Below, in pieces: positions 1 through 64,000 of a DNA stretch of 64,000 nucleotides; within the stretch, counting starts at the first letter, position 1, and every line of letters begins with the position of its first letter. Position numbers and translations under genes: made by a program. Below the pieces are notes generated by a model that did not search any database, was not told the origin of the DNA, and saw nothing but the letters and a program-made list of their open reading frames with translations. Source of the DNA: Mycolicibacterium phocaicum (GTDB lineage: Bacteria; Actinomycetota; Actinomycetes; Mycobacteriales; Mycobacteriaceae); the NCBI RefSeq assembly GCF_010731115.1, contig NZ_AP022616.1, positions 4,898,001 through 4,962,000 of the forward strand. Direction: 5' to 3'.

Positions 1-141
1 TCAGCCGAGGTAGACGCATGCCGGCCCCTTTCTCACCCCGGTCCGCAAGACGATACCGGTGGTACCCGAGTTGTGCGTGTCTTCGCGTCGCGTACCCCTG
101 TCGGTCACCTGACGGTCAGGCTGCGCTGCCAGCCTGCAGGT

Positions 142-1269
142 GTGCGAGTTGCGATCGTGGCGGAGTCCTTTCTCCCGAATGTCAACGGCGTCACCAATTC
201 GGTGCTCCGGGTGCTCGAGCACCTCCACCGGAACGGCCATGAGGCGCTGGTCATCGCGCCCGACACCCCGCGGGGCGAAACGCCCGCAGCCACTTTCCAC
301 GGCGATGTGCCCGTGCACCGCATCCCATCCCGGATGTTCCCCAAGGTGACGTCGCTGCCGCTGGGTGTGCCGCGACCGCGAATGGTGCGGGTACTGCGCG
401 ATTTTCGTCCTGACGTGGTGCACCTGGCCTCGCCCGCGCTGTTGGGTTACGGCGGCCTGCACGCCGCGCGCTTCCTCGGCATCCCGACCGTCGCGGTGTT
501 CCAGACCGACATCGCCGGTTTCGCGCAGAGCTACGGCGTCGGCATGATGACGAAAACCGCATGGGCCTGGAATCGGCACCTGCACTCGCGCGCCGACCGG
601 ACCCTTGCACCGTCCAGCGCGACGATGGAAGACCTTGTCACCCATCGCATCCCGCGGGTGCACAAGTGGGGTCGCGGCGTCGACATCACCGGTTTCGCGC
701 CGTCGGCCCGCAGTTCCGCGCTGCGGGCGCAGTGGTCGCCCGAGGGCAAGCCGGTGGTGGGTTTCGTCGGCCGACTGGCCCCCGAGAAGCATGTGGAGCG
801 GCTGGCCGCGCTGGCGGGCCGCGACGATCTGCAGCTCGTGGTGGTCGGTGAAGGCATCGATCAACCCAAGCTTGAAAAGCTGCTGCCCACAGCGGTTTTC
901 ACCGGCGCACTGTACGGCCGGGAACTGGCCACGGCCTACGCCAGCATGGACGTTTTCGTGCACCCGGGGGAGCACGAGACGTTCTGTCAGGCCGTCCAGG
1001 AGGCCATGGCGTCGGGCCTGCCGGTCATCGCGCCGAATGCCGGCGGCCCGCGTGACCTGGTGACGCCCATGCACACCGGATTGCTCTTGCCGGTAGCGGA
1101 TTTCGAGGGGTCGCTGCCGGCCGCGGTCGATCACCTGCTCGCCGAGCGGTCGCGCTACTCGCTCGCCGCCCGCCGCAGCGTGCTGGGCCGCACCTGGCCC
1201 GCCGTCTGCGACGAACTGCTCGGCCACTACGCCGCCGTCCTCGGCGAGCGCCGCGCCCTCGCTGCCTAG
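142..1269 (+). CDS. mgtA: GDP-mannose-dependent alpha-mannosyltransferase (MgtA type)
   Basis: A GT-B fold, GT4-family glycosyltransferase that in mycobacteria adds mannose to glycolipid acceptors on the cytoplasmic face of the membrane. The protein opens with [17 protein letters not shown], the acceptor-side Rossmann start, and has the GT4 donor-site motif [25 protein letters not shown] near the C-terminus (E-x7-E pattern). I chose the GTG at 142 because the M. tuberculosis Rv0557 protein, as I recall it, begins almost at this point; the frame stays open upstream to 73 and to the window edge. The product is about 375 residues, close to the family norm. In M. tuberculosis this gene also lies next to menH. 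Confidence 0.9.
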
Positions 1270-1284
1270 TCACTGCCTTCTTCC

Positions 1285-1413
1285 CGCGAGCGGCCGTGTC
1301 TGTACGGCGACACACCGTATTTGGTGTACACAAACGTCCCGCTCGCGGCCGCCGAGCGCGACGTATTTGCACACACCGGCCAGCGTGTCGGGGTACAAAC
1401 ACGGCCGCTCGCG
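1285..1413. repeat. REP-like palindromic repeat cluster in the mgtA 3' intergenic region
   Basis: Two 21-bp arms, 1285-1305 and 1393-1413, are inverted copies of one another with a single mismatch (core CGAGCGGCCGTGT). Between them lie two further degenerate copies in alternating orientation, around 1327-1352 (TGTACACAAACGTCCCGCTC) and 1356-1378. The block separates mgtA from the convergent gene ending at 1429. It could fold into a large cruciform and act as terminator for both genes, or be a dispersed mycobacterial intergenic repeat. Confidence 0.6.
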
Positions 1414-1428
1414 GTGCGTGTGGGTTCG

Positions 1429-1707
1429 CTATGAGCGCACGTGGACCAGGTCGTACACGTACGAGCGGTCGTCCTTGCGACTCACCCACGCACCCTCGGG
1501 TGGCAGGTAACCGAACCCCGCGTGGTCGAACGGGCGACTCGACACCGCGCCCCGATCCGTGCACACCACCCACCCGAAGTGCGGCAGCCGCCGGCACCAG
1601 ATGTCCAGATCGACCCGCTTGTACGACGGAAACCCGTGCGCCTCGCCGTCTTCGGCGAACTCATGGGTCAACCCGTCGTCCCGTCGGACGAATTTCAATC
1701 CCGCCAT
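1429..1707 (-). CDS. conserved hypothetical protein, 92 aa
   Basis: Small soluble protein starting MAGLKFVRRDDGLTHEFAED and ending YVYDLVHVRS, with no signal peptide or membrane segment. It is rich in aromatic residues (DIWCRRLPHFGWVV). The ATG at 1707 lies 14 bases beyond the SDR gene stop at 1722, with a GAAGGAACTCCG ribosome-binding region upstream, so the two are probably one transcript. I do not recognise a family; function is unknown. It is kept as a gene because of the good ribosome-binding site, operonic spacing and non-random composition. Confidence 0.65.
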   Translation of the reverse strand: MAGLKFVRRDDGLTHEFAEDGEAHGFPSYKRVDLDIWCRRLPHFGWVVCTDRGAVSSRPFDHAGFGYLPPEGAWVSRKDDRSYVYDLVHVRS

Positions 1708-1721
1708 CGGAGTTCCTTCGT

Positions 1722-2546
1722 TCAGCCTTGCGCCAGCTCGGACACCGGCTGCCACTCTTCCCAGGTGCGCAACCGGTTTTCGTAATCGGCCTTCGCGATC
1801 TGCAGCGGTGCGCTGCCGAAAAATACTCGCAGCGGCGGCTTTTCGGCGTCGACGATCTTGAGCACCGCGGCCGCTGAGGCCTCCGGGTTGCCCGGTACCG
1901 CATTGCGCTCGCCGCGCCAGCGCGCGACGTCCGCCCGAAGTCCGTCGTACTCCGGCAGTTCCGTGGTCCGCTTCGCCGACGCGCCGCCCCAGTCGGTCGC
2001 GAAACCACCCGGCTCGATCAAGGTGACATGAATACCGAACCGCTCCACCTCGGCGGCCAGCGACTGCGAGAAACCCTCCAGCGCCCACTTGGATGCGTGG
2101 TACGCGCCGAGGCCCGCGAACGCGCTGATACCGCCGATCGAGGACACCTGGATGATGTGCCCGCTGCCCTGCGCCCGCAGGTACGGCAGCGCCGCCTGCG
2201 TGATCCACAGCGCACCGAAGACGTTGGTTTCGATCTGGTCCCGCGCCTCGGCCTCCGACAGCTCCTCGATGAAGCCGAACTGGCCGTAGCCCGCGTTGTT
2301 GACGACGACGTCCAGCCGGCCGAAGTGCTCGTGCGCCGTCTTCACGGCGGCGAAGTCGGCGTCGCGGTCGGTGACGTCGAGCGCGATGGGCAGCAGCGCG
2401 TCGCCGTACTTGGCGACGAGGTCGTCGAGCGTCGACACGTCCCGCGCCGTCGCAGCCACCTTGTCGCCGCGCTCCAGCGCCGCCGCCGTCCACTTGCGTC
2501 CGAACCCGCGCGATGTCCCCGTGATGAACCAGACTTTTGCACCCAT
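1722..2546 (-). CDS. short-chain dehydrogenase/reductase (SDR), 274 aa
   Basis: Classical SDR oxidoreductase using NAD(P)(H). The cofactor-binding motif TGTSRGFG is at residues 9-16, NNAG near 88, and the catalytic Ser and YxxxK are in SSIGG and YHASK. The arginine after TGTS suggests NADP preference. Length fits classical SDRs. It is transcribed away from menH, whose start lies 85 bases off, so the two promoters share a short intergenic region. The substrate cannot be inferred from the sequence. Confidence 0.85.
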
Positions 2547-2630
2547 GCGGCTTACAGCTCCCGCGGTGGCAGTTCCATTCCCGGGCCGCCGCAGACGCGG
2601 GGCGCAAGACCAGCCGGTAGCGTCATATCC

Positions 2631-3341
2631 GTGAGTCGCGCGTCATTGGAGAAGGATCCGCACGAGGTTGCGTCGATGTTCGACGGCGTGGCCCGCCGCT
2701 ATGACATCACCAACACCGTGCTGTCCCTGGGACAGGACCGGTTCTGGCGGCGGCAGACGCGCGCCGCGCTGGGCATCGGACCAGGTGACAAGGTTTTGGA
2801 CCTCGCTGCCGGGACGGCGGTGTCGACCGTCGAGCTCGCGACGTCGGGCGCCTGGTGTGTGGCCTGCGACTTCTCGGTCGGCATGCTCGCCGCCGGTGCG
2901 GCCCGGAACGTCCCGAAGGTGGCCGGTGACGCCACCAGGCTGCCGTTCGACGACGGCGTCTTCGACGCGGTGACCATCAGCTTCGGGCTGCGCAACGTCG
3001 TCGACTTCAGCGCCGGCCTGCGCGAGATGGCCCGGGTGACCCGGCCCGGCGGTCGTCTGGTGGTGTGTGAGTTCTCCACGCCCACCAACCGCCTGTTCGC
3101 GACGGCCTACAAGGAGTACCTGATGAAGGCGCTCCCGACGATGGCCACCGCGGTGTCGTCCAACCCCGAGGCGTACGTCTATCTCGCCGAGTCCATCCGG
3201 GCCTGGCCTGATCAGGACGACCTGGCCCGCAAGATCGAGGCGGCCGGCTGGTCGCAGGTGCGCTGGCGCAACCTGACCGGAGGGATCGTCGCGCTGCACG
3301 CGGCGGTGAAACCGCCAATGGGCTCAGTCGTCAATCCGTGA
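2631..3341 (+). CDS. menH: demethylmenaquinone methyltransferase
   Basis: SAM-dependent C-methyltransferase (UbiE/MenG/COQ5 family; menH in mycobacterial naming) that converts demethylmenaquinone to menaquinone, the respiratory quinone of mycobacteria. SAM-binding motif I is LDLAAGTAV (residues 56-64), followed by DATRLPF and the family signature FGLRNVVD. The N-terminal [20 protein letters not shown] is also typical. The GTG at 2631 gives [20 protein letters not shown], which matches the family N-terminus; the frame is open far upstream but that part is antisense to the SDR gene. The stop overlaps the GTG of the next gene (GTGA), indicating translational coupling. Confidence 0.92.
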
Positions 3342-4270
3342 TTCCCGTCCTCGCCGTAGCCGGCTTCCTCGGCGCGGGCAAGACCACGCTGCTCAACCAC
3401 CTGCTGCGTAACGGCCGCGGCGCGCGAATCGGCGTGCTGGTCAACGACTTCGGGTCCGTCAACATCGACGCGATGCTGGTCGCCGGTCAGGTCGACGCCA
3501 TGGCGTCACTGTCCAACGGGTGCATCTGCTGCGTCGCGGAGGACGGTGAGGTGGCCGAGATGCTCGGCAAGCTGGCCGCCGTCCGCCCGGCCCTGGATCT
3601 GATCGTGGTGGAGGCCAGCGGCGTCGCCGAGCCGCCCGCGGTGGCGCGCACCATCATGACGGCCGATTCGGATGACTTCCACTACGCCGGCCTGATCCTG
3701 GTGGTCAACGGATGCGAGCCGGAGTTCGGGCACGGGCTGCCGGTCGCCGACCTGGTGGTGCTGAACCGGGCCTCCGAGGCCACCGACATCGATGACGTGG
3801 TGGCTCGCATTCGCGCGCAGAATCCGCGAGTTCCGGTGCAGCCCACCGATTTCGCGCGGATCGACCCGACGCTGCTCATCGACATCCCGGAACGCGCCCC
3901 GCAGGCTCAGCTGTCGTTCGACGAGCTGCTGCACGATGATCACGACCACGACCATCCCGTCTACCAGTCCGTCGAATACACCACCGGTGACGTGCTGAAC
4001 CCGCGCCGCTTGCTGGCGCTGCTGCGGGATCGTCCCGAAGGGCTTTACCGGGCAAAGGGTTTCGTCGACTTCGGCGCCGGACACCGCTATCTGCTGCAGC
4101 TGGTGGGCGGCTCGCTGCGGCTGCAGAAGCGCCGCGGCACCGGCACCCAACTGGTGTGCATCGGCACCGGTATGGACACCGAGAAGGTGCGGGCGGCGCT
4201 GCACGAGTGCACGACCGAACCGGCCGACGAGAACGCGATCCTCGGGGTCCACAAGTACGTGGTGCAGTAG
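3338..4270 (+). CDS. CobW/G3E family GTP-binding metallochaperone-like protein
   Basis: G3E GTPase of the CobW/P47K/YjiA type. The P-loop GFLGAGKTT is at residues 9-17, the metal-binding CxCC motif (NGCICC) at 60-65, and a histidine-rich stretch HDDHDHDHP near 203-211 precedes the C-terminal CobW_C domain. Such proteins couple GTP hydrolysis to delivery of zinc or cobalt. The GTG start at 3338 overlaps the menH stop, so expression appears coupled to menaquinone methylation, an unusual neighbour for a metallochaperone. Which metal and client it serves cannot be read from the sequence. Confidence 0.88.
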
Positions 4271-4400
4271 CCGCAAGCGCGAGATCGACGTCGACTGCGA
4301 ACTGACGTCGTAAGAGATCGAGTGCGAGTGTGCGTGGGTTCGCAGTCAACGCCCGCGGTCGCGCCAGATATCCTGACCCCTCACCTGAGTTCGAGGAGAT

Positions 4401-4685
4401 GTGTTGTTCAAGGTCAATGAGTACTTCGATGGCAAGGTCGCATCGATCGCGTTCGCGCCCGCCGAGGGCCCCGCGACCGTCGGCGTCATGGCTGTCGGCG
4501 AATACGAATTCGGCACCTCGAGCCTTGAGATCATGCATGTGGTGTCCGGCGCCCTGACCGTCAAGCTGCCCGGCAGCGACGAGTGGGAAACCTTCGCCGC
4601 GGGAACGCAATTCACGGTGCCGGCCGACAGCAAGTTCGGTGTCCGCGTCGAGGTCGAGACCGCGTACCTCTGCGAATACCGGTAA
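4401..4685 (+). CDS. ppnP: pyrimidine/purine nucleoside phosphorylase PpnP
   Basis: Small cupin-fold enzyme (DUF1255, E. coli YaiE/PpnP) that phosphorolyses several nucleosides to base and ribose-1-phosphate. The 94-residue product has the family hallmarks NEYFDGKV near the N-terminus, [11 protein letters not shown], and a C-terminal YLCEYR, matching the YLCRYL end of the E. coli protein. A GAGGAG ribosome-binding site at 4393-4398 directly precedes the GTG. It is followed by a strong hairpin terminator, so it is probably transcribed alone or as the last gene after menH-cobW. Confidence 0.88.
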
Positions 4686-4700
4686 CTTTCCGCCCACGGT

Positions 4701-4740
4701 GAACTTGGTCGCGACTTTTCGCAAAGTCGCGACCAAGTTC
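4701..4740 (+). terminator. intrinsic terminator after ppnP
   Basis: A perfect 18-bp inverted repeat (arms 4701-4718 and 4723-4740, outer half GAACTTGGTCGCGACTTT) with a TCGC loop is followed by ATTTTC. It sits 15 bases after the ppnP stop and just before the next start at 4764. The stem is far longer than needed for termination and may also be a dispersed palindrome. Confidence 0.75.
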
Positions 4741-4763
4741 ATTTTCGGCACCATGATGGGGCC

Positions 4764-5833
4764 ATGCCCTACGGACGCCTGGCTGACCCTGACTGCACCA
4801 TCGGCACCGACCCGCGCGCCGACCCGCGCATGGTCAAGGCGCTCGCCGCGTTCGGCATCGACGGCCGACTGCCGGAGGCGCCCCTGACCGTCGACGCGCC
4901 GCTCGCGCAGCGCGTGGAGTTCTCGAACTTCGCCGAGCAGGGGACCGGCGCCGTGCTCAAGATGTTCGGCGAGCAGGCCCCGGCCGCAGCGGGCGTCACC
5001 ACCTCGACCACCACCATCACCGGCACCGACGGCAACGAGATCACGCTGTTCATCAGCCGGCCGACCGACGCCGACGGCCCGCTGCCCGGCCTCGTGCACC
5101 TGCACGGCGGCGGCATGGCGATCTGCAGTGCCGCAGACATCCAGTACGTCCGGCTGCGCGAAAACCTCGCGGCCGCAGGCCTTGTCGTCGTCGGCGTCGA
5201 GTTCCGTAACTCCGGCGGTGCCCTCGGCCCGCCCTCGGCCCGCACCCGTTCCCGGCCGGTCTGGGCGACTGCGCCGCGGCCGTGCGGTGGACCGCGGCGC
5301 ACCAGGACGAGCTCGGGATCAGCCACCTCATCGTGTCGGGGGAGTCCGGCGGCGGGAACCTGACGCTGACGGTCGCGCTGAAGGCCAAGCGAGAAGGCTG
5401 GATCGGCGAGATCGCCGGCGTCTACGCGCAGTGTCCGTACATCTCCAACCGGTGGCTCGAGGACTGCGACGAGCTGCCGTCGCTACGGGAGAACGACCAG
5501 TACTTCATCAGCCGCCTGCAACTGGCCCTGTTGGGTTCCATCTATGACCCCGACCAGCAGCACGCGCAGGACGGCACCTGCTGGGCCGCGGAGGCCACCG
5601 ATCTGGAGCTGGAAGGCCTTCCGCCACACGTCATTTCGGTCAACGAACTCGACCCGCTGCGCGACGAGGGGCTGATCTACTACCGCAGGCTCGCCGCCGC
5701 GGGCGTCAGCGTCGTCGGCCGGATCGTCGCCGGCACCTGCCACGCGGGCGACATCCTGCTTGCCGGTGCCATGCCCGACGTCTTCGCTGCCACCGTGCGC
5801 GACATCGTCGGGTTCGCGCGGTCGCTCAGCTGA
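4764..5833 (+). pseudogene. alpha/beta hydrolase (HSL-type), frameshifted by an 11-bp tandem duplication
   Basis: Esterase/lipase of the hormone-sensitive-lipase family. All catalytic elements are present but split over two frames: the oxyanion-hole HLHGGG lies in the first part (4764 to about 5220), while the nucleophile GESGGGN, the acid in NELDPLRDEG and the histidine in CHAGD lie in the second (to 5833). The sequence gccctcggccc occurs twice in tandem, at 5220-5230 and 5231-5241. Deleting one copy restores one reading frame with GALGPHPFPAGLGDCAAAVRW, the expected family sequence. As written, translation of the first part would run to 5363 out of frame. Either a recent pseudogene, a phase-variable slippage site or a sequencing error. 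The 3' end overlaps menJ by 8 bp. Confidence 0.85.
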
Positions 5834-7046
5834 ACGGCTTGCGCTGATCCAGCCGGCGTGAGCCGCGTCCGGCGCGGCGCCAGAGGCGGGCGATCATGTC
5901 GGTGTCCTCCTCCGTCACCAGATTGCCCATGGCCCGCACCGCGACCGTCATCAGGTACTGCGACCGCATCGCGACAGGCCCCGTCAGCGGCAGGAACCTC
6001 GGCAGCGTCAGCAGGATCGCCAGTCGGCGGGCCACGGAGAACCCGGCGGCATAGTGCTGTTGCAGCAGTGCGGGCCAGGCCGCGCTCAGGTCGCCCGAGC
6101 CGAGCAGGTCAGCAGCCAGCCGGCCGGTTTCCAGGCCGTAGTCGATGCCCTCGCCGTTGAGCGGGTTGACACACGCGGCGGCGTCGCCGACGAGCATCCA
6201 GTTCGGTCCCGCGACGCCGGACACCGCGCCGCCCATCGGCAGCAGCGCCGACTTGGCCAGCCGCGGCTGACCCTCGAAGCCCCATTCGTCGCGGCGCAGG
6301 TCGGTGTAGTGGGCGAGCAGCGGGCGCAGCGCGGCGTCGGCCGGACGTTTCTCGGTGGCCAGCGCACCCACGCCGATGTTCACGTCGCCGTTGCCCAGCG
6401 GGAAGATCCAGCCGTAGCCCGGCAGCACTTCGCCCTCGGGGGAGCGCAGCTCCAGGTGCGACGTGATCCACGGCTCGGCGTGCCGCGGCGTCTCGATGTA
6501 GGCGCGGATCGCGACGCCGTACACCGTCTCCTGGTGCCACTGCCGGCCCAGCACACGGCCCAGCGTCGAGCGGGCACCGTCGGCCACGATGAGTTCGGTG
6601 CAGCTCACCTCTTGTCCGTCGTCGAGCTGCAACGTGGTGACCCGGCCGGCGGCGTCGTGGGAGACCCCTACGGCCTTGACGCCCAGCAGCATCTTCGCCC
6701 CGGAGTCGGCGGCGACCTGACGAATCCGGTCATCGAGTTCGGTGCGGGGCACAGCGCTGCTGGTGGCCGGGAACGACGGCCCGGGCCAGCGCACCTCGCG
6801 CTGGGCGCCGAAGCCGGCCAGCCGCAGCCCGTGGTGGCTGACGTGGCCGTCGAGCCACTCGCCGAGTCCCAGCTCACGCAGCTCGGCGATGGCCCGCGGC
6901 GTCAGCCCGTCGCCGCAGGCCTTGTCCCGGGGAAACTGCGCGGAGTCGATCACCAGGACGTCGCGGCCCCGACGCGCTGCCCAGGCGGCAGCGGCGGAAC
7001 CTGCCGGCCCGGCTCCGACCACGACCACATCTGCGTGCACGACCAT
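5826..7046 (-). CDS. menJ: menaquinone reductase MenJ (geranylgeranyl reductase family)
   Basis: FAD-dependent reductase that saturates one isoprene unit of menaquinone-9, giving the MK-9(II-H2) of mycobacteria. The FAD-binding GAGPAG is at residues 11-16, followed by FPRDKACGDGLTPRA, the typical geranylgeranyl-reductase motif, and the second FAD motif GDAAACVNPLNGEGIDYGLETGR near the C-terminus. Its 406 residues fit the family (Rv0561c in M. tuberculosis). It is divergent from grcC1 with only 21 bases between the start codons, so at least one promoter must lie inside a neighbouring coding sequence or the mRNAs are nearly leaderless. Confidence 0.9.
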   Translation of the reverse strand: MVVHADVVVVGAGPAGSAAAAWAARRGRDVLVIDSAQFPRDKACGDGLTPRAIAELRELGLGEWLDGHVSHHGLRLAGFGAQREVRWPGPSFPATSSAVPRTELDDRIRQVAADSGAKMLLGVKAVGVSHDAAGRVTTLQLDDGQEVSCTELIVADGARSTLGRVLGRQWHQETVYGVAIRAYIETPRHAEPWITSHLELRSPEGEVLPGYGWIFPLGNGDVNIGVGALATEKRPADAALRPLLAHYTDLRRDEWGFEGQPRLAKSALLPMGGAVSGVAGPNWMLVGDAAACVNPLNGEGIDYGLETGRLAADLLGSGDLSAAWPALLQQHYAAGFSVARRLAILLTLPRFLPLTGPVAMRSQYLMTVAVRAMGNLVTEEDTDMIARLWRRAGRGSRRLDQRKPFS

Positions 7047-7067
7047 GCCGCCCAGTATGTTGGACCC

Positions 7068-8075
7068 ATGAAGACACCAGCGACAGTGGTCGCGGGCGTG
7101 GACTTTGGTGACGCCGCCTTCGCCGCGCAGGTTCGTGACGCGGTCGCGCGCATCGAAGACCTGATGTCGACCGAGCTGGGCAAAGCCGACGAGCTGATGG
7201 CCGAGGCGGTCCAGCACCTGTTCCAGGCCGGTGGCAAGCGGTTCCGTCCGCTGTTCACCGTGCTGTCGGCGTCGCTGGGGCCCGACCCCGACAACAACGA
7301 CGTCGCGATCGCCGGCGCCGTGATCGAGCTGGTGCACCTGGCGACGCTGTACCACGACGACGTCATGGACGAGGCGCAGGTGCGACGCGGCGCGGACAGC
7401 GCCAATGCCCGCTGGGGCAACAACATCGCGATCCTGGCCGGTGACTACCTGTTCGCCACCGCCTCGCGGCTGGTGTCCCGGCTGGGGCCCGACGCGGTGC
7501 GCGTCATCGCCGACACCTTCGCCCAGCTGGTGACGGGCCAGATGCGCGAGACCCGCGGCGCCCTCGAAGGCGCCGACCCTGTCGAGCACTACCTGAAGGT
7601 CGTGTACGAGAAGACTTCGTGCCTGATCGAGGCGTCCGGACGGTTCGGCGCGACGTTCTCCGGCTCCGATGAGGAGCAGATCGAGCGGCTGAGCCGGCTC
7701 GGCGGCATCGTCGGCACCATCTTCCAGATCTCCGACGACATCATCGACATCGACAGTGATCCCGACGAGTCGGGCAAGGTGCCGGGTACCGATCTGCGTG
7801 AAGGCGTGCACACCCTGCCGGTGCTGTACGCGCTGAAGGAAACCGGACCCGACGCCGACCGGCTGCGGGTGCTGCTGGCCAAGCCCATCGACAACGACGC
7901 CGACCTCGCCGAGGCGCTGGCGTTGTTGCGCGCGTCGCACGGCATGGTGGAGGCCAAGCGCACCGTGCAGCGCTTCGCCGCGGACGCTCGCGCCGAGCTG
8001 AACAACCTCCCGGACCTGCCCGGCCGGTTGGCGCTGCTCAACCTGGTCGAGTACACCGCTGACCGCCACGGCTGA
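7068..8075 (+). CDS. grcC1: long-chain polyprenyl diphosphate synthase
   Basis: Trans-prenyltransferase of the IspA/IspB superfamily, 335 residues, making the isoprenoid side chain, most likely of menaquinone. Both aspartate-rich motifs are intact: DDVMD at 97-101 (first, allylic substrate) and DDIID at 223-227 (second, IPP side). GGKRFRP at 55-61 binds IPP. The synteny with menH and menJ and the small residues ahead of the first motif support a long-chain (C35-C50) product. Exact chain length is not determinable here. Confidence 0.9.
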   Translation: MKTPATVVAGVDFGDAAFAAQVRDAVARIEDLMSTELGKADELMAEAVQHLFQAGGKRFRPLFTVLSASLGPDPDNNDVAIAGAVIELVHLATLYHDDVMDEAQVRRGADSANARWGNNIAILAGDYLFATASRLVSRLGPDAVRVIADTFAQLVTGQMRETRGALEGADPVEHYLKVVYEKTSCLIEASGRFGATFSGSDEEQIERLSRLGGIVGTIFQISDDIIDIDSDPDESGKVPGTDLREGVHTLPVLYALKETGPDADRLRVLLAKPIDNDADLAEALALLRASHGMVEAKRTVQRFAADARAELNNLPDLPGRLALLNLVEYTADRHG

Positions 8076-8159
8076 CCTCCCGACGGGACACCCTGGAACC
8101 AGGCACCAGTTGCCGAGCGTTCAATTCAGTGAGTTTGACTGCGCTGGAGGAGGTAGCCG

Positions 8160-9023
8160 ATGACGTGGAATCCGCACGCGAACACCGCGAAGACGTTCGC
8201 GCTGCTGGCGGGCTTCTCGACGCTCATCGTGCTGATCGGGTCGCTGTTCGGCAAGAACATCATGTACCTGGCGGTGCTGTTCGCCATCGGCATGAACGCC
8301 TACGTCTACTTCAACAGCGCCAAGATGGCGCTGCGGGCCATGCATGCGCAGCCGGTCAGCGAGATGCAGGCGCCCGCCATGTACCGCATCGTCCGCGAGC
8401 TGGCCACCACCGCGCGGCAGCCGATGCCGCAGCTCTACATCAGCGACACCGACGCCCCCAACGCCTTCGCCACCGGGCGCAATCCCCGCAATGCCGCGGT
8501 GTGCTGCACGACGGGCATCCTGAACCTCCTCACCGAGCGCGAGCTGCGCGCCGTGCTGGGGCATGAGCTGTCGCACGTCTACAACCGCGACATCCTGATC
8601 TCCTGCGTCGCGGGCGCCATGGCGTCGGTGGTGACGGCACTGGTCAACGTCGCGTACTTCATCGGCATGTTCGGTGGCGACCGCGACGACCGGCCCAATC
8701 CTTTTGTCCTGCTGGTACTTTCGATCGTCGGCCCGCTGGCCGCGACCATCATCCGGCTGGCCGTGTCGCGCTCGCGCGAGTACCAGGCCGACCAGTCGGG
8801 CGCCGAGCTGACAGGCGACCCGCTGGCGCTGGCGAGCGCGCTGCGCAAGATCAGCGCCGGCGTCCAGCAGGCCCCGCTGCCCCCGGAGCCGCAGCTGGCC
8901 GACCAGGCCCACCTGATGATCGCCAACCCGTTCCGGGCCGGCGAGAAGATCGGCAAGCTGTTCTCGACCCATCCGCCCATCGAGGACCGGATCGCGCGCC
9001 TGGAGCGTATGGCCGGGCGGTAG
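8160..9023 (+). CDS. htpX: membrane zinc metalloprotease HtpX
   Basis: M48 family membrane protease for quality control of membrane proteins. Two N-terminal membrane helices (about residues 13-30 and 35-52), the zinc motif HELSH at 135-139, a second hydrophobic pair (about 147-170 and 182-202), and the third zinc ligand in [11 protein letters not shown]. Length 287 is normal. A GGAGGTAG ribosome-binding site lies just before the ATG. Downstream of grcC1 with 84 bases between, as in M. tuberculosis. Confidence 0.92.
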
Positions 9024-9140
9024 TGCCCGGTTTCTCTCGTTGATCCTGCGTCGAGGGTCTTGGCTTCTCGCACACTTGCGCCCTGGTTTCAGGGTCAACG
9101 CACGCCGCGGGCCGGGCGGGCACGTGAAACTCATAGAAAG

Positions 9141-9216
9141 ATACCCCCTGGGGGTACTTGACCACCCCTGGCGTCGCTGCGTAACGTCGCCCTTGTCAGG
9201 TACCCCCAGGGGGTAT
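9141..9216 (+). promoter_or_regulatory. promoter bracketed by two CsoR-type operators
   Basis: TACCCCCTGGGGGTA at 9142-9156 and TACCCCCAGGGGGTA at 9201-9215 are exact reverse complements, and the match extends to 17 bp. They resemble the TACCC...GGGTA operators of CsoR/RicR-family copper sensors. Between them lies a good sigma-70-like promoter, TTGACC (9158-9163), 18-base spacer, TAACGT (9182-9187), so the first operator abuts the -35 and the second covers the start-site region. The DUF1326 gene starts at 9241. No CsoR-family gene is present in this window. Confidence 0.75.
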
Positions 9217-9240
9217 GTAAACGAGAAGGGATTCAGAGCG

Positions 9241-9945
9241 ATGACGGTGGCGGCAACTCCCAAGGCCGATTGGCATCTGCGCGGCGAGTGGTTCGATGTG
9301 TGCAGCTGCAAGCTGCCCTGCCCGTGCAGCTTCGCGCAGGAGCCCACGCACGGCGACTGCCTGTTCACACTCGTCTGGCAGGTGCACGAAGGGCATTACG
9401 GTACAACCGATTTGAGTGGTCTCGGGGTGGTGGCCCTGGGCGAGTTCGCCGGCAACATGTGGATCGGCGACCCGGACGCCACCATGAAGCTGATGTTCTA
9501 TATCGACGAGAAGGCCGACGCCGATCAGCGTGCCGCCCTGGAGCGGATTTTCCGCGGCGACGAGGGCGGCTGGCCGGGGGAGTTCGGCAGCCTGATCAGC
9601 GAGCTGCGGGGCATCGAGTACGCGCCGATCAACTTCGCCGCGGCCGACGACCTGGCTTACTGGCGGGCGGAGATTCCGGGCAAGGTCGACGTCAGGGTGG
9701 ATGCGCTGACCGGCCCGACGGCCGACCCGAATCGTCGCGTCACCACGGTCAACGCTCCTGGTGCGGAAGTCGGGCCGGGACAGGTGGCGACGTGGGGCGT
9801 GGTCAAGAAGGCCGACGCCGTCGGCTTCGACTTCTCCCACGAGTACCTCGGCGCCTCCAGCAAGCACTTCCCGTTCGACTGGCGGCCCGACGGCACCATG
9901 CCCGTCGTCGAGGTCACCGCCGGTGGCACCTGCTGCTGCAACTGA
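9241..9945 (+). CDS. DUF1326 protein, cysteine-rich, probably metal-responsive
   Basis: A 234-residue DUF1326 protein of unknown biochemical role. Cysteines cluster near the N-terminus (C21, C23, C27, C29 in VCSCKLPCPC, plus C40) and the protein ends TCCCN, an arrangement suited to binding a thiophilic metal. No signal peptide or membrane segment. An AGAAGGG ribosome-binding site precedes the ATG. Two CsoR-like operators flank its promoter, so I infer regulation by copper or a related thiophilic signal. Function beyond that is unknown. Confidence 0.8.
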   Translation: MTVAATPKADWHLRGEWFDVCSCKLPCPCSFAQEPTHGDCLFTLVWQVHEGHYGTTDLSGLGVVALGEFAGNMWIGDPDATMKLMFYIDEKADADQRAALERIFRGDEGGWPGEFGSLISELRGIEYAPINFAAADDLAYWRAEIPGKVDVRVDALTGPTADPNRRVTTVNAPGAEVGPGQVATWGVVKKADAVGFDFSHEYLGASSKHFPFDWRPDGTMPVVEVTAGGTCCCN

Positions 9946-9970
9946 GCTGAAGAAGACCCGGAAATGACAC

Positions 9971-10015
9971 TGCGCCCAGGGCCTGCCGCTCTCGCGGGGT
10001 ACGGCCCTGGGCGCA
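9971..10015. terminator. bidirectional hairpin between convergent genes
   Basis: A perfect 13-bp inverted repeat, TGCGCCCAGGGCC at 9971-9983 and its complement at 10003-10015, with a 19-base loop. It lies between the stops of the DUF1326 gene (9945) and the SulP fusion gene (10030). There is no clear T-tract; mycobacterial terminators often lack one. Confidence 0.6.
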
Positions 10016-10029
10016 GGATCAATCAGGTA

Positions 10030-12246
10030 CTACTCGGCAACCTCGACCAGACGGTCCACGCTGACCGGCGTCACCCGGAGGGCGGCCGCGGTGCCGATGT
10101 CATAGAACAACCCGATCACCTCGAGGTCACCGGCGCGGTGCCGGGCCCGGACCAGCGGGTGGGCGGCGAGGGTCTGCGCCTGAAGTGCGACGTTGACCAT
10201 CGACAGCTGGTCGACGACGCCGAAACCTTCCTCGGCCGCCGCGACGGCCACGGGGTGGCGGCCTTCGTCGAAGGCGCGCAACGTCGCATCGCCGTGCTCC
10301 AGCCAGGTGTGCAGGTGCTCGTCGTGACCCTGATCGCCGCCCAGCAGCGCGGTCATGGCGCCGCAGCTGGAGTGGCCGCACACCACGATCGACGAGACCT
10401 CGAGGACCTCGACCGCGAAGGCGATGGCCGCCTCGACCGAGGCGTCGGCGCGTCCCTCCGGGATCAGGTTGCCGACGTTGCGGACCGTCAGCAGATCACC
10501 GGGGCCACTGCTGGTGATGACGTTGGGCACGACCCGCGAGTCGACGCAGGTGATGAACAGCGTCTCCGGCTTCTGGGTGTGGGCCAGATCCTCCATGTGC
10601 GGGCGCAGCACGGGTGCGGTGCGGCGATGGTAGGTCTCCAGGCCCTCCATCACAGAGGAGGTCTGCGGCTGCGACTTCCACGGGACGACACCCGAGCGCT
10701 TGTCGAACGGCGTGAAGGTGCGGGTCGGCGGGCCGGCGGCCGCACTGTGCAGCTCGGCGGTGCCGTGCTCGTGAATCTCGACGGAGCCGCCGCCGGCGAC
10801 GTGCTGGCGCTTCCACTCGTCGATGGTCTCGTGGGCGGCGTGGTCGATGAAGTCCACCGACAGCTCGACGGTGACGTCGGAACCGGTCGGCACCGAAGCC
10901 AGAGCCGAGGTCAGGCGCGGCAGCGACAGGAAGCTGACCGAGCCCTCGATCACGATGCGCCAGTCGTTGCCGGCGATGTGCTCGGTGACGATCTTGGCCC
11001 GGATGACGCGCCACACCGTCAGAGCCACCGCCAGGGCGAGGCCGATCAACACACCCTCGAGCAGGTTGAGGAAGACGACGCCGAGCACCGTGATGACGTA
11101 GACCGCGATATCGCCTGTGCGCCGGGCGGTTTCGATGTGCACCTTCTTGACCAGCTGGCAGCCGATGACGATCAGCAGACCGGCGAGCGCCGACGTCGGG
11201 ATCAGCTGTGCCAGGCCGGCGAACGGCACCGCGAACAGCAGAATCCAGACACCGTGCAGGATCGCCGAGGCCCGGGTCTTGGCGCCGGCGGCGACGTTGG
11301 TCGAGCTGCGCACGATGACGCCGGTGACGGGCAGGCCGCCGATGGCGCCGGAGATGGCGTTGGCCGTGCCCTGACCGATCAGCTCACGGTCGAAGTTGGT
11401 GCGCGGACCGTTGTGCATGCGGTCGACCGAGACCGCCGACAGCAGGCTCTCGACGCTGGCGATCAGCGCGACGGTCAGCACGCCGGCGATGACGCCGTCC
11501 CAGTCGCCCGTGGGCAGGGTCGGCAACGACAGCGAGTCCAGCAGCGAGCCGTTGATCTGAATGCGCTTGACGTCGAACGGCAACAGGACGGAGAGCGCCG
11601 TCACGCCGACGATGGCGACCAGCGGACCCGGGACGCGGTTGATCGGGGCCGGCACCCAGCGCCACGCGACGAGCGTGACGATGACCAGCATGCCGAGCAG
11701 GAATCCGGGACCGTGGAGGTTCATCAGCCCGGCCGGCAGCTGCTCGATGTTCTCCCACGCGCTGCTGTTGGACTTGCCGCCCAGCAGCACGTGCAGCTGC
11801 TGCAGCGCAATGGTGATGCCGATGCCCGCGAGCATGGCGTGCACGACGACGGGCGAGATGGCCAGTGCGGCGCGGGCCACCCGGCTCAGGCCGAACAGGA
11901 TCTGCAGAATGCCGGCGCCGACGGTGATGGCGCAGGTGACCGCCCAGCCGAATTCGGCGATCAGTCCGGCGACGATGACGGTCAGGCCGGCGGCCGGTCC
12001 GCTCACCTGCAGCGGCGAGCCGCCGAGCGCGCCGGCGACGATGCCGCCGACGATGGCGGCGATGATGCCGGCCAGGATGGGCGCGTTGGATGCGACGGCG
12101 ATGCCGAGCGACAGTGGCAGTGCCACGAGGAATACGACAAGTGACGCGGGCAGGTCGTAGCGCAGTATGGCGCGTAGACCCTTTGCCGGCGGGGCGGTTT
12201 CCAGCATGACGAGGTTTCCGTTCTCCGATTGTTGTCCGATGGACAC
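10030..12246 (-). CDS. SulP anion transporter fused to beta-carbonic anhydrase
   Basis: A 738-residue fusion resembling M. tuberculosis Rv3273. Residues about 30-420 form the multi-helix SulP transporter with the signature LPLSLGIAVASNAPI, followed by a short STAS-like stretch (about 430-500). The last ~200 residues are a beta-carbonic anhydrase with zinc ligands in CVDSR and CGHSSCG. The fusion suggests direct conversion of imported bicarbonate to CO2, or the reverse, at the membrane. Another possible start is the ATG 14 codons in (MLETAPPAKG). A 25-bp palindrome lies 59 bases upstream. The gene is monocistronic. Confidence 0.9.
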   Translation of the reverse strand: MSIGQQSENGNLVMLETAPPAKGLRAILRYDLPASLVVFLVALPLSLGIAVASNAPILAGIIAAIVGGIVAGALGGSPLQVSGPAAGLTVIVAGLIAEFGWAVTCAITVGAGILQILFGLSRVARAALAISPVVVHAMLAGIGITIALQQLHVLLGGKSNSSAWENIEQLPAGLMNLHGPGFLLGMLVIVTLVAWRWVPAPINRVPGPLVAIVGVTALSVLLPFDVKRIQINGSLLDSLSLPTLPTGDWDGVIAGVLTVALIASVESLLSAVSVDRMHNGPRTNFDRELIGQGTANAISGAIGGLPVTGVIVRSSTNVAAGAKTRASAILHGVWILLFAVPFAGLAQLIPTSALAGLLIVIGCQLVKKVHIETARRTGDIAVYVITVLGVVFLNLLEGVLIGLALAVALTVWRVIRAKIVTEHIAGNDWRIVIEGSVSFLSLPRLTSALASVPTGSDVTVELSVDFIDHAAHETIDEWKRQHVAGGGSVEIHEHGTAELHSAAAGPPTRTFTPFDKRSGVVPWKSQPQTSSVMEGLETYHRRTAPVLRPHMEDLAHTQKPETLFITCVDSRVVPNVITSSGPGDLLTVRNVGNLIPEGRADASVEAAIAFAVEVLEVSSIVVCGHSSCGAMTALLGGDQGHDEHLHTWLEHGDATLRAFDEGRHPVAVAAAEEGFGVVDQLSMVNVALQAQTLAAHPLVRARHRAGDLEVIGLFYDIGTAAALRVTPVSVDRLVEVAE

Positions 12247-12304
12247 ATGTGCAGATGCGCTGCGCGAGTTTCGGTCCTCGCACCCGCCGACACCATTGTC
12301 GATT

Positions 12305-12329
12305 AAACATGTTGCGAGACAACATGTTT
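12305..12329. promoter_or_regulatory. perfect palindrome upstream of the SulP-carbonic anhydrase gene
   Basis: AAACATGTTG (12305-12314), spacer CGAGA, CAACATGTTT (12320-12329): a perfect 10-5-10 inverted repeat 59 bases upstream of the ATG at 12246. The position fits an operator of a dimeric repressor (TetR, MarR or GntR type) or an activator site. The rest of 12247-12681 has lower GC than its surroundings and holds no convincing gene. A second palindrome, TGTGTTCTCAACACA, at 12650-12664 precedes the response regulator start. Confidence 0.6.
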
Positions 12330-12649
12330 CAGAACTGTTCGACGGTCGCCGAAGATAAGCGACGTCACTTGCTAAGTGCGAGAGTATTTATCGCCAGACA
12401 GGGTCGCAAGGCGAGGAAGAGTTCCCATAGAGAACGCAAATCTTCTCCGTGGGCCAGAGGGTTGATCGATTGGGCGACCTGGGATACCGGCTTGAATCGA
12501 TCCGGTCGGTATGCTCGTGATTGGGGGTCCGACCAGTCAAAATCACTGTATTGCAACGATTCTCGCGCATCACATCGGCTCAGGTAGGTGACGTGAGTCA
12601 TATCCAGGGACTAATATTTGAACTCGGTATGAACGCAGTGACAATTTTC

Positions 12650-12664
12650 TGTGTTCTCAACACA
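12650..12664 (+). promoter_or_regulatory. palindrome just upstream of the response-regulator gene
   Basis: TGTGTT-CTC-AACACA, a perfect 6-3-6 inverted repeat, ends three bases before the GGAAG ribosome-binding site (12667-12671). It may be an autoregulatory or repressor operator, or a hairpin in the 5' leader. Evidence is positional only. Confidence 0.4.
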
Positions 12665-12681
12665 ATGGAAGAATGACAACG

Positions 12682-13455
12682 ATGTCGGTACCACCACGAG
12701 AGCGTCACCCCCGGGCCGCCGTGCTCGGCCAGCTGCCGCGCATGGAACGTGCCGACGGATCTCCCATCCGGGTGTTGCTGGTCGACGATGAGCCGGCGCT
12801 GACCAACCTGGTCAAGATGGCGCTGCACTACGAGGGCTGGGTCGTCGAGGTCGCGCACAACGGCCGCGATGCGGTGACCAAGTTCGGCGAGATGGAACCG
12901 GACCTCGTCGTGCTGGACATCATGCTGCCCGACACCGACGGCCTGCAGTTGCTGCAGCGCGTGCGCGCGGCCGAGGGCTACACCCCGACGCTGTTCCTCA
13001 CGGCGCGGGACTCGGTGATGGACCGCGTCACGGGATTGACCGCCGGCGCCGACGACTACATGACCAAGCCGTTCAGCCTCGAAGAGCTGGTGGCTCGGCT
13101 GCGCGGACTGCTGCGCCGGTCCAGCCAGCTCGCGCCCGAGTCCGACGAGGTGCTCAAGGTCGGCGACATGGTCCTCAACGGCGCGAGCCGTGAGGTGACC
13201 CGCGCCGGTGAGCCGATCTCGTTGACCGTCACCGAGTTCGAACTGCTCCGGTACCTGATGCGTAACCCGCGCCGGGCCATTGCCCGCGCGGAGATTCTCG
13301 ACCGGGTGTGGAACTACGGATTCGGTGGCAAGTCGAGCATCGTCGACCTGTACATCTCGTATCTGCGCAAGAAGATCGACACCGATCGCGAACCGATGAT
13401 CCACACAGTGCGCGGCGTGGGCTACATGCTGCGCCCTGCCGACACGGAGGACTAA
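12682..13455 (+). CDS. OmpR/PhoB-family response regulator
   Basis: Receiver plus winged-helix DNA-binding regulator. Acidic residues are in LLVDDEP, the phosphoacceptor Asp in VVLDIMLPD (residue 79 from this start), and the conserved Lys in MTKPFSLEEL. The C-terminal domain ends with VDLYISYLRKKID...TVRGVGYML. I chose the ATG at 12682 because GGAAG (12667-12671) is 10 bases upstream; an in-frame ATG at 12673 is only one base from it. Similar in type to the TrcR/PhoP group of mycobacteria; I cannot say which ortholog. The partner kinase starts 10 bases downstream. Confidence 0.88.
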   Translation: MSVPPRERHPRAAVLGQLPRMERADGSPIRVLLVDDEPALTNLVKMALHYEGWVVEVAHNGRDAVTKFGEMEPDLVVLDIMLPDTDGLQLLQRVRAAEGYTPTLFLTARDSVMDRVTGLTAGADDYMTKPFSLEELVARLRGLLRRSSQLAPESDEVLKVGDMVLNGASREVTRAGEPISLTVTEFELLRYLMRNPRRAIARAEILDRVWNYGFGGKSSIVDLYISYLRKKIDTDREPMIHTVRGVGYMLRPADTED

Positions 13456-13465
13456 CCTGCCCGAG

Positions 13466-15046
13466 GTGACGCATGTGACCCGGGTGCCGACTCGAGTGCC
13501 GGCCCGTACCCCGGTTCGGGCGCCGTGGTGGCGTCCGCGCACCCTGCGCCGACGCCTCGTGTTCGGCGTCACGTCGCTGGTCACCGTGGTGCTTCTGGCC
13601 GTCGGGGTGCTGTCGGTGTACAGCCTGCACAGCTACGTGTCCGCGATGAGCGACGCGGAACTCGACCGTTCACTCGATGCCCTCGGGCACTCCTATGACC
13701 GGCTGGAGATCAAGCGCGGTGATCCGGCGCATCCGATCGACGCCGGCGAAGACGGCCTGACCGCGTTCGGTGGCCAGGCCCCGGGAAATCTCATCGCGGT
13801 GCTGCACAAGGGTCTCGTCGTGCAGTCGGCGGTGTTCCCCGACGGCGAACCCAAACCGGTCCAGCCCGACGTCGTCAAGGCCGTCAGCGGCCAGCAGTGG
13901 ACCAACCTCGGGCCACGGACGGTGAAGCTGCCGCGACTCGGTTGGTACCGGATGGCGGGGCAGGACGCCGGCGGCGGCGACGTGCTGGTCTCGGGCGTGT
14001 CCATGGAAGACGCCAACAGCGTGGTGGCGCGCAAGACGGTCGCGGTCGCGGTCATGACGCTGCTGGCCATCGCGCTGACGGCCGTCGGCACCATCGCGGT
14101 GGTGAACTACGCGCTGCGGCCGCTGAGTCGCGTGGCCTCGACCGCGGCGAAGGTGGCGACGCGTCAGTTCGGCAGCGAGGACCACCGGATCACCGAACGG
14201 GTGCGGCCGGAGGACACCGACCCGCGCACCGAGGTCGGCATCGTGGGGGACACGCTCAACAAACTGCTCGACAACGTCGACAGCGCGCTGGCCGAGCTCG
14301 CCGCGTCGCACCGCCGGACACGACAGTTCCTCACCGACGCCAGCCACGAGTTGCGGACCCCGCTGGCCGCCATCCGCGGGTACGCCGAACTGACCCGCCA
14401 GGACAGCGCCGCACTGCCCGAGACCACCGAGTACGCGCTCGCCCGCATCGAGTCCGAGGCGCAGCGGATGTCCGGTCTGGTCGAGGACCTGCTGCTCATC
14501 TCGCGTCTCGAGGAGCACCAGGACCTCGAGACCGACGATGTCGAACTGTGCGACCTGGTGATCAACGCCGTCAACGACGCCGCGGTGTCGTCGCCCGCGC
14601 ACCGCTGGCGCTCGCGGCTGCCCGACGTCCCGATCTGGGTACGCGGCGACCCGGCCCGGCTGCATCAGGTGATCGGCAACCTGCTGGCCAACGCACGCGT
14701 CCATACGCCGGCCGGAGTATCGGTCACGACAAGCCTGACGCCGGGTCCCGGATGTGTGGAATTGACCGTCGCCGACGACGGGCCGGGAATTCCGGAAGAA
14801 TTGTTGCCGAATTTGTTCGACAGATTTGTGGTCGCCGACAAATCGCGTTCTCGCGTGCTCGGCAGCACGGGGCTGGGCCTGGCGATCGTGTCGACGATCG
14901 TCAAAGCGCACGGCGGTCGGGTGAAGGTCGAATCGAACACTGCGGGAACGGTTTTCCGGGTGCGGCTGCCGATGGAACGGGAAGTCGGGGAGTACGTGAC
15001 GGTGAGTGAGTCGCACAACCCGCACGTATCCGAGTCGACTGTTTGA
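13466..15046 (+). CDS. sensor histidine kinase, partner of the upstream regulator
   Basis: Membrane sensor kinase of 526 residues. The N-terminus is basic, then a membrane helix (about 32-54), an extracytoplasmic sensor region (about 55-190), a second helix (about 190-212), a HAMP linker (NYALRPLSRVASTAAK), HisKA with phosphoacceptor H294 in TDASHELRTPLAAIRG, and HATPase_c with N box NLLANARVHTP and G boxes DDGPGIPEELL and GSTGLGLAI. GTG start with GAGG just upstream, 10 bases after the regulator stop, so this is a two-gene operon resembling TrcRS. The signal sensed is unknown. Confidence 0.88.
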   Translation: MTHVTRVPTRVPARTPVRAPWWRPRTLRRRLVFGVTSLVTVVLLAVGVLSVYSLHSYVSAMSDAELDRSLDALGHSYDRLEIKRGDPAHPIDAGEDGLTAFGGQAPGNLIAVLHKGLVVQSAVFPDGEPKPVQPDVVKAVSGQQWTNLGPRTVKLPRLGWYRMAGQDAGGGDVLVSGVSMEDANSVVARKTVAVAVMTLLAIALTAVGTIAVVNYALRPLSRVASTAAKVATRQFGSEDHRITERVRPEDTDPRTEVGIVGDTLNKLLDNVDSALAELAASHRRTRQFLTDASHELRTPLAAIRGYAELTRQDSAALPETTEYALARIESEAQRMSGLVEDLLLISRLEEHQDLETDDVELCDLVINAVNDAAVSSPAHRWRSRLPDVPIWVRGDPARLHQVIGNLLANARVHTPAGVSVTTSLTPGPGCVELTVADDGPGIPEELLPNLFDRFVVADKSRSRVLGSTGLGLAIVSTIVKAHGGRVKVESNTAGTVFRVRLPMEREVGEYVTVSESHNPHVSESTV

Positions 15047-15184
15047 ATTTCGCCTGAATTCGATGTGATTCATGCGGATATCCGTATGTGTTCAGCCTGA
15101 GAATTCCTTTCTCGACCATTTCCGCGACTACCGTCGGAGTTATTGATCCAGCGCCGTCGGCGCTGGATGCGGAAAGGGAAAACC

Positions 15185-15481
15185 ATGAAGAGTCCCACCA
15201 GAATCACAGCGGCCACAGGAATCGTGCTGGCGCTGACGGTCGCGCTGGCCGCGCCGGCCGCGGCTCGGCCGGTGGTGCCGCCGGCGCCCGGCGAGTCCGC
15301 GACGCAGACGATCCACCGGTTGCAGACCGAGGGCTTCCGGGTGATCGAGTCGCGGGTCGGCAGCGGATCCATCGACAAGTGCACGGTCACCGCCGTCCGG
15401 CACGGCCGTGAGCTTTCGAGTCAGGGTGGCAGGCTGAACGGACAGACCACCACGGTGTACGTCGACCTCGGCTGCAAGTGA
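15185..15481 (+). CDS. small secreted protein, 98 aa
   Basis: Starts MKSPTRITAATGIVLALTVALAAPAAARPVV, a clear Sec signal peptide with cleavage probably after AAA or AAAR (about 26-28). The mature part of about 70 residues has two cysteines (KCTVTAV and the C-terminal LGCK) that could form a disulfide. GGAAAGGG lies 6-13 bases before the ATG. Many mycobacteria encode similar small exported proteins of unknown role. Nothing specific can be assigned. Confidence 0.75.
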   Translation: MKSPTRITAATGIVLALTVALAAPAAARPVVPPAPGESATQTIHRLQTEGFRVIESRVGSGSIDKCTVTAVRHGRELSSQGGRLNGQTTTVYVDLGCK

Positions 15482-15530
15482 TTTGCCGCTGACACTGCGA
15501 GGTGCGGCCACCGGGTTCTACGCTGAGCGG

Positions 15531-16088
15531 ATGTTGAGCAGATTCCTGATCGGTGGGGTCGCGGCCGTTTGGGCGATCTCGTTGGTGCCGGGCGTTGCCG
15601 CGGCAGCGCCGCCGCCGGAGCCCGTGCCCCCGCCACCGGGGCCCGCCGCGCCGAATCTGAACGGATTCAAGCCCGTCACCCCGTCGACCTACGCCAGTAA
15701 AGACGGGACGTTCTACATGTTCCAGGCGCCCGGCGGCCTGACGTGCATCATGCGCCGCAACGAAGGCGAGTACGGCTGTAGCGGCCCGATGCCGGGCGCC
15801 CCGGAGGGCTCCAACGTGGTCGTCGGCCAGCAGGTCGGCGCGCCGGCGTTCAACACCTTGAACGGTCCGAAGTACGTCGGCGAGATGCCCGGTGCGGTGC
15901 AGACCCTGCCGGCCGGTTCGCGCATCACCTACCGCAACATCACGTGCGGCACCGACGGCACCATGACGGCGTGCGTCAACAGCTTCGACCAGTCCGGTTT
16001 CGTGGTCAGCCCGGCCGGCAGCTTCATCGTCAACGAGTCGAATCCGTTGCTGGACAGGCCCAAAGACCGCAACCCCTACTTCAACTGA
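15531..16088 (+). CDS. secreted proline-rich hypothetical protein, 185 aa
   Basis: Signal peptide MLSRFLIGGVAAVWAISLVPGVAAAA (cleavage about 26), then a proline-rich linker PPPEPVPPPPGPAAP and a mature domain with four cysteines (LTCIMRR, YGCSGPM, NITCGTD, TACVNSF), probably two disulfides. The layout resembles the secreted proteins annotated in mycobacteria as hypothetical exported antigens. It starts 50 bases after the previous gene and could share its transcript. Function unknown. Confidence 0.8.
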   Translation: MLSRFLIGGVAAVWAISLVPGVAAAAPPPEPVPPPPGPAAPNLNGFKPVTPSTYASKDGTFYMFQAPGGLTCIMRRNEGEYGCSGPMPGAPEGSNVVVGQQVGAPAFNTLNGPKYVGEMPGAVQTLPAGSRITYRNITCGTDGTMTACVNSFDQSGFVVSPAGSFIVNESNPLLDRPKDRNPYFN

Positions 16089-16098
16089 GTCGCGGGCG

Positions 16099-17130
16099 TC
16101 AGAACCCGGCGCCGTGCACCTCGTGCCCGGGCTTCTCGAGCATGAGGCCGGCGTAGGCGTCCGCCACCGTGCAGCCGTGGTTGATCACCCGGTCCACCTC
16201 GCGGGCGATCGGCATGCTCAGCCCGTGCGTCTCGGCGAACTCCATGATCACGCTGGCGGCCTTGACGCCCTCGGCCACCTGGTTCATCGACGCGATGATC
16301 TCGTCGATGGGCTTGCCCTGACCCAGCTGCTCGCCGACGTGCCGGTTGCGGCTGCGCTGGCTGGTGCAGGTGACGATCAGGTCGCCCATGCCGGCCAGGC
16401 CGGCGAACGTGTCACGGTTGCCGCCCATCGCCACGCCGAGCTTGGACATCTCGGCCACCGCACGCGCCATCACCATCGCGCGGGTGTTCTCGCCGATGCC
16501 CAGTGAATAGCCCATGCCGACCGAGATGGCGTACACGTTCTTGAGAGCCCCGGCCATCTCGACGCCGATCACGTCGTCGGTGGTGTAGGTGCGAAAACGC
16601 CTGGTGCGGAACAGGCCTGCGAGATTCGCGGCGAGGTGCTGGTCGGGCATCGCGAGCACCGCGGCGGCGGCGTAGCCCTCGGCGACCTCGCGGGCGATGT
16701 TGGGGCCGGCCAGGATTCCGGCCGGGTGCCCGGGCAGCACCTCGTCGACGATCTGGCTCATGCGCATGTTGGTGCCCTGCTCCAGGCCTTTCACCAGTGA
16801 CACCACCGGAACCCACGGCCGCAGTTCCTTGGCCAGCTCGCCCAGTACATTGCGGAAGCCGTGCGACGGGACGCCCATCACGATGACGTCTGCGCAATTG
16901 GCTGCCTCGGAAAAGTCGGTGGTCGCCCGCAATGATTCGGGAAGGGCCACCCCGTCGCCCAGATAGCGGCTGTTGCAATGCTTTTCGTTGATATCGGCGG
17001 CGGTTTCAGCCGACCGCACCCACTGCAGCGTCGGGCCGCGCCGCGCGCAGATCGAGGCCACCGTGGTGCCCCACGACCCGCCACCGAGGACGACGACGGT
17101 CGGTACGCGCTGCGCTGATGCCATGGCCAC
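16099..17130 (-). CDS. gpsA: glycerol-3-phosphate dehydrogenase [NAD(P)+]
   Basis: Cytoplasmic NAD(P)-dependent enzyme making sn-glycerol-3-phosphate for phospholipids (GpdA1/Rv0564c type). Nucleotide-binding GGGSWGTT at residues 16-23, catalytic lysine in EMAGALKNVYAI, and substrate-binding GLAGMGDLIVTCTSQRSRN. Length 343 (or 341 from the second ATG, at 17124) is typical. Convergent with the secreted-protein gene ending at 16088, 10 bases away. Confidence 0.92.
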   Translation of the reverse strand: MAMASAQRVPTVVVLGGGSWGTTVASICARRGPTLQWVRSAETAADINEKHCNSRYLGDGVALPESLRATTDFSEAANCADVIVMGVPSHGFRNVLGELAKELRPWVPVVSLVKGLEQGTNMRMSQIVDEVLPGHPAGILAGPNIAREVAEGYAAAAVLAMPDQHLAANLAGLFRTRRFRTYTTDDVIGVEMAGALKNVYAISVGMGYSLGIGENTRAMVMARAVAEMSKLGVAMGGNRDTFAGLAGMGDLIVTCTSQRSRNRHVGEQLGQGKPIDEIIASMNQVAEGVKAASVIMEFAETHGLSMPIAREVDRVINHGCTVADAYAGLMLEKPGHEVHGAGF

Positions 17131-17268
17131 AGGTTATGTCGCCTGGGCGAGCGGAGCGACGGGATTGGCGGAGTGTCCGGTCGATCGTGCGAATTGCATG
17201 TTGTGTCGGTTGGTACCCCCGCACTGTGCGACGATCGGAGGAGCGATCGCCGAGGGGGTGCGGCAGTA

Positions 17269-19122
17269 GTGACGGTGACGGTGTCGCGCGTGCGCGCGGC
17301 CAAGCCCGGGGCGATGCTCGACGCCGCCGATGACGTGCGGACCACGTCGGCCGCGCTGGAGATCGTCATCGGCGTCGAGCGCGGCCAGCTGGCCAACTTG
17401 AAAGCGAATTGGCAGGGGCAGGCGAGCGACGCCGCCATCGCCAAGGCGCAGCAGCTGATCGACGAGCAGGAGGCCTACCGCGGCCGGCTGGACAAGCTGG
17501 CCAAGGCGCTCACCGATGGCGGCAATCAGCTGACTTCGTTGCGCAGCACTCTGCTGGAATTCGTCGACACCGCGCTCCAACTCGGGTTCTCGGTCAGCGA
17601 CGACGGCGTGGTCACACCGCAGCAGTGGTTGATCGGCGACCTGGGGCCCGTCAAGAAGACGGCCGAGTTCTTCACCAACTCGATTCAGGAGCAGCTGAAG
17701 GCCTTCGAGACCACCGACACGCTCACCGCCACGGCGATCGACCAGGCAGTACAAGGCCAGAAGCCCTCGGCGCCGGTGAATATCGACGGGCAGGAGATCC
17801 AGATTCCGCCGCCGGGGACGAACCCCGAGGACGTCGACAAATGGTGGACCGGCCTGACACCGGAGCAGCGACAGCAGCTGATCGCCCGGCATCCACCCGA
17901 ATTGGGCAACCTCAACGGTGTCCCGGCGAGTGCTCGGGACGCGGTCAACCAGCAGGTGATGAACGACGACCTGAACCGGGTCCGCGACGTCGCCAGCCGC
18001 AACCACGTCTCTGAAGACGACGTCCTCAAGGACCCCGGCCGGTTCGGACTGACACAGACCGACGCCACGCGGTTCTACAACGCGCGGCGGACCAGCGAGG
18101 GGTTGGCGCACCAGCGCGGTTCCACCTTGGACCCGACCAAGGAACGCCCGGTCATGCTCTGGGCTTATCAACCAGAGGCCGACGGCGGGCAGGGCCGGGC
18201 CGCCATCTGCCTCGGAAACCCCGACACGGCCAACAACACGACGGTGATCGTGCCCGGCACCGGCAGCAGCGTCCACGACGGCTGGCTGGCCGACGGCCAC
18301 GACGATGCGATCCACGTGTGCGACCAGGCGGCGCTGGCGGACCCGAGTCGATCGACCGCGGTGATGATGTGGATGGGCTACGACGCACCCGACAGCTTCA
18401 CCGATCCACGGATCGCGAACCCGACCCTGGCCCGGCAGGGCGGCGACCTGCTGGCCGCCGACGTCAACGGGCTGGCTGCGACGCATCTCGGCACGTCCCA
18501 CGTCACGGTGATGGGCCACTCCTACGGGTCCACCACGGTGGCCGATGCGTGTGCGGGCAGCGGCATGAAAGTCAATGATGTGGTGTTGATCGGTTGTCCG
18601 GGAACAGATTTGGCGCACAGCGCCGCGGATTTCCACGTCAACGGTGGCCAGGTGTACGTCGGGGCGGCATCGACCGACCCTGTCGCCCGACTGGGTATGG
18701 GCGGTCCGGGTGCGGCGCAATGGCTGAACACCGAGCTCGGCAACCCGCTGGGGCCGGTCGCCGGGCTGGGGACCGATCCATCGGCAGAGGGATTCGGCGC
18801 CACCCGGTTCCGGGCCGAGGTGGCCGGCGAGACCGGCTGGAGTTTCCACGACCACTCGAAGTACTACGACATGGGCAGTGAGTCGTTGCGGGCGATGACC
18901 GACATCGCCAGCGGGCACAGCGAACGCCTCGCGTCCGACGGACTACTGGCCGCCGAGCGGCATCAGCCGACCTTCTCGACGCCCGACCACGTCGATCTGC
19001 CGTTCGGCATCGAGGTCCCCGTGCCGCACGTGGACATCCCCATTCCCGGGACCCCGGCATATTCGGATCCCGAGTCCAATCGCCCAGGTGAGACGGTGAA
19101 GAACGACCATGATTACAAGTAG
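17269..19122 (+). CDS. DUF1023 alpha/beta hydrolase with N-terminal helical domain
   Basis: A 617-residue protein. The first ~150 residues are predicted helical and resemble WXG100/ESX-substrate-like helical hairpins (LKANWQGQASDAAIAKAQQL). The C-terminal part (about 300-560) is an alpha/beta hydrolase of the DUF1023 type with TVIVPGTGSSV, MMWMGYDAPDSF and the nucleophile S418 in MGHSYGST. No signal peptide. The GTG start is the first plausible codon after the gpsA divergent region. The ATG of the downstream lipoprotein lies inside its end, so the two are coupled. The substrate is unknown; the domain order suggests an exported enzyme or a polymorphic-toxin-like architecture. Confidence 0.82.
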   Translation: MTVTVSRVRAAKPGAMLDAADDVRTTSAALEIVIGVERGQLANLKANWQGQASDAAIAKAQQLIDEQEAYRGRLDKLAKALTDGGNQLTSLRSTLLEFVDTALQLGFSVSDDGVVTPQQWLIGDLGPVKKTAEFFTNSIQEQLKAFETTDTLTATAIDQAVQGQKPSAPVNIDGQEIQIPPPGTNPEDVDKWWTGLTPEQRQQLIARHPPELGNLNGVPASARDAVNQQVMNDDLNRVRDVASRNHVSEDDVLKDPGRFGLTQTDATRFYNARRTSEGLAHQRGSTLDPTKERPVMLWAYQPEADGGQGRAAICLGNPDTANNTTVIVPGTGSSVHDGWLADGHDDAIHVCDQAALADPSRSTAVMMWMGYDAPDSFTDPRIANPTLARQGGDLLAADVNGLAATHLGTSHVTVMGHSYGSTTVADACAGSGMKVNDVVLIGCPGTDLAHSAADFHVNGGQVYVGAASTDPVARLGMGGPGAAQWLNTELGNPLGPVAGLGTDPSAEGFGATRFRAEVAGETGWSFHDHSKYYDMGSESLRAMTDIASGHSERLASDGLLAAERHQPTFSTPDHVDLPFGIEVPVPHVDIPIPGTPAYSDPESNRPGETVKNDHDYK

Positions 19123-19642
19123 TCGACAGCGCGTCGGTACAGCGGCGGCGGCTGCCGTGATTGCCCTGATGTTAGGAGGATGTGGATTGCTTCCCCACGA
19201 CGATCGTCCAGCGCACCCCATGACCGATGAAGAGTCCATGGCGCAGGTCATCAACGCCGGCAGGCAACTACGGAAAGCGGCTGGGCTGCAAGACGTTCAA
19301 GGCGGCGGCTATCTGGAGTTCTGCAACGACATGGGATCGCCGCTCAACAAGGGCTACATCGAGATGAGTGCGGCGCTGCCGTCGGGCGTCAGCGGCCATG
19401 ACTATGCCGAGCGGGTCAAGGCGGCCATGCTGGCGTCGGGATGGTCAGACAAGCTGCCTTCCCAACACATGTACGGCGGCACCATCAACCGCGACGGCGT
19501 CGCGGTCAACATCGAGTACTACCAGGGCGAAAATCGGCTCCGGTTCAAGATTTACGGCGAATGCCGCAATGTGACCAACCATTACGGGGACAGCAAGAAC
19601 AACGGCACCAACTTGACCAAAGAGCTGAACAGCGACAGCTGA
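19109..19642 (+). CDS. putative lipoprotein coupled to the DUF1023 hydrolase
   Basis: A 177-residue protein with signal sequence MITSSRQRVGTAAAAAVIALMLGGC and lipobox LGGC, lipidated Cys at 25. The mature region has no recognised domain; it includes conserved-looking EFCNDMG and two further cysteines (FCND, GECRN). The ATG overlaps the end of the hydrolase gene by 14 bases, so the two proteins are likely made together and may interact outside the membrane. Function unknown. Confidence 0.8.
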   Translation: MITSSRQRVGTAAAAAVIALMLGGCGLLPHDDRPAHPMTDEESMAQVINAGRQLRKAAGLQDVQGGGYLEFCNDMGSPLNKGYIEMSAALPSGVSGHDYAERVKAAMLASGWSDKLPSQHMYGGTINRDGVAVNIEYYQGENRLRFKIYGECRNVTNHYGDSKNNGTNLTKELNSDS

Positions 19643-19645
19643 GCG

Positions 19646-20137
19646 TCAGCGGTAGTTGACGAACTGCAGCGCCACGTCCAGATCGGCGCCCCGCAGCAGC
19701 GCCTGCACGGCCTGCAGGTCGTCGCGCTTCTTGCTCGACACCCGGATCTCGTCGCCCTGAATCTGCGCCTTGACGCCCTTGGGGCCCTCGTCCCGGATGA
19801 TCTTGGTGATCTTCTTGGCCTGCTCGCTGCTGATGCCCTGCTGCAGCGTGCCCGAGACGCGGTAGGTCTTGCCGCTGGGCTGCGGGTCACCGGCGTCGAA
19901 CGCCTTCATCGAGATGTCGCGGCGCACCAGCTTCTCCTTGAACACGTCGACCGCGGCCTTGACGCGCTCCTCGGTCGAGGAGACCAGCTCGATGACCTCA
20001 TCGCCCTTCCAGGCGATGGTGGTGTCGGTGCCGCGGAAGTCGAAGCGGGTGGACAGCTCCTTGGCGGCTTGATTCAGCGCGTTGTCGACTTCCTGCCGAT
20101 CGACCTTGCTGACGATGTCGAACGATGAATCCGCCAT
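19646..20137 (-). CDS. YajQ family nucleotide-binding protein
   Basis: A 163-residue member of the YajQ/UPF0234 family (Rv0566c in M. tuberculosis), which binds nucleotides and in some bacteria cyclic-di-GMP. The start [21 protein letters not shown] and the motif [11 protein letters not shown] are diagnostic. The ATG at 20137 has GGAGGGCAAT upstream, so the longer frame to 20338 is not used; that part overlaps the tRNA-Tyr gene. Convergent with the lipoprotein gene. Confidence 0.9.
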
Positions 20138-20252
20138 TGGATTGCCCTCCGTATCTGCGCCCCTGGTGGGGGTCCCGTTTTCGTGTTCGGTACATCTTCG
20201 TTGTACTCTGCTACTCGCGCCAAACCCGGGGTCACCGGGAGGCGACGAACCC

Positions 20253-20335
20253 GGCAGGTTGCCCGAGCGGCCAATGGGAGCGGACTGTAAATCCGTCGGC
20301 GGAAGCCTACACAGGTTCGAATCCTGTACCTGCCA
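20253..20335 (+). tRNA. tRNA-Tyr (GTA)
   Basis: Acceptor arms GGCAGGT (20253-20259) and ACCTGCC (20328-20334) pair perfectly, discriminator A at 20335. Anticodon loop CTGTAAA with GTA at 20287-20289, a long variable arm (class II, as expected for bacterial tRNA-Tyr) and T arm ACAGGTTCGAATCCTGT. CCA is not encoded. Same location as tRNA-Tyr beside Rv0566c in M. tuberculosis. Confidence 0.95.
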
Positions 20336-20341
20336 CACTGA

Positions 20342-20376
20342 TCAGGCCCCCTTTCGAGGGGGCCTGACGTGTTTTT
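20342..20376 (+). terminator. intrinsic terminator of tRNA-Tyr
   Basis: Perfect 10-bp stem TCAGGCCCCC (20342-20351) and GGGGGCCTGA (20358-20367) with loop TTTCGA, followed by TTTTT at 20372-20376. A classical Rho-independent terminator seven bases after the tRNA. Confidence 0.9.
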
Positions 20377-20448
20377 CGGGCCGGCCGGTCGGGGCCTCGT
20401 CCCAGCTCGTCGGCAGCCGGAGTCGGGGCGGTCGTTAGGATTTGACGC

Positions 20449-21366
20449 ATGGTCGAGTCGTCTTCTGAGCGTGATGTCGTGCTCGACGTCGAGGGTTCCG
20501 GTGTGCAGCCGCCCGTCGACCCGAAGATTCGCAAGCAGTTCGCCCTGCTCGAACGATTCGCACCGCCCATCGGCTCCCGGTGGGCCACCGAGCTGTGGTG
20601 CACCCCGCCGATCATCGAGCAGAGCCTGCGCATGCCGCCTGGCGTCAGCCCCGGTGAGCCGCTGGAAGCGCACTGGGACGGCCACCGCATCGCGGGCGAA
20701 TCCTGGGGTGACGGGCCGCCGGTGTACCTCGTACACGGTTGGGGCGGGCGCCGTCCGCACCTGGGCATGTTCGTCAAACCGCTGGTTGCCGCCGGCTACC
20801 GGGTCATCGCCTTCGACCTGCCCAGCCACAACGAGTCCGACCCGGGCGCGCTCGCGCCGGGCCGCACCACGGCCATCGAATGCGCCGACGCCGTCGCGGC
20901 CGTCATCCGCGAGCACGGACCGGCCCACGCCGTCGTCGCCCATTCGCTCGGGGCCAACGCGACCACCATGGCCGCCGCGGTGAACGGCGCCAAGGTCGGT
21001 CGGCTGGTGCTGCTCGCCCCGATGGGCGACTACCCGATGTACCTGGACCTGTTCGCCGCGCGCCACAACTTCGGCCCGCGGATCCGCGCGGGCCTGCAAC
21101 GGCGGCTGGTCCGCCGAATCGGGATGTCGCTGGAAGACACCAACATGGTCAACCTCGCCGCCCGGGCGGGCCACCCGCCGCTGCTGCTCATCCACGACCC
21201 CGACGACCCCGACAGCCCGTACTCGTCGAGCGAGAAGCTCGCCGCCTCGTGGCCCGGGTCCGAGCTGCTCACCACCAAGGGACTCGGGAAGCTGGCGCAC
21301 TACCGCATGCTGCGGCACCGCCCGGCCATCAACGCCGGCCTCGAGTTCATCGGCAGCCCGGCGTAG
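20449..21366 (+). CDS. alpha/beta hydrolase, 305 aa
   Basis: Single-domain alpha/beta hydrolase, probably an esterase or haloperoxidase-like enzyme. The oxyanion-hole region is LVHGWGGR, the nucleophile is in VVAHSLGAN, the acid probably in LLIHDPDDPDSP and the histidine in GKLAHYRMLRH. No signal peptide. The first ~50 residues (RKQFALLERFAPPIGSRWATELWCTPP) form an extra N-terminal region common to mycobacterial members. It is monocistronic; the substrate is unknown. Confidence 0.82.
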   Translation: MVESSSERDVVLDVEGSGVQPPVDPKIRKQFALLERFAPPIGSRWATELWCTPPIIEQSLRMPPGVSPGEPLEAHWDGHRIAGESWGDGPPVYLVHGWGGRRPHLGMFVKPLVAAGYRVIAFDLPSHNESDPGALAPGRTTAIECADAVAAVIREHGPAHAVVAHSLGANATTMAAAVNGAKVGRLVLLAPMGDYPMYLDLFAARHNFGPRIRAGLQRRLVRRIGMSLEDTNMVNLAARAGHPPLLLIHDPDDPDSPYSSSEKLAASWPGSELLTTKGLGKLAHYRMLRHRPAINAGLEFIGSPA

Positions 21367-21371
21367 TTCGC

Positions 21372-21435
21372 CGTCGAGAGTGGGGCCTGACGAGGAGATC
21401 TGGCGCGAATTCCGCGTAAACCCCCACGCTCGACG
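21372..21435. repeat. inverted repeat between hydrolase and permease genes
   Basis: CGTCGAGAGTGGGG (21372-21385) and CCCCACGCTCGACG (21422-21435) form a 14-bp stem with one mismatch around a 36-base interior. It starts five bases after the hydrolase stop. It may terminate that gene; the form also suggests a dispersed palindromic element. Confidence 0.5.
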
Positions 21436-21469
21436 ATTCGGAACGCCGCTGACGGGTTAACGTCACCTG

Positions 21470-22660
21470 ATGGACGCCGCGATCGCCGGGATCGGTCACG
21501 CACTGGCCCTGGCCGGTTCGATGACATGGGAGATTCTCTGGGCGCTGATTCTCGGCTTCGCGCTATCGGCGGTGGTGCAGGCCGTCGTCCGGAAGTCGAC
21601 GATCGTGCGCCTGCTCGGTGACGACAAGCCCAAAACCCTTGCCGTGGCCGCCGGACTCGGCGCGGCATCGTCGTCGTGCTCGTATGCCGCAGTGGCGTTG
21701 GCGCGCTCGCTGTTTCGCAAAGGCGCCAACTTCACCGCGGCGATGGCATTCGAGATCGGCTCCACCAACCTCGTCGTCGAACTCGGCATCATCCTGGCCC
21801 TGCTGATGGGCTGGCAGTTCACCGCGGCGGAATTCGTCGGCGGCCCCATCATGATCCTCGTCCTCGCGGTGCTGTTCCGGTTGTTCGTCCGCAGCCGCCT
21901 CATCGACGCGGCCCGGGTGCAGGCGGAGCAGGGCATCGCCGGGTCGATGGAAGGGCATGCCGCCATGGACATGTCGGTGCAGGGCGACGGCTCGTTCGCC
22001 AAGCGCCTGTTCTCGGGACCCGGCCTCACGTCCGTCTCGCACGTGTTCGTCATGGAGTGGGCGGCGATCCTGCGTGACCTGATCATCGGTCTGCTCATTG
22101 CCGGTGCCATCGGCGCGTGGGTGCCAAATGCGTTCTGGGAGAACTTCTTCCTCGCCGACGACCCGACGTGGTCCGCGATCTGGGGGCCGATCGTCGGGCC
22201 GATCGTGGCCATCGTGTCGTTCGTCTGCTCCATCGGCAACGTGCCCCTGGCGGCGGTGCTGTGGAACGGCGGCATCAGCTTCGGCGGCGTGGTCGCGTTC
22301 ATCTTCGCCGACCTGCTGATCCTGCCGATCCTCAACATCTACCGGAAGTACTACGGCACCCGGATGATGCTGACGCTGCTGGTCACCTTCTACGTCTCGA
22401 TGGTCGCGGCGGGTTATCTCGTCGAATTACTTTTCGGCGCAACGGGTCTCGTCCCCACTCAGCGCAACGCCATGGTGATGGAGAGCGGCATCTCGTGGAA
22501 CTACACCACGTGGCTCAACATCGTCTTCCTGCTGCTGGCCGCGGTGCTGGTGATCCGCTTCGTCCGTACCGGCGGCATCCCGATGCTGCGGATGATGGGC
22601 GGCTCACCCGATGCTGGACATCCGGACACCCACGCCGGCCACGATCACCACCCGCACTAG
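21470..22660 (+). CDS. permease of the DUF318/UPF0718 (ArsP-like) family
   Basis: A 396-residue polytopic membrane protein with about eight to ten helices. It has the two-half layout of the family: AAGLGAASSSCSYAAVALARSLFRKGANF in the first half and the related SFVCSIGNVPLAAVLWNGGISFGGV in the second, each with a conserved Cys. Members export organoarsenicals or other small solutes. The last residues, HPDTHAGHDHHPH, are histidine-rich and could bind a metal. Its end overlaps the convergent beta-propeller gene by 4 bp. The substrate is not determinable. Confidence 0.82.
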   Translation: MDAAIAGIGHALALAGSMTWEILWALILGFALSAVVQAVVRKSTIVRLLGDDKPKTLAVAAGLGAASSSCSYAAVALARSLFRKGANFTAAMAFEIGSTNLVVELGIILALLMGWQFTAAEFVGGPIMILVLAVLFRLFVRSRLIDAARVQAEQGIAGSMEGHAAMDMSVQGDGSFAKRLFSGPGLTSVSHVFVMEWAAILRDLIIGLLIAGAIGAWVPNAFWENFFLADDPTWSAIWGPIVGPIVAIVSFVCSIGNVPLAAVLWNGGISFGGVVAFIFADLLILPILNIYRKYYGTRMMLTLLVTFYVSMVAAGYLVELLFGATGLVPTQRNAMVMESGISWNYTTWLNIVFLLLAAVLVIRFVRTGGIPMLRMMGGSPDAGHPDTHAGHDHHPH

Positions 22661-25600
22661 ACGATCTTCAGCACCCGCGACGTCGTGGTGTACGTGCGGG
22701 TCCAGAAGTTGTAGGACACCGCGGTGGTCAGAGCCCGGCTACCGTCGCCGGTCAGCAGCGGACTGCTGCCGATCCCGGTGAGGGCGCCACCGACCTGCGT
22801 GCCGTTCGCGGTGTTGATGACCACCAGTTGGCTGCCCGCGCTGACGACCGCCCGGTTGCCGCCACCGCTGAGCACCGCGTAGCCGTTCTCGAGCTTGAGG
22901 TTGATGGTGCTGCCGGCCTGGAAGCCGGTGGTCGTATCGATCACTGCCACCTGCGTGGTGGGCACGCCAGTGGTATTGAAATTGCTGCTGGTCGTGACGG
23001 CCACGGCACGCCCGGTGTCGGCGCTGTACTGCACCCCGCCGTTGAGGAAACCGGTGAGCGCCACGGTGCTGCCGACCTGGGCGCCGGTTGTGGTGTCGAG
23101 CACCGTCAACCGCTCGGTGTTGACGCTCGTCGCCCCGTTGTAGACCGCTGTGACGATGAGTGCCCGGCTGCCGTCGAGACTGATCAGCCGGGAGCCGAAT
23201 TCGCTGCCGACGAGGTTCAGCGTCGTGCCGGTCTGGGCGCCGGTGAGGGTGTCGATCACGGCCGCGTGCGTCGCGGTGTTGTCGCCGCTTATGGTCACGG
23301 CGCGGCCGCCGTCGGGCGTCATCAGCAGCGCGTGCCAGGTGCCGGGCAGGGTGACGTCGCCGACCTGGTTGCCGGTGGCGAGGTCGACGGTCGCGAGCCT
23401 GGTGGTCGTCACCTGGGTGCCGGGGTCGGTAGACGTCGCGGTGACCACGATGCGCGTCCGGTCGGCACTGAGGTCACGAGCGCCGTCGCCGTCGACGACG
23501 AGACCGGTGCCGACCGGGTTGCCGGTGACGGCGTCGAGAACCGCGAGCCGGGTGGTGAACGTGTTGGTCGGGTCCTCGGTGCGGGCCAGGAAGGCGACGC
23601 GATTGCCGGCGGCGTTGAACACCGGTGCGCCGTAGACGGCCTGGCCTTCAAGGCCTTGCGTGGTGCCGATCTGCGAGCCGGTCGCGACGTTCAGGATCGT
23701 CGCCTGCGTGGTGTAGCCCGACGCGAAATCGCCGATCTGGGTGGAGATCGCCGCGCGGCTGCCGTCGGCGTTCAGCGCCGGCGGGGCCACCTCGTTGCCC
23801 GCGATCTCGACGGTGGTGCCGAGTTGTGTGCCGGTCGTCGTGTCGAGCACGGCGATCCGCGTGGTGTCCGGGGCTTCCCAGATCGGGCGGCTGGTGGTGA
23901 TCAGCGCGCGGGTGCGGTCGGCGTTGAGGACGGGCGCCTCCAACTGGTTACCGGTGACGGAGACGGTGGCGCCGGTCTGAGCGCCGGTGAGCGTGTTGAG
24001 CACCGCTACCTGGGTGATGCCCGTGCCGTACGTGGTGGTCAGGGCGCGACTGCCGTCGGCAGACAGCAGCTGCACGCCGACCGCGCCCGGCAGGGTGAGA
24101 GTGGTGCCGGTCTGCTTGCCGGTCGCGAGGTCGATCACTGCCAGCTGCGTTGCCGTGGTGCCGGCCGCGGTGATGACGGCCCGCGTACCGTCGGCGCTGA
24201 ACGCCGGTACGACGGGCTTGCCGGCGATCGACACCGTGCTGCCGACCTGCTTGCCGGTCGCGGTGTCGATCACCGCGACGCGGGTGGTGCTGGTGGTCGA
24301 GGTCGGGGCGGGCCCGGTGATGACCAGTGCGCGGGTGCCGTCATTGCTCAACACGGTCGAGCCGACACCGGTGACGCCGACGCTCCCGATCTTCGTCACC
24401 GACGTCGCGATGAGCGACGGCTGCACGAGCACCCGCACTGTGCGGTCGGCGGCGTCACTGACGTAGACCGCTCCATTGGGCGCGACGGCGACGGCATGAC
24501 CGCCGGTGGCGTCGGTGTCGAACCGGACCGTGCTGACGACGGCCGAGGTGCCCGTGTTGATCACCGAGACGGTGTCATTGCCGTTGGCGACATAGGCGAC
24601 GCTGCCGTCGGCGCTGACGGCCACCGAGCTGGGGGCAGGTCCGACCCCAATTATGTTGGGCGACAAGGTGTTCGTGGCGGTGTCGATCGTGGACAGGGTG
24701 CCGTTCTGGGCCGCGACATACAGCTTGCCGCCGGTGCCGAGGGCCAGGGCACTGGGCGGCGTGCCGACCGCGATGCTGGTGACGCCGAGCGTGCTGGTGT
24801 CGAGCACCGAGACGGTGTTGCTGCCCTGGTTGGCGACGTACACCTTGCCGGTGCCGAGCGCGAGGGCGGTGGGCTGGGTGCCGACTCCGATGGTGCCGGT
24901 GACGCTGTAGGTGGTGGGGTCGATGACCGACACCGAGTCGCTGCCCTTGTTGGCCACATAGATTCGGCCGTCCGCGCCGACCGTCAACGCGCTGGGCGCG
25001 GTGCCCACGGTGATGTCCTTGGACGTCGTGCTCGGATTGGCGTCGATCCGTTTGTAGCCGACGGTGTTGATGACCGACACCGTCCCGCTGCCGCTGTTGG
25101 CGACGTACAACCGGGTGCCGTCGGGACTCAGCGCCAGCGCGCTGGGCGCGGTGCCCACCGCGATGTCCTGCGAGAACCAGCTCGGATTGGCGTCGATCCG
25201 TTTCCCCGTGGCGGTGTTGATCACCGACACCGTGTTGCTGCCGGTGTTGGCGACGTAGAGCCGTCCGTCGGCGCCCATCACCTCGGCGGTGGGATTGGTG
25301 CCCACCGAGATCGACTTGGAGTAGTTCAGCCACGGTGACGGGACGGTCGTCGTCGCGGCGGTGGGGACCGGCTGCGCGGCCGTGGGGACGGGCTGCGCGG
25401 CGGTGGCGACGACGGGCTGACTCGTCGACGTGACGGCCGCGGGTTTCGTCTGAGTCTCCACGCGGGTGCGGGTGCCCCAGGCTGCCAGCACGGCGGCCAC
25501 CGGCGAGAAGTCCGGCGCGGCGGGACCACCGGTTGCCGACGAGTCGAGCGTCGACGCCGACATCAGACTGACTGCGCCGTTGTTGGCGGCCGGCGTGGAC

Positions 25601-26028
25601 GTGGCCGCGGGGGTGGACGTGACTGCCGAGGTCGCGACGGCCGTGGCGGCCACTGTCCGCGGTGACGGGGCCGGCGTGGTTTCCACGTCGGCCTGGATGG
25701 CCCGCGGTGTGGGTTTCTTCGTGGACCCCGTGACGGTCTTCGCCGTCGTCTGCGACGTCACGGGACCGTCCGCCGCCGTCGGTTCGGGTTTCGCGGTGCG
25801 CTGCTTCTCGCTGCTCGCCTTGCCCAGGCGTTTCGTCTTGCCTGTCTTGACGCCGGGCTTCTTGGTGCCGGCCGCGTCCGTCGCGGCGTGCGGTGCCGGC
25901 GCCGACGTGGCTCCTGGATTCGCGGCGTCGTCAGCCCACGCCGTGCCCGGTGTACTCGCGATCGCGACACCGACCCCGAGTGCCACCGCCAACCCCCCGA
26001 CCCGGCCTACGTACTTGGCGTTGCTCAT
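22657..26028 (-). CDS. large exported YVTN/beta-propeller repeat protein, 1123 aa
   Basis: Signal peptide at residues 1-32 (GRVGGLAVALGVGVAIASTPG, cut after AWA), then a low-complexity Ala/Thr/Pro linker to about 230. Residues about 235-530 hold seven or so YVTN-type repeats of the pattern VGTxPSALAL-DG-LYVANxGSxTVSVIN. Residues about 545-1123 hold a second repeat type of about 48-55 residues ending TTRVAVIDTTTGxQxG and containing ADGSRA. Both halves should form beta-propellers. The ATG at 26028 has AGGACC upstream; the longer frame to 26043 lacks one. The N-terminus resembles other large surface proteins of environmental mycobacteria. Likely cell-surface, role unknown. Confidence 0.85.
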   Translation of the reverse strand: MSNAKYVGRVGGLAVALGVGVAIASTPGTAWADDAANPGATSAPAPHAATDAAGTKKPGVKTGKTKRLGKASSEKQRTAKPEPTAADGPVTSQTTAKTVTGSTKKPTPRAIQADVETTPAPSPRTVAATAVATSAVTSTPAATSTPAANNGAVSLMSASTLDSSATGGPAAPDFSPVAAVLAAWGTRTRVETQTKPAAVTSTSQPVVATAAQPVPTAAQPVPTAATTTVPSPWLNYSKSISVGTNPTAEVMGADGRLYVANTGSNTVSVINTATGKRIDANPSWFSQDIAVGTAPSALALSPDGTRLYVANSGSGTVSVINTVGYKRIDANPSTTSKDITVGTAPSALTVGADGRIYVANKGSDSVSVIDPTTYSVTGTIGVGTQPTALALGTGKVYVANQGSNTVSVLDTSTLGVTSIAVGTPPSALALGTGGKLYVAAQNGTLSTIDTATNTLSPNIIGVGPAPSSVAVSADGSVAYVANGNDTVSVINTGTSAVVSTVRFDTDATGGHAVAVAPNGAVYVSDAADRTVRVLVQPSLIATSVTKIGSVGVTGVGSTVLSNDGTRALVITGPAPTSTTSTTRVAVIDTATGKQVGSTVSIAGKPVVPAFSADGTRAVITAAGTTATQLAVIDLATGKQTGTTLTLPGAVGVQLLSADGSRALTTTYGTGITQVAVLNTLTGAQTGATVSVTGNQLEAPVLNADRTRALITTSRPIWEAPDTTRIAVLDTTTGTQLGTTVEIAGNEVAPPALNADGSRAAISTQIGDFASGYTTQATILNVATGSQIGTTQGLEGQAVYGAPVFNAAGNRVAFLARTEDPTNTFTTRLAVLDAVTGNPVGTGLVVDGDGARDLSADRTRIVVTATSTDPGTQVTTTRLATVDLATGNQVGDVTLPGTWHALLMTPDGGRAVTISGDNTATHAAVIDTLTGAQTGTTLNLVGSEFGSRLISLDGSRALIVTAVYNGATSVNTERLTVLDTTTGAQVGSTVALTGFLNGGVQYSADTGRAVAVTTSSNFNTTGVPTTQVAVIDTTTGFQAGSTINLKLENGYAVLSGGGNRAVVSAGSQLVVINTANGTQVGGALTGIGSSPLLTGDGSRALTTAVSYNFWTRTYTTTSRVLKIV

Positions 26029-26140
26029 GGTCGGTCCTCTCACGCGGCCCGATAGAGGGACATCTGTCCCTCATATGGGAATACCGCATGCGATGCCGTC
26101 TGTCTGCAGTCCAAACGGCTGATTTCTCGCGGTGGTGCGG

Positions 26141-26767
26141 TTACCGCAATCTCGCCGCGAGAACGGGCTGACCCGCGCCGTCCAGTTCATCGACAGCCGC
26201 CGGGCGTCCGGTCATCGCCATCAGCAATGCCTCGCCCGTGCCCAGGACCTCGGGTCCGCTGCCGTGCTCCCACGTCACGTCGGTGGCCCGCAGACGCAAC
26301 CCCCGGACCCGCCTGCCCGCACCGAGCCGCGGATTGCCCGGGATCGTCGGCAGGATGCGTTCGAGGCGTTCGGCGGGGATGGTGCGCGGGTCTCCCAGCG
26401 CCCGGCGGATGTCCTGGTGGTGGACCGTCGCGTCCACCAGTCCGATCATGCCGCCGAAGCCGGATGTGAGCCCTTGCGGACGCAGGTGGGCCTCGAGGAA
26501 GTCCATCAACTGCGCGGGGGTGTAGCTCGCGAAATCGCGCACGCCGACCTCATTGGCGCGCACGATCCGGCCCCGGGCGAAGCGCTGCAACAGGCCGACG
26601 ATGCTGAGCTCCTCGTAACTCACGACATGGGAGACAACGTCTTTCACCGACCACTCGGTGCACAGTGTGGGCGCCTGCCACTGCGCGTCGGACAGGGTCC
26701 GCAGATAGGCGGCGAGGTCGCGACGCTCGTCGTATGCCAGGTCCATCATGGAACGCTGCGCGGGCAT
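26141..26767 (-). CDS. maleylpyruvate isomerase-like (TIGR03083/DinB-fold) protein
   Basis: A 208-residue member of the actinobacterial TIGR03083 family with an N-terminal MDMPI metal-binding four-helix fold. The hallmark PTLCTEWSVKDVVSHVVSYEE is near residues 32-52, with candidate metal-binding histidines there and in VDATVHHQDIRRAL. Members may act as mycothiol-dependent enzymes; the actual substrate is unknown. Last gene of a three-gene operon after the ArsR regulator and SRPBCC gene, 2 bases after the latter. Confidence 0.8.
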   Translation of the reverse strand: MPAQRSMMDLAYDERRDLAAYLRTLSDAQWQAPTLCTEWSVKDVVSHVVSYEELSIVGLLQRFARGRIVRANEVGVRDFASYTPAQLMDFLEAHLRPQGLTSGFGGMIGLVDATVHHQDIRRALGDPRTIPAERLERILPTIPGNPRLGAGRRVRGLRLRATDVTWEHGSGPEVLGTGEALLMAMTGRPAAVDELDGAGQPVLAARLR

Positions 26768-26769
26768 CG

Positions 26770-27249
26770 TCACGCCTCTTCGGCGACGATGTCGTGGTAC
26801 CGGTTCAGGTACAACGGCCAGCCGGCCTCGCCGTCGACACCGTCGGCCACCGACCGCCAGCCGGCGCCGTGGCGTTCCAGGTGCCGGTGCTCCAGGTCGA
26901 CGCGCGTGCGGCCGTCGGACTCGGCGGTGAACCGCACCTCGACCTCGCTGGTCTTGCCGGGATCCGATTCGACCTGCCACGTCGGCCCGATGTCCCACGA
27001 GAACAGCACTCGGCCCGGTGGTTCGTAGGCCAGCACGCGCGCCCACCGGCACGTGCTGCCGTCGGTGCCCACGTCGTAGATGTGGCCGCCCACATGGGTT
27101 TCGAACACCGTCTCCGCGATGGGTACCGCCAGCAGGTTGTGGTCGCGGGGCTTGATGGCGTCGAAGCGGCCGACGAACAACGCGAACGCCTTGTCGATCG
27201 GTGCGTCGACGACGACGCTCTTGCGAATCGGTGCCACCTCGGTCGTCAT
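26770..27249 (-). CDS. SRPBCC/AHSA1-type lipid- or ligand-binding protein
   Basis: A 159-residue START-like protein with the typical start KSVVVDAPIDKAFALFVGRFD and the strand RVLFSWDIGPTW. AHSA1-like proteins bind hydrophobic ligands or act as chaperone activators. The ATG overlaps the ArsR stop by 4 bases (ATGA), indicating translational coupling. Pairs of ArsR regulator and SRPBCC protein are frequent in actinobacteria; their ligands are mostly unknown. Confidence 0.85.
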   Translation of the reverse strand: MTTEVAPIRKSVVVDAPIDKAFALFVGRFDAIKPRDHNLLAVPIAETVFETHVGGHIYDVGTDGSTCRWARVLAYEPPGRVLFSWDIGPTWQVESDPGKTSEVEVRFTAESDGRTRVDLEHRHLERHGAGWRSVADGVDGEAGWPLYLNRYHDIVAEEA

Positions 27250-27566
27250 GGCTGCTTTCCTTCCTCGTCGGCGATCTGCTTGAACGCCGCCAATGCCTTG
27301 TCCCAGAACACGTCCAACTCGGCCCGCAGGGCCTCGACGCCGCGGGGATCAACTTGGTACAGGCGTCGCGTGCCCACTTGGCGGTCCGTCACCAGCCCGG
27401 CGCAGCGCAGCACCTTGAGGTGCTGGGACACCGCCGGTCGGCTCACCGGCAGTCCTTCGGCCAGTTCGCCGACCGCGAGAGGCCCGTCGGCCAATCGCTT
27501 GAAGATCGTCCGTCGCGTGCGGTCGGCGAGAGCGGCCCACGGGTCGGCTGTTTGGTAAGTGGTCAC
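27246..27566 (-). CDS. ArsR-family transcriptional regulator
   Basis: A 106-residue winged-helix repressor, first gene of the operon. Starts MTTYQTADPWAALADRTRRTIFKRLADGPLAVGEL, with recognition helix SRPAVSQHLKVLRCAGLV and wing QVGTRRLYQVDP. No cysteine cluster for metal sensing, in line with the SRPBCC-linked subgroup. The GTG at 27566 has no Shine-Dalgarno sequence, and a perfect 16-bp palindrome lies five bases upstream, so a leaderless, autorepressed transcript is likely. Confidence 0.88.
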   Translation of the reverse strand: MTTYQTADPWAALADRTRRTIFKRLADGPLAVGELAEGLPVSRPAVSQHLKVLRCAGLVTDRQVGTRRLYQVDPRGVEALRAELDVFWDKALAAFKQIADEEGKQP

Positions 27567-27571
27567 TAACG

Positions 27572-27587
27572 GTAAGTTTAAACTTAC
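27572..27587. promoter_or_regulatory. 16-bp palindromic operator of the ArsR operon
   Basis: GTAAGTTTAAACTTAC, a perfect palindrome with no spacer, ends five bases from the GTG of the ArsR gene. The AT-rich centre stands out from the GC-rich surroundings, and a half-site-like GGTAAGTGGT lies inside the first codons. It is well placed for an ArsR-type dimer blocking the promoter. Confidence 0.7.
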
Positions 27588-27632
27588 GAAGTCCGATTGA
27601 AAAGGGTCACCACAGCCCCGGCGCCATGCGAC

Positions 27633-28061
27633 TCAGTCGTAGATGACGGCGAGGCCGCGTCGTTGGAGGTCGGCCAGCCCGTCGCGCATCACCTGAATCT
27701 GCTCGGGGGAGTGCCCGACCCAGTCGGTCAGTTCCCCGACGACGCGTACCGGTTCCCGGGTGCGGTAGGAGTGCGTCGGGTTGCCGGGCAGCTTCTTGTC
27801 CGTCACGTTGGGGTCGTCCTCCAACTCGCCGACCGGCTCGACGAGGTAGATGCGCCCCCGGCCGTCACCGGCCGCGAGTTCGGCACCCCATGCCGCGGCG
27901 TCCAGCGTCCGCGTGACGTAGACGTGGTTCGAGACCCGGCCCTCTTCGTAGTTCGATGCGCGACCCGGCACCAGCAGATCCCCGATCGCGAGATCGGCTT
28001 TGGTGCCGTGCAGCAGCGCGCCCGACTCATGCAGTTCGAAAGGTTTCGGTGTGTTCGTCAT
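27633..28061 (-). CDS. arr: NAD(+)-rifampin ADP-ribosyltransferase
   Basis: Inactivates rifamycins by ADP-ribosylating the ansa-chain hydroxyl at C23; it is the main reason some fast-growing mycobacteria are intrinsically less rifampicin-susceptible. The 142-residue product MTNTPKPFELHESGALLHGT... matches the M. smegmatis Arr that I remember nearly throughout, including HGTKADL, SNHVYVTRTLDAAAWGAELA, GRGRIYLVEPVGELEDDPNVTDKK and the end RRGLAVIYD. It is monocistronic. A rifamycin-associated element lies 52 bases upstream, which fits drug-inducible expression. Confidence 0.95.
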   Translation of the reverse strand: MTNTPKPFELHESGALLHGTKADLAIGDLLVPGRASNYEEGRVSNHVYVTRTLDAAAWGAELAAGDGRGRIYLVEPVGELEDDPNVTDKKLPGNPTHSYRTREPVRVVGELTDWVGHSPEQIQVMRDGLADLQRRGLAVIYD

Positions 28062-28113
28062 GACATCCCCCATTCGTCTCAACCACCAGGTCGGACGATT
28101 GTGCGGCACCACC

Positions 28114-28133
28114 GGGGCCTTGCGGCAAGCCCC
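28114..28133 (-). promoter_or_regulatory. rifamycin-associated element (RAE) upstream of arr
   Basis: Read on the minus strand the sequence is GGGGCTTGCCGCAAGGCCCC, an inverted repeat that fits the RAE described upstream of rifamycin-modifying genes in actinobacteria (consensus recalled from memory). It ends 52 bases before the arr ATG and probably overlaps the promoter. Confidence 0.85.
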
Positions 28134-28235
28134 GGTATCTGCCATAAATTGAGAGTGGGAGGAACGGTCACGGCAGCGTTCCCCGGTTCCGCCGGCGCAT
28201 GAATTGCATTGCCCGGCACCACATTCTTCTGACGA

Positions 28236-29144
28236 TCACCCGGGCGGCGCGTAGCCGCGATCCGCGACGAGTTCGTGCGTGAGCTGGACGAACGCCGACG
28301 CGGCCGCGCTGTGATAGCCGCCGGCGCGGCGCAGGATGGCGACGGTCCGGGTCGGTATCGGCGGGTCCAGCGGCACCGGCGTCAGGTGCGGATGGTCGTG
28401 GGTGACGGCATCCGGCAGGACGGTCGCCAGCGGCGTGCGCTGCACGATCTCGGTGAGGGCCTGGACGGAGTTGGCTTCGACGATGATCCGCGGGTCGACA
28501 TGGTGCGCCGCGAAATAGGTGTCGATGTGGGTCCGGGTGAGGAAGTCACTGCTGAGCAGCGCCAGCTCGACGTCGTCCATAGCGTGGACCGGCAATGGGG
28601 ACGGCAGGTTCCCGGCCCGCGGCCCGCTGGTCACGAGGCCGAGGTGCTCGGTGAACAGCGCCGCGAAGTCGATGCCGGGCACGGGAGCCCCGACGAACGC
28701 GATGCCCACGTCGAGCTCGTCGGCGAGGAGGCCGGCTTCGATGCTGTCCTGGGACGTCTCGACGACGGTCAGGCTGATCCCGGGATGGCGCGCGTACAGC
28801 TCGGCGGTCAGCGGGCCGATGAGATAGGTGATGAACGTCGGGGTGATGCCCAGGCGCAGATGCCCGCGCGAGAGGTCTTGGACGTCCTCGATGGCACGTT
28901 CGGCGGCGGCCAGTTCGCGCAGGGCGCTTCGGGCGCGCTCGGCGAACGCGGCGCCGGCATCCGTCAGTCGGACGGTGCGGCCCCCGCGATCGAGCAGCTG
29001 GACGCCGACCATGGCTTCCAGCTGTTTGATCTGCTGGGAGAGCGTGGGTTGCGACACATATAGCTCCTCGGCGGCGTGGGAAAAGTTGCCGTGCTCGGCG
29101 ACGGCGAGGAGATACCGCAGGTGACGGAGCTCGAGTCCGGCCAT
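28236..29144 (-). CDS. LysR-family regulator, possible CynR-like activator
   Basis: A 302-residue LysR-type regulator: N-terminal wHTH (LRHLRYLLAVAEHGNFSHAAEELYVSQPTLSQQIKQLE) and a C-terminal effector domain (from about residue 92). It is divergent from a small exported protein, with cyanase as the next gene beyond an IS element; CynR-type regulators often sit beside cynS, so I infer control of cyanate use. The intergenic region contains CTATTGGACGTTATAG (29188-29203), a candidate LysR box. Confidence 0.85.
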   Translation of the reverse strand: MAGLELRHLRYLLAVAEHGNFSHAAEELYVSQPTLSQQIKQLEAMVGVQLLDRGGRTVRLTDAGAAFAERARSALRELAAAERAIEDVQDLSRGHLRLGITPTFITYLIGPLTAELYARHPGISLTVVETSQDSIEAGLLADELDVGIAFVGAPVPGIDFAALFTEHLGLVTSGPRAGNLPSPLPVHAMDDVELALLSSDFLTRTHIDTYFAAHHVDPRIIVEANSVQALTEIVQRTPLATVLPDAVTHDHPHLTPVPLDPPIPTRTVAILRRAGGYHSAAASAFVQLTHELVADRGYAPPG

Positions 29145-29187
29145 GTCACTAACTATAGACGGTGCCTATGGTTCGTGTGAAAAATGG

Positions 29188-29203
29188 CTATTGGACGTTA
29201 TAG
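29188..29203. promoter_or_regulatory. candidate LysR-binding site
   Basis: CTAT-N8-ATAG inverted repeat in the 104-bp region between the LysR gene and the divergent small exported protein. A related sequence, CTATAG...CTATGG, lies at about 29151-29171, closer to the LysR start. LysR proteins usually bind such T-N11-A type dyads. Confidence 0.45.
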
Positions 29204-29248
29204 GTGCTGTTCGTCCATGGTGAATGCAGCAAGAAAGGAAGCATCACC

Positions 29249-29476
29249 ATGAAGAAGAACAGCCTCGTCGCCGTGACAACCGGATTGGCCGCCGGCGCGC
29301 TCGCCGCGCTCGGGATCGGACTGGCCGCGCCGGCAGCGGCCGACAACAGCGGCACCGTGGCGCTGCCCGGGCCGGCTCCCGTCTACGCGCAGGACTCGTT
29401 CCTCGGTGGCGCCAACCCGTACGTGCCGTTCGGGACCAACCCGATGGTGCCGTACGGCACCTGGGCGCAGCACTGA
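29249..29476 (+). CDS. small exported protein, 75 aa
   Basis: Signal peptide at residues 1-31 (SLVAVTTGLAAGALAALGIG, cut after APAAA), mature peptide of about 44 residues rich in Pro, Gly and Tyr (ANPYVPFGTNPMVPYGTW). AAAGGAAG lies six to thirteen bases before the ATG. It ends 39 bases before the insertion sequence. It may have been transcribed with cynS before that insertion. Function unknown. Confidence 0.75.
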   Translation: MKKNSLVAVTTGLAAGALAALGIGLAAPAAADNSGTVALPGPAPVYAQDSFLGGANPYVPFGTNPMVPYGTWAQH

Positions 29477-29524
29477 CCCGTCCGAAGCAGTAACCGCCCT
29501 CTGAAAGGACTCTCAATGAGCCTG

Positions 29525-30733
29525 TCAAGCCGCCGCAGTGGTGATCTGAGGCGTGTTGGGCTGCCAGGTTCTGTTGTCGCGGATGAGCGCGTAGAGGACA
29601 TTGACCCGTCGGCGGGCCAGGCAAATGGTGGCCGGGATCGGCCGCTTGCCTTGGTCCCGTTTGCGCTGGTAATACGCCTTGGATGCGGGGTCGCAGCGGA
29701 TCGCGGTCAGCGCGGACATGTACATGACGCGGCGCAGTCGACGACTGTAGCGCTTGGGGGTGTGCAGCCGGCCGGTGCGTTTACCGGAGTCTTTGGCTAC
29801 CGGAGCCAGCCCGGCCCAGGCGGCGAGCTGGTCGGGCGATTCGAGCAGAGCGGGGTCGCCGACCACCGCGAGGAATTCGGCGCCGAGCCGGAAGCCGATA
29901 CCAGGCAGGCTGGTGATCACCTCGGCGAGCGGATGGCGGCGAAATCGTTCCTCGATGTCCGCGTCGGTGTGTTTGATGCGCTCATCGAGGTTCATCACCC
30001 CCTGGGCCAGTTCGGCGACCAATCCTGCACCGACGTCCTCACCGGCCAGGCGGACGGTCTGGGCCTTAGAGGCCGTCACCGCCGCTGCCGCGATCGTGGC
30101 AGCGTTGCGTACTCCCGCTGCCGCCAATACTTTGGTCAGCCGCGAAACACCGGTTCGGCGAATCGCTTTCGGTCGTTGGTAATGCGCCAGCAGCACTGCC
30201 CAACCACGGTCCTGGGTCAGCTCAGCGACGCGTTCGAGGGCCGGGCACACGGCCAGCAGTTGTTGGCGCAGCCGGTTGATGGTCCGGGTTCGGTCGGCGA
30301 CCAGATCAGCGCGATGGGCGGTGAGCATCCGCAGTTCGGTGATCAGATCGTCGCCGGGACGCAGGACCGGAAGGTCCTCGCCGCGCATCCGGGATTGATC
30401 GGCGATGACCCGGGCATCTTTGGCATCGGTCTTGGACTCACCACCGCGGTAGGTGACCGAGGCCTGCCACACTTGCCGGCCCGCAAGGTACCGCACCGTC
30501 TTGCCGGCATCGGCCAGCACCGTCAACAGCAGGGCGGCAAACACGTTGCTCAAGTCCACTGTCCAGGACACCTCACCGGCGAGCTTGTCGATCTCGGCGA
30601 CCAGGTCACGCATCGTGTGTTCATCGTTGACGACCTTGCGCGACAACACCACGTTGCCGTTGCCGTCCACGACGCACACCCAGTGGTGTTCTTTGCCGAC
30701 GTCGACCCCAGCCCACACCTGGTCTTCGGCCAT
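29525..30733 (-). CDS. IS110-family transposase (DEDD recombinase)
   Basis: A 402-residue, intact recombinase. N-terminal RuvC-like DEDD domain with the first Asp in WAGVDVGKEHHW (D11) and the conserved TDAKDARVIAD. A coiled-coil middle is followed by the Tnp C-terminal domain with LPGIGFRLGAEFLAVVGD, AWAGLAPVAKDSGKR and the serine-containing RRLRRVMYMSAL. No frameshift, so the element may still be active. IS110 recombinases use a bridge RNA from the non-coding end of the element. Confidence 0.93.
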   Translation of the reverse strand: MAEDQVWAGVDVGKEHHWVCVVDGNGNVVLSRKVVNDEHTMRDLVAEIDKLAGEVSWTVDLSNVFAALLLTVLADAGKTVRYLAGRQVWQASVTYRGGESKTDAKDARVIADQSRMRGEDLPVLRPGDDLITELRMLTAHRADLVADRTRTINRLRQQLLAVCPALERVAELTQDRGWAVLLAHYQRPKAIRRTGVSRLTKVLAAAGVRNAATIAAAAVTASKAQTVRLAGEDVGAGLVAELAQGVMNLDERIKHTDADIEERFRRHPLAEVITSLPGIGFRLGAEFLAVVGDPALLESPDQLAAWAGLAPVAKDSGKRTGRLHTPKRYSRRLRRVMYMSALTAIRCDPASKAYYQRKRDQGKRPIPATICLARRRVNVLYALIRDNRTWQPNTPQITTAAA

Positions 30734-30994
30734 GGAACCTCTTTTCGCTTGTCTGCCAACAGGATCCCCACGGACAACCTCGCCGGCATTTCCTTAAACA
30801 AGCGATCACATCGCAGATCTCAATCAGCGGCCCGAGGAAGTCCAGGTGGGCCGGGCGGCCAGTCCTTTCAAGCCGCACCACCAGGCCGGCAAAGACCCCA
30901 TGTCGACCTCACCCGACCCACCCGGGTCGCAGTTCAACGTAACCGTCACAACATCACGAAATAACTGCAACTACGAACTTAAGGAACCCCCGTC
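30734..30994 (-). ncRNA. predicted bridge-RNA-encoding end of the IS110 element
   Basis: The 261 bases between the transposase ATG and the right junction contain no gene. In IS110-group elements the non-coding end upstream of the transposase encodes the bridge RNA, whose two loops base-pair with donor and target DNA. The assignment rests on position and family knowledge; I did not fold the RNA. Confidence 0.4.
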
Positions 30995-31465
30995 ATGATC
31001 CACGCACAGTTCGACCCGACCGCCCGTCAGCTCCTGGCCGCCACGGCCGTTGAAGCCAAGACCCGTAAGGACCTGTCCTGGCAGCAGATCGCCGACGCCG
31101 CCGGCCTGTCGGTCGCCTTCACGACGGCCGCAGTCCTCGGTCAGCACGCGCTCCCCGAGGAGTCGGCCAAGGCCGTCGGTGGCCTGCTGGGGCTGGACGA
31201 TGCCGCGGTGCGGTTGCTGCAGACCATCCCGACCCGCGGCTCGATCCCCGGCGGCGTGCCCACCGACCCGACCATCTACCGCTTCTACGAGATGCTGCAG
31301 GTCTACGGCACGACGCTCAAGGCCCTGGTCCACGAGCAGTTCGGCGACGGCATCATCTCCGCCATCAACTTCCGGCTCGATGTGAAGAAGGTTGCTGATC
31401 CCGATGGTGGCGAACGCGCCGTCATCACCCTGGACGGCAAGTACCTGCCAACTGTGCCGTTCTGA
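30995..31465 (+). CDS. cynS: cyanate hydratase (cyanase)
   Basis: Decamer-forming enzyme that converts cyanate and bicarbonate to ammonia and CO2. The 156-residue protein has an N-terminal helical (lambda-repressor-like) domain and the catalytic C-terminal part with [33 protein letters not shown], which includes the active-site Arg, Glu and Ser. The ATG is the first base pair after the IS110 junction; AAGGA at 30981-30985, supplied by the element, now serves as ribosome-binding site. The original promoter has been displaced about 1.5 kb upstream, so expression may depend on the IS. Confidence 0.92.
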
Positions 31466-31585
31466 TTTCTGGCGCCGACTGCCCTAATATGGTGTCGGAT
31501 GCCCCCGAAATTTTCGCAACAGCAAATTCTCGTGGCAAACTAGACGAAGGCCGCAGACGGCCGGCTTCGAGAGGATGGATGCAGC

Positions 31586-32638
31586 GTGGCGACGCACCTG
31601 CGCATGGCGGCGGTGACCTGGCTGGTCGCCGCACCGGTTATCGGCGCCGGCGTGGCGCACGCCGCACCATTCGACATGCCGCTTTCTCCCACTGTTTCTG
31701 GTGATGCAGGTGGGGACAGCTCGGGTACGTCGCGCCCGGGCCTGTCCGCCATCGGCGATCTGCGCAAGGCGTTCGGTGGGCTGACCACCACCGCGACCAC
31801 CGTCGGAACCGGTGCGCTCACCGGCTTCGGTGTCACCCCGTCGCCCGGCCAGCAACTGACGCCCAAGTTCGGCGACGGCCGCAACGGCTCGAACATCTCG
31901 TCGGCGACCTCGTCCTCGAGTACGTCGGCCGCCCTGCCTTCGGGTGTCGTCAACACCACGCAGAGTGCACCTGTCAGCGAACCCGTGAGCATTGCCGAAA
32001 CTCCCGCCACTGTGCCGTCGGTCCAGTCGGTCTCGGTCCCGTTGGTCGACGCGACTGCGGCGGCGGGTCAGACCGCCCTCCTCGTGGCGGATGCACCGAC
32101 GGCGCCGCTGACGGCGCTGACGGGGTCGTTGCCCGCGGCCGTGGGTGAACCGATCCGAACCGTGGCGGCGTTGCCGGGATTTGCTGTCGCGCAAGCGCTA
32201 CCGGTGGTGGACGGATGGGCCTCCGCGGTGGCCGAGCTGTCGTCGGCGGTCGTCACTCCGACGACCGGTGTGCCGCGGGTCGTGTCCGTCGGCCGCGACT
32301 TCGCGGGCCGGGTCCAGCCCGCGGCATCCGGTGGGGCCCAGACGGATTCACGTTTCGCCGGCCAGACCGGCGGCACGGGTGAGCAACCGGCCCGCGGACC
32401 TGAGCCGGTCGACCGGGTCTTCGCGGCCGACAACGCCATCGTCGCGGCGGCGCCGTACCGGGCCGGATACTCCGACGACCTCCGCGCGGCCGGCCTGAGT
32501 GAGGTCGCCGCTGTCGCGGTTCCGGGTTTCGCCGGCCTGTTGGTGCTGACCGGCGCCGGTGGGCTGATCGGCTTCCGTCAGGCTCGCGCCGGTCGTGCGA
32601 TGCACGGGGGCACCCTCAATCGATTCGCGGCCCAGTAG
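31586..32638 (+). CDS. exported/membrane-anchored hypothetical protein, 350 aa
   Basis: Signal peptide at about 1-27 (MAAVTWLVAAPVIGAGVAHA, cut before APF), a long Ser/Thr/Ala-rich low-complexity region, and a C-terminal hydrophobic helix (AVAVPGFAGLLVLTGAGGLIGF, about 312-333) followed by basic residues RQARAGRAM. This topology places the middle outside the cell with a membrane anchor at the C-terminus. No LPxTG motif. GTG start preceded by GAGAGGATGG. Unknown function, resembling cell-wall-associated mycobacterial proteins. Confidence 0.7.
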   Translation: MATHLRMAAVTWLVAAPVIGAGVAHAAPFDMPLSPTVSGDAGGDSSGTSRPGLSAIGDLRKAFGGLTTTATTVGTGALTGFGVTPSPGQQLTPKFGDGRNGSNISSATSSSSTSAALPSGVVNTTQSAPVSEPVSIAETPATVPSVQSVSVPLVDATAAAGQTALLVADAPTAPLTALTGSLPAAVGEPIRTVAALPGFAVAQALPVVDGWASAVAELSSAVVTPTTGVPRVVSVGRDFAGRVQPAASGGAQTDSRFAGQTGGTGEQPARGPEPVDRVFAADNAIVAAAPYRAGYSDDLRAAGLSEVAAVAVPGFAGLLVLTGAGGLIGFRQARAGRAMHGGTLNRFAAQ

Positions 32639-32991
32639 TCCGCAGTCCGGCAGCAGTCACGACGCAGAGCTCTCTCTGCGTCGTGAATTGTTTTGCGCGG
32701 GACTGTGATCCACTGCGGGCGTGGCGGTGTTGCCCAAACTTGTTGACGGGCAGTATGTTTGGCTGAATTCCCTGGTCAGCGCCTCGCCTGTCGATGGTGG
32801 TGAAATCACCGGAAATCGGCATCTAGCACACATCGACAGGCGTTTGCCAGCCGACACGCTGAAGTGGCGCCGTGGTGAAATCGAGACGAGCTTCATCCGA
32901 CGTGCAAAGAGCCCGGCCGACCGCTTACCCTGATGCAGTACCTCGGGTACATCGATCCGACAATCCCTGGCCGACGCCGAACTTTGGAGCT
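32639..32991. other. gene-free stretch between exported protein and L,D-transpeptidase genes
   Basis: Contains a small hairpin at 32659-32684 (CACGACGCAGAGCTC with GCTCTGCGTCGTG-like complement) that may terminate the upstream gene. A 70-codon frame at 32721-32933 has no ribosome-binding site or recognisable sequence and is not called. The promoter of the downstream gene should lie in the second half. Confidence 0.5.
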
Positions 32992-34308
32992 GTGTTGACC
33001 TCATCCCGCCGTGTCCGTGGCGCCTGGCTGGCCGCTGCGCTGGCCGTCCTTGCCGTGCTCGGTGGGACCGTGGTGTCGTCGACGTCGCGCTGCCAGGAAG
33101 GTTGCAAGGTCGTCGCCGCGTCGCGCGACCTGTCCGTCTCGCAGCCGGCTGCGCCGGAGCCCGCCGTCGTGCGCGTCACGCCGGCCGGCGGGGCCAAGGA
33201 CGTCAGCCCTGCGGCGCCCGTGAACGTCACCGCGGCGAGCGGCACCATCACCGCGGTGTCGATGGTCAACAGCGCCGGAAAAGAGATTCCCGGGACGCTC
33301 GCCCCCGACGCCAAGACCTGGACGCCCGCCGAGCAGCTGGGCTACGGCCGCAAGTACACGATGACCATCGAGGCGCGCGGCCCGTCGGGCATGCCGTCGC
33401 GGCAGACGTCGAGCTTCACCACGCTCAGCCCCTCATACCAGACCGCGGTGTACCTCAACACCGTGTCCGGCGCTCAGCTGCAGGAGGGCGGGACCTACGG
33501 CATCGGCGTCGTCGTCACCGCGCACTTCGACGAGAAGATCGAGGACAAGGCCGCCGCCGAGCGCAACCTCGTCGTCACCACCAACCCGCCGGTTCCCGGC
33601 TCGTGGCACTGGGTCGACGACGCAAACGCGCACTGGCGCCCGGAGAAGTACTACGCGCCGAACACGACGGTCACCGTCGCGGCCAAGATCTACGGCGTCC
33701 GGCTCGGCGAGGACACCTACGGCCAGCAGGACGAGCGCGTCTCGTTCCGGATCGGCAATGCCCACGTCTCCGTCGCCGACGACCACACCCACCAGGTCAG
33801 CGTCTTCGACAACGGCCAGCTGGTGCGCACCATGCCGACCTCGATGGGCATGGGCGGCACCGAGACGATCGGCAACACCGTCATCTCGTTCTGGACGCCG
33901 CCCGGTATCTACACCGTGATGGACAAGGCCAACCCGGTGATCATGGACTCGTCGACGTTCGGATTGCCGACCAGTAGCCGCCTCGGCTACAAGGAGACCA
34001 TCCCGTGGGCGACGCGGATCAGCCATGACGGCATCTACCTGCATCAGCTGAACTCCACCATCTGGGCGCAGGGCAAACAGAACACCTCGCACGGCTGCCT
34101 GAACCTCAACAGCGAGAACGCCAAGTGGTTCTACGACTTCTCCGTGCCCGGCGACGTCGTCGAGATCAAATACACCGGCGGTGAGCCCCAGAAGCTGAGC
34201 CAGAACGGCGACTGGAGCATGCCGTGGGACCAATGGGTCCGCGGCTCCGCGCTGCCGCAGCCGGCCCTGCCCGTCGCACCCGTCGCCGCGCCGCTGCCGC
34301 CGCGCTAG
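32992..34308 (+). CDS. L,D-transpeptidase (YkuD family)
   Basis: Makes 3-3 cross-links in peptidoglycan outside the membrane. The 438-residue protein has an N-terminal membrane segment (about 12-32, LAAALAVLAVLGGTVVS), two bacterial Ig-like domains (about 60-240) and a YkuD catalytic domain with the HGCLNLN motif around the active Cys (SHGCLNLNSENAKWFYDF), followed by a proline-rich tail. It most resembles the LprQ/LdtMt5 type of M. tuberculosis, but the cysteine after the helix (SRCQEG) is not in a good lipobox. The GTG at 32992 follows GGAG; a TTG three bases on is an alternative. Confidence 0.88.
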   Translation: MLTSSRRVRGAWLAAALAVLAVLGGTVVSSTSRCQEGCKVVAASRDLSVSQPAAPEPAVVRVTPAGGAKDVSPAAPVNVTAASGTITAVSMVNSAGKEIPGTLAPDAKTWTPAEQLGYGRKYTMTIEARGPSGMPSRQTSSFTTLSPSYQTAVYLNTVSGAQLQEGGTYGIGVVVTAHFDEKIEDKAAAERNLVVTTNPPVPGSWHWVDDANAHWRPEKYYAPNTTVTVAAKIYGVRLGEDTYGQQDERVSFRIGNAHVSVADDHTHQVSVFDNGQLVRTMPTSMGMGGTETIGNTVISFWTPPGIYTVMDKANPVIMDSSTFGLPTSSRLGYKETIPWATRISHDGIYLHQLNSTIWAQGKQNTSHGCLNLNSENAKWFYDFSVPGDVVEIKYTGGEPQKLSQNGDWSMPWDQWVRGSALPQPALPVAPVAAPLPPR

Positions 34309-34320
34309 TCGCTCCGCGCA

Positions 34321-34392
34321 CTGGGGGTAGCTCCCACTCGCGAGCTAGGGGTACCTCCTACTCGCGAGCTGGGGGTGCCTCCCGCTTGCGGG
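34321..34392 (+). repeat. three tandem 24-bp repeats with hairpin potential
   Basis: Copies at 34321-34344, 34345-34368 and 34369-34392, consensus CTGGGGGTRCCTCCCACTCGCGAG with a few differences each; there are no spacers. Each unit can fold on itself (GGGGGT...CCTCCC) and the last ends CCCGCTTGCGGG. They lie 12 bases after the L,D-transpeptidase stop and probably serve as terminator or are a spreading intergenic repeat. Confidence 0.7.
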
Positions 34393-34400
34393 GGAACGTG

Positions 34401-34433
34401 AAACTGTCCGTTTTCCGTGAAAAACGACAGTTT
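34401..34433 (+). terminator. AT-rich hairpin downstream of the repeat array
   Basis: AAACTGTCCGTTTT (34401-34414) and AAAACGACAGTTT (34421-34433) form a stem with one bulge around CCGTGA; it is followed by TGCGTCTTTTC. Plausible intrinsic terminator of the L,D-transpeptidase transcript. Confidence 0.5.
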
Positions 34434-34488
34434 TGCGTCTTTTCGTGAGAGCTCCCGGATGTGTTCGCACCAACGGCCGCCCGCAAGT

Positions 34489-34504
34489 GTGAACTATCTC
34501 ACAA
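34489..34504 (+). promoter_or_regulatory. CRP-binding site upstream of usfY
   Basis: TGTGAACTATCTCACA matches the full cAMP receptor protein consensus TGTGA-N6-TCACA. It is 54 bases upstream of the chosen start of usfY, in a position from which CRP could activate or repress. Confidence 0.7.
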
Positions 34505-34558
34505 TAGCCCGGATTCGGGCGTAGCCTTAGGGCATCTTCGGCAAGGAGGGAGATGCGA

Positions 34559-34864
34559 ATGAAGGGCGCACACCATGATCCGGTGGATCATTCCCGAACC
34601 ACCCAGCCGCATGCCGGTGAATCCTTCATCGACACGTTGTGGCTGCCTGGCCTGGGCCTGATCGCACTCGGCATCGTCACCATCGCCGGCTTCGTCTTCG
34701 CAACCGCGTATCACCGCGCGGACCTTCAGCTACCGCTCGGCCTGATCGCCGGAGCGCTGGTCACCGCGGGAGCTCTCGTCATCACGTTCGAGCATCTGCG
34801 GGTGAAGCGAGTCGAACAGCGTTGGCTGGCCGACCATCCCGAACGGAGCCTGCACGCAGGCTGA
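34559..34864 (+). CDS. usfY: UsfY-like small membrane protein
   Basis: A 101-residue protein. HDPVDHSRTTQPHAGESFIDTLWLPG at the N-terminus is the conserved mark of UsfY, a protein encoded upstream of the rsbW-sigF stress operon in mycobacteria; two hydrophobic helices follow (about 30-50 and 60-78), with a basic C-terminus. AAGGAGG (34543-34549) is nine bases from the ATG at 34559 but only three from the in-frame ATG at 34553, so I prefer the former. Here it stands alone without rsbW or sigF, so it is likely a paralogue. Function unknown. Confidence 0.7.
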   Translation: MKGAHHDPVDHSRTTQPHAGESFIDTLWLPGLGLIALGIVTIAGFVFATAYHRADLQLPLGLIAGALVTAGALVITFEHLRVKRVEQRWLADHPERSLHAG

Positions 34865-34876
34865 CCGTCCGGCGGC

Positions 34877-36190
34877 CTAGCGCGGCAGCAGCCGCAGAAT
34901 CTCCGGCGTCCGCGGATCGAGGATGTCGTCGAAGTCGTGATGCTTCTCGACGTATGCCTTGACCATCGGGCAGATCGCCACGATGCGCTTGCCCTGCTGC
35001 CGCGTCGTCGCCAGGGCCTGAGCGATCAGGACACTGGCCAGTCCGCGCCCGCCGAACGCCGGATCGATCTCGGTGTGGTAGAAAACCCGCTGCTCACCGT
35101 GTTCGATGAAAGCGGTGAGCCCCACGGGCTTTCCGTCGACCGCGATGCTGAATCGGTCGGCTTCCTGGGTCACCTCGACAGGTTCGCCGTTCTTGTCGGT
35201 GAGCATCACTCGGGCCTTTCCTCCGGTGGGTGGTTTCCGCGGGACCAGGCGGGTGGTCGGTAGCGGGGGAGCGGGCAACCGAGCCGGCTCGCCCTCGTAG
35301 CCGATGACTTCGCCGAACTGTGCGGACTCGGCCTGCCACTGATTGCGGTATTCGACGATCTCGTCGTGGGTGCGCCCCACGAAGTTCCACCACATCAGCA
35401 GTTCTTCGGTGAAGGGCGTGCCGCCGAGAATGATGGCGCGCGCCGGTTCGGTACCGGTGCTGGAGAGCATCAGGCGAGTGGATCCCACGCCCTGATAAGC
35501 CATTTCGTACGGCTGCACCGGCGTATCGGCGACGGTCAGCGCGCCCTGGTCGAGCAGCACGGCGTGCTCGAAGGTGGGGTCGACCTCGAATTCGACGGTC
35601 GCACCGGCGGGCAGATCGACCTGCGCACCGAGCAGCGGCGTGTGCGTACGCACGGGTGACCGCTGCCCGGCCAGCGCGCCCAGGAACACCGACACCGTGG
35701 CGTCGCCGAATGAAACCGGCTGCGGCGCATAGTGGTCGAAGTTGCGGGGACCGTGGCGGGCGGCGTCGGGCAGCGCGACCCACAACTGGACACCGTGCAG
35801 GATCGTCGTCGCCGGCGTGGAGACCTCGGAGTGGCAGATGCCGGCGCCGGCCGTCATCAGATTCAGCTCTCCGGGCCGCACCATCTCGTGGATGCCGTGC
35901 GAATCGCGGTGTTCGATCTCGCCGCTGAACAACCAGCTGACCGTCTGCAGACCGGTGTGCGGGTGCGGCGGGACGTCCATTCCGGCCTTGGTGCGCACGT
36001 CTTCCGGGCCGTAATGGTCGGCGAAACACCACGCGCCGACCAGCGAGCGGTCACGCTGCGGCAACGTGCGACGGACCATCATGGCGCGCGGCCCACCCAG
36101 CGGCACCTCACGCGGCTCCAGAATCTCGATTCGGTTGGGAGGCCCGGCGGCACAGTCGTATTCGACGGGGTCTGCCTCAAGATTGCTCAC
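34877..36190 (-). CDS. pirin-family protein fused to a GNAT acetyltransferase domain
   Basis: A 437-residue fusion. Residues about 20-300 are a two-cupin pirin with the metal ligands H76 and H78 (PPHPHTG), H120 and E122 (AGAGICHSEVS); pirins act as redox-sensing co-regulators or quercetinases. Residues about 345-437 are a YjdJ-type GNAT domain (FYHTEIDPAFGGRGLASVLIAQAL with the acetyl-CoA loop GGRGLAS). The GTG at 36190 has GGAAGG upstream. Divergent from the carboxymuconolactone-decarboxylase-like gene. The joint role is unknown. Confidence 0.85.
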   Translation of the reverse strand: MSNLEADPVEYDCAAGPPNRIEILEPREVPLGGPRAMMVRRTLPQRDRSLVGAWCFADHYGPEDVRTKAGMDVPPHPHTGLQTVSWLFSGEIEHRDSHGIHEMVRPGELNLMTAGAGICHSEVSTPATTILHGVQLWVALPDAARHGPRNFDHYAPQPVSFGDATVSVFLGALAGQRSPVRTHTPLLGAQVDLPAGATVEFEVDPTFEHAVLLDQGALTVADTPVQPYEMAYQGVGSTRLMLSSTGTEPARAIILGGTPFTEELLMWWNFVGRTHDEIVEYRNQWQAESAQFGEVIGYEGEPARLPAPPLPTTRLVPRKPPTGGKARVMLTDKNGEPVEVTQEADRFSIAVDGKPVGLTAFIEHGEQRVFYHTEIDPAFGGRGLASVLIAQALATTRQQGKRIVAICPMVKAYVEKHHDFDDILDPRTPEILRLLPR

Positions 36191-36273
36191 GATTCGCCTT
36201 CCCGGCTGCGTACCATCGTCGCGTTCGCTCAGACCATACCCGCGCCGTCCTGGCCACAACCTGAAAGTAGGCA

Positions 36274-36744
36274 ATGGACACCACCGAACCGGGCCCCGCG
36301 CACGTGCACATCGACAAGCAGTCGCCCCATGCCTACCGGACGCTGGTGGCGGTCGCGACCGCGGTCAGCAAGACCGCCGCCGAGGCCGGGTTGTCGCCGG
36401 CGCTGGTCGAGCTGATCAACACGCGTGTCTCACTGATCAACGGCTGCCCGTCGTGCCTGGAGATCCATCACCGTCGCGCGGTGAAGGCCGGCGTGACCGA
36501 CAAGCAGCTGGCGACGTTGCGCGCCTGGCGGGACACCGAGCTGTTCTCCGAGCCGGAACGGGCCGCGCTGCGGCTCGCCGAGATCACCACGACGCTGCCC
36601 GACCACGACACCGCCGAACGCGAATATGCAAGGGCGCGAGCGGTACTGAACGACGACGAGATTTCCGCCGTGATCTGGGTGGCCACCGCGATCAACGCCT
36701 TCAACCGGGTGTCGATCCTGAGCCGGCACCCGGTGCGCCCCTAG
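36274..36744 (+). CDS. carboxymuconolactone decarboxylase family / AhpD-like protein
   Basis: A 156-residue all-helical protein with the AhpD-type active-site CPSCLEIHH (CxxC with the following His). Such proteins act as peroxidases or alkylhydroperoxide-reductase partners, and less often as true decarboxylases. The motif INTRVSLINGCPSC is typical. It is divergent from the pirin fusion with 83 bases between, which might mean shared redox control. Convergent with recD, 12 bases apart. Confidence 0.85.
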   Translation: MDTTEPGPAHVHIDKQSPHAYRTLVAVATAVSKTAAEAGLSPALVELINTRVSLINGCPSCLEIHHRRAVKAGVTDKQLATLRAWRDTELFSEPERAALRLAEITTTLPDHDTAEREYARARAVLNDDEISAVIWVATAINAFNRVSILSRHPVRP

Positions 36745-36756
36745 GCACGGGCTGCC

Positions 36757-38508
36757 CTAGGTGCCCGCCCGCAGCCGGTCCCGCAGCCCCGACGCGCGCA
36801 GCGCCTGCCGCTGCACCGCGGCCCGAACCTCGTCGGCCGACCCGACGATGCGCACCTTCTGCTTCGCGCGTGTGACCGCGGTGTAGAAGAGCTCGCGGGT
36901 CAGGAGCCGGGAGTCGGCGGGCGGCAGGATCACCGTCACCTCGTCGGCCTGCGAGCCCTGACTCTTGTGGATGGTCAGCGCGTACATGGTCTCGACGTCG
37001 GCGATCCGGCTCGGCGAGAAACGTTGCGTCCCAGTCGCACCCGCGATGTACACCTGCACGCCGTCGGGCCCGGCGGCGACCAGGCCGGTGTCGCCGTTGT
37101 AGATACCCAGCGCGTAGTCGTTGGCGGTGACCAACAGCGGGCGGCCCGGGTACCACGGCGACCACGTGGCCTGCCCGGTCTCGTCGGTGGTCCAGCGCTC
37201 CACCTGACGATTCCAGTGCCGCACCCCGTACGGCCCGTCGCGGTGCGCGCACAGCAGGCGGTGTTCGTCCATGGCCGCGAGACCGTCGGGCCCGGCGCCC
37301 AGCAGTGCGCAGGCCCGCACCTTCAGGGCATGGCCCACCAGTGCCGGGCGGAGCGCCGCGGCCGGCTCGGAATCCTCGATGAACTCGATGGCCGCATCGC
37401 CGGCCCGCAGGAGGGCGAGCACCTGATCGGCGTCACCGGACCGGATCGCTTCGGCCAGCCCGCCGATCGCCGCCCCGAAGCGGTGCGTGGTGTACAGCGC
37501 GGCGATCTTGATGGACGGGTGGTCGGTGAGGCCGTCGACCAGATCGGCCAGTACGGCACCCGCCTGCACCGACGTCAACTGGTCCGGGTCGCCGACCAGC
37601 AGCAGCCGGGTGTCGGGCCGAACGGCTTCGAGCAGCCGGGCCATGAGTGTCAGCGACACCATCGAGGTCTCGTCGACGACGACGACGTCGTGCGGCAACC
37701 GGTTGCCGCGGTGGTGCTTGAACCGCGAGGCGCTGTCGGGACGCCCGCCGAGCAACCGGTGCAGCGTGACGGCCCGCAGCCCGCTGAGCCGCTCCCGGTC
37801 CGCGCTGTCGAGTCTGGCCACCTCGGCCGAGACGGCCTCCTGCAGTCGGGCGGCAGCTTTTCCGGTTGGCGCCGCGAGCGCAATCCGCAGCCGGCCCGGG
37901 TGCGCGGCCTGCGCCAGAAGCGCGAGCAACCGGGCCACGGTCGTCGTCTTGCCCGTGCCGGGACCACCGGTCAGCACCGTCACCGGCTGCGTCAGCGCGA
38001 GTTGTGCGGCGGCCCGCTGCTCGGCGAAACCCGGTGGCGGGAAAAGTCGTTCCAGTTCGTCGTCGGCGACCGGATGCGATGCCTGCGCCGACAGCGCCAG
38101 CAGGTCGGTGCACACCTGCTGTTCCTCGCGCCAGTAGCGGTCCAGGTACAGCAACCGCTCGTGATCCAGCCGGATGGCCTTGCCCGCCAACGGACTGGCC
38201 GCGACCGCGGCGATCAGCGTGGCGGGTGCCGGCCAGGGCAGGTCACCGCCGATGTCGTCGGCGGCGGTGGTGAGGTCGACGCACACCGAGCCTTCCCGCA
38301 GTGCCCGAACGGCCAACGCGACCGCGAGAGCGACGAGCTCGTCGGACTCGTTCTCCAGCGCGCAACACCGCTGCGCCACATGGACATCCGCGGCGTTCAG
38401 CACGCCGGCGGCGTTGAACGTCGCCAGCAGCCCGGTCGCCGCGGGCACCTGCCGCCAGTCCATGGGGTCGGGCAGCCGGTCCGGTGCTACCTCCAGCGGT
38501 GTCGTCAT
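36757..38508 (-). CDS. recD: exodeoxyribonuclease V subunit alpha
   Basis: RecD, the 5'-3' helicase subunit of RecBCD, 583 residues. Walker A is GGPGTGKTTTVA (about residues 171-182), Walker B VVVDETSMVS, then GDPDQLTSVQAG (motif III), and the C-terminal UvrD_C-like TIHKSQGSQADEVTVILP. The ATG overlaps the recB stop by 4 bases (ATGA). Gene order recC-recB-recD is as in M. tuberculosis (Rv0631c-Rv0629c). In mycobacteria RecBCD works mainly in single-strand annealing rather than RecA-dependent repair. Confidence 0.95.
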   Translation of the reverse strand: MTTPLEVAPDRLPDPMDWRQVPAATGLLATFNAAGVLNAADVHVAQRCCALENESDELVALAVALAVRALREGSVCVDLTTAADDIGGDLPWPAPATLIAAVAASPLAGKAIRLDHERLLYLDRYWREEQQVCTDLLALSAQASHPVADDELERLFPPPGFAEQRAAAQLALTQPVTVLTGGPGTGKTTTVARLLALLAQAAHPGRLRIALAAPTGKAAARLQEAVSAEVARLDSADRERLSGLRAVTLHRLLGGRPDSASRFKHHRGNRLPHDVVVVDETSMVSLTLMARLLEAVRPDTRLLLVGDPDQLTSVQAGAVLADLVDGLTDHPSIKIAALYTTHRFGAAIGGLAEAIRSGDADQVLALLRAGDAAIEFIEDSEPAAALRPALVGHALKVRACALLGAGPDGLAAMDEHRLLCAHRDGPYGVRHWNRQVERWTTDETGQATWSPWYPGRPLLVTANDYALGIYNGDTGLVAAGPDGVQVYIAGATGTQRFSPSRIADVETMYALTIHKSQGSQADEVTVILPPADSRLLTRELFYTAVTRAKQKVRIVGSADEVRAAVQRQALRASGLRDRLRAGT

Positions 38509-41500
38509 GATGTCGCCCCATCCAGGAGATTCGACAGCCGGCTCACCAGCTCGACCGGGGGCTGCCAGCTGAACACGCCGCACGGGTTCCCCTCGACCAG
38601 GGGAGTCGCCGCGCCGCACATGCCCCGCACGAACAGGTAGGCCACACCGCCCAGATGCCGGGCGGGCGCGTAGCCGGGTAGCCGCCACCGCAGGAATCGG
38701 TGCAGCACAACCGAATACAGCAACGCCTGCAGCGGGTAGTCGGAATGCATCATGGCTTCGGCGAGCCGGGGCGCCGTATAGTCCGCCGCGGTGTTCTCGG
38801 CGCCGAAGTCGCCCAGTCGGTTCGTTTTGTAGTCGACCACCAGATACTTGTGGCCGCCCTCGCCCGGCACCCGCAGCACCGCGTCGATGGAACCCGACAG
38901 ATAGCCGTGCAACCGCTGGTGTCCGAGCGGTTCGGCCTGCAACCGCGCGCCGTAGGCCGACAACGGATCGGAAGCCGGCAGCAGTTCGCTCACCAGCGCG
39001 CCGACGTCGCCGAGGCGGATGTCCCGCGCCGCGTCCGGCCGGTCCTGGCCACCGCCCAGCGGCATCTCGAAATCCAGTTCCCGCAACCGATCCCGCAAGC
39101 CGATCTGTCGCAGCGTCAGGCCCGGCGCCAACGGGCCGAGTGGGGTGTCGTGCATCGGCACCAGGGCCGGCGCCAGCTCATCGGTCGGCACCTCGACGTT
39201 CCACAACCCCGCCTGCTCGTCGATCCGGGCTGCCAGTTCGGCCGTCAGATCCGGGGACAGCGGGTCGGCGCGTTCGAGCACGGCGTGCACCAGCGAGCCG
39301 AACGCGGCGCCGGCGGGCAGCTGCGCCATCGGCGACGGCAGGTCGCCGGGCAGCGGAGGCGGTGCCTCGGGAACGACGTCGGCGGATTCGTCATCCCGCA
39401 GCGCGGTGTCCGGTTCGCTGCTCACCGCCTGCCCGTCGTCGTGCACGACGCGCACCAGCGCCGAGTACGACGTCCGTCGCCAATGCGTGTCGATGCTGCG
39501 ATGGAAATGCCGCACGTCCAGGTCCGCGGGGGCCTCCGGCGCCGGCGGCGACATCGGCGCGACGGGCTCGGCCGCCTCGACCACCGGACCGCCCGCGTGC
39601 TCCCACGCGGTGAAGCACGCCAGCGCGTCGTCGTCGGAAAGCGTCTGCGGCGTGGCGCAGTCGGGTACCGCGGTGGCGCCGGGCCGGCGGCCCCGCAGCA
39701 GTCGCGACAGGCCCCCGTTCTGCTCGTCGCGCGACGGCGCCCACCACGCCACCACCTGCGACTGCGCCCGGGTGAGCGCGACATAGGTGAGCCGGACGTT
39801 GTCGCCGGCGGTCTCGGCCTCGCCGGCCTGCTCCGCCGCGGCCCGGTCGGTGGCCCCGGCGCCACCGACATGCAGGCACCGCGTGCCGTCGGTGTCGTGG
39901 AACCGCAGCACGGTGTCGGTCTTGGTGAACCGGTTGAACCCGAACGGCAGATACACGACAGGGAACTGCAGCCCCTTGCTGCGCCACACCGTCATGATCT
40001 GAACCGCCGCGGCATCGCTGTCCAGCCGGCGGTTGCGTTCAGCCGGGCCGGCGCGGTCCTTCATCTGGCGGCGCAGCCAATCACGCAGGGCGGGTAGGTG
40101 GTAACGCTCACGGTGGGCGGTCTCGTGCAGGAGCTGGCTGACATGCGCGAGGTCGGTCATGTGCCGTTCACCGCCCCGATGCCCGAGTACCCGCTCGGGC
40201 AGGCCCGACGACACCACCGCCTCGAACACCGCCGCGATGCCGCGGTCCCTGGCCAGGCCGGCCCACTGCCGGACGGTGGTGGTGATCTGGTCGGTCAGCT
40301 CGTCGCCGCCGGCGGCCAGATCGGCCGCGCGGTGGCCGAAGAACATGGTGGTCGCGGCGGCCCGCACGACGCCACTGCGGTTCGGGGTGTCGAAGGCATC
40401 GAGCAGCCGCAGCCACTCCGCCGCCGCGGTCGACGCGAACACATCGGTATCGCCCGAGTACACCACCGGAATGCCCAAGTCCAGCAACGCATCCCGGCAC
40501 GGGATGGCATCGAGGCCACTGTCGACGATCACCGCGATATCGCCGGCGGTCAGCGGCCGGCCATCGAACTGCGCGCCGCTGGCCAGCAGCACCGAGATGT
40601 CGGCGGCGAGATCCCTGGCGATGTACGGCCGCAACTGGCCGATCGGAACCATCCGGCGCTGCGGCGTCCCGAACTCCGTGCGCGCGACCACCCGGAGCCG
40701 GAACGGATCGTTGCGCGGGGCCCCGGTGAGCCGGTGGCGGTCGGTGCGGGCCTCGACGGGGTGCACCACGATGTCGTCGTCGCCGAGAGCCGCACCTTTG
40801 AGCACCGTCTGCAGCCGGTCCACCAGAACCTTGTCGCTGCGCCAGTTCTCGGCCAGGGTCAGCCGCTGGTCGGCACTGCGCGCGGCATCGAGGTAGGTGA
40901 CGATGTCGCCACCGCGGAACGCGTAGATGGCCTGCTTCGGGTCGCCGATCAGGACGACGGCGCTGTGGCCGACGAACGCCCGCGAGATCACCTGCCACTG
41001 CACCGGGTCCGTGTCCTGGAACTCGTCGACCATGACGATCGGCCAGCGCCGGCGCATCCGGTCGCGGGCCGGCGCATCGGGCTCCTCGAGCGCGGTGGCC
41101 AGCCGGCTCAACAGATCGTCGAAGCTCAGCACCCCCAGCCGGCGCTTGCGGCGTTCGAGTTCCTCGAGCACCGCCCGGGCGAACGACAGGCGCTGCGCCG
41201 CAACGCTGTCCGGGTCGGCGGTGACGGGCCGCAGCTGCGCGCCAGGATCGCCGACGACCCTCTTGGCCAGATCCAGCGCTTCGGCGAAGCTCAGCGCGGG
41301 CTCGTCGCGCTGGTCCCCATAGGTCGTCAGGTAGAGGTCGGAGACGATCTCGCCCACCAGATCGTCGAGGCTCTCGACCAGTTGCGCGCCGGAGTCGGTG
41401 TCGCCGGCGATGCCGAGGGAACGCAGCACCAGACCGCAGAACTCGTGCGTGGTGGCGATGGTCGCGGCGTCGAAATCCGACAGCGCATCGCGTAGCCGGG

Positions 41501-41810
41501 CACGCCGCTGCACCAGTTCGCCGGGCTCCGCGGCCGCCAGGTGACGGATCAGGTCGTCGTCGTCCTCGGACGGATCAGCCAGCGCGGCAACGGTCTTCAC
41601 GAGCTGCGCCCGCACTCGTTCGCGCAGTTCCCGGGTGGCTGCCCGGCTGAAGGTGATCAGCAGCATCTCGTCCAGCGTGGCCACGCACTCGGCGACGTAG
41701 CGCGTCACCAGACCGGCGAGGGCATAGGTCTTGCCGGTGCCGGCGCTGGCCTCCAGCACCGTCGTCGTCGCGCGGTCGGGCAGCGGGCCGAGCAGATCGA
41801 ACGCGTCCAT
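38505..41810 (-). CDS. recB: exodeoxyribonuclease V subunit beta
   Basis: RecB, helicase-nuclease subunit of RecBCD, 1101 residues. UvrD-type Walker A ASAGTGKT at 21-28, motif II IVMVDEFQDTDPVQW, motif III LIGDPKQAIYAFRGGD, and C-terminal RecB-type nuclease motif YLVVDYKTNRL. The start MDAFDLLGPLPDRATTT at 41810 shares one base with the recC stop, so the three subunits are made in a coupled way. Long in-frame upstream sequence inside recC is antisense-frame noise. Confidence 0.95.
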   Translation of the reverse strand: MDAFDLLGPLPDRATTTVLEASAGTGKTYALAGLVTRYVAECVATLDEMLLITFSRAATRELRERVRAQLVKTVAALADPSEDDDDLIRHLAAAEPGELVQRRARLRDALSDFDAATIATTHEFCGLVLRSLGIAGDTDSGAQLVESLDDLVGEIVSDLYLTTYGDQRDEPALSFAEALDLAKRVVGDPGAQLRPVTADPDSVAAQRLSFARAVLEELERRKRRLGVLSFDDLLSRLATALEEPDAPARDRMRRRWPIVMVDEFQDTDPVQWQVISRAFVGHSAVVLIGDPKQAIYAFRGGDIVTYLDAARSADQRLTLAENWRSDKVLVDRLQTVLKGAALGDDDIVVHPVEARTDRHRLTGAPRNDPFRLRVVARTEFGTPQRRMVPIGQLRPYIARDLAADISVLLASGAQFDGRPLTAGDIAVIVDSGLDAIPCRDALLDLGIPVVYSGDTDVFASTAAAEWLRLLDAFDTPNRSGVVRAAATTMFFGHRAADLAAGGDELTDQITTTVRQWAGLARDRGIAAVFEAVVSSGLPERVLGHRGGERHMTDLAHVSQLLHETAHRERYHLPALRDWLRRQMKDRAGPAERNRRLDSDAAAVQIMTVWRSKGLQFPVVYLPFGFNRFTKTDTVLRFHDTDGTRCLHVGGAGATDRAAAEQAGEAETAGDNVRLTYVALTRAQSQVVAWWAPSRDEQNGGLSRLLRGRRPGATAVPDCATPQTLSDDDALACFTAWEHAGGPVVEAAEPVAPMSPPAPEAPADLDVRHFHRSIDTHWRRTSYSALVRVVHDDGQAVSSEPDTALRDDESADVVPEAPPPLPGDLPSPMAQLPAGAAFGSLVHAVLERADPLSPDLTAELAARIDEQAGLWNVEVPTDELAPALVPMHDTPLGPLAPGLTLRQIGLRDRLRELDFEMPLGGGQDRPDAARDIRLGDVGALVSELLPASDPLSAYGARLQAEPLGHQRLHGYLSGSIDAVLRVPGEGGHKYLVVDYKTNRLGDFGAENTAADYTAPRLAEAMMHSDYPLQALLYSVVLHRFLRWRLPGYAPARHLGGVAYLFVRGMCGAATPLVEGNPCGVFSWQPPVELVSRLSNLLDGATS

Positions 41811-44800
41811 CAGATCCGCCGCTCCGCGTCGAGCAGCGGCTGCCACAGCCGGGACGCGTACGCCCCCAGGCGCGTGGTCTCGCCCCGGATGGCGACCTCG
41901 TCGGGCCGCGGCGGGTCGAGCAGCACCTGCAACGGCGCGGCCGCACCCCAGACCTCCACGTGCTCGGCGCCGTCCTTCTCGAACCGCCACTCCGACTCGG
42001 CGCCCCGCTCCGGCACCGGATCGTCGAATTGGCGTGCCCGCGCCCATTCCAGCGACGTCTTCAACGGCAGGGGCAGCGGTTCGCGGCGGCCCGCGTCGTA
42101 GATCGCAACCAGGTCGCGCAACACCGAGAGCGGTTGCTCCGGCGGCTGATAACCCATGGCCTGCACGCCGCCGCGCGGACCGCGGCCGATACAGTACGCC
42201 TCCCACTCGCGCTCCGGGGCACCCGCCGCCAGCGCCACCAGGGTGACCCAGGCCTGCAGCCGGTGCTTGGCGCCCAGCTTCGAATAGGTGACCGTCACGG
42301 TGCGGTCCTGCCACAGCGGAGCGACGGTGCCGGTGAGCCGGCGACCCTGACCCAGGTCGACACCGACGTCCAGCGCGCTCGCCTCGCCTCGCTGCAACGA
42401 CCGCGCGGCCGTCGCCAGTTCGAGTGCCTCGCCGCGGATTTCGTTCGCCTGACGCCAGCCGAGCCGGCCCGGCGGCAGCGTGCCGCGCCGCCACTCCGCG
42501 CCGATCACGAAGTCCGGATCCCGGCCGATCTTCAGGTCGTCCAGCATGCGTTCCCCGACCGCCCACTTACCGAGTCCGTCGATGGCGACCGGGATGGCAT
42601 CGGACAATTCGTCGGCATCCCACGGCAGCGTGTAGTCCAGCGCCTGGAAGAACCCCTTCACCGGGTTGGCGAAGAACCTCAGCAGTTCGGCGAGTTCGAC
42701 GTCACCGCACGGTGATTCGTCCAGCGGCCCGTCGATCAGCCGTGGCTTCGGCCGGCGCTCGCCGAGGACGGCCCTGGCGCCGCGGAGCGCTGCCGGGTCG
42801 TAGGTGAACGGCCGGTCGGGGACCAGCCGGTCGCGCGCGACGGTGCGAACATCGAAGGGCTGCAACGGGTGATCGGCCACGATACGGTCCCGGACCGGTT
42901 CGGTCGTGGTCCGATCCAGCGCGTCGAGCAACTCCTGCACCGGGACCGCGGGCGGCCGGTGCTCACCGGAGTGCTCGTCGGTGCCGGTGTAGGTGATGAC
43001 CAGGGTGTCGGTGGCCGAGCAGATCGCATCGAGCAGCAACTGCCGGTCCTCCGAACGGATGTCGCGTTCCCCCGTGAGCGGACGACGGGCCAGGACGTCG
43101 TCGCCGTCGGCGATGTTGGTGCGCGGAAACACGCCGTCGTCGAGGCCGACCAGGCACACCACGCGGTGCGGCACCGAGCGCATCGGGACCATGGTGCACA
43201 CCGTCAGCGTGCCGGTGCGGAAGTTGGCGCGGGTGGGACGGCCGGCCAGTTGCCGCTGCAGCAGGGACCGCACGTCGGGTAGCCGCAGCGTCGTGCCGGA
43301 CCGAGAGCCCGCGTGCGCCAACACTTTCGCGAGTTCACGGTCGAGTTGCGCCTGCTGCCACTGCTCGTCGGGACCGACCCGCGTGAGCTGCGCGATGCCC
43401 TCGCGCAGCACCTCGACCCAGCTCTCCAGCGGTTGCGCGCCGGCGAGCCGGTCGACGACGCCGCGCAACCGCTGCACGTATTCGGCCAGCCGGCCGGCCA
43501 GTTCCACGCGGTTCGAGTCGACGTCGTCGAGCGGCAGCGCGGTGCCCAGCCAATTTTGTGAATCGTCGGACATCGCGGCGCCGACCAGCAGCCGGTCGAC
43601 CCCGAACTGCCAGGTGTTCTGCGGGTAGCGCTGTAGCGCGTACGGAGTGCGGTGCGCCGCGTCGAAACCCCACCGAATGCCTGCTGCACCAACCCATTCG
43701 GTGAGGTCCACCAGATCGTCGTCGGCCCAGGCGAAGCGCCGGCGCACCGGCTCGCTGTGCGCCAGGCTCAGCACCGCACTGGCGGTGGCCCGGCCGTCGG
43801 CGATGTCGAGCAGTTCGGCCAGCACGCCGAGCAGGGGATTGGTCTGGGTCAGCGCGCGGTCTGCCAACCGGACCCGCAGGCTCTGGGCCGGATGGCCGAG
43901 ATCGGCATGCTCACCCGCACCGAACGCGGCGGTGATCAGTGGCGCGTAGGTTTCGATGTCGGGGCACATCACCAGGATGTCGCGCGGCTGCAGCGTTTCG
44001 TCGTCATCGAGCAGGCCCAGCAGCACGTCGCGCAGGACATCGATCTGCCGGGCCGCGCCGTGACAGCGATGGATCTGCACGGACCGGTCGGCCTTCGCGA
44101 GCCGCCGCTGACCGGGCCGGACCTCGTCGGCCGAGATGTCGGACTGCAGCCGGCCCAGCAGCGTGTCCGGGAATCCGGTGCGGGGATGGAACTGATCGGT
44201 CTGGGCGGCGGGCAGGCCGCGTTGCAGCTCCCGCAGATCACGGCCGAGGGTCTGCAGCAGCGGGTGCCCCACCCGCGACCGGCTGATGTCGACGCGCCGC
44301 GGCTCCTGACCGCGCAGCTCGGCCAACGCCTGCCACAGCGGGTCGCTGGGATGCGGCAGCCACAGGTGCAGATCGTGGTGGGTGGCCAGGGCGCCGAGCA
44401 GTTCGAGGTCGGCCGCCAGCAACCGGGTGTGCCCGAACAGGGACAGTCGCGGCGGTAGTTCCGACGGCGAATTGGCCAGCCGGGCAAGGGTTTTCGATTG
44501 TCGAATCGGGGGTGGATCGGCGTCGATACGTTCGGCCGTCGCGCGCCACAGGTGCGGTTGCCAGCACAGGTCGTCGTCCAGCCGGCCGCCCGCGCCGTCG
44601 GAGTCGCCGCCCGCCAGCCAGTCGGCGAGCATCGCCGGCCGGGCTTTGGCGTAGGTGTCGAACAGGCCCGCCAGCCGCCGGGCCACCGCGTATCGACGGC
44701 CCTGCCGCAGCTGGGTTTCCTCCGGGTTGCCCAGCGCGGTGTAGCCGAGGTGCGCGGCGAGGGTGTCCGCCCATGGGGTGTCTGCGCCCAGTTCGTCGAG

Positions 44801-45100
44801 CACTTCCAGCAGCGGCCACACCAGGGCGTCGGGCTCCCACGGATTGTCGTCCACAGTGCCCGTGATCTCGGCGAGAAGCGATGTGGGGGAGCGGAATTCG
44901 ATGCCCGCGCACACGCCGTCGCGCGCCGTGCCGGTGCCGAGCACATGGGACAGCTGCTGGCTGAGCCAGCGTTCCATACCGCGTGCGGACACCAGCACCA
45001 GCTCGGCGGCGAACGGGTCGGTCAGCGGTTCGGCGAGCAGCGCACCCAGCCCGGCGGCCAGCGCGCCGGTGTCTTCGGCTCGGTGCAGGTGTAGCGCCAT
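41810..45100 (-). CDS. recC: exodeoxyribonuclease V subunit gamma
   Basis: RecC, 1096 residues, the subunit that splits the DNA duplex and, in E. coli, recognises Chi. It starts MALHLHRAEDTGALAAGLGALLAEPLTDPFAAELVLVSARGMERWLSQQLSHVLG, the usual RecC N-terminus; ILVMCPDIETYAPLITAAF and the C-terminal DDGVFPRTNIADGDD region are also characteristic. First gene of the recC-recB-recD operon, 47 bases from echA3. Confidence 0.93.
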   Translation of the reverse strand: MALHLHRAEDTGALAAGLGALLAEPLTDPFAAELVLVSARGMERWLSQQLSHVLGTGTARDGVCAGIEFRSPTSLLAEITGTVDDNPWEPDALVWPLLEVLDELGADTPWADTLAAHLGYTALGNPEETQLRQGRRYAVARRLAGLFDTYAKARPAMLADWLAGGDSDGAGGRLDDDLCWQPHLWRATAERIDADPPPIRQSKTLARLANSPSELPPRLSLFGHTRLLAADLELLGALATHHDLHLWLPHPSDPLWQALAELRGQEPRRVDISRSRVGHPLLQTLGRDLRELQRGLPAAQTDQFHPRTGFPDTLLGRLQSDISADEVRPGQRRLAKADRSVQIHRCHGAARQIDVLRDVLLGLLDDDETLQPRDILVMCPDIETYAPLITAAFGAGEHADLGHPAQSLRVRLADRALTQTNPLLGVLAELLDIADGRATASAVLSLAHSEPVRRRFAWADDDLVDLTEWVGAAGIRWGFDAAHRTPYALQRYPQNTWQFGVDRLLVGAAMSDDSQNWLGTALPLDDVDSNRVELAGRLAEYVQRLRGVVDRLAGAQPLESWVEVLREGIAQLTRVGPDEQWQQAQLDRELAKVLAHAGSRSGTTLRLPDVRSLLQRQLAGRPTRANFRTGTLTVCTMVPMRSVPHRVVCLVGLDDGVFPRTNIADGDDVLARRPLTGERDIRSEDRQLLLDAICSATDTLVITYTGTDEHSGEHRPPAVPVQELLDALDRTTTEPVRDRIVADHPLQPFDVRTVARDRLVPDRPFTYDPAALRGARAVLGERRPKPRLIDGPLDESPCGDVELAELLRFFANPVKGFFQALDYTLPWDADELSDAIPVAIDGLGKWAVGERMLDDLKIGRDPDFVIGAEWRRGTLPPGRLGWRQANEIRGEALELATAARSLQRGEASALDVGVDLGQGRRLTGTVAPLWQDRTVTVTYSKLGAKHRLQAWVTLVALAAGAPEREWEAYCIGRGPRGGVQAMGYQPPEQPLSVLRDLVAIYDAGRREPLPLPLKTSLEWARARQFDDPVPERGAESEWRFEKDGAEHVEVWGAAAPLQVLLDPPRPDEVAIRGETTRLGAYASRLWQPLLDAERRI

Positions 45101-45147
45101 CGGACCACCCTAGGTCGGGGCACCGACAGCGTCGTCGAGGTGTGGCG

Positions 45148-45846
45148 TTACCCGCCGAACTCGGCGGCCAGGCCGTCGATGCCGGCCTGGATCGCGGCGA
45201 GCCCAGCGGCGCGCGCCTTGAGCTTGCTGGCCAGGTGGTGCTGGGTGTGCAGCGTCGCGGCGAATCCGGCGGCCACCTCCTGGGCACGGCTCAGCACGTC
45301 CTCCGGCGCCACGACCTCGTCCAGCCAGCCGCCGGCGCGCGCCTCGTCACCGGTGAACGTCGCGGCCAGGCCGACCGCCCGCTGGAAGGCCGAATTGGTC
45401 AGCCGCATCCGCAGGATTTCGATACAGGACTGCGGCACCGTCATGCCGATGGCCACCTCGTTGGCCTGGCAGCGGGTCTTCTCGGAACCGATGCGGTGGT
45501 CCCCGGAGCACAGCAGGAACGATCCGCCGGCGACGGCCGGTCCGGTGGCAGCGACCACCACGGGGACGGGGAAGCGCAGGATCCGGTCCATCAGCTCGAT
45601 GCCGCCGCGCAGCATGGCGAACCCGGCCGCCGCGTCTCCGGAGCCGAAGATGGCGAGGTCGAAACCGGCACTGAGCACCCGGTTGTTGCCGGCCAAAACG
45701 ATCGCCTTGACGTCGTCGGCCTGCTCGGCCTGGTCCAGCGCGGCGTGGATGTTCTGCTGCATCGTCGGGCTCAGGACATTGACCTTGCCGTCGTCCAGCG
45801 TGATCGTGGCGACCGCGTCGGTCACCGAGTAGCTGACGGTGCTCAT
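45148..45846 (-). CDS. echA3: enoyl-CoA hydratase/isomerase (crotonase) family protein
   Basis: A 232-residue crotonase-fold enzyme, shorter than typical enoyl-CoA hydratases (about 260). The oxyanion-hole segment NRVLSAGFDLAIFGSG and GPAVAGGSFLLCSGDHRI are clear; the canonical catalytic Glu pair is not evident, so it may be an isomerase or hydrolase. Symbol taken from the syntenic M. tuberculosis Rv0632c beside recC. Its ATG at 45846 is preceded by a GGGAGAG ribosome-binding site. Role in fatty-acid metabolism is inferred only. Confidence 0.82.
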   Translation of the reverse strand: MSTVSYSVTDAVATITLDDGKVNVLSPTMQQNIHAALDQAEQADDVKAIVLAGNNRVLSAGFDLAIFGSGDAAAGFAMLRGGIELMDRILRFPVPVVVAATGPAVAGGSFLLCSGDHRIGSEKTRCQANEVAIGMTVPQSCIEILRMRLTNSAFQRAVGLAATFTGDEARAGGWLDEVVAPEDVLSRAQEVAAGFAATLHTQHHLASKLKARAAGLAAIQAGIDGLAAEFGG

Positions 45847-45916
45847 GGGCTCTCCCTGCGTTGGGAACAGATTCGCGCTGATGTTACTCGGCGGTAGCCC
45901 AGCTGGATTTGCCCAG

Positions 45917-46753
45917 TCAGTGGACGGCGTTGCGGTGCCGGCCCTTCGGGCCGTCGTCGAACCACTGGATTTCCAGTTCGGTGGTCTCGTCGGCTGCGCG
46001 GCTGCGCCACCGGTCCTGCGTCTCCCGGACCGCCCGGTTCATCCGGTCGATCTCGGCGCGGAAGACGTCGGGCTGCGTCTCCTTGGAGGCGTAGTGGAAG
46101 TACGTCAGCACGCTGCGCAGCAGCTCGAGCTTCTGCTTCTCGCGCTTGGCGAGGTCGTGCGTCGTCATGAGCTCCAACCGCTGCACCGGCTGCAGCGCGG
46201 CCCAGTCGAGCACCGCCTTCGACTCGAACTCTCGGGGCTTGCGCCCGAACCGCGACTTCTTGCCCTGCGCCGGCGCCGGCATGTCGTAGTAGGTGAGCGT
46301 CCCCTCGAACCGGGAGCGGATGGACCCGCCCAGCTCCTCGCGGCTGATCGCCGAGTCCCAGATGGTTCGCCACTCCTGCCCCGGAGCCAGGATCGAGAGT
46401 TCGCTGGGCAGTCGCAGCTCGGTGACGTCGAGTTCGCCGTCGTGGTCGGAATCCTCATAGATGGCGACCGTCGGATGATTGGTGAAATCGAACGAGATGT
46501 TGTGCGCCGCCGTCTGCCCGAAGTTGCGGACGACCAGCTCGATCAGATGCCAGTCCGACGCGTGCGGCTCCATGAACATGGTCACCTGCGGGCGAACCTG
46601 ATCCTGTTTGAGCTGGCGATTCTTGGAGAGCTGGCGGTTCACCGCGATCAGTACGACGATGCCGAACGCCAGGGCGGCCCACGCCGCGATGGCCAGCCAG
46701 CTGCCTGATCCCAGACCTGTCAGGTCGTCCCAGCGTCGAGATATCCAGTCCAC
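45917..46753 (-). CDS. membrane-anchored hypothetical protein (Rv0633c-like position)
   Basis: A 278-residue protein with one N-terminal helix (about residues 19-38, SWLAIAAWAALAFGIVVLIAV) followed by a cytoplasmic or wall-side soluble domain with many charged residues and a C-terminal coiled-coil-like part (KREKQKLELLRSVLTYF). It occupies the place of Rv0633c next to echA3 in M. tuberculosis. No known domain. Unknown function. Confidence 0.75.
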   Translation of the reverse strand: MDWISRRWDDLTGLGSGSWLAIAAWAALAFGIVVLIAVNRQLSKNRQLKQDQVRPQVTMFMEPHASDWHLIELVVRNFGQTAAHNISFDFTNHPTVAIYEDSDHDGELDVTELRLPSELSILAPGQEWRTIWDSAISREELGGSIRSRFEGTLTYYDMPAPAQGKKSRFGRKPREFESKAVLDWAALQPVQRLELMTTHDLAKREKQKLELLRSVLTYFHYASKETQPDVFRAEIDRMNRAVRETQDRWRSRAADETTELEIQWFDDGPKGRHRNAVH

Positions 46754-46854
46754 CGCGCCATCCAGTCGTCAAGTCACCGATCGGTTTAATCCGACACTGA
46801 GACTAATATTCGCTGGTTGACTTGTACAACGGAGAGCGAAAGGTAGCTGCGCCG

Positions 46855-47568
46855 CTACCCGCCCATCAGCATGCGCCACTGATCCAGGTCGCGTGCCCGG
46901 TAGACGTAGTTGGTGCGACGGACGTCGTCGAGCGGCGCGCTGGGTTCGGCCGAATACCAGTGTCCGGGGAAGACCGTCGGGTCACCGGGCAACGCGGCCA
47001 GCGCCTGCAGGCTGCGGAACATGTCGTCGACGTTCCCGCCCGGGAAATCGGTGCGGCCACAGCCCTCCAGGAACAGCGTGTCGCCGGCCACCAATCGGCC
47101 GTCGAGCAGGAAGCACTGGCTGCCGGGAGTGTGTCCGGGGGTGTGCAGCAGCTCGATCGGCACGGACCCGACCTGCACGACGTCGCCGTGCTGGTGGGAC
47201 GTCAACTCCGATGGCGCGATGCCGGTGACCCGCGATACCCAGTCCGCCTCATGGGCGTTGACGTGCACCGGCACGCTGACCCGCTCCAGCAGCTCGGCCA
47301 GCCCCTTGAGCTCGAAGCCCATCATCGAGCCGCCGACATGGTCGGGGTGGTGGTGGGTGACGAGCACGCCCGACAGGTGCATGCCGTCGCCCTCGAGGAC
47401 GTCGACCAGATCCCCCGCGGCGTAGGCCGGGTCGACCACCACGCAGTCGCCGGTCTCCCGGTCGCCGATGAGGTAGGCGAAGTTGCGCATCTGCGCCGCG
47501 ATCGGATCGGTCGCCGCGAAGTCGCGGCCGGCGAGCAACTGGCGGAAATACAGGCGGTCGTCAGGCAT
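46855..47568 (-). CDS. MBL-fold hydrolase, probable glyoxalase II
   Basis: Metallo-beta-lactamase-fold hydrolase of 237 residues, corresponding to Rv0634c. Metal ligands are in VTHHHPDHVGG, then HTPGHTPGSQC, DTLFLEGCGRTDFPGG and the last His in VFPGHWYS. Likely hydrolyses S-lactoyl-glutathione or a mycothiol-type thioester in methylglyoxal detoxification; the exact thiol is unproven. The ATG at 47568 faces the repeat-flanked nuclease gene. Confidence 0.87.
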   Translation of the reverse strand: MPDDRLYFRQLLAGRDFAATDPIAAQMRNFAYLIGDRETGDCVVVDPAYAAGDLVDVLEGDGMHLSGVLVTHHHPDHVGGSMMGFELKGLAELLERVSVPVHVNAHEADWVSRVTGIAPSELTSHQHGDVVQVGSVPIELLHTPGHTPGSQCFLLDGRLVAGDTLFLEGCGRTDFPGGNVDDMFRSLQALAALPGDPTVFPGHWYSAEPSAPLDDVRRTNYVYRARDLDQWRMLMGG

Positions 47569-47604
47569 GCCGACAGCCTAGGAGGGTGGTCCGCCCGCGT
47601 TGAA

Positions 47605-47658
47605 GTGCGTGGCTTCAATCTCGTGGTGCCCCATCGCGCGCCGATTGAAGCCACGTAC
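47605..47658. repeat. hairpin repeat, upstream copy
   Basis: CGTGGCTTCAATC (47608-47620) and GATTGAAGCCACG (47643-47655) are perfect inverted complements, extending to 16 bp with one G-T pair, around a 22-base loop. A half-site, GATTGAAGTGACGGAT, lies at 47715-47730. The same two 13-base arms recur at 48742-48798 on the far side of the neighbouring nuclease-like gene. Confidence 0.85.
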
Positions 47659-47834
47659 CGATTTCGGGTGCGCGGCGTCCCTGACATCAGTCGGGAGCCG
47701 TCGGTCGGCTTGCTGATTGAAGTGACGGATTTCGCGCCCGCCGGGCAATCCACAGTGCGGATTTCATCCACAGAGCGAACTCGGCGGCGCGGTTCGGGCA
47801 CGGCGGTGTCGGCCATTGTCGACAACATCGCGCC

Positions 47835-48674
47835 ATGGGGGTTTTCATCGGCAGCGAGGCACTGGCCGCGGGGAAGGTCACCCGCAACGACCTGCGGCGG
47901 CACTACCGGCGCATGTTCCCGGACATATACGGACCCGCCGAGCCCACCGTCCGAGACCGTGCGCGCGGTGCGTGGTTGTGGTCCGGCCGGCGCGGCGTCG
48001 TCGCCGGCGTGGCGGCGTCGGCGCTGCACTGGGCGAAATACGTCGACGACGACGTCCCGATCGAGATGCTGTGGACGAATGGTCACCCGCCGAAGGGCTT
48101 GATCGCCCGGAACGAGTCGTACAAGGCGGACGAGGTCACCACCTATGACGGCATTCCGGTCACCACGCCGGCGCGGACGATCTTCGACCTGGGTCGCCAC
48201 CTCGACCGCGACGAGGCGGTCGCGCGGATCGACGCATTGCTGTGGGTGGGCAGGGTCGGCTTGCGTGATGTTCAACCGATCGCTGCGCGGTATCCGTGGG
48301 CGCGCGGTCTCGAACAGCTCCGGATTGCTCTGGAGCTGGCAGACTGCGGCGCCGAGTCGCCGCCAGAGACGCGCGTGCGGTTGCTCCTCACCGACGCGGG
48401 TATGCGCCCGGCCGACACCCAGATCCCGGTTCATGACGGCAATCGCTTGATCACCAAGTTCGACATGGGCTGGAAGCACCTTCTGGTCGGGGTGCAATAC
48501 GACGGAGGTCACCACCAGACCGATCGCGAGCAGTACGTCCGCGACCTGAAGGCGTTGCGCAAGCTGGAAGCGCTGAACTGGATCGTCATCAGGGTCATCA
48601 ACGAGGACACCGACGATGACGTCCTGGCCCGGGTGGCGGCAGCCTTGTACCGCCGTGGGTGGCGGGCGGCGTAG
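47835..48674 (+). CDS. AbiEi-like / DUF559 (PD-(D/E)XK-like) protein, 279 aa
   Basis: N-terminal part (about 1-70, MGVFIGSEALAAGKVTRNDLRRHYRRMFPDIY...RARGAWLWSGRRGVVAGVAAS) resembles the antitoxin-like winged-helix domain of AbiEi proteins, and the C-terminal part resembles DUF559/Vsr-type nucleases: SPPETRVRLLLTDAG, then KFDMGWKHLLVGVQYDGGHHQTDREQYVRDLKALRKLEALNW, giving an E...D...VQYDG pattern. Length 279. Such genes are multicopy in many actinobacteria. It is flanked on both sides by identical hairpin repeats and has no operon partner, which suggests a mobile or selfish unit. Confidence 0.75.
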   Translation: MGVFIGSEALAAGKVTRNDLRRHYRRMFPDIYGPAEPTVRDRARGAWLWSGRRGVVAGVAASALHWAKYVDDDVPIEMLWTNGHPPKGLIARNESYKADEVTTYDGIPVTTPARTIFDLGRHLDRDEAVARIDALLWVGRVGLRDVQPIAARYPWARGLEQLRIALELADCGAESPPETRVRLLLTDAGMRPADTQIPVHDGNRLITKFDMGWKHLLVGVQYDGGHHQTDREQYVRDLKALRKLEALNWIVIRVINEDTDDDVLARVAAALYRRGWRAA

Positions 48675-48675
48675 A

Positions 48676-48735
48676 AGTACCTGAGCTCAATCAGCACGTC
48701 TGGGTCGGGCGGGCGGTTGAGCCCAGGGACCGTTT
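48676..48735. repeat. divergent hairpin unit immediately after the nuclease-like gene
   Basis: GAAGTACCTGAGCTCAATC (starting about 48674) and GGTTGAGCCCAGGGACC (about 48715-48731) form a stem CCTGAGCTCAATC versus CCTGGGCTCAACC with three differences. It has the same layout as the two exact copies (GAAGTRC leader, arms ending CAATC / GATTG), so it looks like a decayed member of the same repeat. Confidence 0.6.
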
Positions 48736-48805
48736 CAACGCTGCAGAAGTACGTGGCTTCAATCGCGCGTGACGAAGTACGGCGTGATTGAAGCCACGGA
48801 TTTTC
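48735..48805. repeat. hairpin repeat, downstream copy
   Basis: Arms CGTGGCTTCAATC (48742-48754) and GATTGAAGCCACG (48786-48798), identical to the upstream pair at 47608-47655, with a 31-base loop. The leader GAAGTACGT also matches. The surrounding region 48675-49040 holds no gene apart from these repeats and a tRNA promoter. Confidence 0.85.
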
Positions 48806-48955
48806 GTCACCTGATTTCCGTGCTGACCGGGACGCCGGCTGGGCGGGGTTGTCGGCAGCGTCGCGTCGTGGCGTGGCAGAAGCCGAGCAGAATCCGGGAG
48901 CAGACCCGTGGCAACGCGCCTGAATGAGTCAAAATAGTGGGATTGAGCTGCCGTT

Positions 48956-48985
48956 TTGGCAGGTGAAACAGCGAGACGGTAACCT
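48956..48985 (+). promoter_or_regulatory. promoter of the tRNA-Thr/tRNA-Met/rpmG/had transcript
   Basis: TTGGCA (48956-48961), an 18-base spacer and TAACCT (48980-48985) resemble a SigA promoter. The tRNA-Thr gene starts 56 bases downstream. The stretch between the downstream hairpin repeat and this promoter shows no gene. Confidence 0.55.
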
Positions 48986-49040
48986 CTTTAAGGCCCACGG
49001 GGTAGACGGTCGTAACCGGCAGTTCGAAACCGAGGGTCAG

Positions 49041-49113
49041 GCCCCCTTAGCTCAGTCGGCAGAGCGTTTCCATGGTAAGGAAAAGGTCAACGGTTCGATT
49101 CCGTTAGGGGGCT
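49041..49113 (+). tRNA. tRNA-Thr (GGT)
   Basis: Acceptor GCCCCCT (49041-49047) with AGGGGGC (49106-49112). Anticodon loop ATGGTAA with GGT at 49074-49076, flanked by TTTCC/GGAAA. T arm AACGGTTCGATTCCGTT. 73 bases, no encoded CCA. Confidence 0.95.
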
Positions 49114-49180
49114 CGGTGGACATATGGCGAGCGGAGCGACGGAAGTAAAAATCCGCCGCTGCGCCGCCTGTGTCTGTCGG

Positions 49181-49257
49181 GGCGGTGTAGCTCAGCTGGT
49201 TAGAGCGCACGACTCATAATCGTGAGGTCGGGAGATCGAGCCTCCCCACCGCTACCA
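49181..49257 (+). tRNA. tRNA-Met (CAT)
   Basis: Acceptor GGCGGTG (49181-49187) with CACCGCT (49247-49253, first pair G-U), anticodon loop CTCATAA with CAT at 49215-49217, D arm AGCTCAGCTGGTTAGAGC. Ends with encoded CCA at 49255-49257. The lack of an unpaired first base points to elongator rather than initiator tRNA. Confidence 0.93.
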
Positions 49258-49292
49258 GCACAACAGAGATTCGAAGCGAAAGAGGCGAAGAC

Positions 49293-49460
49293 GTGGCGTC
49301 GAGTACCGACGTACGGCCGAAGATCACCTTGGCCTGCGAGGTGTGCAAGCACCGTAACTACATCACCAAGAAGAACCGTCGCAACGACCCGGATCGTCTT
49401 GAGATCAAGAAGTTCTGCCCTAACTGCGGTACGCACCAGCCGCACAAAGAGTCGCGTTAG
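49293..49460 (+). CDS. rpmG: 50S ribosomal protein L33
   Basis: A 55-residue ribosomal protein starting [28 protein letters not shown] and ending [16 protein letters not shown]. It keeps the four cysteines (CEVC and CPNC) of the zinc-binding L33 type, as opposed to the cysteine-free zinc-starvation paralogue. GTG start after AGAGGCGAAG. Located between tRNA-Met and hadA as in M. tuberculosis (rpmG2). Confidence 0.95.
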
Positions 49461-49469
49461 CCACTCGCC

Positions 49470-49949
49470 GTGGGTCTGGCGGACATTGTCGGTTTCCACT
49501 ACCGGCATCCCGAGTGCTATGAGGTCGGGCGCGAGAAGATCCGTGAGCACGCGATCGCCGTTCAGAACGACGACGCGTCCTTCTACACGGAGTCTGCCGC
49601 GGCCGAGCTCGGCTACGACGTGCTGCTGGCGCCGCTGACTTTCATCAGCATCTTCGGCTACCAAGCGCAGCTCGCGATGTTCGGCGCGGCCGGTATCGCC
49701 ATCTCGGACGCCCAGATCGTCCATGTGGATCAATCGCTGAAGTTTATGCAGCCCATCAAAGCGGGCGACAAGCTTTACTGCGACGTGTACGTCGACTCGT
49801 TCCGGCGGGCACACGGCACCGACATCGTCGTGAACAAGAACATCATCACGAACGATCGCGGTGAGGTTGTGCAGGAGGCCTACACGACCCTGGCGGGTCG
49901 GTCGGCTGATGAGGACGGACAGGGAGGATTCTCAGATGGCGCTTCGTGA
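49470..49949 (+). CDS. hadA: (3R)-hydroxyacyl-ACP dehydratase subunit HadA
   Basis: Hot-dog-fold, substrate-binding subunit of the FAS-II dehydratase of mycolic acid elongation. 159 residues beginning MGLADIVGFHYRHPECYEVGREKIREHA. HadA pairs with HadB, which carries the catalytic residues, as HadAB for early elongation. The GTG lies nine bases after the rpmG stop, and the hadB start overlaps its end by 14 bases. HadA is the site tied to thiacetazone and isoxyl action in M. tuberculosis. Confidence 0.95.
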   Translation: MGLADIVGFHYRHPECYEVGREKIREHAIAVQNDDASFYTESAAAELGYDVLLAPLTFISIFGYQAQLAMFGAAGIAISDAQIVHVDQSLKFMQPIKAGDKLYCDVYVDSFRRAHGTDIVVNKNIITNDRGEVVQEAYTTLAGRSADEDGQGGFSDGAS

Positions 49950-50364
49950 GTTCAGTTCGGTCAAGGTCGGCGACGAGCTGCCCGAGAAGATCATCAAGCT
50001 GACCCGGCAGGACCTGGTCAACTACGCCGGCGTTTCCGGCGACCTGAACCCGATCCACTGGGACGACGAGATCGCCAAGCAGGTCGGTCTGGACACCGCC
50101 ATCGCGCACGGCATGCTGACCATGGGCCTCGGCGGCGGCTTCATCACCAACTGGGTCGGTGACCCGGCTGCCGTGACCGAATACAACGTCCGCTTCACTG
50201 CGGTGGTCCCGGTGCCCAACGACGGCGTCGGCGCCGAGCTGGTCTTCAGCGGCCGCGTGAAGTCGGTCGACGAGGAAGCCAAGTCGGTGACGATCGCCCT
50301 TTCTGCTACTACCGGCGGAAAGAAGATCTTCGGCCGCGCCGTCGCGACCGCGAAGTTGGCCTGA
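49936..50364 (+). CDS. hadB: (3R)-hydroxyacyl-ACP dehydratase catalytic subunit HadB
   Basis: Catalytic hot-dog subunit shared by HadAB and HadBC. 142 residues, with hydratase-2 catalytic residues D36 and H41 in SGDLNPIHWDDEIAKQVGLDTAIAHGM. The ATG at 49936 is inside the end of hadA and preceded by GGGAGGA. hadC starts two bases after its stop. Confidence 0.95.
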   Translation: MALREFSSVKVGDELPEKIIKLTRQDLVNYAGVSGDLNPIHWDDEIAKQVGLDTAIAHGMLTMGLGGGFITNWVGDPAAVTEYNVRFTAVVPVPNDGVGAELVFSGRVKSVDEEAKSVTIALSATTGGKKIFGRAVATAKLA

Positions 50365-50365
50365 C

Positions 50366-50878
50366 ATGGCTTTGAAGGCAAACATCCTCGGGATGGTCTA
50401 CAAGTACCCCGAGGTATTCGTGGTGGGCCGCGAACAGGTCAAGCAGTTCGCCAAGTCGGTGAAGTCCGAGGATCCGGCATCCATCGACGAGGCCGCCGCG
50501 GCGGAACTGGGCCATGACAGCCTGGTCGCCGGTCCGACGTTCGTGTCGATCGTGGCGAACCTGGTGCAACAGGACTTCTTCCGCAATGTCGACGTCGGCA
50601 TCGAGACGATGCAGATCATCCAGGTGGACCAGAAGTTCGTCTACCGCCGCCCGATCAAGGTGGGCGACCGGCTGCATGCCGAACTGGAAGTCATGTCGGT
50701 GGACAACCGTTTCAACGCCGACATCGTCGTCACCCGCAACACCCTCGCCGACGATGATGGCGACATCATCATGGAGGCCTACACCACGTTGATGGGCCAC
50801 GAGGGCGACAATTCGGTGTCGGTGCGCTACGACCGCGAGAGCGGACAGGTGCTGCGCTCGGCCGTCGGAGCGGATTAG
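50366..50878 (+). CDS. hadC: (3R)-hydroxyacyl-ACP dehydratase subunit HadC
   Basis: Second substrate-binding partner of HadB, for late elongation of meromycolates (HadBC). 170 residues, MALKANILGMVYKYPEVFVVGREQVKQFAKSV, paralogous to HadA (both contain the hot-dog helix E-AAAELG-D-L). The ATG follows the hadB stop by one base, so the three subunits are made together. Confidence 0.95.
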   Translation: MALKANILGMVYKYPEVFVVGREQVKQFAKSVKSEDPASIDEAAAAELGHDSLVAGPTFVSIVANLVQQDFFRNVDVGIETMQIIQVDQKFVYRRPIKVGDRLHAELEVMSVDNRFNADIVVTRNTLADDDGDIIMEAYTTLMGHEGDNSVSVRYDRESGQVLRSAVGAD

Positions 50879-51022
50879 TAACTCAGACACGGGCCGATGT
50901 ACACTCGGTCCTCGGGGATCCACCCTTTTCAGCGCGCTGTCCGTCGGTTACACATCGACCGATCGGGGAGCGCGCGAATTGTGTGAGGACCCAACTGGAA
51001 GCGCCGACCTGGTCGGTGCTGA

Positions 51023-51095
<73 letters not shown>

Positions 51096-51158
51096 CTCAA
51101 CTGAATACCGATGTGGACACTGGAATAGTGACCACCTGGAACAGACGAAAGGCATGCG

Positions 51159-52506
<1,348 letters not shown>

Positions 52507-52577
52507 TCGCGAGCCTCGGCTCCCGGTTAGCAGGAACGTAGTCGCGCCGCGACTACCTAGAAAGGAACACCACACCA

Positions 52578-53009
52578 ATGGCCCCGAAGAAGAAGAAGGT
52601 CGTCGGGCTGATCAAGCTTCAGATCCAGGCCGGCGCGGCCAACCCCGCCCCGCCCGTGGGTCCGGCGCTCGGCCAGCACGGCGTCAACATCATGGAGTTC
52701 TGCAAGGCGTACAACGCCGCGACAGAAAGCCAGCGCGGAAACGTCATCCCCGTCGAGATCAGCGTCTACGAGGACCGCACGTTCACGTTCGTCCTGAAGA
52801 CCCCGCCGGCCGCCCGGCTGCTGCTCAAGGCTGCGGGTATCCAGAAGGGTTCGTCCGAGCCGCACAAGACCAAGGTCGCCAAGATCAGCTGGGACCAGGT
52901 CCGCGAAATCGCCGAGACCAAGAAGGACGATCTCAACGCGAACGACATCGACGCCGCCGCCAAGATCATCGCCGGCACTGCCCGGTCGATGGGCATCACC
53001 GTCGAATAA
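52578..53009 (+). CDS. rplK: 50S ribosomal protein L11
   Basis: 143 residues beginning [46 protein letters not shown], followed by the C-terminal rRNA-binding domain ([20 protein letters not shown]). The protein that binds the GTPase-associated region of 23S rRNA and the target region of thiopeptides. AGAAAGGAA upstream. Confidence 0.97.
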
Positions 53010-53084
53010 GTAGTTCGACCCAAGCAATACCGCGGGAGGGCCCGCTTCGGCCCGCTAACCGCGACCTCTGAACTGGAGATTCAA

Positions 53085-53795
53085 ATGAGCAAGAACAGCA
53101 AGGCATACCGCGAAGCTGCCGAGAAGGTGGACCGCGACAACCTGTACACCCCGCTCCAGGCCGTCAAACTGGCCAAGGAGACGTCGTCGAAGAAGCAGGA
53201 TGCGACCGTCGAGGTTGCGATCCGGCTGGGTGTCGATCCTCGTAAGGCAGACCAGATGGTGCGTGGCACCGTCAACCTGCCGCACGGCACCGGTAAGACC
53301 GCCCGCGTAGTGGTGTTCGCGGTTGGTGAGAAGGCCGAGGCCGCTGTGGCCGCCGGCGCCGATGCCGTCGGTAGCGATGACCTGATCGAGCGTATCCAGG
53401 GTGGGTGGACCGACTTCGACGCCGCGATCGCGACGCCGGACCAGATGGCCAAGGTCGGTAAGATCGCCCGCGTCCTCGGCCCGCGTGGTCTGATGCCGAA
53501 CCCGAAGACCGGCACGGTCACCCCGGACGTGGCCAAGGCCGTGTCCGACATCAAGGGCGGCAAGATCAACTTCCGTGTCGACAAGCAGGCCAACCTGCAC
53601 CTGATCATCGGCAAGGCGTCGTTCGACGAGGTCAAGCTGGCCGAGAACTACGGTGCCGCGCTGGACGAGGTGCTGCGTGCCAAGCCGTCGTCGTCGAAGG
53701 GCCGTTACCTGAAGAAGGTCACTGTCTCGACGACCACCGGCCCGGGCATCCCGGTCGACCCGGCCGTCACCCGGAACTTCACCGAAGAGGCCTAG
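53085..53795 (+). CDS. rplA: 50S ribosomal protein L1
   Basis: 236 residues of L1, with the typical N-terminal [22 protein letters not shown] and the central [23 protein letters not shown]1 usually represses its own operon by binding the mRNA leader. ACTGGAGATTC lies before the ATG. A strong terminator closes the operon. Confidence 0.97.
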
Positions 53796-53810
53796 GCCGA
53801 ATCCGCTTTC

Positions 53811-53854
53811 ACAACGGACCCCCGTACGACTTCGGTCGTGCGGGGGTCCGTTGT
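53811..53854. terminator. terminator with 20-bp stem and UUCG loop after rplA
   Basis: Arms 53811-53830 and 53835-53854 pair over 20 bases with one T-G wobble, joined by TTCG, and followed by TGTC. It sits between rplA and the convergent esterase gene (ending 53872), so it can stop both transcripts. Confidence 0.9.
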
Positions 53855-53871
53855 TGTCAGACGTAGAAGGA

Positions 53872-54900
53872 TCAGGCCGCCGTGCTGTGGTCGGTCGGTA
53901 TGGGCGCAGCCCCGGCGTCGACGAACGAGCGGACAGTGCGGCCGATGTCGGCGATGGCTGTCCGAGCCTCGGGGAGGATGTCGGCCAGGGCCTGGAAGAC
54001 GTGTGGCGCGCGTTCCCAGATCTGCACAGTGCAGGGCACGGCGGCCTCGCGGCAGCGCTGAGCCAGTTGCTCGACGTCGGCGAGGAGCACTTCGGTTGAG
54101 CCGACCTGGATGAAAACCGGTGGGAGACCGGTGAAGTCGTGGTTGGCCGGCGACCACAGCGGATCCAGTTCACCGCCCACCGCGAAGCCGACTCGGGCGA
54201 GAACTGACAGCGAGAACGCCGACAGCACCGCATCCTTCGGATCGTTGCGATGAGCTTGTCGCTGTGCGGGCTCGAGATCGGCCCATGGCGCGATGGCGAC
54301 GATGCCGCCGGGCATCGGCATTCCGCGTTCGCGTGCCGCCAAGGCCGTCGCAAAGGTGATTCCGCCGCCGGCGGAATCACCGGCAAACACGATCTTTTCG
54401 GGAGCGAAGCCCAGCCCGAGCAGGTGCTCATACGAATGGAGGGCGTCGGCGACGGTTCCCGTGAGATGTGCGGCCGGGAGTTGCCGGTAGTCCACGTTGA
54501 GCAGTGGGACGCCCGCGGCGTGGGTGATACGTCCAGCCAGCCGGCGATGGCTGTGCAGACCGCCCGCGACGAAGGCGCCGCCGTGGAAATAGAGGATCGC
54601 ACCGCCGTTGGGATCATCGGGACCGGCTATTGACTTGTGCCACAGCCATTCTGCCCGGAATCCCGGCAATTGGACGGCTCGGCGACGGGTGCCGCGTCGG
54701 GCTCGCAGTGGGAGTGTGACGAGTTCGGCGAAATTGGCGATGCGGAAGGCGGGTGAGCCGCGCAGCGGACCGCGGTCGGCCAGCACCACAATCCTGTCCA
54801 GCGCCGGCCGAATCGTTCGGCGGCCCAGAGTGTCTGCGACTCGCAGCGAGAGGCTCACCCGATTGGGCAGCTCGATGGTCACGCAATCGGTGGCGCTCAT
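53872..54900 (-). CDS. HSL-family alpha/beta hydrolase (LipR-like)
   Basis: A 342-residue esterase of the hormone-sensitive-lipase type: oxyanion YFHGGAFVAGG, nucleophile GDSAGGG, acid in QVGSTEVLLADVEQL and His in ERAPHVFQ. Its ATG overlaps the stop of the upstream monooxygenase by 4 bases (ATGA). Last gene of an operon with two Baeyer-Villiger-type monooxygenases and two SDRs; in that context it may cleave esters made by the monooxygenases. Similar in content to the mymA operon (lipR). Confidence 0.88.
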   Translation of the reverse strand: MSATDCVTIELPNRVSLSLRVADTLGRRTIRPALDRIVVLADRGPLRGSPAFRIANFAELVTLPLRARRGTRRRAVQLPGFRAEWLWHKSIAGPDDPNGGAILYFHGGAFVAGGLHSHRRLAGRITHAAGVPLLNVDYRQLPAAHLTGTVADALHSYEHLLGLGFAPEKIVFAGDSAGGGITFATALAARERGMPMPGGIVAIAPWADLEPAQRQAHRNDPKDAVLSAFSLSVLARVGFAVGGELDPLWSPANHDFTGLPPVFIQVGSTEVLLADVEQLAQRCREAAVPCTVQIWERAPHVFQALADILPEARTAIADIGRTVRSFVDAGAAPIPTDHSTAA

Positions 54901-56426
54901 GCGCGAACACTCTCGGTCGTGGAAGGCATTTCATAGCGGTAGTCGTCGAGCGGGAACTTGCGGTTGCCACGGCTCGCTTCGAAGAAACCCGAAGGGCGGA
55001 TGTAGGTGGTGTCGCCCTGCGAATTGCGGTAGTAGGTCGGCACATGCCCGTTGAGGTCAGCCAGGTAATAGCGCAACAGTTCGGCACGTTGGTAGGTCGT
55101 GCGGTGGTAGGCGTCTGCGGCTTCCTGTCGGATTTCGCAGGTGTGCGCTCCGCGGCGATGGGTCTCCGTGATCGCGCGGACCGCGTGGTCCGCCGTCATC
55201 TCGACGAAGGCATGCCAGCCCGACCCGGTCCACGAGTACGGGCCGCACAGCGTCCACCGGTTGGGCAACCCGGGCACCGAGACGCTCTCGTACGCCTGCA
55301 ACCCTTTCTCGTTGTAGAACTTGGCGAGGTCGAAACCATTGCGGCCCAAGATAGTTCCCGGACGGTATGTCTCCGGGTCGGAGAACACCTCGTAGCCGGT
55401 GGCCAGGATCAGCACGTCCAGCTTGTGGAGAATTCCGTCACGGGTCCGAACCCCGGTCGTCGTGATCTTCTCGATGGGATCGGTCACCAGCGACACGTTG
55501 GCTCGGTTGTAGGCCTGCAGGTATCCGTTGGACATCGTCGGCCGTTTGGCGAGCAGACCGAAGTCCGGTGTCAGCTTCGCGCTGGTTTCCGGGTCGTGCA
55601 CCGTCCTGGCCACAAATCTGCCGTAGCCGCGGATGCACCACGCGTCGACGCGGTCCAGCGTCGCGTGCGAGGTCCGCAGCGCCCCGCGAAGAATCAGGTC
55701 GACCACGACGAGGACGCCGCCGTGAATCGTGGCCTGCACACCGGGAACAGCCAAGAGTTTCTTCATCGCCAGGGGAACCTGGAAGTCGGGCTTGGGAATC
55801 GACCACACCGGGGTGCGCTGAAACACCGTGAGGTGACCGACCTCCGGAGCGATCGCCGGAATGATCTGCACCGCACTGGCTCCGGTACCGATGATGCCGA
55901 CGGCCTTGCCGGTCATGTCGTAGTCGTGATCCCAATCGGTCGGCCGTTGCACCTTGCCTTTGAACGATTTGGCGCCGGCGATCCCGACGTCCTCTCTGGG
56001 CCGGACGAACGCACCGACCGCGCTGATCACGAACCGCGCGGTGATGACGGAGCCGTCGGCGGCGTGCAGCTTCCAGAAGCTGCCGGTGTCGTCCCACTCC
56101 TCCCGCTCGATGTTGGTGTTGAATCGGATTCGCGAGTACAGCCCGTATTTCCGGGCGACGTCGACGTGGTACTGCTTGACCTCCGCGCCTTTGGCGAAGA
56201 ATCGATCCCAGTTCGCGTTGCGGGCGAACGAGTACTGGTACGCGATGGTCGGGATGTCCACGCCCAGACCTGGGTAGTGGTTCTCATGCCAGCTGCCGCC
56301 GACATCGTCGGCGCGCTCGAGGATGACGAAGTCGTCGATACCGGCCTTACGGAGCTTCACCCCTGCGGCGATCCCGCCGGGCCCTGCTCCGATGACGGCG
56401 ACCGCGAATTGCGGTGTCGTACTCAT
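54897..56426 (-). CDS. flavin-containing monooxygenase (Baeyer-Villiger type)
   Basis: A 509-residue FAD/NADPH monooxygenase: FAD-binding GAGPGGI (residues 12-18), second dinucleotide motif GIIGTGASAVQ, the FMO/BVMO linker motif FKGKVQRPTDWDHDYD and VLILATGYEVF. BVMOs insert oxygen next to a ketone to give an ester or lactone. Coupled at both ends (ATGA overlaps) to the frameshifted monooxygenase upstream and the esterase downstream. The ketone substrate is unknown. Confidence 0.88.
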   Translation of the reverse strand: MSTTPQFAVAVIGAGPGGIAAGVKLRKAGIDDFVILERADDVGGSWHENHYPGLGVDIPTIAYQYSFARNANWDRFFAKGAEVKQYHVDVARKYGLYSRIRFNTNIEREEWDDTGSFWKLHAADGSVITARFVISAVGAFVRPREDVGIAGAKSFKGKVQRPTDWDHDYDMTGKAVGIIGTGASAVQIIPAIAPEVGHLTVFQRTPVWSIPKPDFQVPLAMKKLLAVPGVQATIHGGVLVVVDLILRGALRTSHATLDRVDAWCIRGYGRFVARTVHDPETSAKLTPDFGLLAKRPTMSNGYLQAYNRANVSLVTDPIEKITTTGVRTRDGILHKLDVLILATGYEVFSDPETYRPGTILGRNGFDLAKFYNEKGLQAYESVSVPGLPNRWTLCGPYSWTGSGWHAFVEMTADHAVRAITETHRRGAHTCEIRQEAADAYHRTTYQRAELLRYYLADLNGHVPTYYRNSQGDTTYIRPSGFFEASRGNRKFPLDDYRYEMPSTTESVRA

Positions 56427-57942
56427 ACGCTCACACCTTCGGGTGACTGCACGGTATTGCGGGTGAAGCGGTAGTCCGACAGTGGGAAATGCTTGTTGGC
56501 CCAGCGCATTTCCAGCACCGTGGTCGGACGGAATGCCGCGGCGTCGCCGTGATGATTGAGGTAGTAGGTGTTGGAGCCGCCGCACGCAGAGGTCATCAGT
56601 GGCGTGCCGGCGACGCGCTTCTGCATGTCGGCGAAGAAGCGGTCGTGCGGTTCCTGCTTGACTTCTACACGTGTGGCTCCGCGTTGCCGCGCCTCGGTGA
56701 TGACGCGCACGGCGTGGTCCCCGGTCGACTCGATCAACACCAGATACGAGCCCGGCGCATAGGCGTACGGCCCGATGACGAGGAAGGCGTTGGGGAACTT
56801 CGGCGCCGAGACGCCCTGGTACGCCTGGTAGCGGTTGGCTTCCCAGAACTCGTTGAGGTCCACGCCGCCACGGCCCAGGGTCGGGAACGGCGGGGTGCTG
56901 CCCTTGGCCATGACCTTGAATCGGTGGCGCACACCAGCACATCGATGTCGTGCGCCGCGCCGTCTTCGGTGAGCACCGCATCGGGGGTCACCTTATCGAT
57001 CGGCTCGGTCACGAGATCGACATGCGGCAGGTTGTACGTCTTGAAGTACTCGTTGTGCATCGACGGCCGCTTGCAGCCCAGCAGGTATTTCGGGGTGAGC
57101 TTTTCCCGCGTCACCGGATCCTTGACCTGGGTGCGCATCCAGAGCTTCAGCGCGGCTTCGACGCCGCGGATGACCGGTTGCATCCGCCGCCCGTGCAGCA
57201 TGCCCGCACCGATGCCGATCTCGACACCCGCCAGTCCGACCGCGCGCAACGGCGCGCGCAGTACCGGGGTGCCCAGCACCGCCTTGGTGACCCGGCCAGT
57301 ATTCCAATCCAGCTTGGGGGCGACCCAGATCGGGGTGCGCTGGAACACCGTGAGGTGGGAAGCGACTTTCGCGACCTCCGGAATCAGCTGCAGCGCACTG
57401 GCGCCCGTGCCGATCACGCCTATCCGCCTGCCCCGCAGATCGACACTGTGATCCCAGGCGGCGGTGTGCAACACCGTCCCGCCGAAGCTGTCGATGCCCG
57501 CGATATCCGGCAGGTTCGGCACCTCCAGTCCGCCGATGCCCGCGATGATGAACCGGGAAGTCAGCTCACCGGAACCGGTACCGACGTGCCAGATGTCGTT
57601 CGCCTCGTCGAACCGGCACCCGGTGACCGTGGTGTTCAGGCGCAGCTTGGGCCGCAGCCCGTGGGTGTCCACGACGTCCTCGGCATAAGCCTGTATTTCG
57701 TGGCCGGGTGCGAACAACCGTGACCAGTCGCCTTTTTGGTGATAGCTGAACTGATAGATGAACGACGGGATGTCGACCGCGACGCCGGGGTAGCGGTTGG
57801 CGTTCCACGTCCCGCCGACCTTGTCCCATTTGTCGACGATGACGAAGTTCTCGATTCCGGCCTGCCGGAGCCGGACTCCGGCATTGATACCGCCGAAGCC
57901 CGCACCGATGACGACGACCTCGAATTCGGGGCTGGATGTCAT
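56423..57942 (-). pseudogene. flavin-containing monooxygenase with a one-base frameshift
   Basis: Paralogue of its neighbour (GAGFGGI near the N-terminus; GVIGTGASALQLIP; FGGTVLHTAAWDHSVD). The N-terminal frame runs correctly from 57942 down to codon VLVCAT, then falls out of frame; the correct C-terminus (FKVMAKGSTPPFPTLGRG... to VSV) continues in another frame from about 56921 to 56423. The junction reads TCGGTGG where TCCGGTGG (one extra C, between 56921 and 56922) would give the family motif CATGF. So one base is missing: either a pseudogene or a sequence error. The stop still overlaps the next start by 4 bases, which suggests the loss is recent. Confidence 0.85.
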
Positions 57943-58817
57943 TGCCGTACCTCCTGTTTCCCGGTCAGTCGGGTGAGGGCTTTATTGGCGAGCGGGAGCA
58001 CGGACTCGAGGCGATCGAACGAGGCCCGCGCGAGCAGCTCTCGAGTCAGACTGGGTGAGAACCGGAACAGCCCGTACAGCAGCCAAGACTCCGGTGCCAC
58101 AGGCACAATGGCCGAATTCCAGCGAACCGCCCGCTCGATGACCCGGGCGACCTTTTGTGGCGAGGTGTACGCGTACCGCTGGATGCCGCCCGCGCTCTCG
58201 CGCCAGGCTGCCTGTTCGTCCGCGGTGAGCCCGGCTCGCTCGCCATTGGCGAGCAGGTTGGTACGGATGGCGCCAGGGCAGATGGCGGTGACACCGATCC
58301 CTTTGCCGCGCAATTCGACTCGCAGCGCCTGCGAGGCCATCAGGACCGCCGACTTCGCGACGCCGTAGGCGGGCTCGAGCCCGGACGGGAAGTATGCGGC
58401 CGCCGACGACAGATTCACGATCTGGCCGCGAATTCCGTCATCGATCATCTGTTGCGCGAACACCCGCGATCCGTAGATGACGCTCATCAAGTTGATGTCG
58501 ATCTCACGCTGCCACTGGGCGGCGCTCATCTCGACGAACCCGCCGAGGTCCATGACGCCCGCATTGTTGATCAGCACGTGGGGCGCGCCGAAGTGGGCAA
58601 ACATCCACTCGCCGAAGGCCTCCCACTCGTCTTCGATGGCCACGTCCAGCCGGTAGGCGACGGCTTGGCCGCCCGCGCCGACGATTTGCTCGACCGTTTC
58701 CTTCGCGGCCGGCATGTCGATATCGGCGACGACCACCCGACCGCCCTTGGCGGCGAACAGCTTTGCCGTCTCGCGCCCGATGCCGGCCCCCGCGCCGGTG
58801 ATGATGACGTTCTTCAC
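57939..58817 (-). CDS. short-chain dehydrogenase/reductase
   Basis: A 292-residue classical SDR with TGAGAGIG (residues 7-14), NNAG and the YxxxK in PAYGVAKSA. It uses NAD(P)(H). GTG start at 58817, sharing one base with the stop of the upstream SDR; the stop overlaps the monooxygenase ATG by 4 bases. The C-terminal tail (WLLYGLFRFSPSLTRELLARASFD) with a hydrophobic patch suggests membrane association. Probably provides ketones for the monooxygenases. Confidence 0.88.
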   Translation of the reverse strand: MKNVIITGAGAGIGRETAKLFAAKGGRVVVADIDMPAAKETVEQIVGAGGQAVAYRLDVAIEDEWEAFGEWMFAHFGAPHVLINNAGVMDLGGFVEMSAAQWQREIDINLMSVIYGSRVFAQQMIDDGIRGQIVNLSSAAAYFPSGLEPAYGVAKSAVLMASQALRVELRGKGIGVTAICPGAIRTNLLANGERAGLTADEQAAWRESAGGIQRYAYTSPQKVARVIERAVRWNSAIVPVAPESWLLYGLFRFSPSLTRELLARASFDRLESVLPLANKALTRLTGKQEVRQ

Positions 58818-59680
58818 TATTTGCCTCCGAAGAGCTTGCCGGACAACGCAACGGCTTTGTCGGCGATCGACATGGTGAACAGGCCGTACAACCCGCGGGC
58901 GGTGCTCGGCGACAGGCGGTACAGGTACCAGCCGGCCCAGGCCTCGATGCCGACCGGCACCGTGGATAGGTTCCAGCGCACCGCGCGTTCGATCGCAGTT
59001 GCCACGCGATCCGGGGAACGGCCGAAGTGACGATGACCGGCGGCGAGCTTGGACGTCCATGCCGAACTGTCCGGATCACTGACCCCACCGCGAGTTCCGT
59101 TGGCGGCCAGGCTGGTTCGGATCAACCCAGGACAGATCGCGCTGACGCCGATGCCCTTGTCCCCGAACTCGGCACGTAGCGCCTGCGTGCCGAACCACGC
59201 TCCGGCCTTGGCGACCACGTACGAGGGGGCGATGGGCGTGGGCATGAATGCCCCGACCGAGCACACATTGACGATGTGACCGCGCGTGCCGGAGCCGACC
59301 ATGCGCTGCACGAACAATCGAGACCCGACCAGCGGGCTCATCATGTTGATCTGGATCATCCGCCGCCAGTCCGCGTTGGTCTGTTCCAGGAATCCGCCGC
59401 CGATCAGGATGCCCGCGTTGTTGACCACGACATCGGGCACTCCGTGCTCGGCGCAGACCCAAGCGGTGAATTCCTCCCAGTCGTCGAGGTCGGCGACGTC
59501 GAGTCGCCGGAACGCGGCGCTGCCACCGGCGTTCTCGATCAGCTCGACCGTCTCCCGGCCGGTCTGTTCGTTGATGTCGGCCACGACGACCGCGGAGCCG
59601 CTGCGCGCGAACCGCAGCGCTGTCGCGCGGCCGATGCCGCTGCCGGCGCCCGTCACCACTGTCACCGCCACGGTCGACAC
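58817..59680 (-). CDS. short-chain dehydrogenase/reductase, first gene of the operon
   Basis: A 287-residue SDR, paralogous to the next gene (TGAGSGIG at 10-17, NNAG, PSYVVAKAG for the YxxxK). GTG start at 59680. It ends with WYLYRLSPSTARGLYGLFTMSIADK like its neighbour, so the pair is an old duplication. Promoter TTGTTT-N17-TACTAT on the minus strand lies upstream at 59775-59747. Confidence 0.88.
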   Translation of the reverse strand: MSTVAVTVVTGAGSGIGRATALRFARSGSAVVVADINEQTGRETVELIENAGGSAAFRRLDVADLDDWEEFTAWVCAEHGVPDVVVNNAGILIGGGFLEQTNADWRRMIQINMMSPLVGSRLFVQRMVGSGTRGHIVNVCSVGAFMPTPIAPSYVVAKAGAWFGTQALRAEFGDKGIGVSAICPGLIRTSLAANGTRGGVSDPDSSAWTSKLAAGHRHFGRSPDRVATAIERAVRWNLSTVPVGIEAWAGWYLYRLSPSTARGLYGLFTMSIADKAVALSGKLFGGK

Positions 59681-59738
59681 CTTTCGGCCGTGCTGGTCGG
59701 GGTGTGCGCATCAGTCATGATCGACTCCTTGCTGCTTG

Positions 59739-59775
59739 CATTTCGGATAGTAGACATATTCAAAGAATGAAACAA
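59739..59775 (-). promoter_or_regulatory. promoter of the SDR-monooxygenase-esterase operon
   Basis: Minus-strand -35 TTGTTT (59775-59770), 17-base spacer, -10 TACTAT (59752-59747), then CCGAAATG. The 14 bases CATTTCGGATAGTA (plus strand, 59739-59752) recur exactly at the second monooxygenase promoter (61507-61520). The 241 bases 59681-59921 hold nothing else that I recognise. Confidence 0.65.
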
Positions 59776-59921
59776 TCTCTAATTTCGGACGAGTGGGAGT
59801 GGGCGGTGATCACCCCGCCGGGCACGGCGCCTCCGCGGCCGGACGGTGGTCCGAGTCGAATCGGCCGCCTGTCGGCACGGGGAACGCGCGAAGGTATTGG
59901 TTTGTAGTGCGTATTCGCTGC

Positions 59922-61481
59922 CTACGTCGACAAGGCGGCGCGGCTGCCCTCGGTGTTTCGCGGCTGGTCTACGTGAGACGAGTAGTCGTAACTGTCGAGG
60001 TCGAACGTCTTGCTGGCCAACCACAGGGAGACTCCGGACACCGGCCGGACGAACGGTGCGTCCCCGTGGCGGTCGAAGTAGTAGCTGTTCGCTTGAGTGC
60101 AGCTGGGCTGCACGAAGACGGTGTGGGCTGCCTTTTTCCGCATGCTGCGCATGTACTTGTCGTGGTGGTCCTGCTTGACCACCATGCGGGTCGCTCCCCG
60201 GCGCCGCGTCTCTTCGAGGCAACGCATGATGTGACGGCAGTTGGCTTCGATGATCGAGAACCATGATGCGCCGGCCACCGACCACGGTCCGTTCATCAGC
60301 CAGAAGTTCGGGGCAATGGGTGTCGAGATGCCCTCGAAGTTCTGGTATCGATGCTCGTCCCAGAAGGCGCCGAGCTCTACGCCGTCGATCCCCACGACCG
60401 GGAAGGCCGGCACCGCGCCGAGTTGGAGGATGTTGAAACCCGTTGCCAGCACGAGCGTATCGACAGCGTGCTCAGTCTCGCGGGGCTCGCCCGACTGCGG
60501 GTCGCGGGTTTGGGTGACGATGCCGTGTGCGGTGATCCGGGCGATCGGGTCGGTGACGAGCGCAACGTCGTCACGGTTGAAGGAGGTCAGGTAGCTGTTG
60601 GAGAACGACGGCCGTTTACATCCGAATGCGTATGCCGGAGTGAGCTTTTCGCGCACTTCCGGATCTGTCACCTGATTCTGCAGGTGCCGGCGGCAGATGC
60701 GCTCCAGGGAGCGAACCAGGAACGGCAGCCGCGTGTGGTAAACGATGCCCGTGGTGAAGATGAAGTCGGAGATCGCGGTGGTGATGGCGCGGACCGTGTC
60801 CTGAGTGAGCGGGGCGGCGGCGAACGTTGTGCGGATCCACGGCGGGATGGCGGTGTCGAACTTCGGCATCACCCAGATGGGTGTGCGTTGGTACACCTCC
60901 AGATGTGCGGCCCTCTCGGCAAGAATCGGCACCAACTGGAGCGCGGTGGCACCGGTTCCGATCACTGCCACCCGCTTGCCGTCGATGGCAACGGAGTCGT
61001 CCCACCGGGCAGTGTGCACCAGTTCGCCGCGAAAATCGTTGATGCCCTTGATGTCCGGATTCTTCGGCTGATCGAGTGGGCCTACCGCGCCGATCAGGAA
61101 CCGCGCGGTGATCACGTCGCTGCCGGTGTGTAGGCGCCAGACATTCTCGTGTTCGTCGAACACCGCCCGATCGACCTTGGTGCGCAACTGAATGTGCGGT
61201 TCGAGGCCGTACTTGCGCACGCAGTGCTCCGCGTACTGCTTGAGCTCGGCACCGGGTGCGAACAGCCGCGACCATGATGGGTTGCGCTCGAAAGAATAGG
61301 AGTATGTGGTTGACGGGATGTCAACGGCGATACCGGGATACCGGTTGTGGTGCCACACTCCACCGACCCCGTCGGCGGCATCCAGAATGCGGAAGTCCCG
61401 GAACCCGGCCCGCCTGAGCTGAATGCCCAAACCGATTCCCGAGAATCCGGCGCCGACTACGGCGATCTCGTGATCGACCAT
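59922..61481 (-). CDS. flavin-containing monooxygenase (Baeyer-Villiger type), second locus
   Basis: A 519-residue paralogue of the two monooxygenases above. FAD motif GAGFSGI (10-16), second nucleotide motif VIGTGATALQ, FRGELVHTARWDDSV linker motif and TLVLATGFNIL. AGGGAGA lies nine bases before the ATG. It is followed by the SDR operon promoter region and is divergent from a TetR regulator, whose likely operator covers its -35. Frame intact; substrate unknown. Confidence 0.88.
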   Translation of the reverse strand: MVDHEIAVVGAGFSGIGLGIQLRRAGFRDFRILDAADGVGGVWHHNRYPGIAVDIPSTTYSYSFERNPSWSRLFAPGAELKQYAEHCVRKYGLEPHIQLRTKVDRAVFDEHENVWRLHTGSDVITARFLIGAVGPLDQPKNPDIKGINDFRGELVHTARWDDSVAIDGKRVAVIGTGATALQLVPILAERAAHLEVYQRTPIWVMPKFDTAIPPWIRTTFAAAPLTQDTVRAITTAISDFIFTTGIVYHTRLPFLVRSLERICRRHLQNQVTDPEVREKLTPAYAFGCKRPSFSNSYLTSFNRDDVALVTDPIARITAHGIVTQTRDPQSGEPRETEHAVDTLVLATGFNILQLGAVPAFPVVGIDGVELGAFWDEHRYQNFEGISTPIAPNFWLMNGPWSVAGASWFSIIEANCRHIMRCLEETRRRGATRMVVKQDHHDKYMRSMRKKAAHTVFVQPSCTQANSYYFDRHGDAPFVRPVSGVSLWLASKTFDLDSYDYSSHVDQPRNTEGSRAALST

Positions 61482-61506
61482 CAGATTGCTTCTCCCTTGA
61501 AGTTCA

Positions 61507-61547
61507 CATTTCGGATAGTACCCATATACATATTGTGGCACAATATG
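61507..61547 (-). promoter_or_regulatory. monooxygenase promoter with perfect TetR-type operator
   Basis: Minus-strand -35 TTGTGC (61543-61538), 17-base spacer, -10 TACTAT (61520-61515). A perfect 9-1-9 palindrome, CATATTGTG-G-CACAATATG, at 61529-61547 covers the -35. It is 96 bases from the TetR start, so the regulator probably represses both directions. Confidence 0.75.
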
Positions 61548-61643
61548 AAATTTCGGTGCGGGGCGCGACGTCGAATCCCCGGCACGCCGAAGCGGTAGTC
61601 TTGCCACTCGGCGGTGAATGGTCGGCGTAGGGCGGAGGGCGCA

Positions 61644-62375
61644 GTGGCGGCTCGGAAGGTGTTGACTCGCGCGGAGAGTCAGGCTCGGACGCGCCAGGAC
61701 GTGCTCGACGCGGCGGCGCGGCTGTTTCACGCGAACGGCTATCACGGCACATCCATCGCGGCGATCGCAGCCGAGGCCGGCCGCACCATCGGCGCCGTCT
61801 ACGGCAACTTCGCAGGCAAAGAGGAGCTCTGCCTCGAAGTCCTCCGCGCGCGGTACCTCGCGGAGGTCGGCAAACTACTGGAAACGCTTGTCGGGGAACC
61901 GGATTCGATGGAGGGCCGATTCGATCTGCTGACGCTCTGGTGGACCCGGTTGTCCTCGGACATCCCGCTCACTGTGCTCACCTCGGAGTACGTGTTGAGC
62001 ACGTTGGCCGACCCCGACCAGACCGCGGGTACGCGGGAAACCATCAATCGGTTCCGGGATTCGCTCCGGGTAATGGTCGAGGACCTGATCGCAGAAGGCG
62101 TTGATCCAGCGGACCCGCGCGTGGGCGAAGCAATCGATGCCATCATCGCCACCGGCACGGGGCTGGCGCTCTGGCAGGCGATAGGCATGATCGACGCCGA
62201 TCAGAGCGCGGCGCTGCTGGTCAGCACGTTGCGAATGTGGATGGATACGTTGACCACTCCGCACGCGGTGGATGACAAGCCTGCGCCGACAAAGTCCAAG
62301 CCCAAGCCGGCCGGCACCAAGAAGGTGCCCGCGAAGGCCACGCGGGCCAAGAAGGCGACCTCGCCCAAGCGCTGA
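61644..62375 (+). CDS. TetR-family regulator with lysine/proline-rich tail
   Basis: A 243-residue repressor. The N-terminal HTH (RQDVLDAAARLFHANGYHGTSIAAIAAEAGRTIGAVYGNFAGKEEL) is canonical, then a ligand-binding helical domain. The last ~30 residues (KPAPTKSKPKPAGTKKVPAK...) form a Lys/Ala/Pro tail like those of mycobacterial DNA-binding proteins, unusual in TetR family members. I use the GTG at 61644, preceded by GGAGGG, instead of the GTG at 61614, which lacks a ribosome-binding site. It likely controls the divergent monooxygenase and the SDR operon. Confidence 0.85.
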   Translation: MAARKVLTRAESQARTRQDVLDAAARLFHANGYHGTSIAAIAAEAGRTIGAVYGNFAGKEELCLEVLRARYLAEVGKLLETLVGEPDSMEGRFDLLTLWWTRLSSDIPLTVLTSEYVLSTLADPDQTAGTRETINRFRDSLRVMVEDLIAEGVDPADPRVGEAIDAIIATGTGLALWQAIGMIDADQSAALLVSTLRMWMDTLTTPHAVDDKPAPTKSKPKPAGTKKVPAKATRAKKATSPKR

Positions 62376-62454
62376 GTTGTGCTCCAGCGGTATCGTGCCC
62401 CGACATCCGGCGATCCCGTGGTTGCCCGGTGCCGGGATCTGGCAACCTCGACAC

Positions 62455-63105
62455 ATGTTCGTGCGAACCCTCGCGGTGATGTTGGGAGCCGCGCTCGCAG
62501 TGAGTGATGTCGGCACGGCCTCGGCGACACCACAGCCTGCCCCGCCCCCGGTGTCACCGCAGGCCGCCGCGGCCGGACTCATCGACGTCCGGACCGTCGT
62601 CCCCGACGCGGTGATCGACCTGCGCTACGCCACCCCCAACAACTTCGTCGGCGTCGCGCTGTACCCAGCCGATGCCCGCTGCCTGATCCACGAGTCCATG
62701 GCGCCGGGGCTGGCCACCGCCGCCCGGATACTGCGCGCGCACGGCGAGGTGCTGACGTTCTGGGACTGCTACCGCCCGCATGACGTGCAGGTGCGGATGT
62801 TCCAGGCGGTGCCCGACCCCAACTGGGTCGCCAAACCCAGCCAGTTCGCGCGCAGCCACGAGTCCGGCCTGTCGGTGGACGTGACCATCACCGGCGTCGA
62901 CATGGGTACCGATTTCGACGACTTCACGCCGCGCGCCACGGCCTACGCGACCGTGGGAGTCACCCCCGCGCAGCAGGCGAACCGCGCGCGGCTGCGCGAC
63001 GCCATGGTCGCCGGCGGGCTGACCGTCTACCCGGGGGAGTGGTGGCACTTCAACGGGCCGGGCGCATCGGAGCCGCGCCCGATCCTCGACGTGCCGGTGA
63101 ACTGA
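62455..63105 (+). CDS. exported D-alanyl-D-alanine dipeptidase (VanX/M15 family)
   Basis: A 216-residue M15D peptidase with signal peptide 1-25 (MFVRTLAVMLGAALAVSDVGTASA). Zinc and catalytic residues are in SHESGLSVDVTI (SxHxxGxxxD) and EWWHF (ExxH). Family members cleave D-Ala-D-Ala; as an exported enzyme it probably recycles cell-wall dipeptides. Not by itself evidence of glycopeptide resistance, as VanX from resistance operons is cytoplasmic and comes with VanHA. Convergent with the next gene, 1 base apart. Confidence 0.88.
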   Translation: MFVRTLAVMLGAALAVSDVGTASATPQPAPPPVSPQAAAAGLIDVRTVVPDAVIDLRYATPNNFVGVALYPADARCLIHESMAPGLATAARILRAHGEVLTFWDCYRPHDVQVRMFQAVPDPNWVAKPSQFARSHESGLSVDVTITGVDMGTDFDDFTPRATAYATVGVTPAQQANRARLRDAMVAGGLTVYPGEWWHFNGPGASEPRPILDVPVN

Positions 63106-63106
63106 G

Positions 63107-63985
63107 TCAGCCGGCGACCAACTGCGCCAGCAGCGCCCGGTGGTCGGAACCGGGCACCTGCAGCGTCCGCAGCGACGTGGCCACGTACCCGCGCGTCAAG
63201 ATGTGGTCGACGGCGAAAACCGGCGGCGCGACGATGTCGGACGGATGAGTGCGCACCACACCGGCACCGGCCTGCGCGCCGGCATCCTGATAGCCCTGCC
63301 GCAGCAGCCGGCGGAACTCGCGCATGTCCGGCGTCGCGTTCAGGTCACCGGCCAGCAGCACCGGGCCGGTGCTTGCCCGGGCCGCCGTCAGCAACGTGCC
63401 GGCCAGTCGCGCCAGGTCGTCGCGCCAGCCTTGGAGCGGATCGGGCCACGGCGCGGACAGGTGGACGGTCAGCACCCGGGTGGGGGCGGGCGCCCCGGGC
63501 ACGTGGACGTCGGCGGCCAGCATTCCCAGCCAGAAGCCGTCATCGATGCGGACGTCACTGATCGGGTGGCGGCTCCACAGTCCGACGCCACCGGGCTCGT
63601 CCATCTCGCGCAGCGCCCGGTGCGGGAACAGCCGGTCCAGCCCGGCGGCCTCCAGCCGCGCCAACGCGGCGGGTGTAAGTTCCTGCAGCGCAACGATATC
63701 CGCGCTCGCCTCGGCGTACCGGACGACGGCTTCGGCATCGGCCCGGCCGTAGCGCAGATTCGCCGACAGGAACCGCAGCGCCGTCCCCGACGGTGCCTTC
63801 GCGCGCCGGAACAGGGGCAGTTGCACGACGGCGGCGGCGACGGTGATCGCGACGGCGATCGCGGTCAGCGGCCAGTTTCTCGCGACACCCGACAGGGCGG
63901 CCCCTATCGGGGCGCCGATGAACAGGTAAGGCGCACTGGCGGCCAGCGCCAACAGCGACCTGTTGACGACCGGAATCCACCGCAT
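63107..63985 (-). CDS. endonuclease/exonuclease/phosphatase-family protein with membrane helices
   Basis: A 292-residue protein. Two N-terminal helices (about 9-30 and 38-57) anchor a DNase I-like fold domain: LRFLSANLRYG, ADIVALQEL, LLAGDLNATPD, AVDHILTRG and SDHRALLA carry the catalytic Asn, Glu, Asp and His residues. Substrates may be phosphodiesters of lipids, cyclic nucleotides or DNA. The ATG at 63985 leaves only 15 bases before the window end, so the upstream region is not seen. Confidence 0.85.
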   Translation of the reverse strand: MRWIPVVNRSLLALAASAPYLFIGAPIGAALSGVARNWPLTAIAVAITVAAAVVQLPLFRRAKAPSGTALRFLSANLRYGRADAEAVVRYAEASADIVALQELTPAALARLEAAGLDRLFPHRALREMDEPGGVGLWSRHPISDVRIDDGFWLGMLAADVHVPGAPAPTRVLTVHLSAPWPDPLQGWRDDLARLAGTLLTAARASTGPVLLAGDLNATPDMREFRRLLRQGYQDAGAQAGAGVVRTHPSDIVAPPVFAVDHILTRGYVATSLRTLQVPGSDHRALLAQLVAG

Positions 63986-64000
63986 CGCGAGTGCGGCCGC

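Follow-up and report, generated by a model that had tools for sequence, protein, structure and literature searches.

The locus described here raises the question of why a single nuclease-like gene in the chromosome of Mycolicibacterium phocaicum is accompanied by the same palindrome on both of its sides, and whether the gene and the palindrome belong together. The window, i.e. the whole stretch of 64,000 nt that was analysed, corresponds to C1:4898001-4962000 in a genome of one contig of 5.85 Mb. Two exact copies of the hairpin CGTGGCTTCAATC-N-GATTGAAGCCACG lie in the window, one at 47608-47655 and the other at 48752-48798, and a chance origin was rejected because none of 100 dinucleotide shuffles contained this hairpin. 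An initial sequence-only reading had noticed hairpins on both sides of the gene, and both are real, although it placed the start of the downstream one at 48742, about 10 nt too early. It had also mentioned a decayed third hairpin at the stop codon, which does exist and is decayed, and a half-site in the leader; according to the covariance model, both are whole hairpins (48675-48732 and 47675-47732, respectively), the latter being decayed too. Four hairpins around the gene were thus detected in a search of 87 kb with the 58-nt covariance model R1, which was built from 15 hairpins of the same genome including three of these four. The unit and its neighbours are as follows.

47603-47660, without strand: left outer palindrome of A type, with 18-nt arms and a 22-nt loop; 59.8 bits with R1 (E=2e-15 in the 87-kb search); exact 13-bp arms.
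47675-47732, without strand: left inner palindrome of B type, decayed; 32.7 bits with R1; forms with the outer one a doublet of about 130 nt, which can be aligned with all 20 further doublets found in this genome.
47835-48674, plus strand: gene for a 279-aa protein with an AbiEi-like half (residues 1-170) and a Vsr/EDxHD-like nuclease half (residues 175-276) in the predicted structure.
48357-48662, plus strand: nuclease half of the gene, with conserved E178, D210, H227 and D237 and with matches to 3r3p and 1vsr.
48675-48732, without strand: right inner palindrome of B type, starting directly after the stop codon; 54.3 bits with R1.
48747-48804, without strand: right outer palindrome of A type, from the alignment; 56.1 bits with R1 at 48747-48803; exact arms; forms a doublet of about 130 nt with the inner one.
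46855-47568, minus strand: left neighbour, a metallo-beta-lactamase-fold gene (PF00753, E=2.6e-21), context outside the unit.
49041-49257, plus strand: right neighbours, context; tRNA-Thr (49041-49114) and tRNA-Met (49181-49257), by ARAGORN.

Right of the two tRNAs, rpmG was recognised by eye and dehydratase genes lie further right; the left and right neighbour genes of the unit presumably adjoin each other in M. tuberculosis. In the alignment, the left and right doublets around the gene have opposite orientations. We consider it probable that the segment 47603-48804 is one copy of a class of elements widespread in actinobacteria, in which the gene and its palindromes form a cognate pair resembling those of REP repeats and RAYTs, with a nuclease that is not a RAYT.

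All Pfam matches of the protein were below the gathering scores (MTES_1575, E=2.8e-4; DUF559, 0.051; AbiEi_1, 0.081), an NCBIfam search gave no family, and a PDB sequence search with profile A3 was uninformative (best E 0.028). The predicted structure, whose matches cover residues 1-276, combines an N-terminal part of about 170 residues, in which the two-domain AbiEi fold is present, with a half similar to Vsr and the EDxHD homing endonucleases, in which the catalytic-domain fold of the latter is present (matches to 3r3p and 1vsr). The protein had been called AbiEi/DUF559-type, and naming it by an AbiEi-like half and a Vsr/EDxHD-like nuclease half is better than plain DUF559. E178 (75 of 76 proteins), D210, H227 and D237 (76 of 76 each) are conserved and, on this basis, are assigned as a candidate E-D-x-H-D pattern; at position 221 the window protein has Q, versus E in 71 of the 76. 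Judging from Pfam and the structure matches, the enzyme is not an HUH/tyrosine transposase of the IS200/IS605 type. The gene is under purifying selection (dN/dS 0.15-0.20), and the nearest named homologue locus found is that of Mycolicibacterium sp. lyk4-40-TYG-92, with 86% protein identity. The link to toxin-antitoxin genes that had been suggested for the unit was not supported, since the AbiEi-like fold is confined to the N-terminal half and the window gene adjoins no partner gene, such as one for the AbiEii nucleotidyltransferase toxin; a toxin-antitoxin operon was thus rejected. One paralogue of the genome (L032, G000:C1:3440217-3443984) lacks most residues of the nuclease half and has a hairpin on one side only, an apparent decay.

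A covariance-model search of the whole genome (E<=1) found 39 window-type hairpins at 21 sites, 18 of which have two hairpins, and all 21 sites align over about 130 nt as a doublet composed of two hairpins and a short spacer, the right arm being degenerate at 492484. When orientations were assigned by eye, 13 doublets ran one way and eight the other. The core pattern was found at 12 sites, versus 0 for the reversed pattern; one of the 12 (L018, at 4749107) is without a covariance-model match and looks like chance. Single arms alone are uninformative because, when two mismatches were allowed in a less strict pattern for one arm, 106 matches were obtained versus 71 in the control. The arm-symmetry statistic for doublets as two inverted REPs, the make-up of a REPIN, gave p=0.34, a statistic weakened by the fixed-length windows. 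A GTAG tag at the palindrome foot was found neither in the common columns of the doublet alignment nor in the consensus of genome G442 described below, and a known RNA family was rejected, the two matches being far below the gathering score (E 0.69 and 0.86).

The palindrome had been expected to be enriched near its gene, and this applies only to the two of the 21 sites that bracket the window gene, the other 19 lying away from any paralogue found. By a GC3 heuristic, and with some neighbours 500-960 nt away, 18 of these 19 doublets are situated in non-coding space, and 13 have convergent coding-like ORFs on their two sides. Such positions, together with the purifying selection on the gene and the persistence of its orthologues at one place, would suit a domesticated function, in which the palindromes and the nuclease serve the host, for instance between convergent genes as sites of termination or repair or with a structural role, and mobility belongs to the past. 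We regard this explanation as very improbable, because the window-type palindrome is narrowly spread (10 of 248 genomes), its sites vary between close relatives, and the likeness of the copies in G442 suggests recent amplification.

The protein family is multicopy, with 14 matches in the window genome, and members were found in 238 of 248 Mycobacterium genomes (E<=1e-60). When the flanks of the 12 strong paralogues in the window genome were inspected by eye, matching palindromes with different arms were seen on both sides of nine and on one side of the others, and the window-type model gave 0 matches in the 13 other paralogue loci of this genome. The flank test covered 12 own and 80 related loci, one of the 92 being dropped for a short flank. 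Among 91 mycobacterial loci, 60 (10 of 12 own and 50 of 79 related) proved to have one local repeat of score >=40 in both 350-nt flanks. The control values were 29 of 1092 for mismatched pairs, a part of which came from orthologous sites, 0 of 85 for pairs of outer flanks and 3 of 910 for shuffles; a strong hairpin lies near the gene in 63 of 91 loci, versus 2 of 85 outer windows. One of the 31 loci under the threshold, L035, has doublets by covariance model. The shared repeats are mostly clear hairpins, with L096, L097, L100 and L111 as exceptions, and they align better in direct orientation in 44 of the 60 loci and inverted in 16 including the window. The palindromes measure 58-72 bp, and gene-less copies are doublets in the window family and single palindromes in other families.

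Hairpin and protein similarity are correlated: no permutation of 999 reached the observed value in a Mantel test, with a Spearman coefficient of only 0.21-0.25 (0.15-0.20 at non-homologous sites). At non-homologous sites, a hairpin was common to 6 of the 10 pairs whose proteins are >=70% identical, versus 0-1% of pairs below 55%, and similar palindromes accompany 74-77% identical proteins at unrelated sites (L041 versus L047, L065, L070 and L081). There is good support for the cognate pairing of the nuclease gene with its palindromes. As to palindromes of other families, a distant paralogue with 26% identity (L034, G000:C1:3166333-3169800) has a near-perfect palindrome beginning CGCGAGCAGACGTAAAACTGTC directly after its ORF, and similar repeats occur, we assume, in M. 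tuberculosis. Downstream of another paralogue (L025, G000:C1:2731329-2735129), several palindromes stand in a row, and a similar one was seen by eye at site 3076392 in G173 and G247.

The general plan of the unit is a left repeat, a gene of about 830 nt and a right repeat at or near the stop codon, with a span of 977-1437 nt, mostly near 1000 nt. The left repeat ends typically 35-60 nt (range 20-176 nt) before the start codon, and both this spacing and the AbiEi-like fold of the N-terminal half are what would be seen if the palindromes were autoregulatory operators bound by that half, the downstream one being a terminator, rather than ends of an element. The half fits palindrome binding because AbiEi and Rv2827c bind inverted repeats, which are 23 bp long and lie in their own promoters (PMC7319586). 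Operators of this kind are nevertheless an unlikely explanation of the whole arrangement, because the same palindrome stands also at the stop codon and occupies 21 sites of the window genome, as many as 40 or more being known for that of G442, and because palindrome presence differs between species at the same intergenic sites. Promoter binding at the upstream palindrome may be a real function beside the role in an element.

Comparison across the 248 Mycobacterium genomes, in which presence was judged at E<=1e-3 with stricter filters, detected the window-type hairpin in 10. It was present in 7 of 7 genomes with an orthologue of >=68% identity and in 3 of 241 others (Fisher p=1.1e-11), the cut-off having been picked after the data were seen; with a cut-off of >=62%, the numbers are 7 of 19 and 3 of 229 (p=5e-7), the 12 genomes with 62-66% homologues having no window-type palindrome at E<=1e-3. 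These p-values are overstated because related genomes are not independent. The three hairpin genomes without a >=68% homologue are G120, which has a 57% homologue, and G230 and G247, which have none as close; the latter two (L271 and L272) have 22 scored window-type matches each, counting both strands, as orphan repeats. The homologues in L035, G173, G228, G222, G034, G211, G202 and G120 all lie between the metallo-beta-lactamase-fold gene and tRNA-Thr/tRNA-Met. Hairpin matches stand beside the gene in the first seven of these (weak in G173, E 0.02-0.06), and none was found beside the gene of G120, so that the prediction that orthologues in the same place carry the repeats applies to all but this 57% homologue. 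In G152, a 66% homologue elsewhere in the genome has weak upstream matches (E 0.0005-0.05). On both points named beforehand as able to refute the sequence-only reading, a random genomic spread and orthologues in place without repeats, the outcome was mostly favourable to it. The earlier view that protein and palindrome belong together is thus upheld by the paired flanks and by the co-occurrence with a close orthologue, to which the palindrome is nearly confined within the genus, being absent from the 13 other paralogue loci mentioned above.

The window site was found in loci of 29 relatives, and the unit proved to be missing at the same place in 10 of them (a gap of 112-165 nt), in agreement with the empty site that had been predicted; six have a small other gene and six have longer inserts, and no tRNA was detected in the pieces from the remaining seven, among them G034, where the unit is present further on. 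The small gene, found in L135, L136, L137, L138, L141 and L143, looks by eye like a VapB-type antitoxin gene. Both dispersed doublets of the window genome that were compared with four relatives vary between species: the first was found in G230 and G247 but in neither G173 nor G228, and the second was found in G230, while G247 and G173 have a palindrome of another family in its place and G228 has other DNA. Species differ in whether they have a unit or a solo palindrome at a given site. A target-site duplication was not seen, and a plasmid or phage gene was rejected because plasmid and phage records gave no match with limits of E<=1e-20 and E<=1e-5.

The site of another unit, L053, was followed in 31 species among the 248 searched, with states labelled by eye: a full unit in nine, a decayed unit in one, a solo palindrome of the same family in nine, a palindrome of another family in four, an empty site in seven and other DNA in one. 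The four species with an other-family solo (L186, L189, L190 and L191) indicate that several families enter one intergenic spot. The states require at least 14 changes on the flank tree, versus a mean of 17.3 after shuffling, 2.8% of shuffles being as low. For the nine full units, the gene tree and the flank tree correlate well (Spearman 0.87) and have 4 of 6 splits in common, the flank split of L053 with L146 (support 0.989) being missing from the gene tree. The unit at this site is old, mostly vertical and repeatedly lost, and the solos look like products of loss. Were the protein a homing endonuclease that cuts solo-palindrome sites, the unit would be copied in by gene conversion, and frequent homing is unsupported at this site because the two trees largely agree; repeated loss fits better than repeated entry, and homing alone makes no new palindromes in empty places. 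We consider homing an improbable account.

Outside Mycobacterium, the pairing is also found. Family members occur in 131 of 197 genomes of the class (profile A1), a tally that includes ten Mycobacterium genomes, and paired flanks were found in 13 of 20 non-Mycobacterium loci, versus 1.6% of 380 control pairs; these 20 are the best-matching loci, all counted although about five were read in a wrong or incomplete frame, and 4 of the 13 look like short-repeat arrays rather than hairpins. Such arrays, e.g. CGTTGACCGTGCGTCCCAAA, flank the members L229, L235, L236 and L240. In G442, another actinobacterium, at least 40 copies of the near-perfect gene-side palindrome were found (40 of 168 candidates were scored), and 0 copies in three other genomes of its family. 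The copies are 86-100% alike to the query, and recent amplification is therefore suggested. In the best 15 copies, 95.8% of the cells are paired and both sides have changed in 12 pairs, neither value being reached by any of 500 shuffles, and their count of further pair types was reached by 149 of 500 shuffles.

A working model of the cognate pair can be proposed as follows. The protein would act as a dimer, whose AbiEi-like halves would read the two palindrome arms and whose EDxHD/Vsr-like halves would cut or nick at the palindrome. Host repair or replication of the cut end would then copy palindromes into new intergenic places, and recombination between flanking palindromes would delete the gene and leave a solo palindrome. 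The nuclease would in this way cause the spread of its palindromes; this spreading step is a conjecture, because Vsr-like nucleases are not known to move DNA by transposition. With somewhat more doubt than confidence, we extend the model to the idea of an unrecognised class of mobile palindromes in actinobacteria, in which a nuclease of the homing-endonuclease/Vsr type with an antitoxin-type DNA-binding half as its guide amplifies its own palindromic target of about 60 bp around the chromosome in trans by cutting and host repair, without transposase chemistry, which might explain many orphan stem-loop families of mycobacteria. If the reading as a cognate pair is true, chromosomal enzymes have become paired with palindromes of their own on more than one occasion in evolution, a multicopy mycobacterial protein family gains a function, and the origin of dispersed actinobacterial stem-loop repeats becomes directly testable. 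In addition, the family may offer sequence-specific nucleases with targets of about 60 bp and with several specificities per genome.

Among known systems, AbiEi antitoxins of type IV toxin-antitoxin systems, such as Rv2827c, share the N-terminal fold of about 170 residues and bind inverted repeats (PMC7319586); the present system differs in the added nuclease half, the lack of an adjacent toxin gene and the genome-wide dispersal of palindromes. The EDxHD homing endonuclease I-Bth0305I is alike in the predicted catalytic-domain fold and the candidate E-D-x-H-D residues, and it dimerises on a target of nearly 60 bp according to PMC3943268, close to the 58-72 bp of our palindromes. Unlike such endonucleases, the present gene lies outside any intron or intein, has an AbiEi-like fusion, is bracketed by palindromes and is mostly vertical at the L053 site. 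IS200/IS605 elements likewise have a small gene between hairpin-bearing ends, with a different enzyme fold, whereas the gene here has no plasmid or phage record match at either threshold. Among the stem-loop families of M. tuberculosis, Myt-1 (size 72, 75 elements) and Myt-8 (size 92, 33 elements) are alike in the size and element number listed for them; they differ in that no enzyme is assigned to them in the available part of the source (PMC2267715).

REP-type repeats are best known from proteobacteria, and RAYTs are thought to spread them (PMC2817692, PMC3116915). The likeness to REP/RAYT pairs, which the sequence-only reading had pointed out, is borne out for the architecture: an enzyme gene is bracketed by palindromes that are also dispersed in non-coding DNA, enzyme similarity goes with palindrome similarity, the window family occurs in doublets, and the window doublets are mutually inverted, as RAYT flanks are according to the same two papers. 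The differences are that the enzyme here is AbiEi-like and Vsr/EDxHD-like and a RAYT is an HUH/tyrosine transposase, that the palindromes are longer than the 20-40 bp of REPs given in PMC3733652, that the direct orientation of flanking repeats in most loci is a weak distinction for near-symmetric palindromes, and that there is no GTAG tag, which some REP families also lack according to a table in PMC2817692. A published account of the pairing between nuclease and palindrome was not found in the open-access literature, subscription journals and preprints being mostly outside this scope. Because of the persistence at the same place in the window clade, the largely vertical L053 site and the lack of plasmid or phage matches, we regard the system as RAYT-like rather than IS-like, and it looks like a so far undescribed counterpart of REP repeats that is built on an unrelated enzyme.
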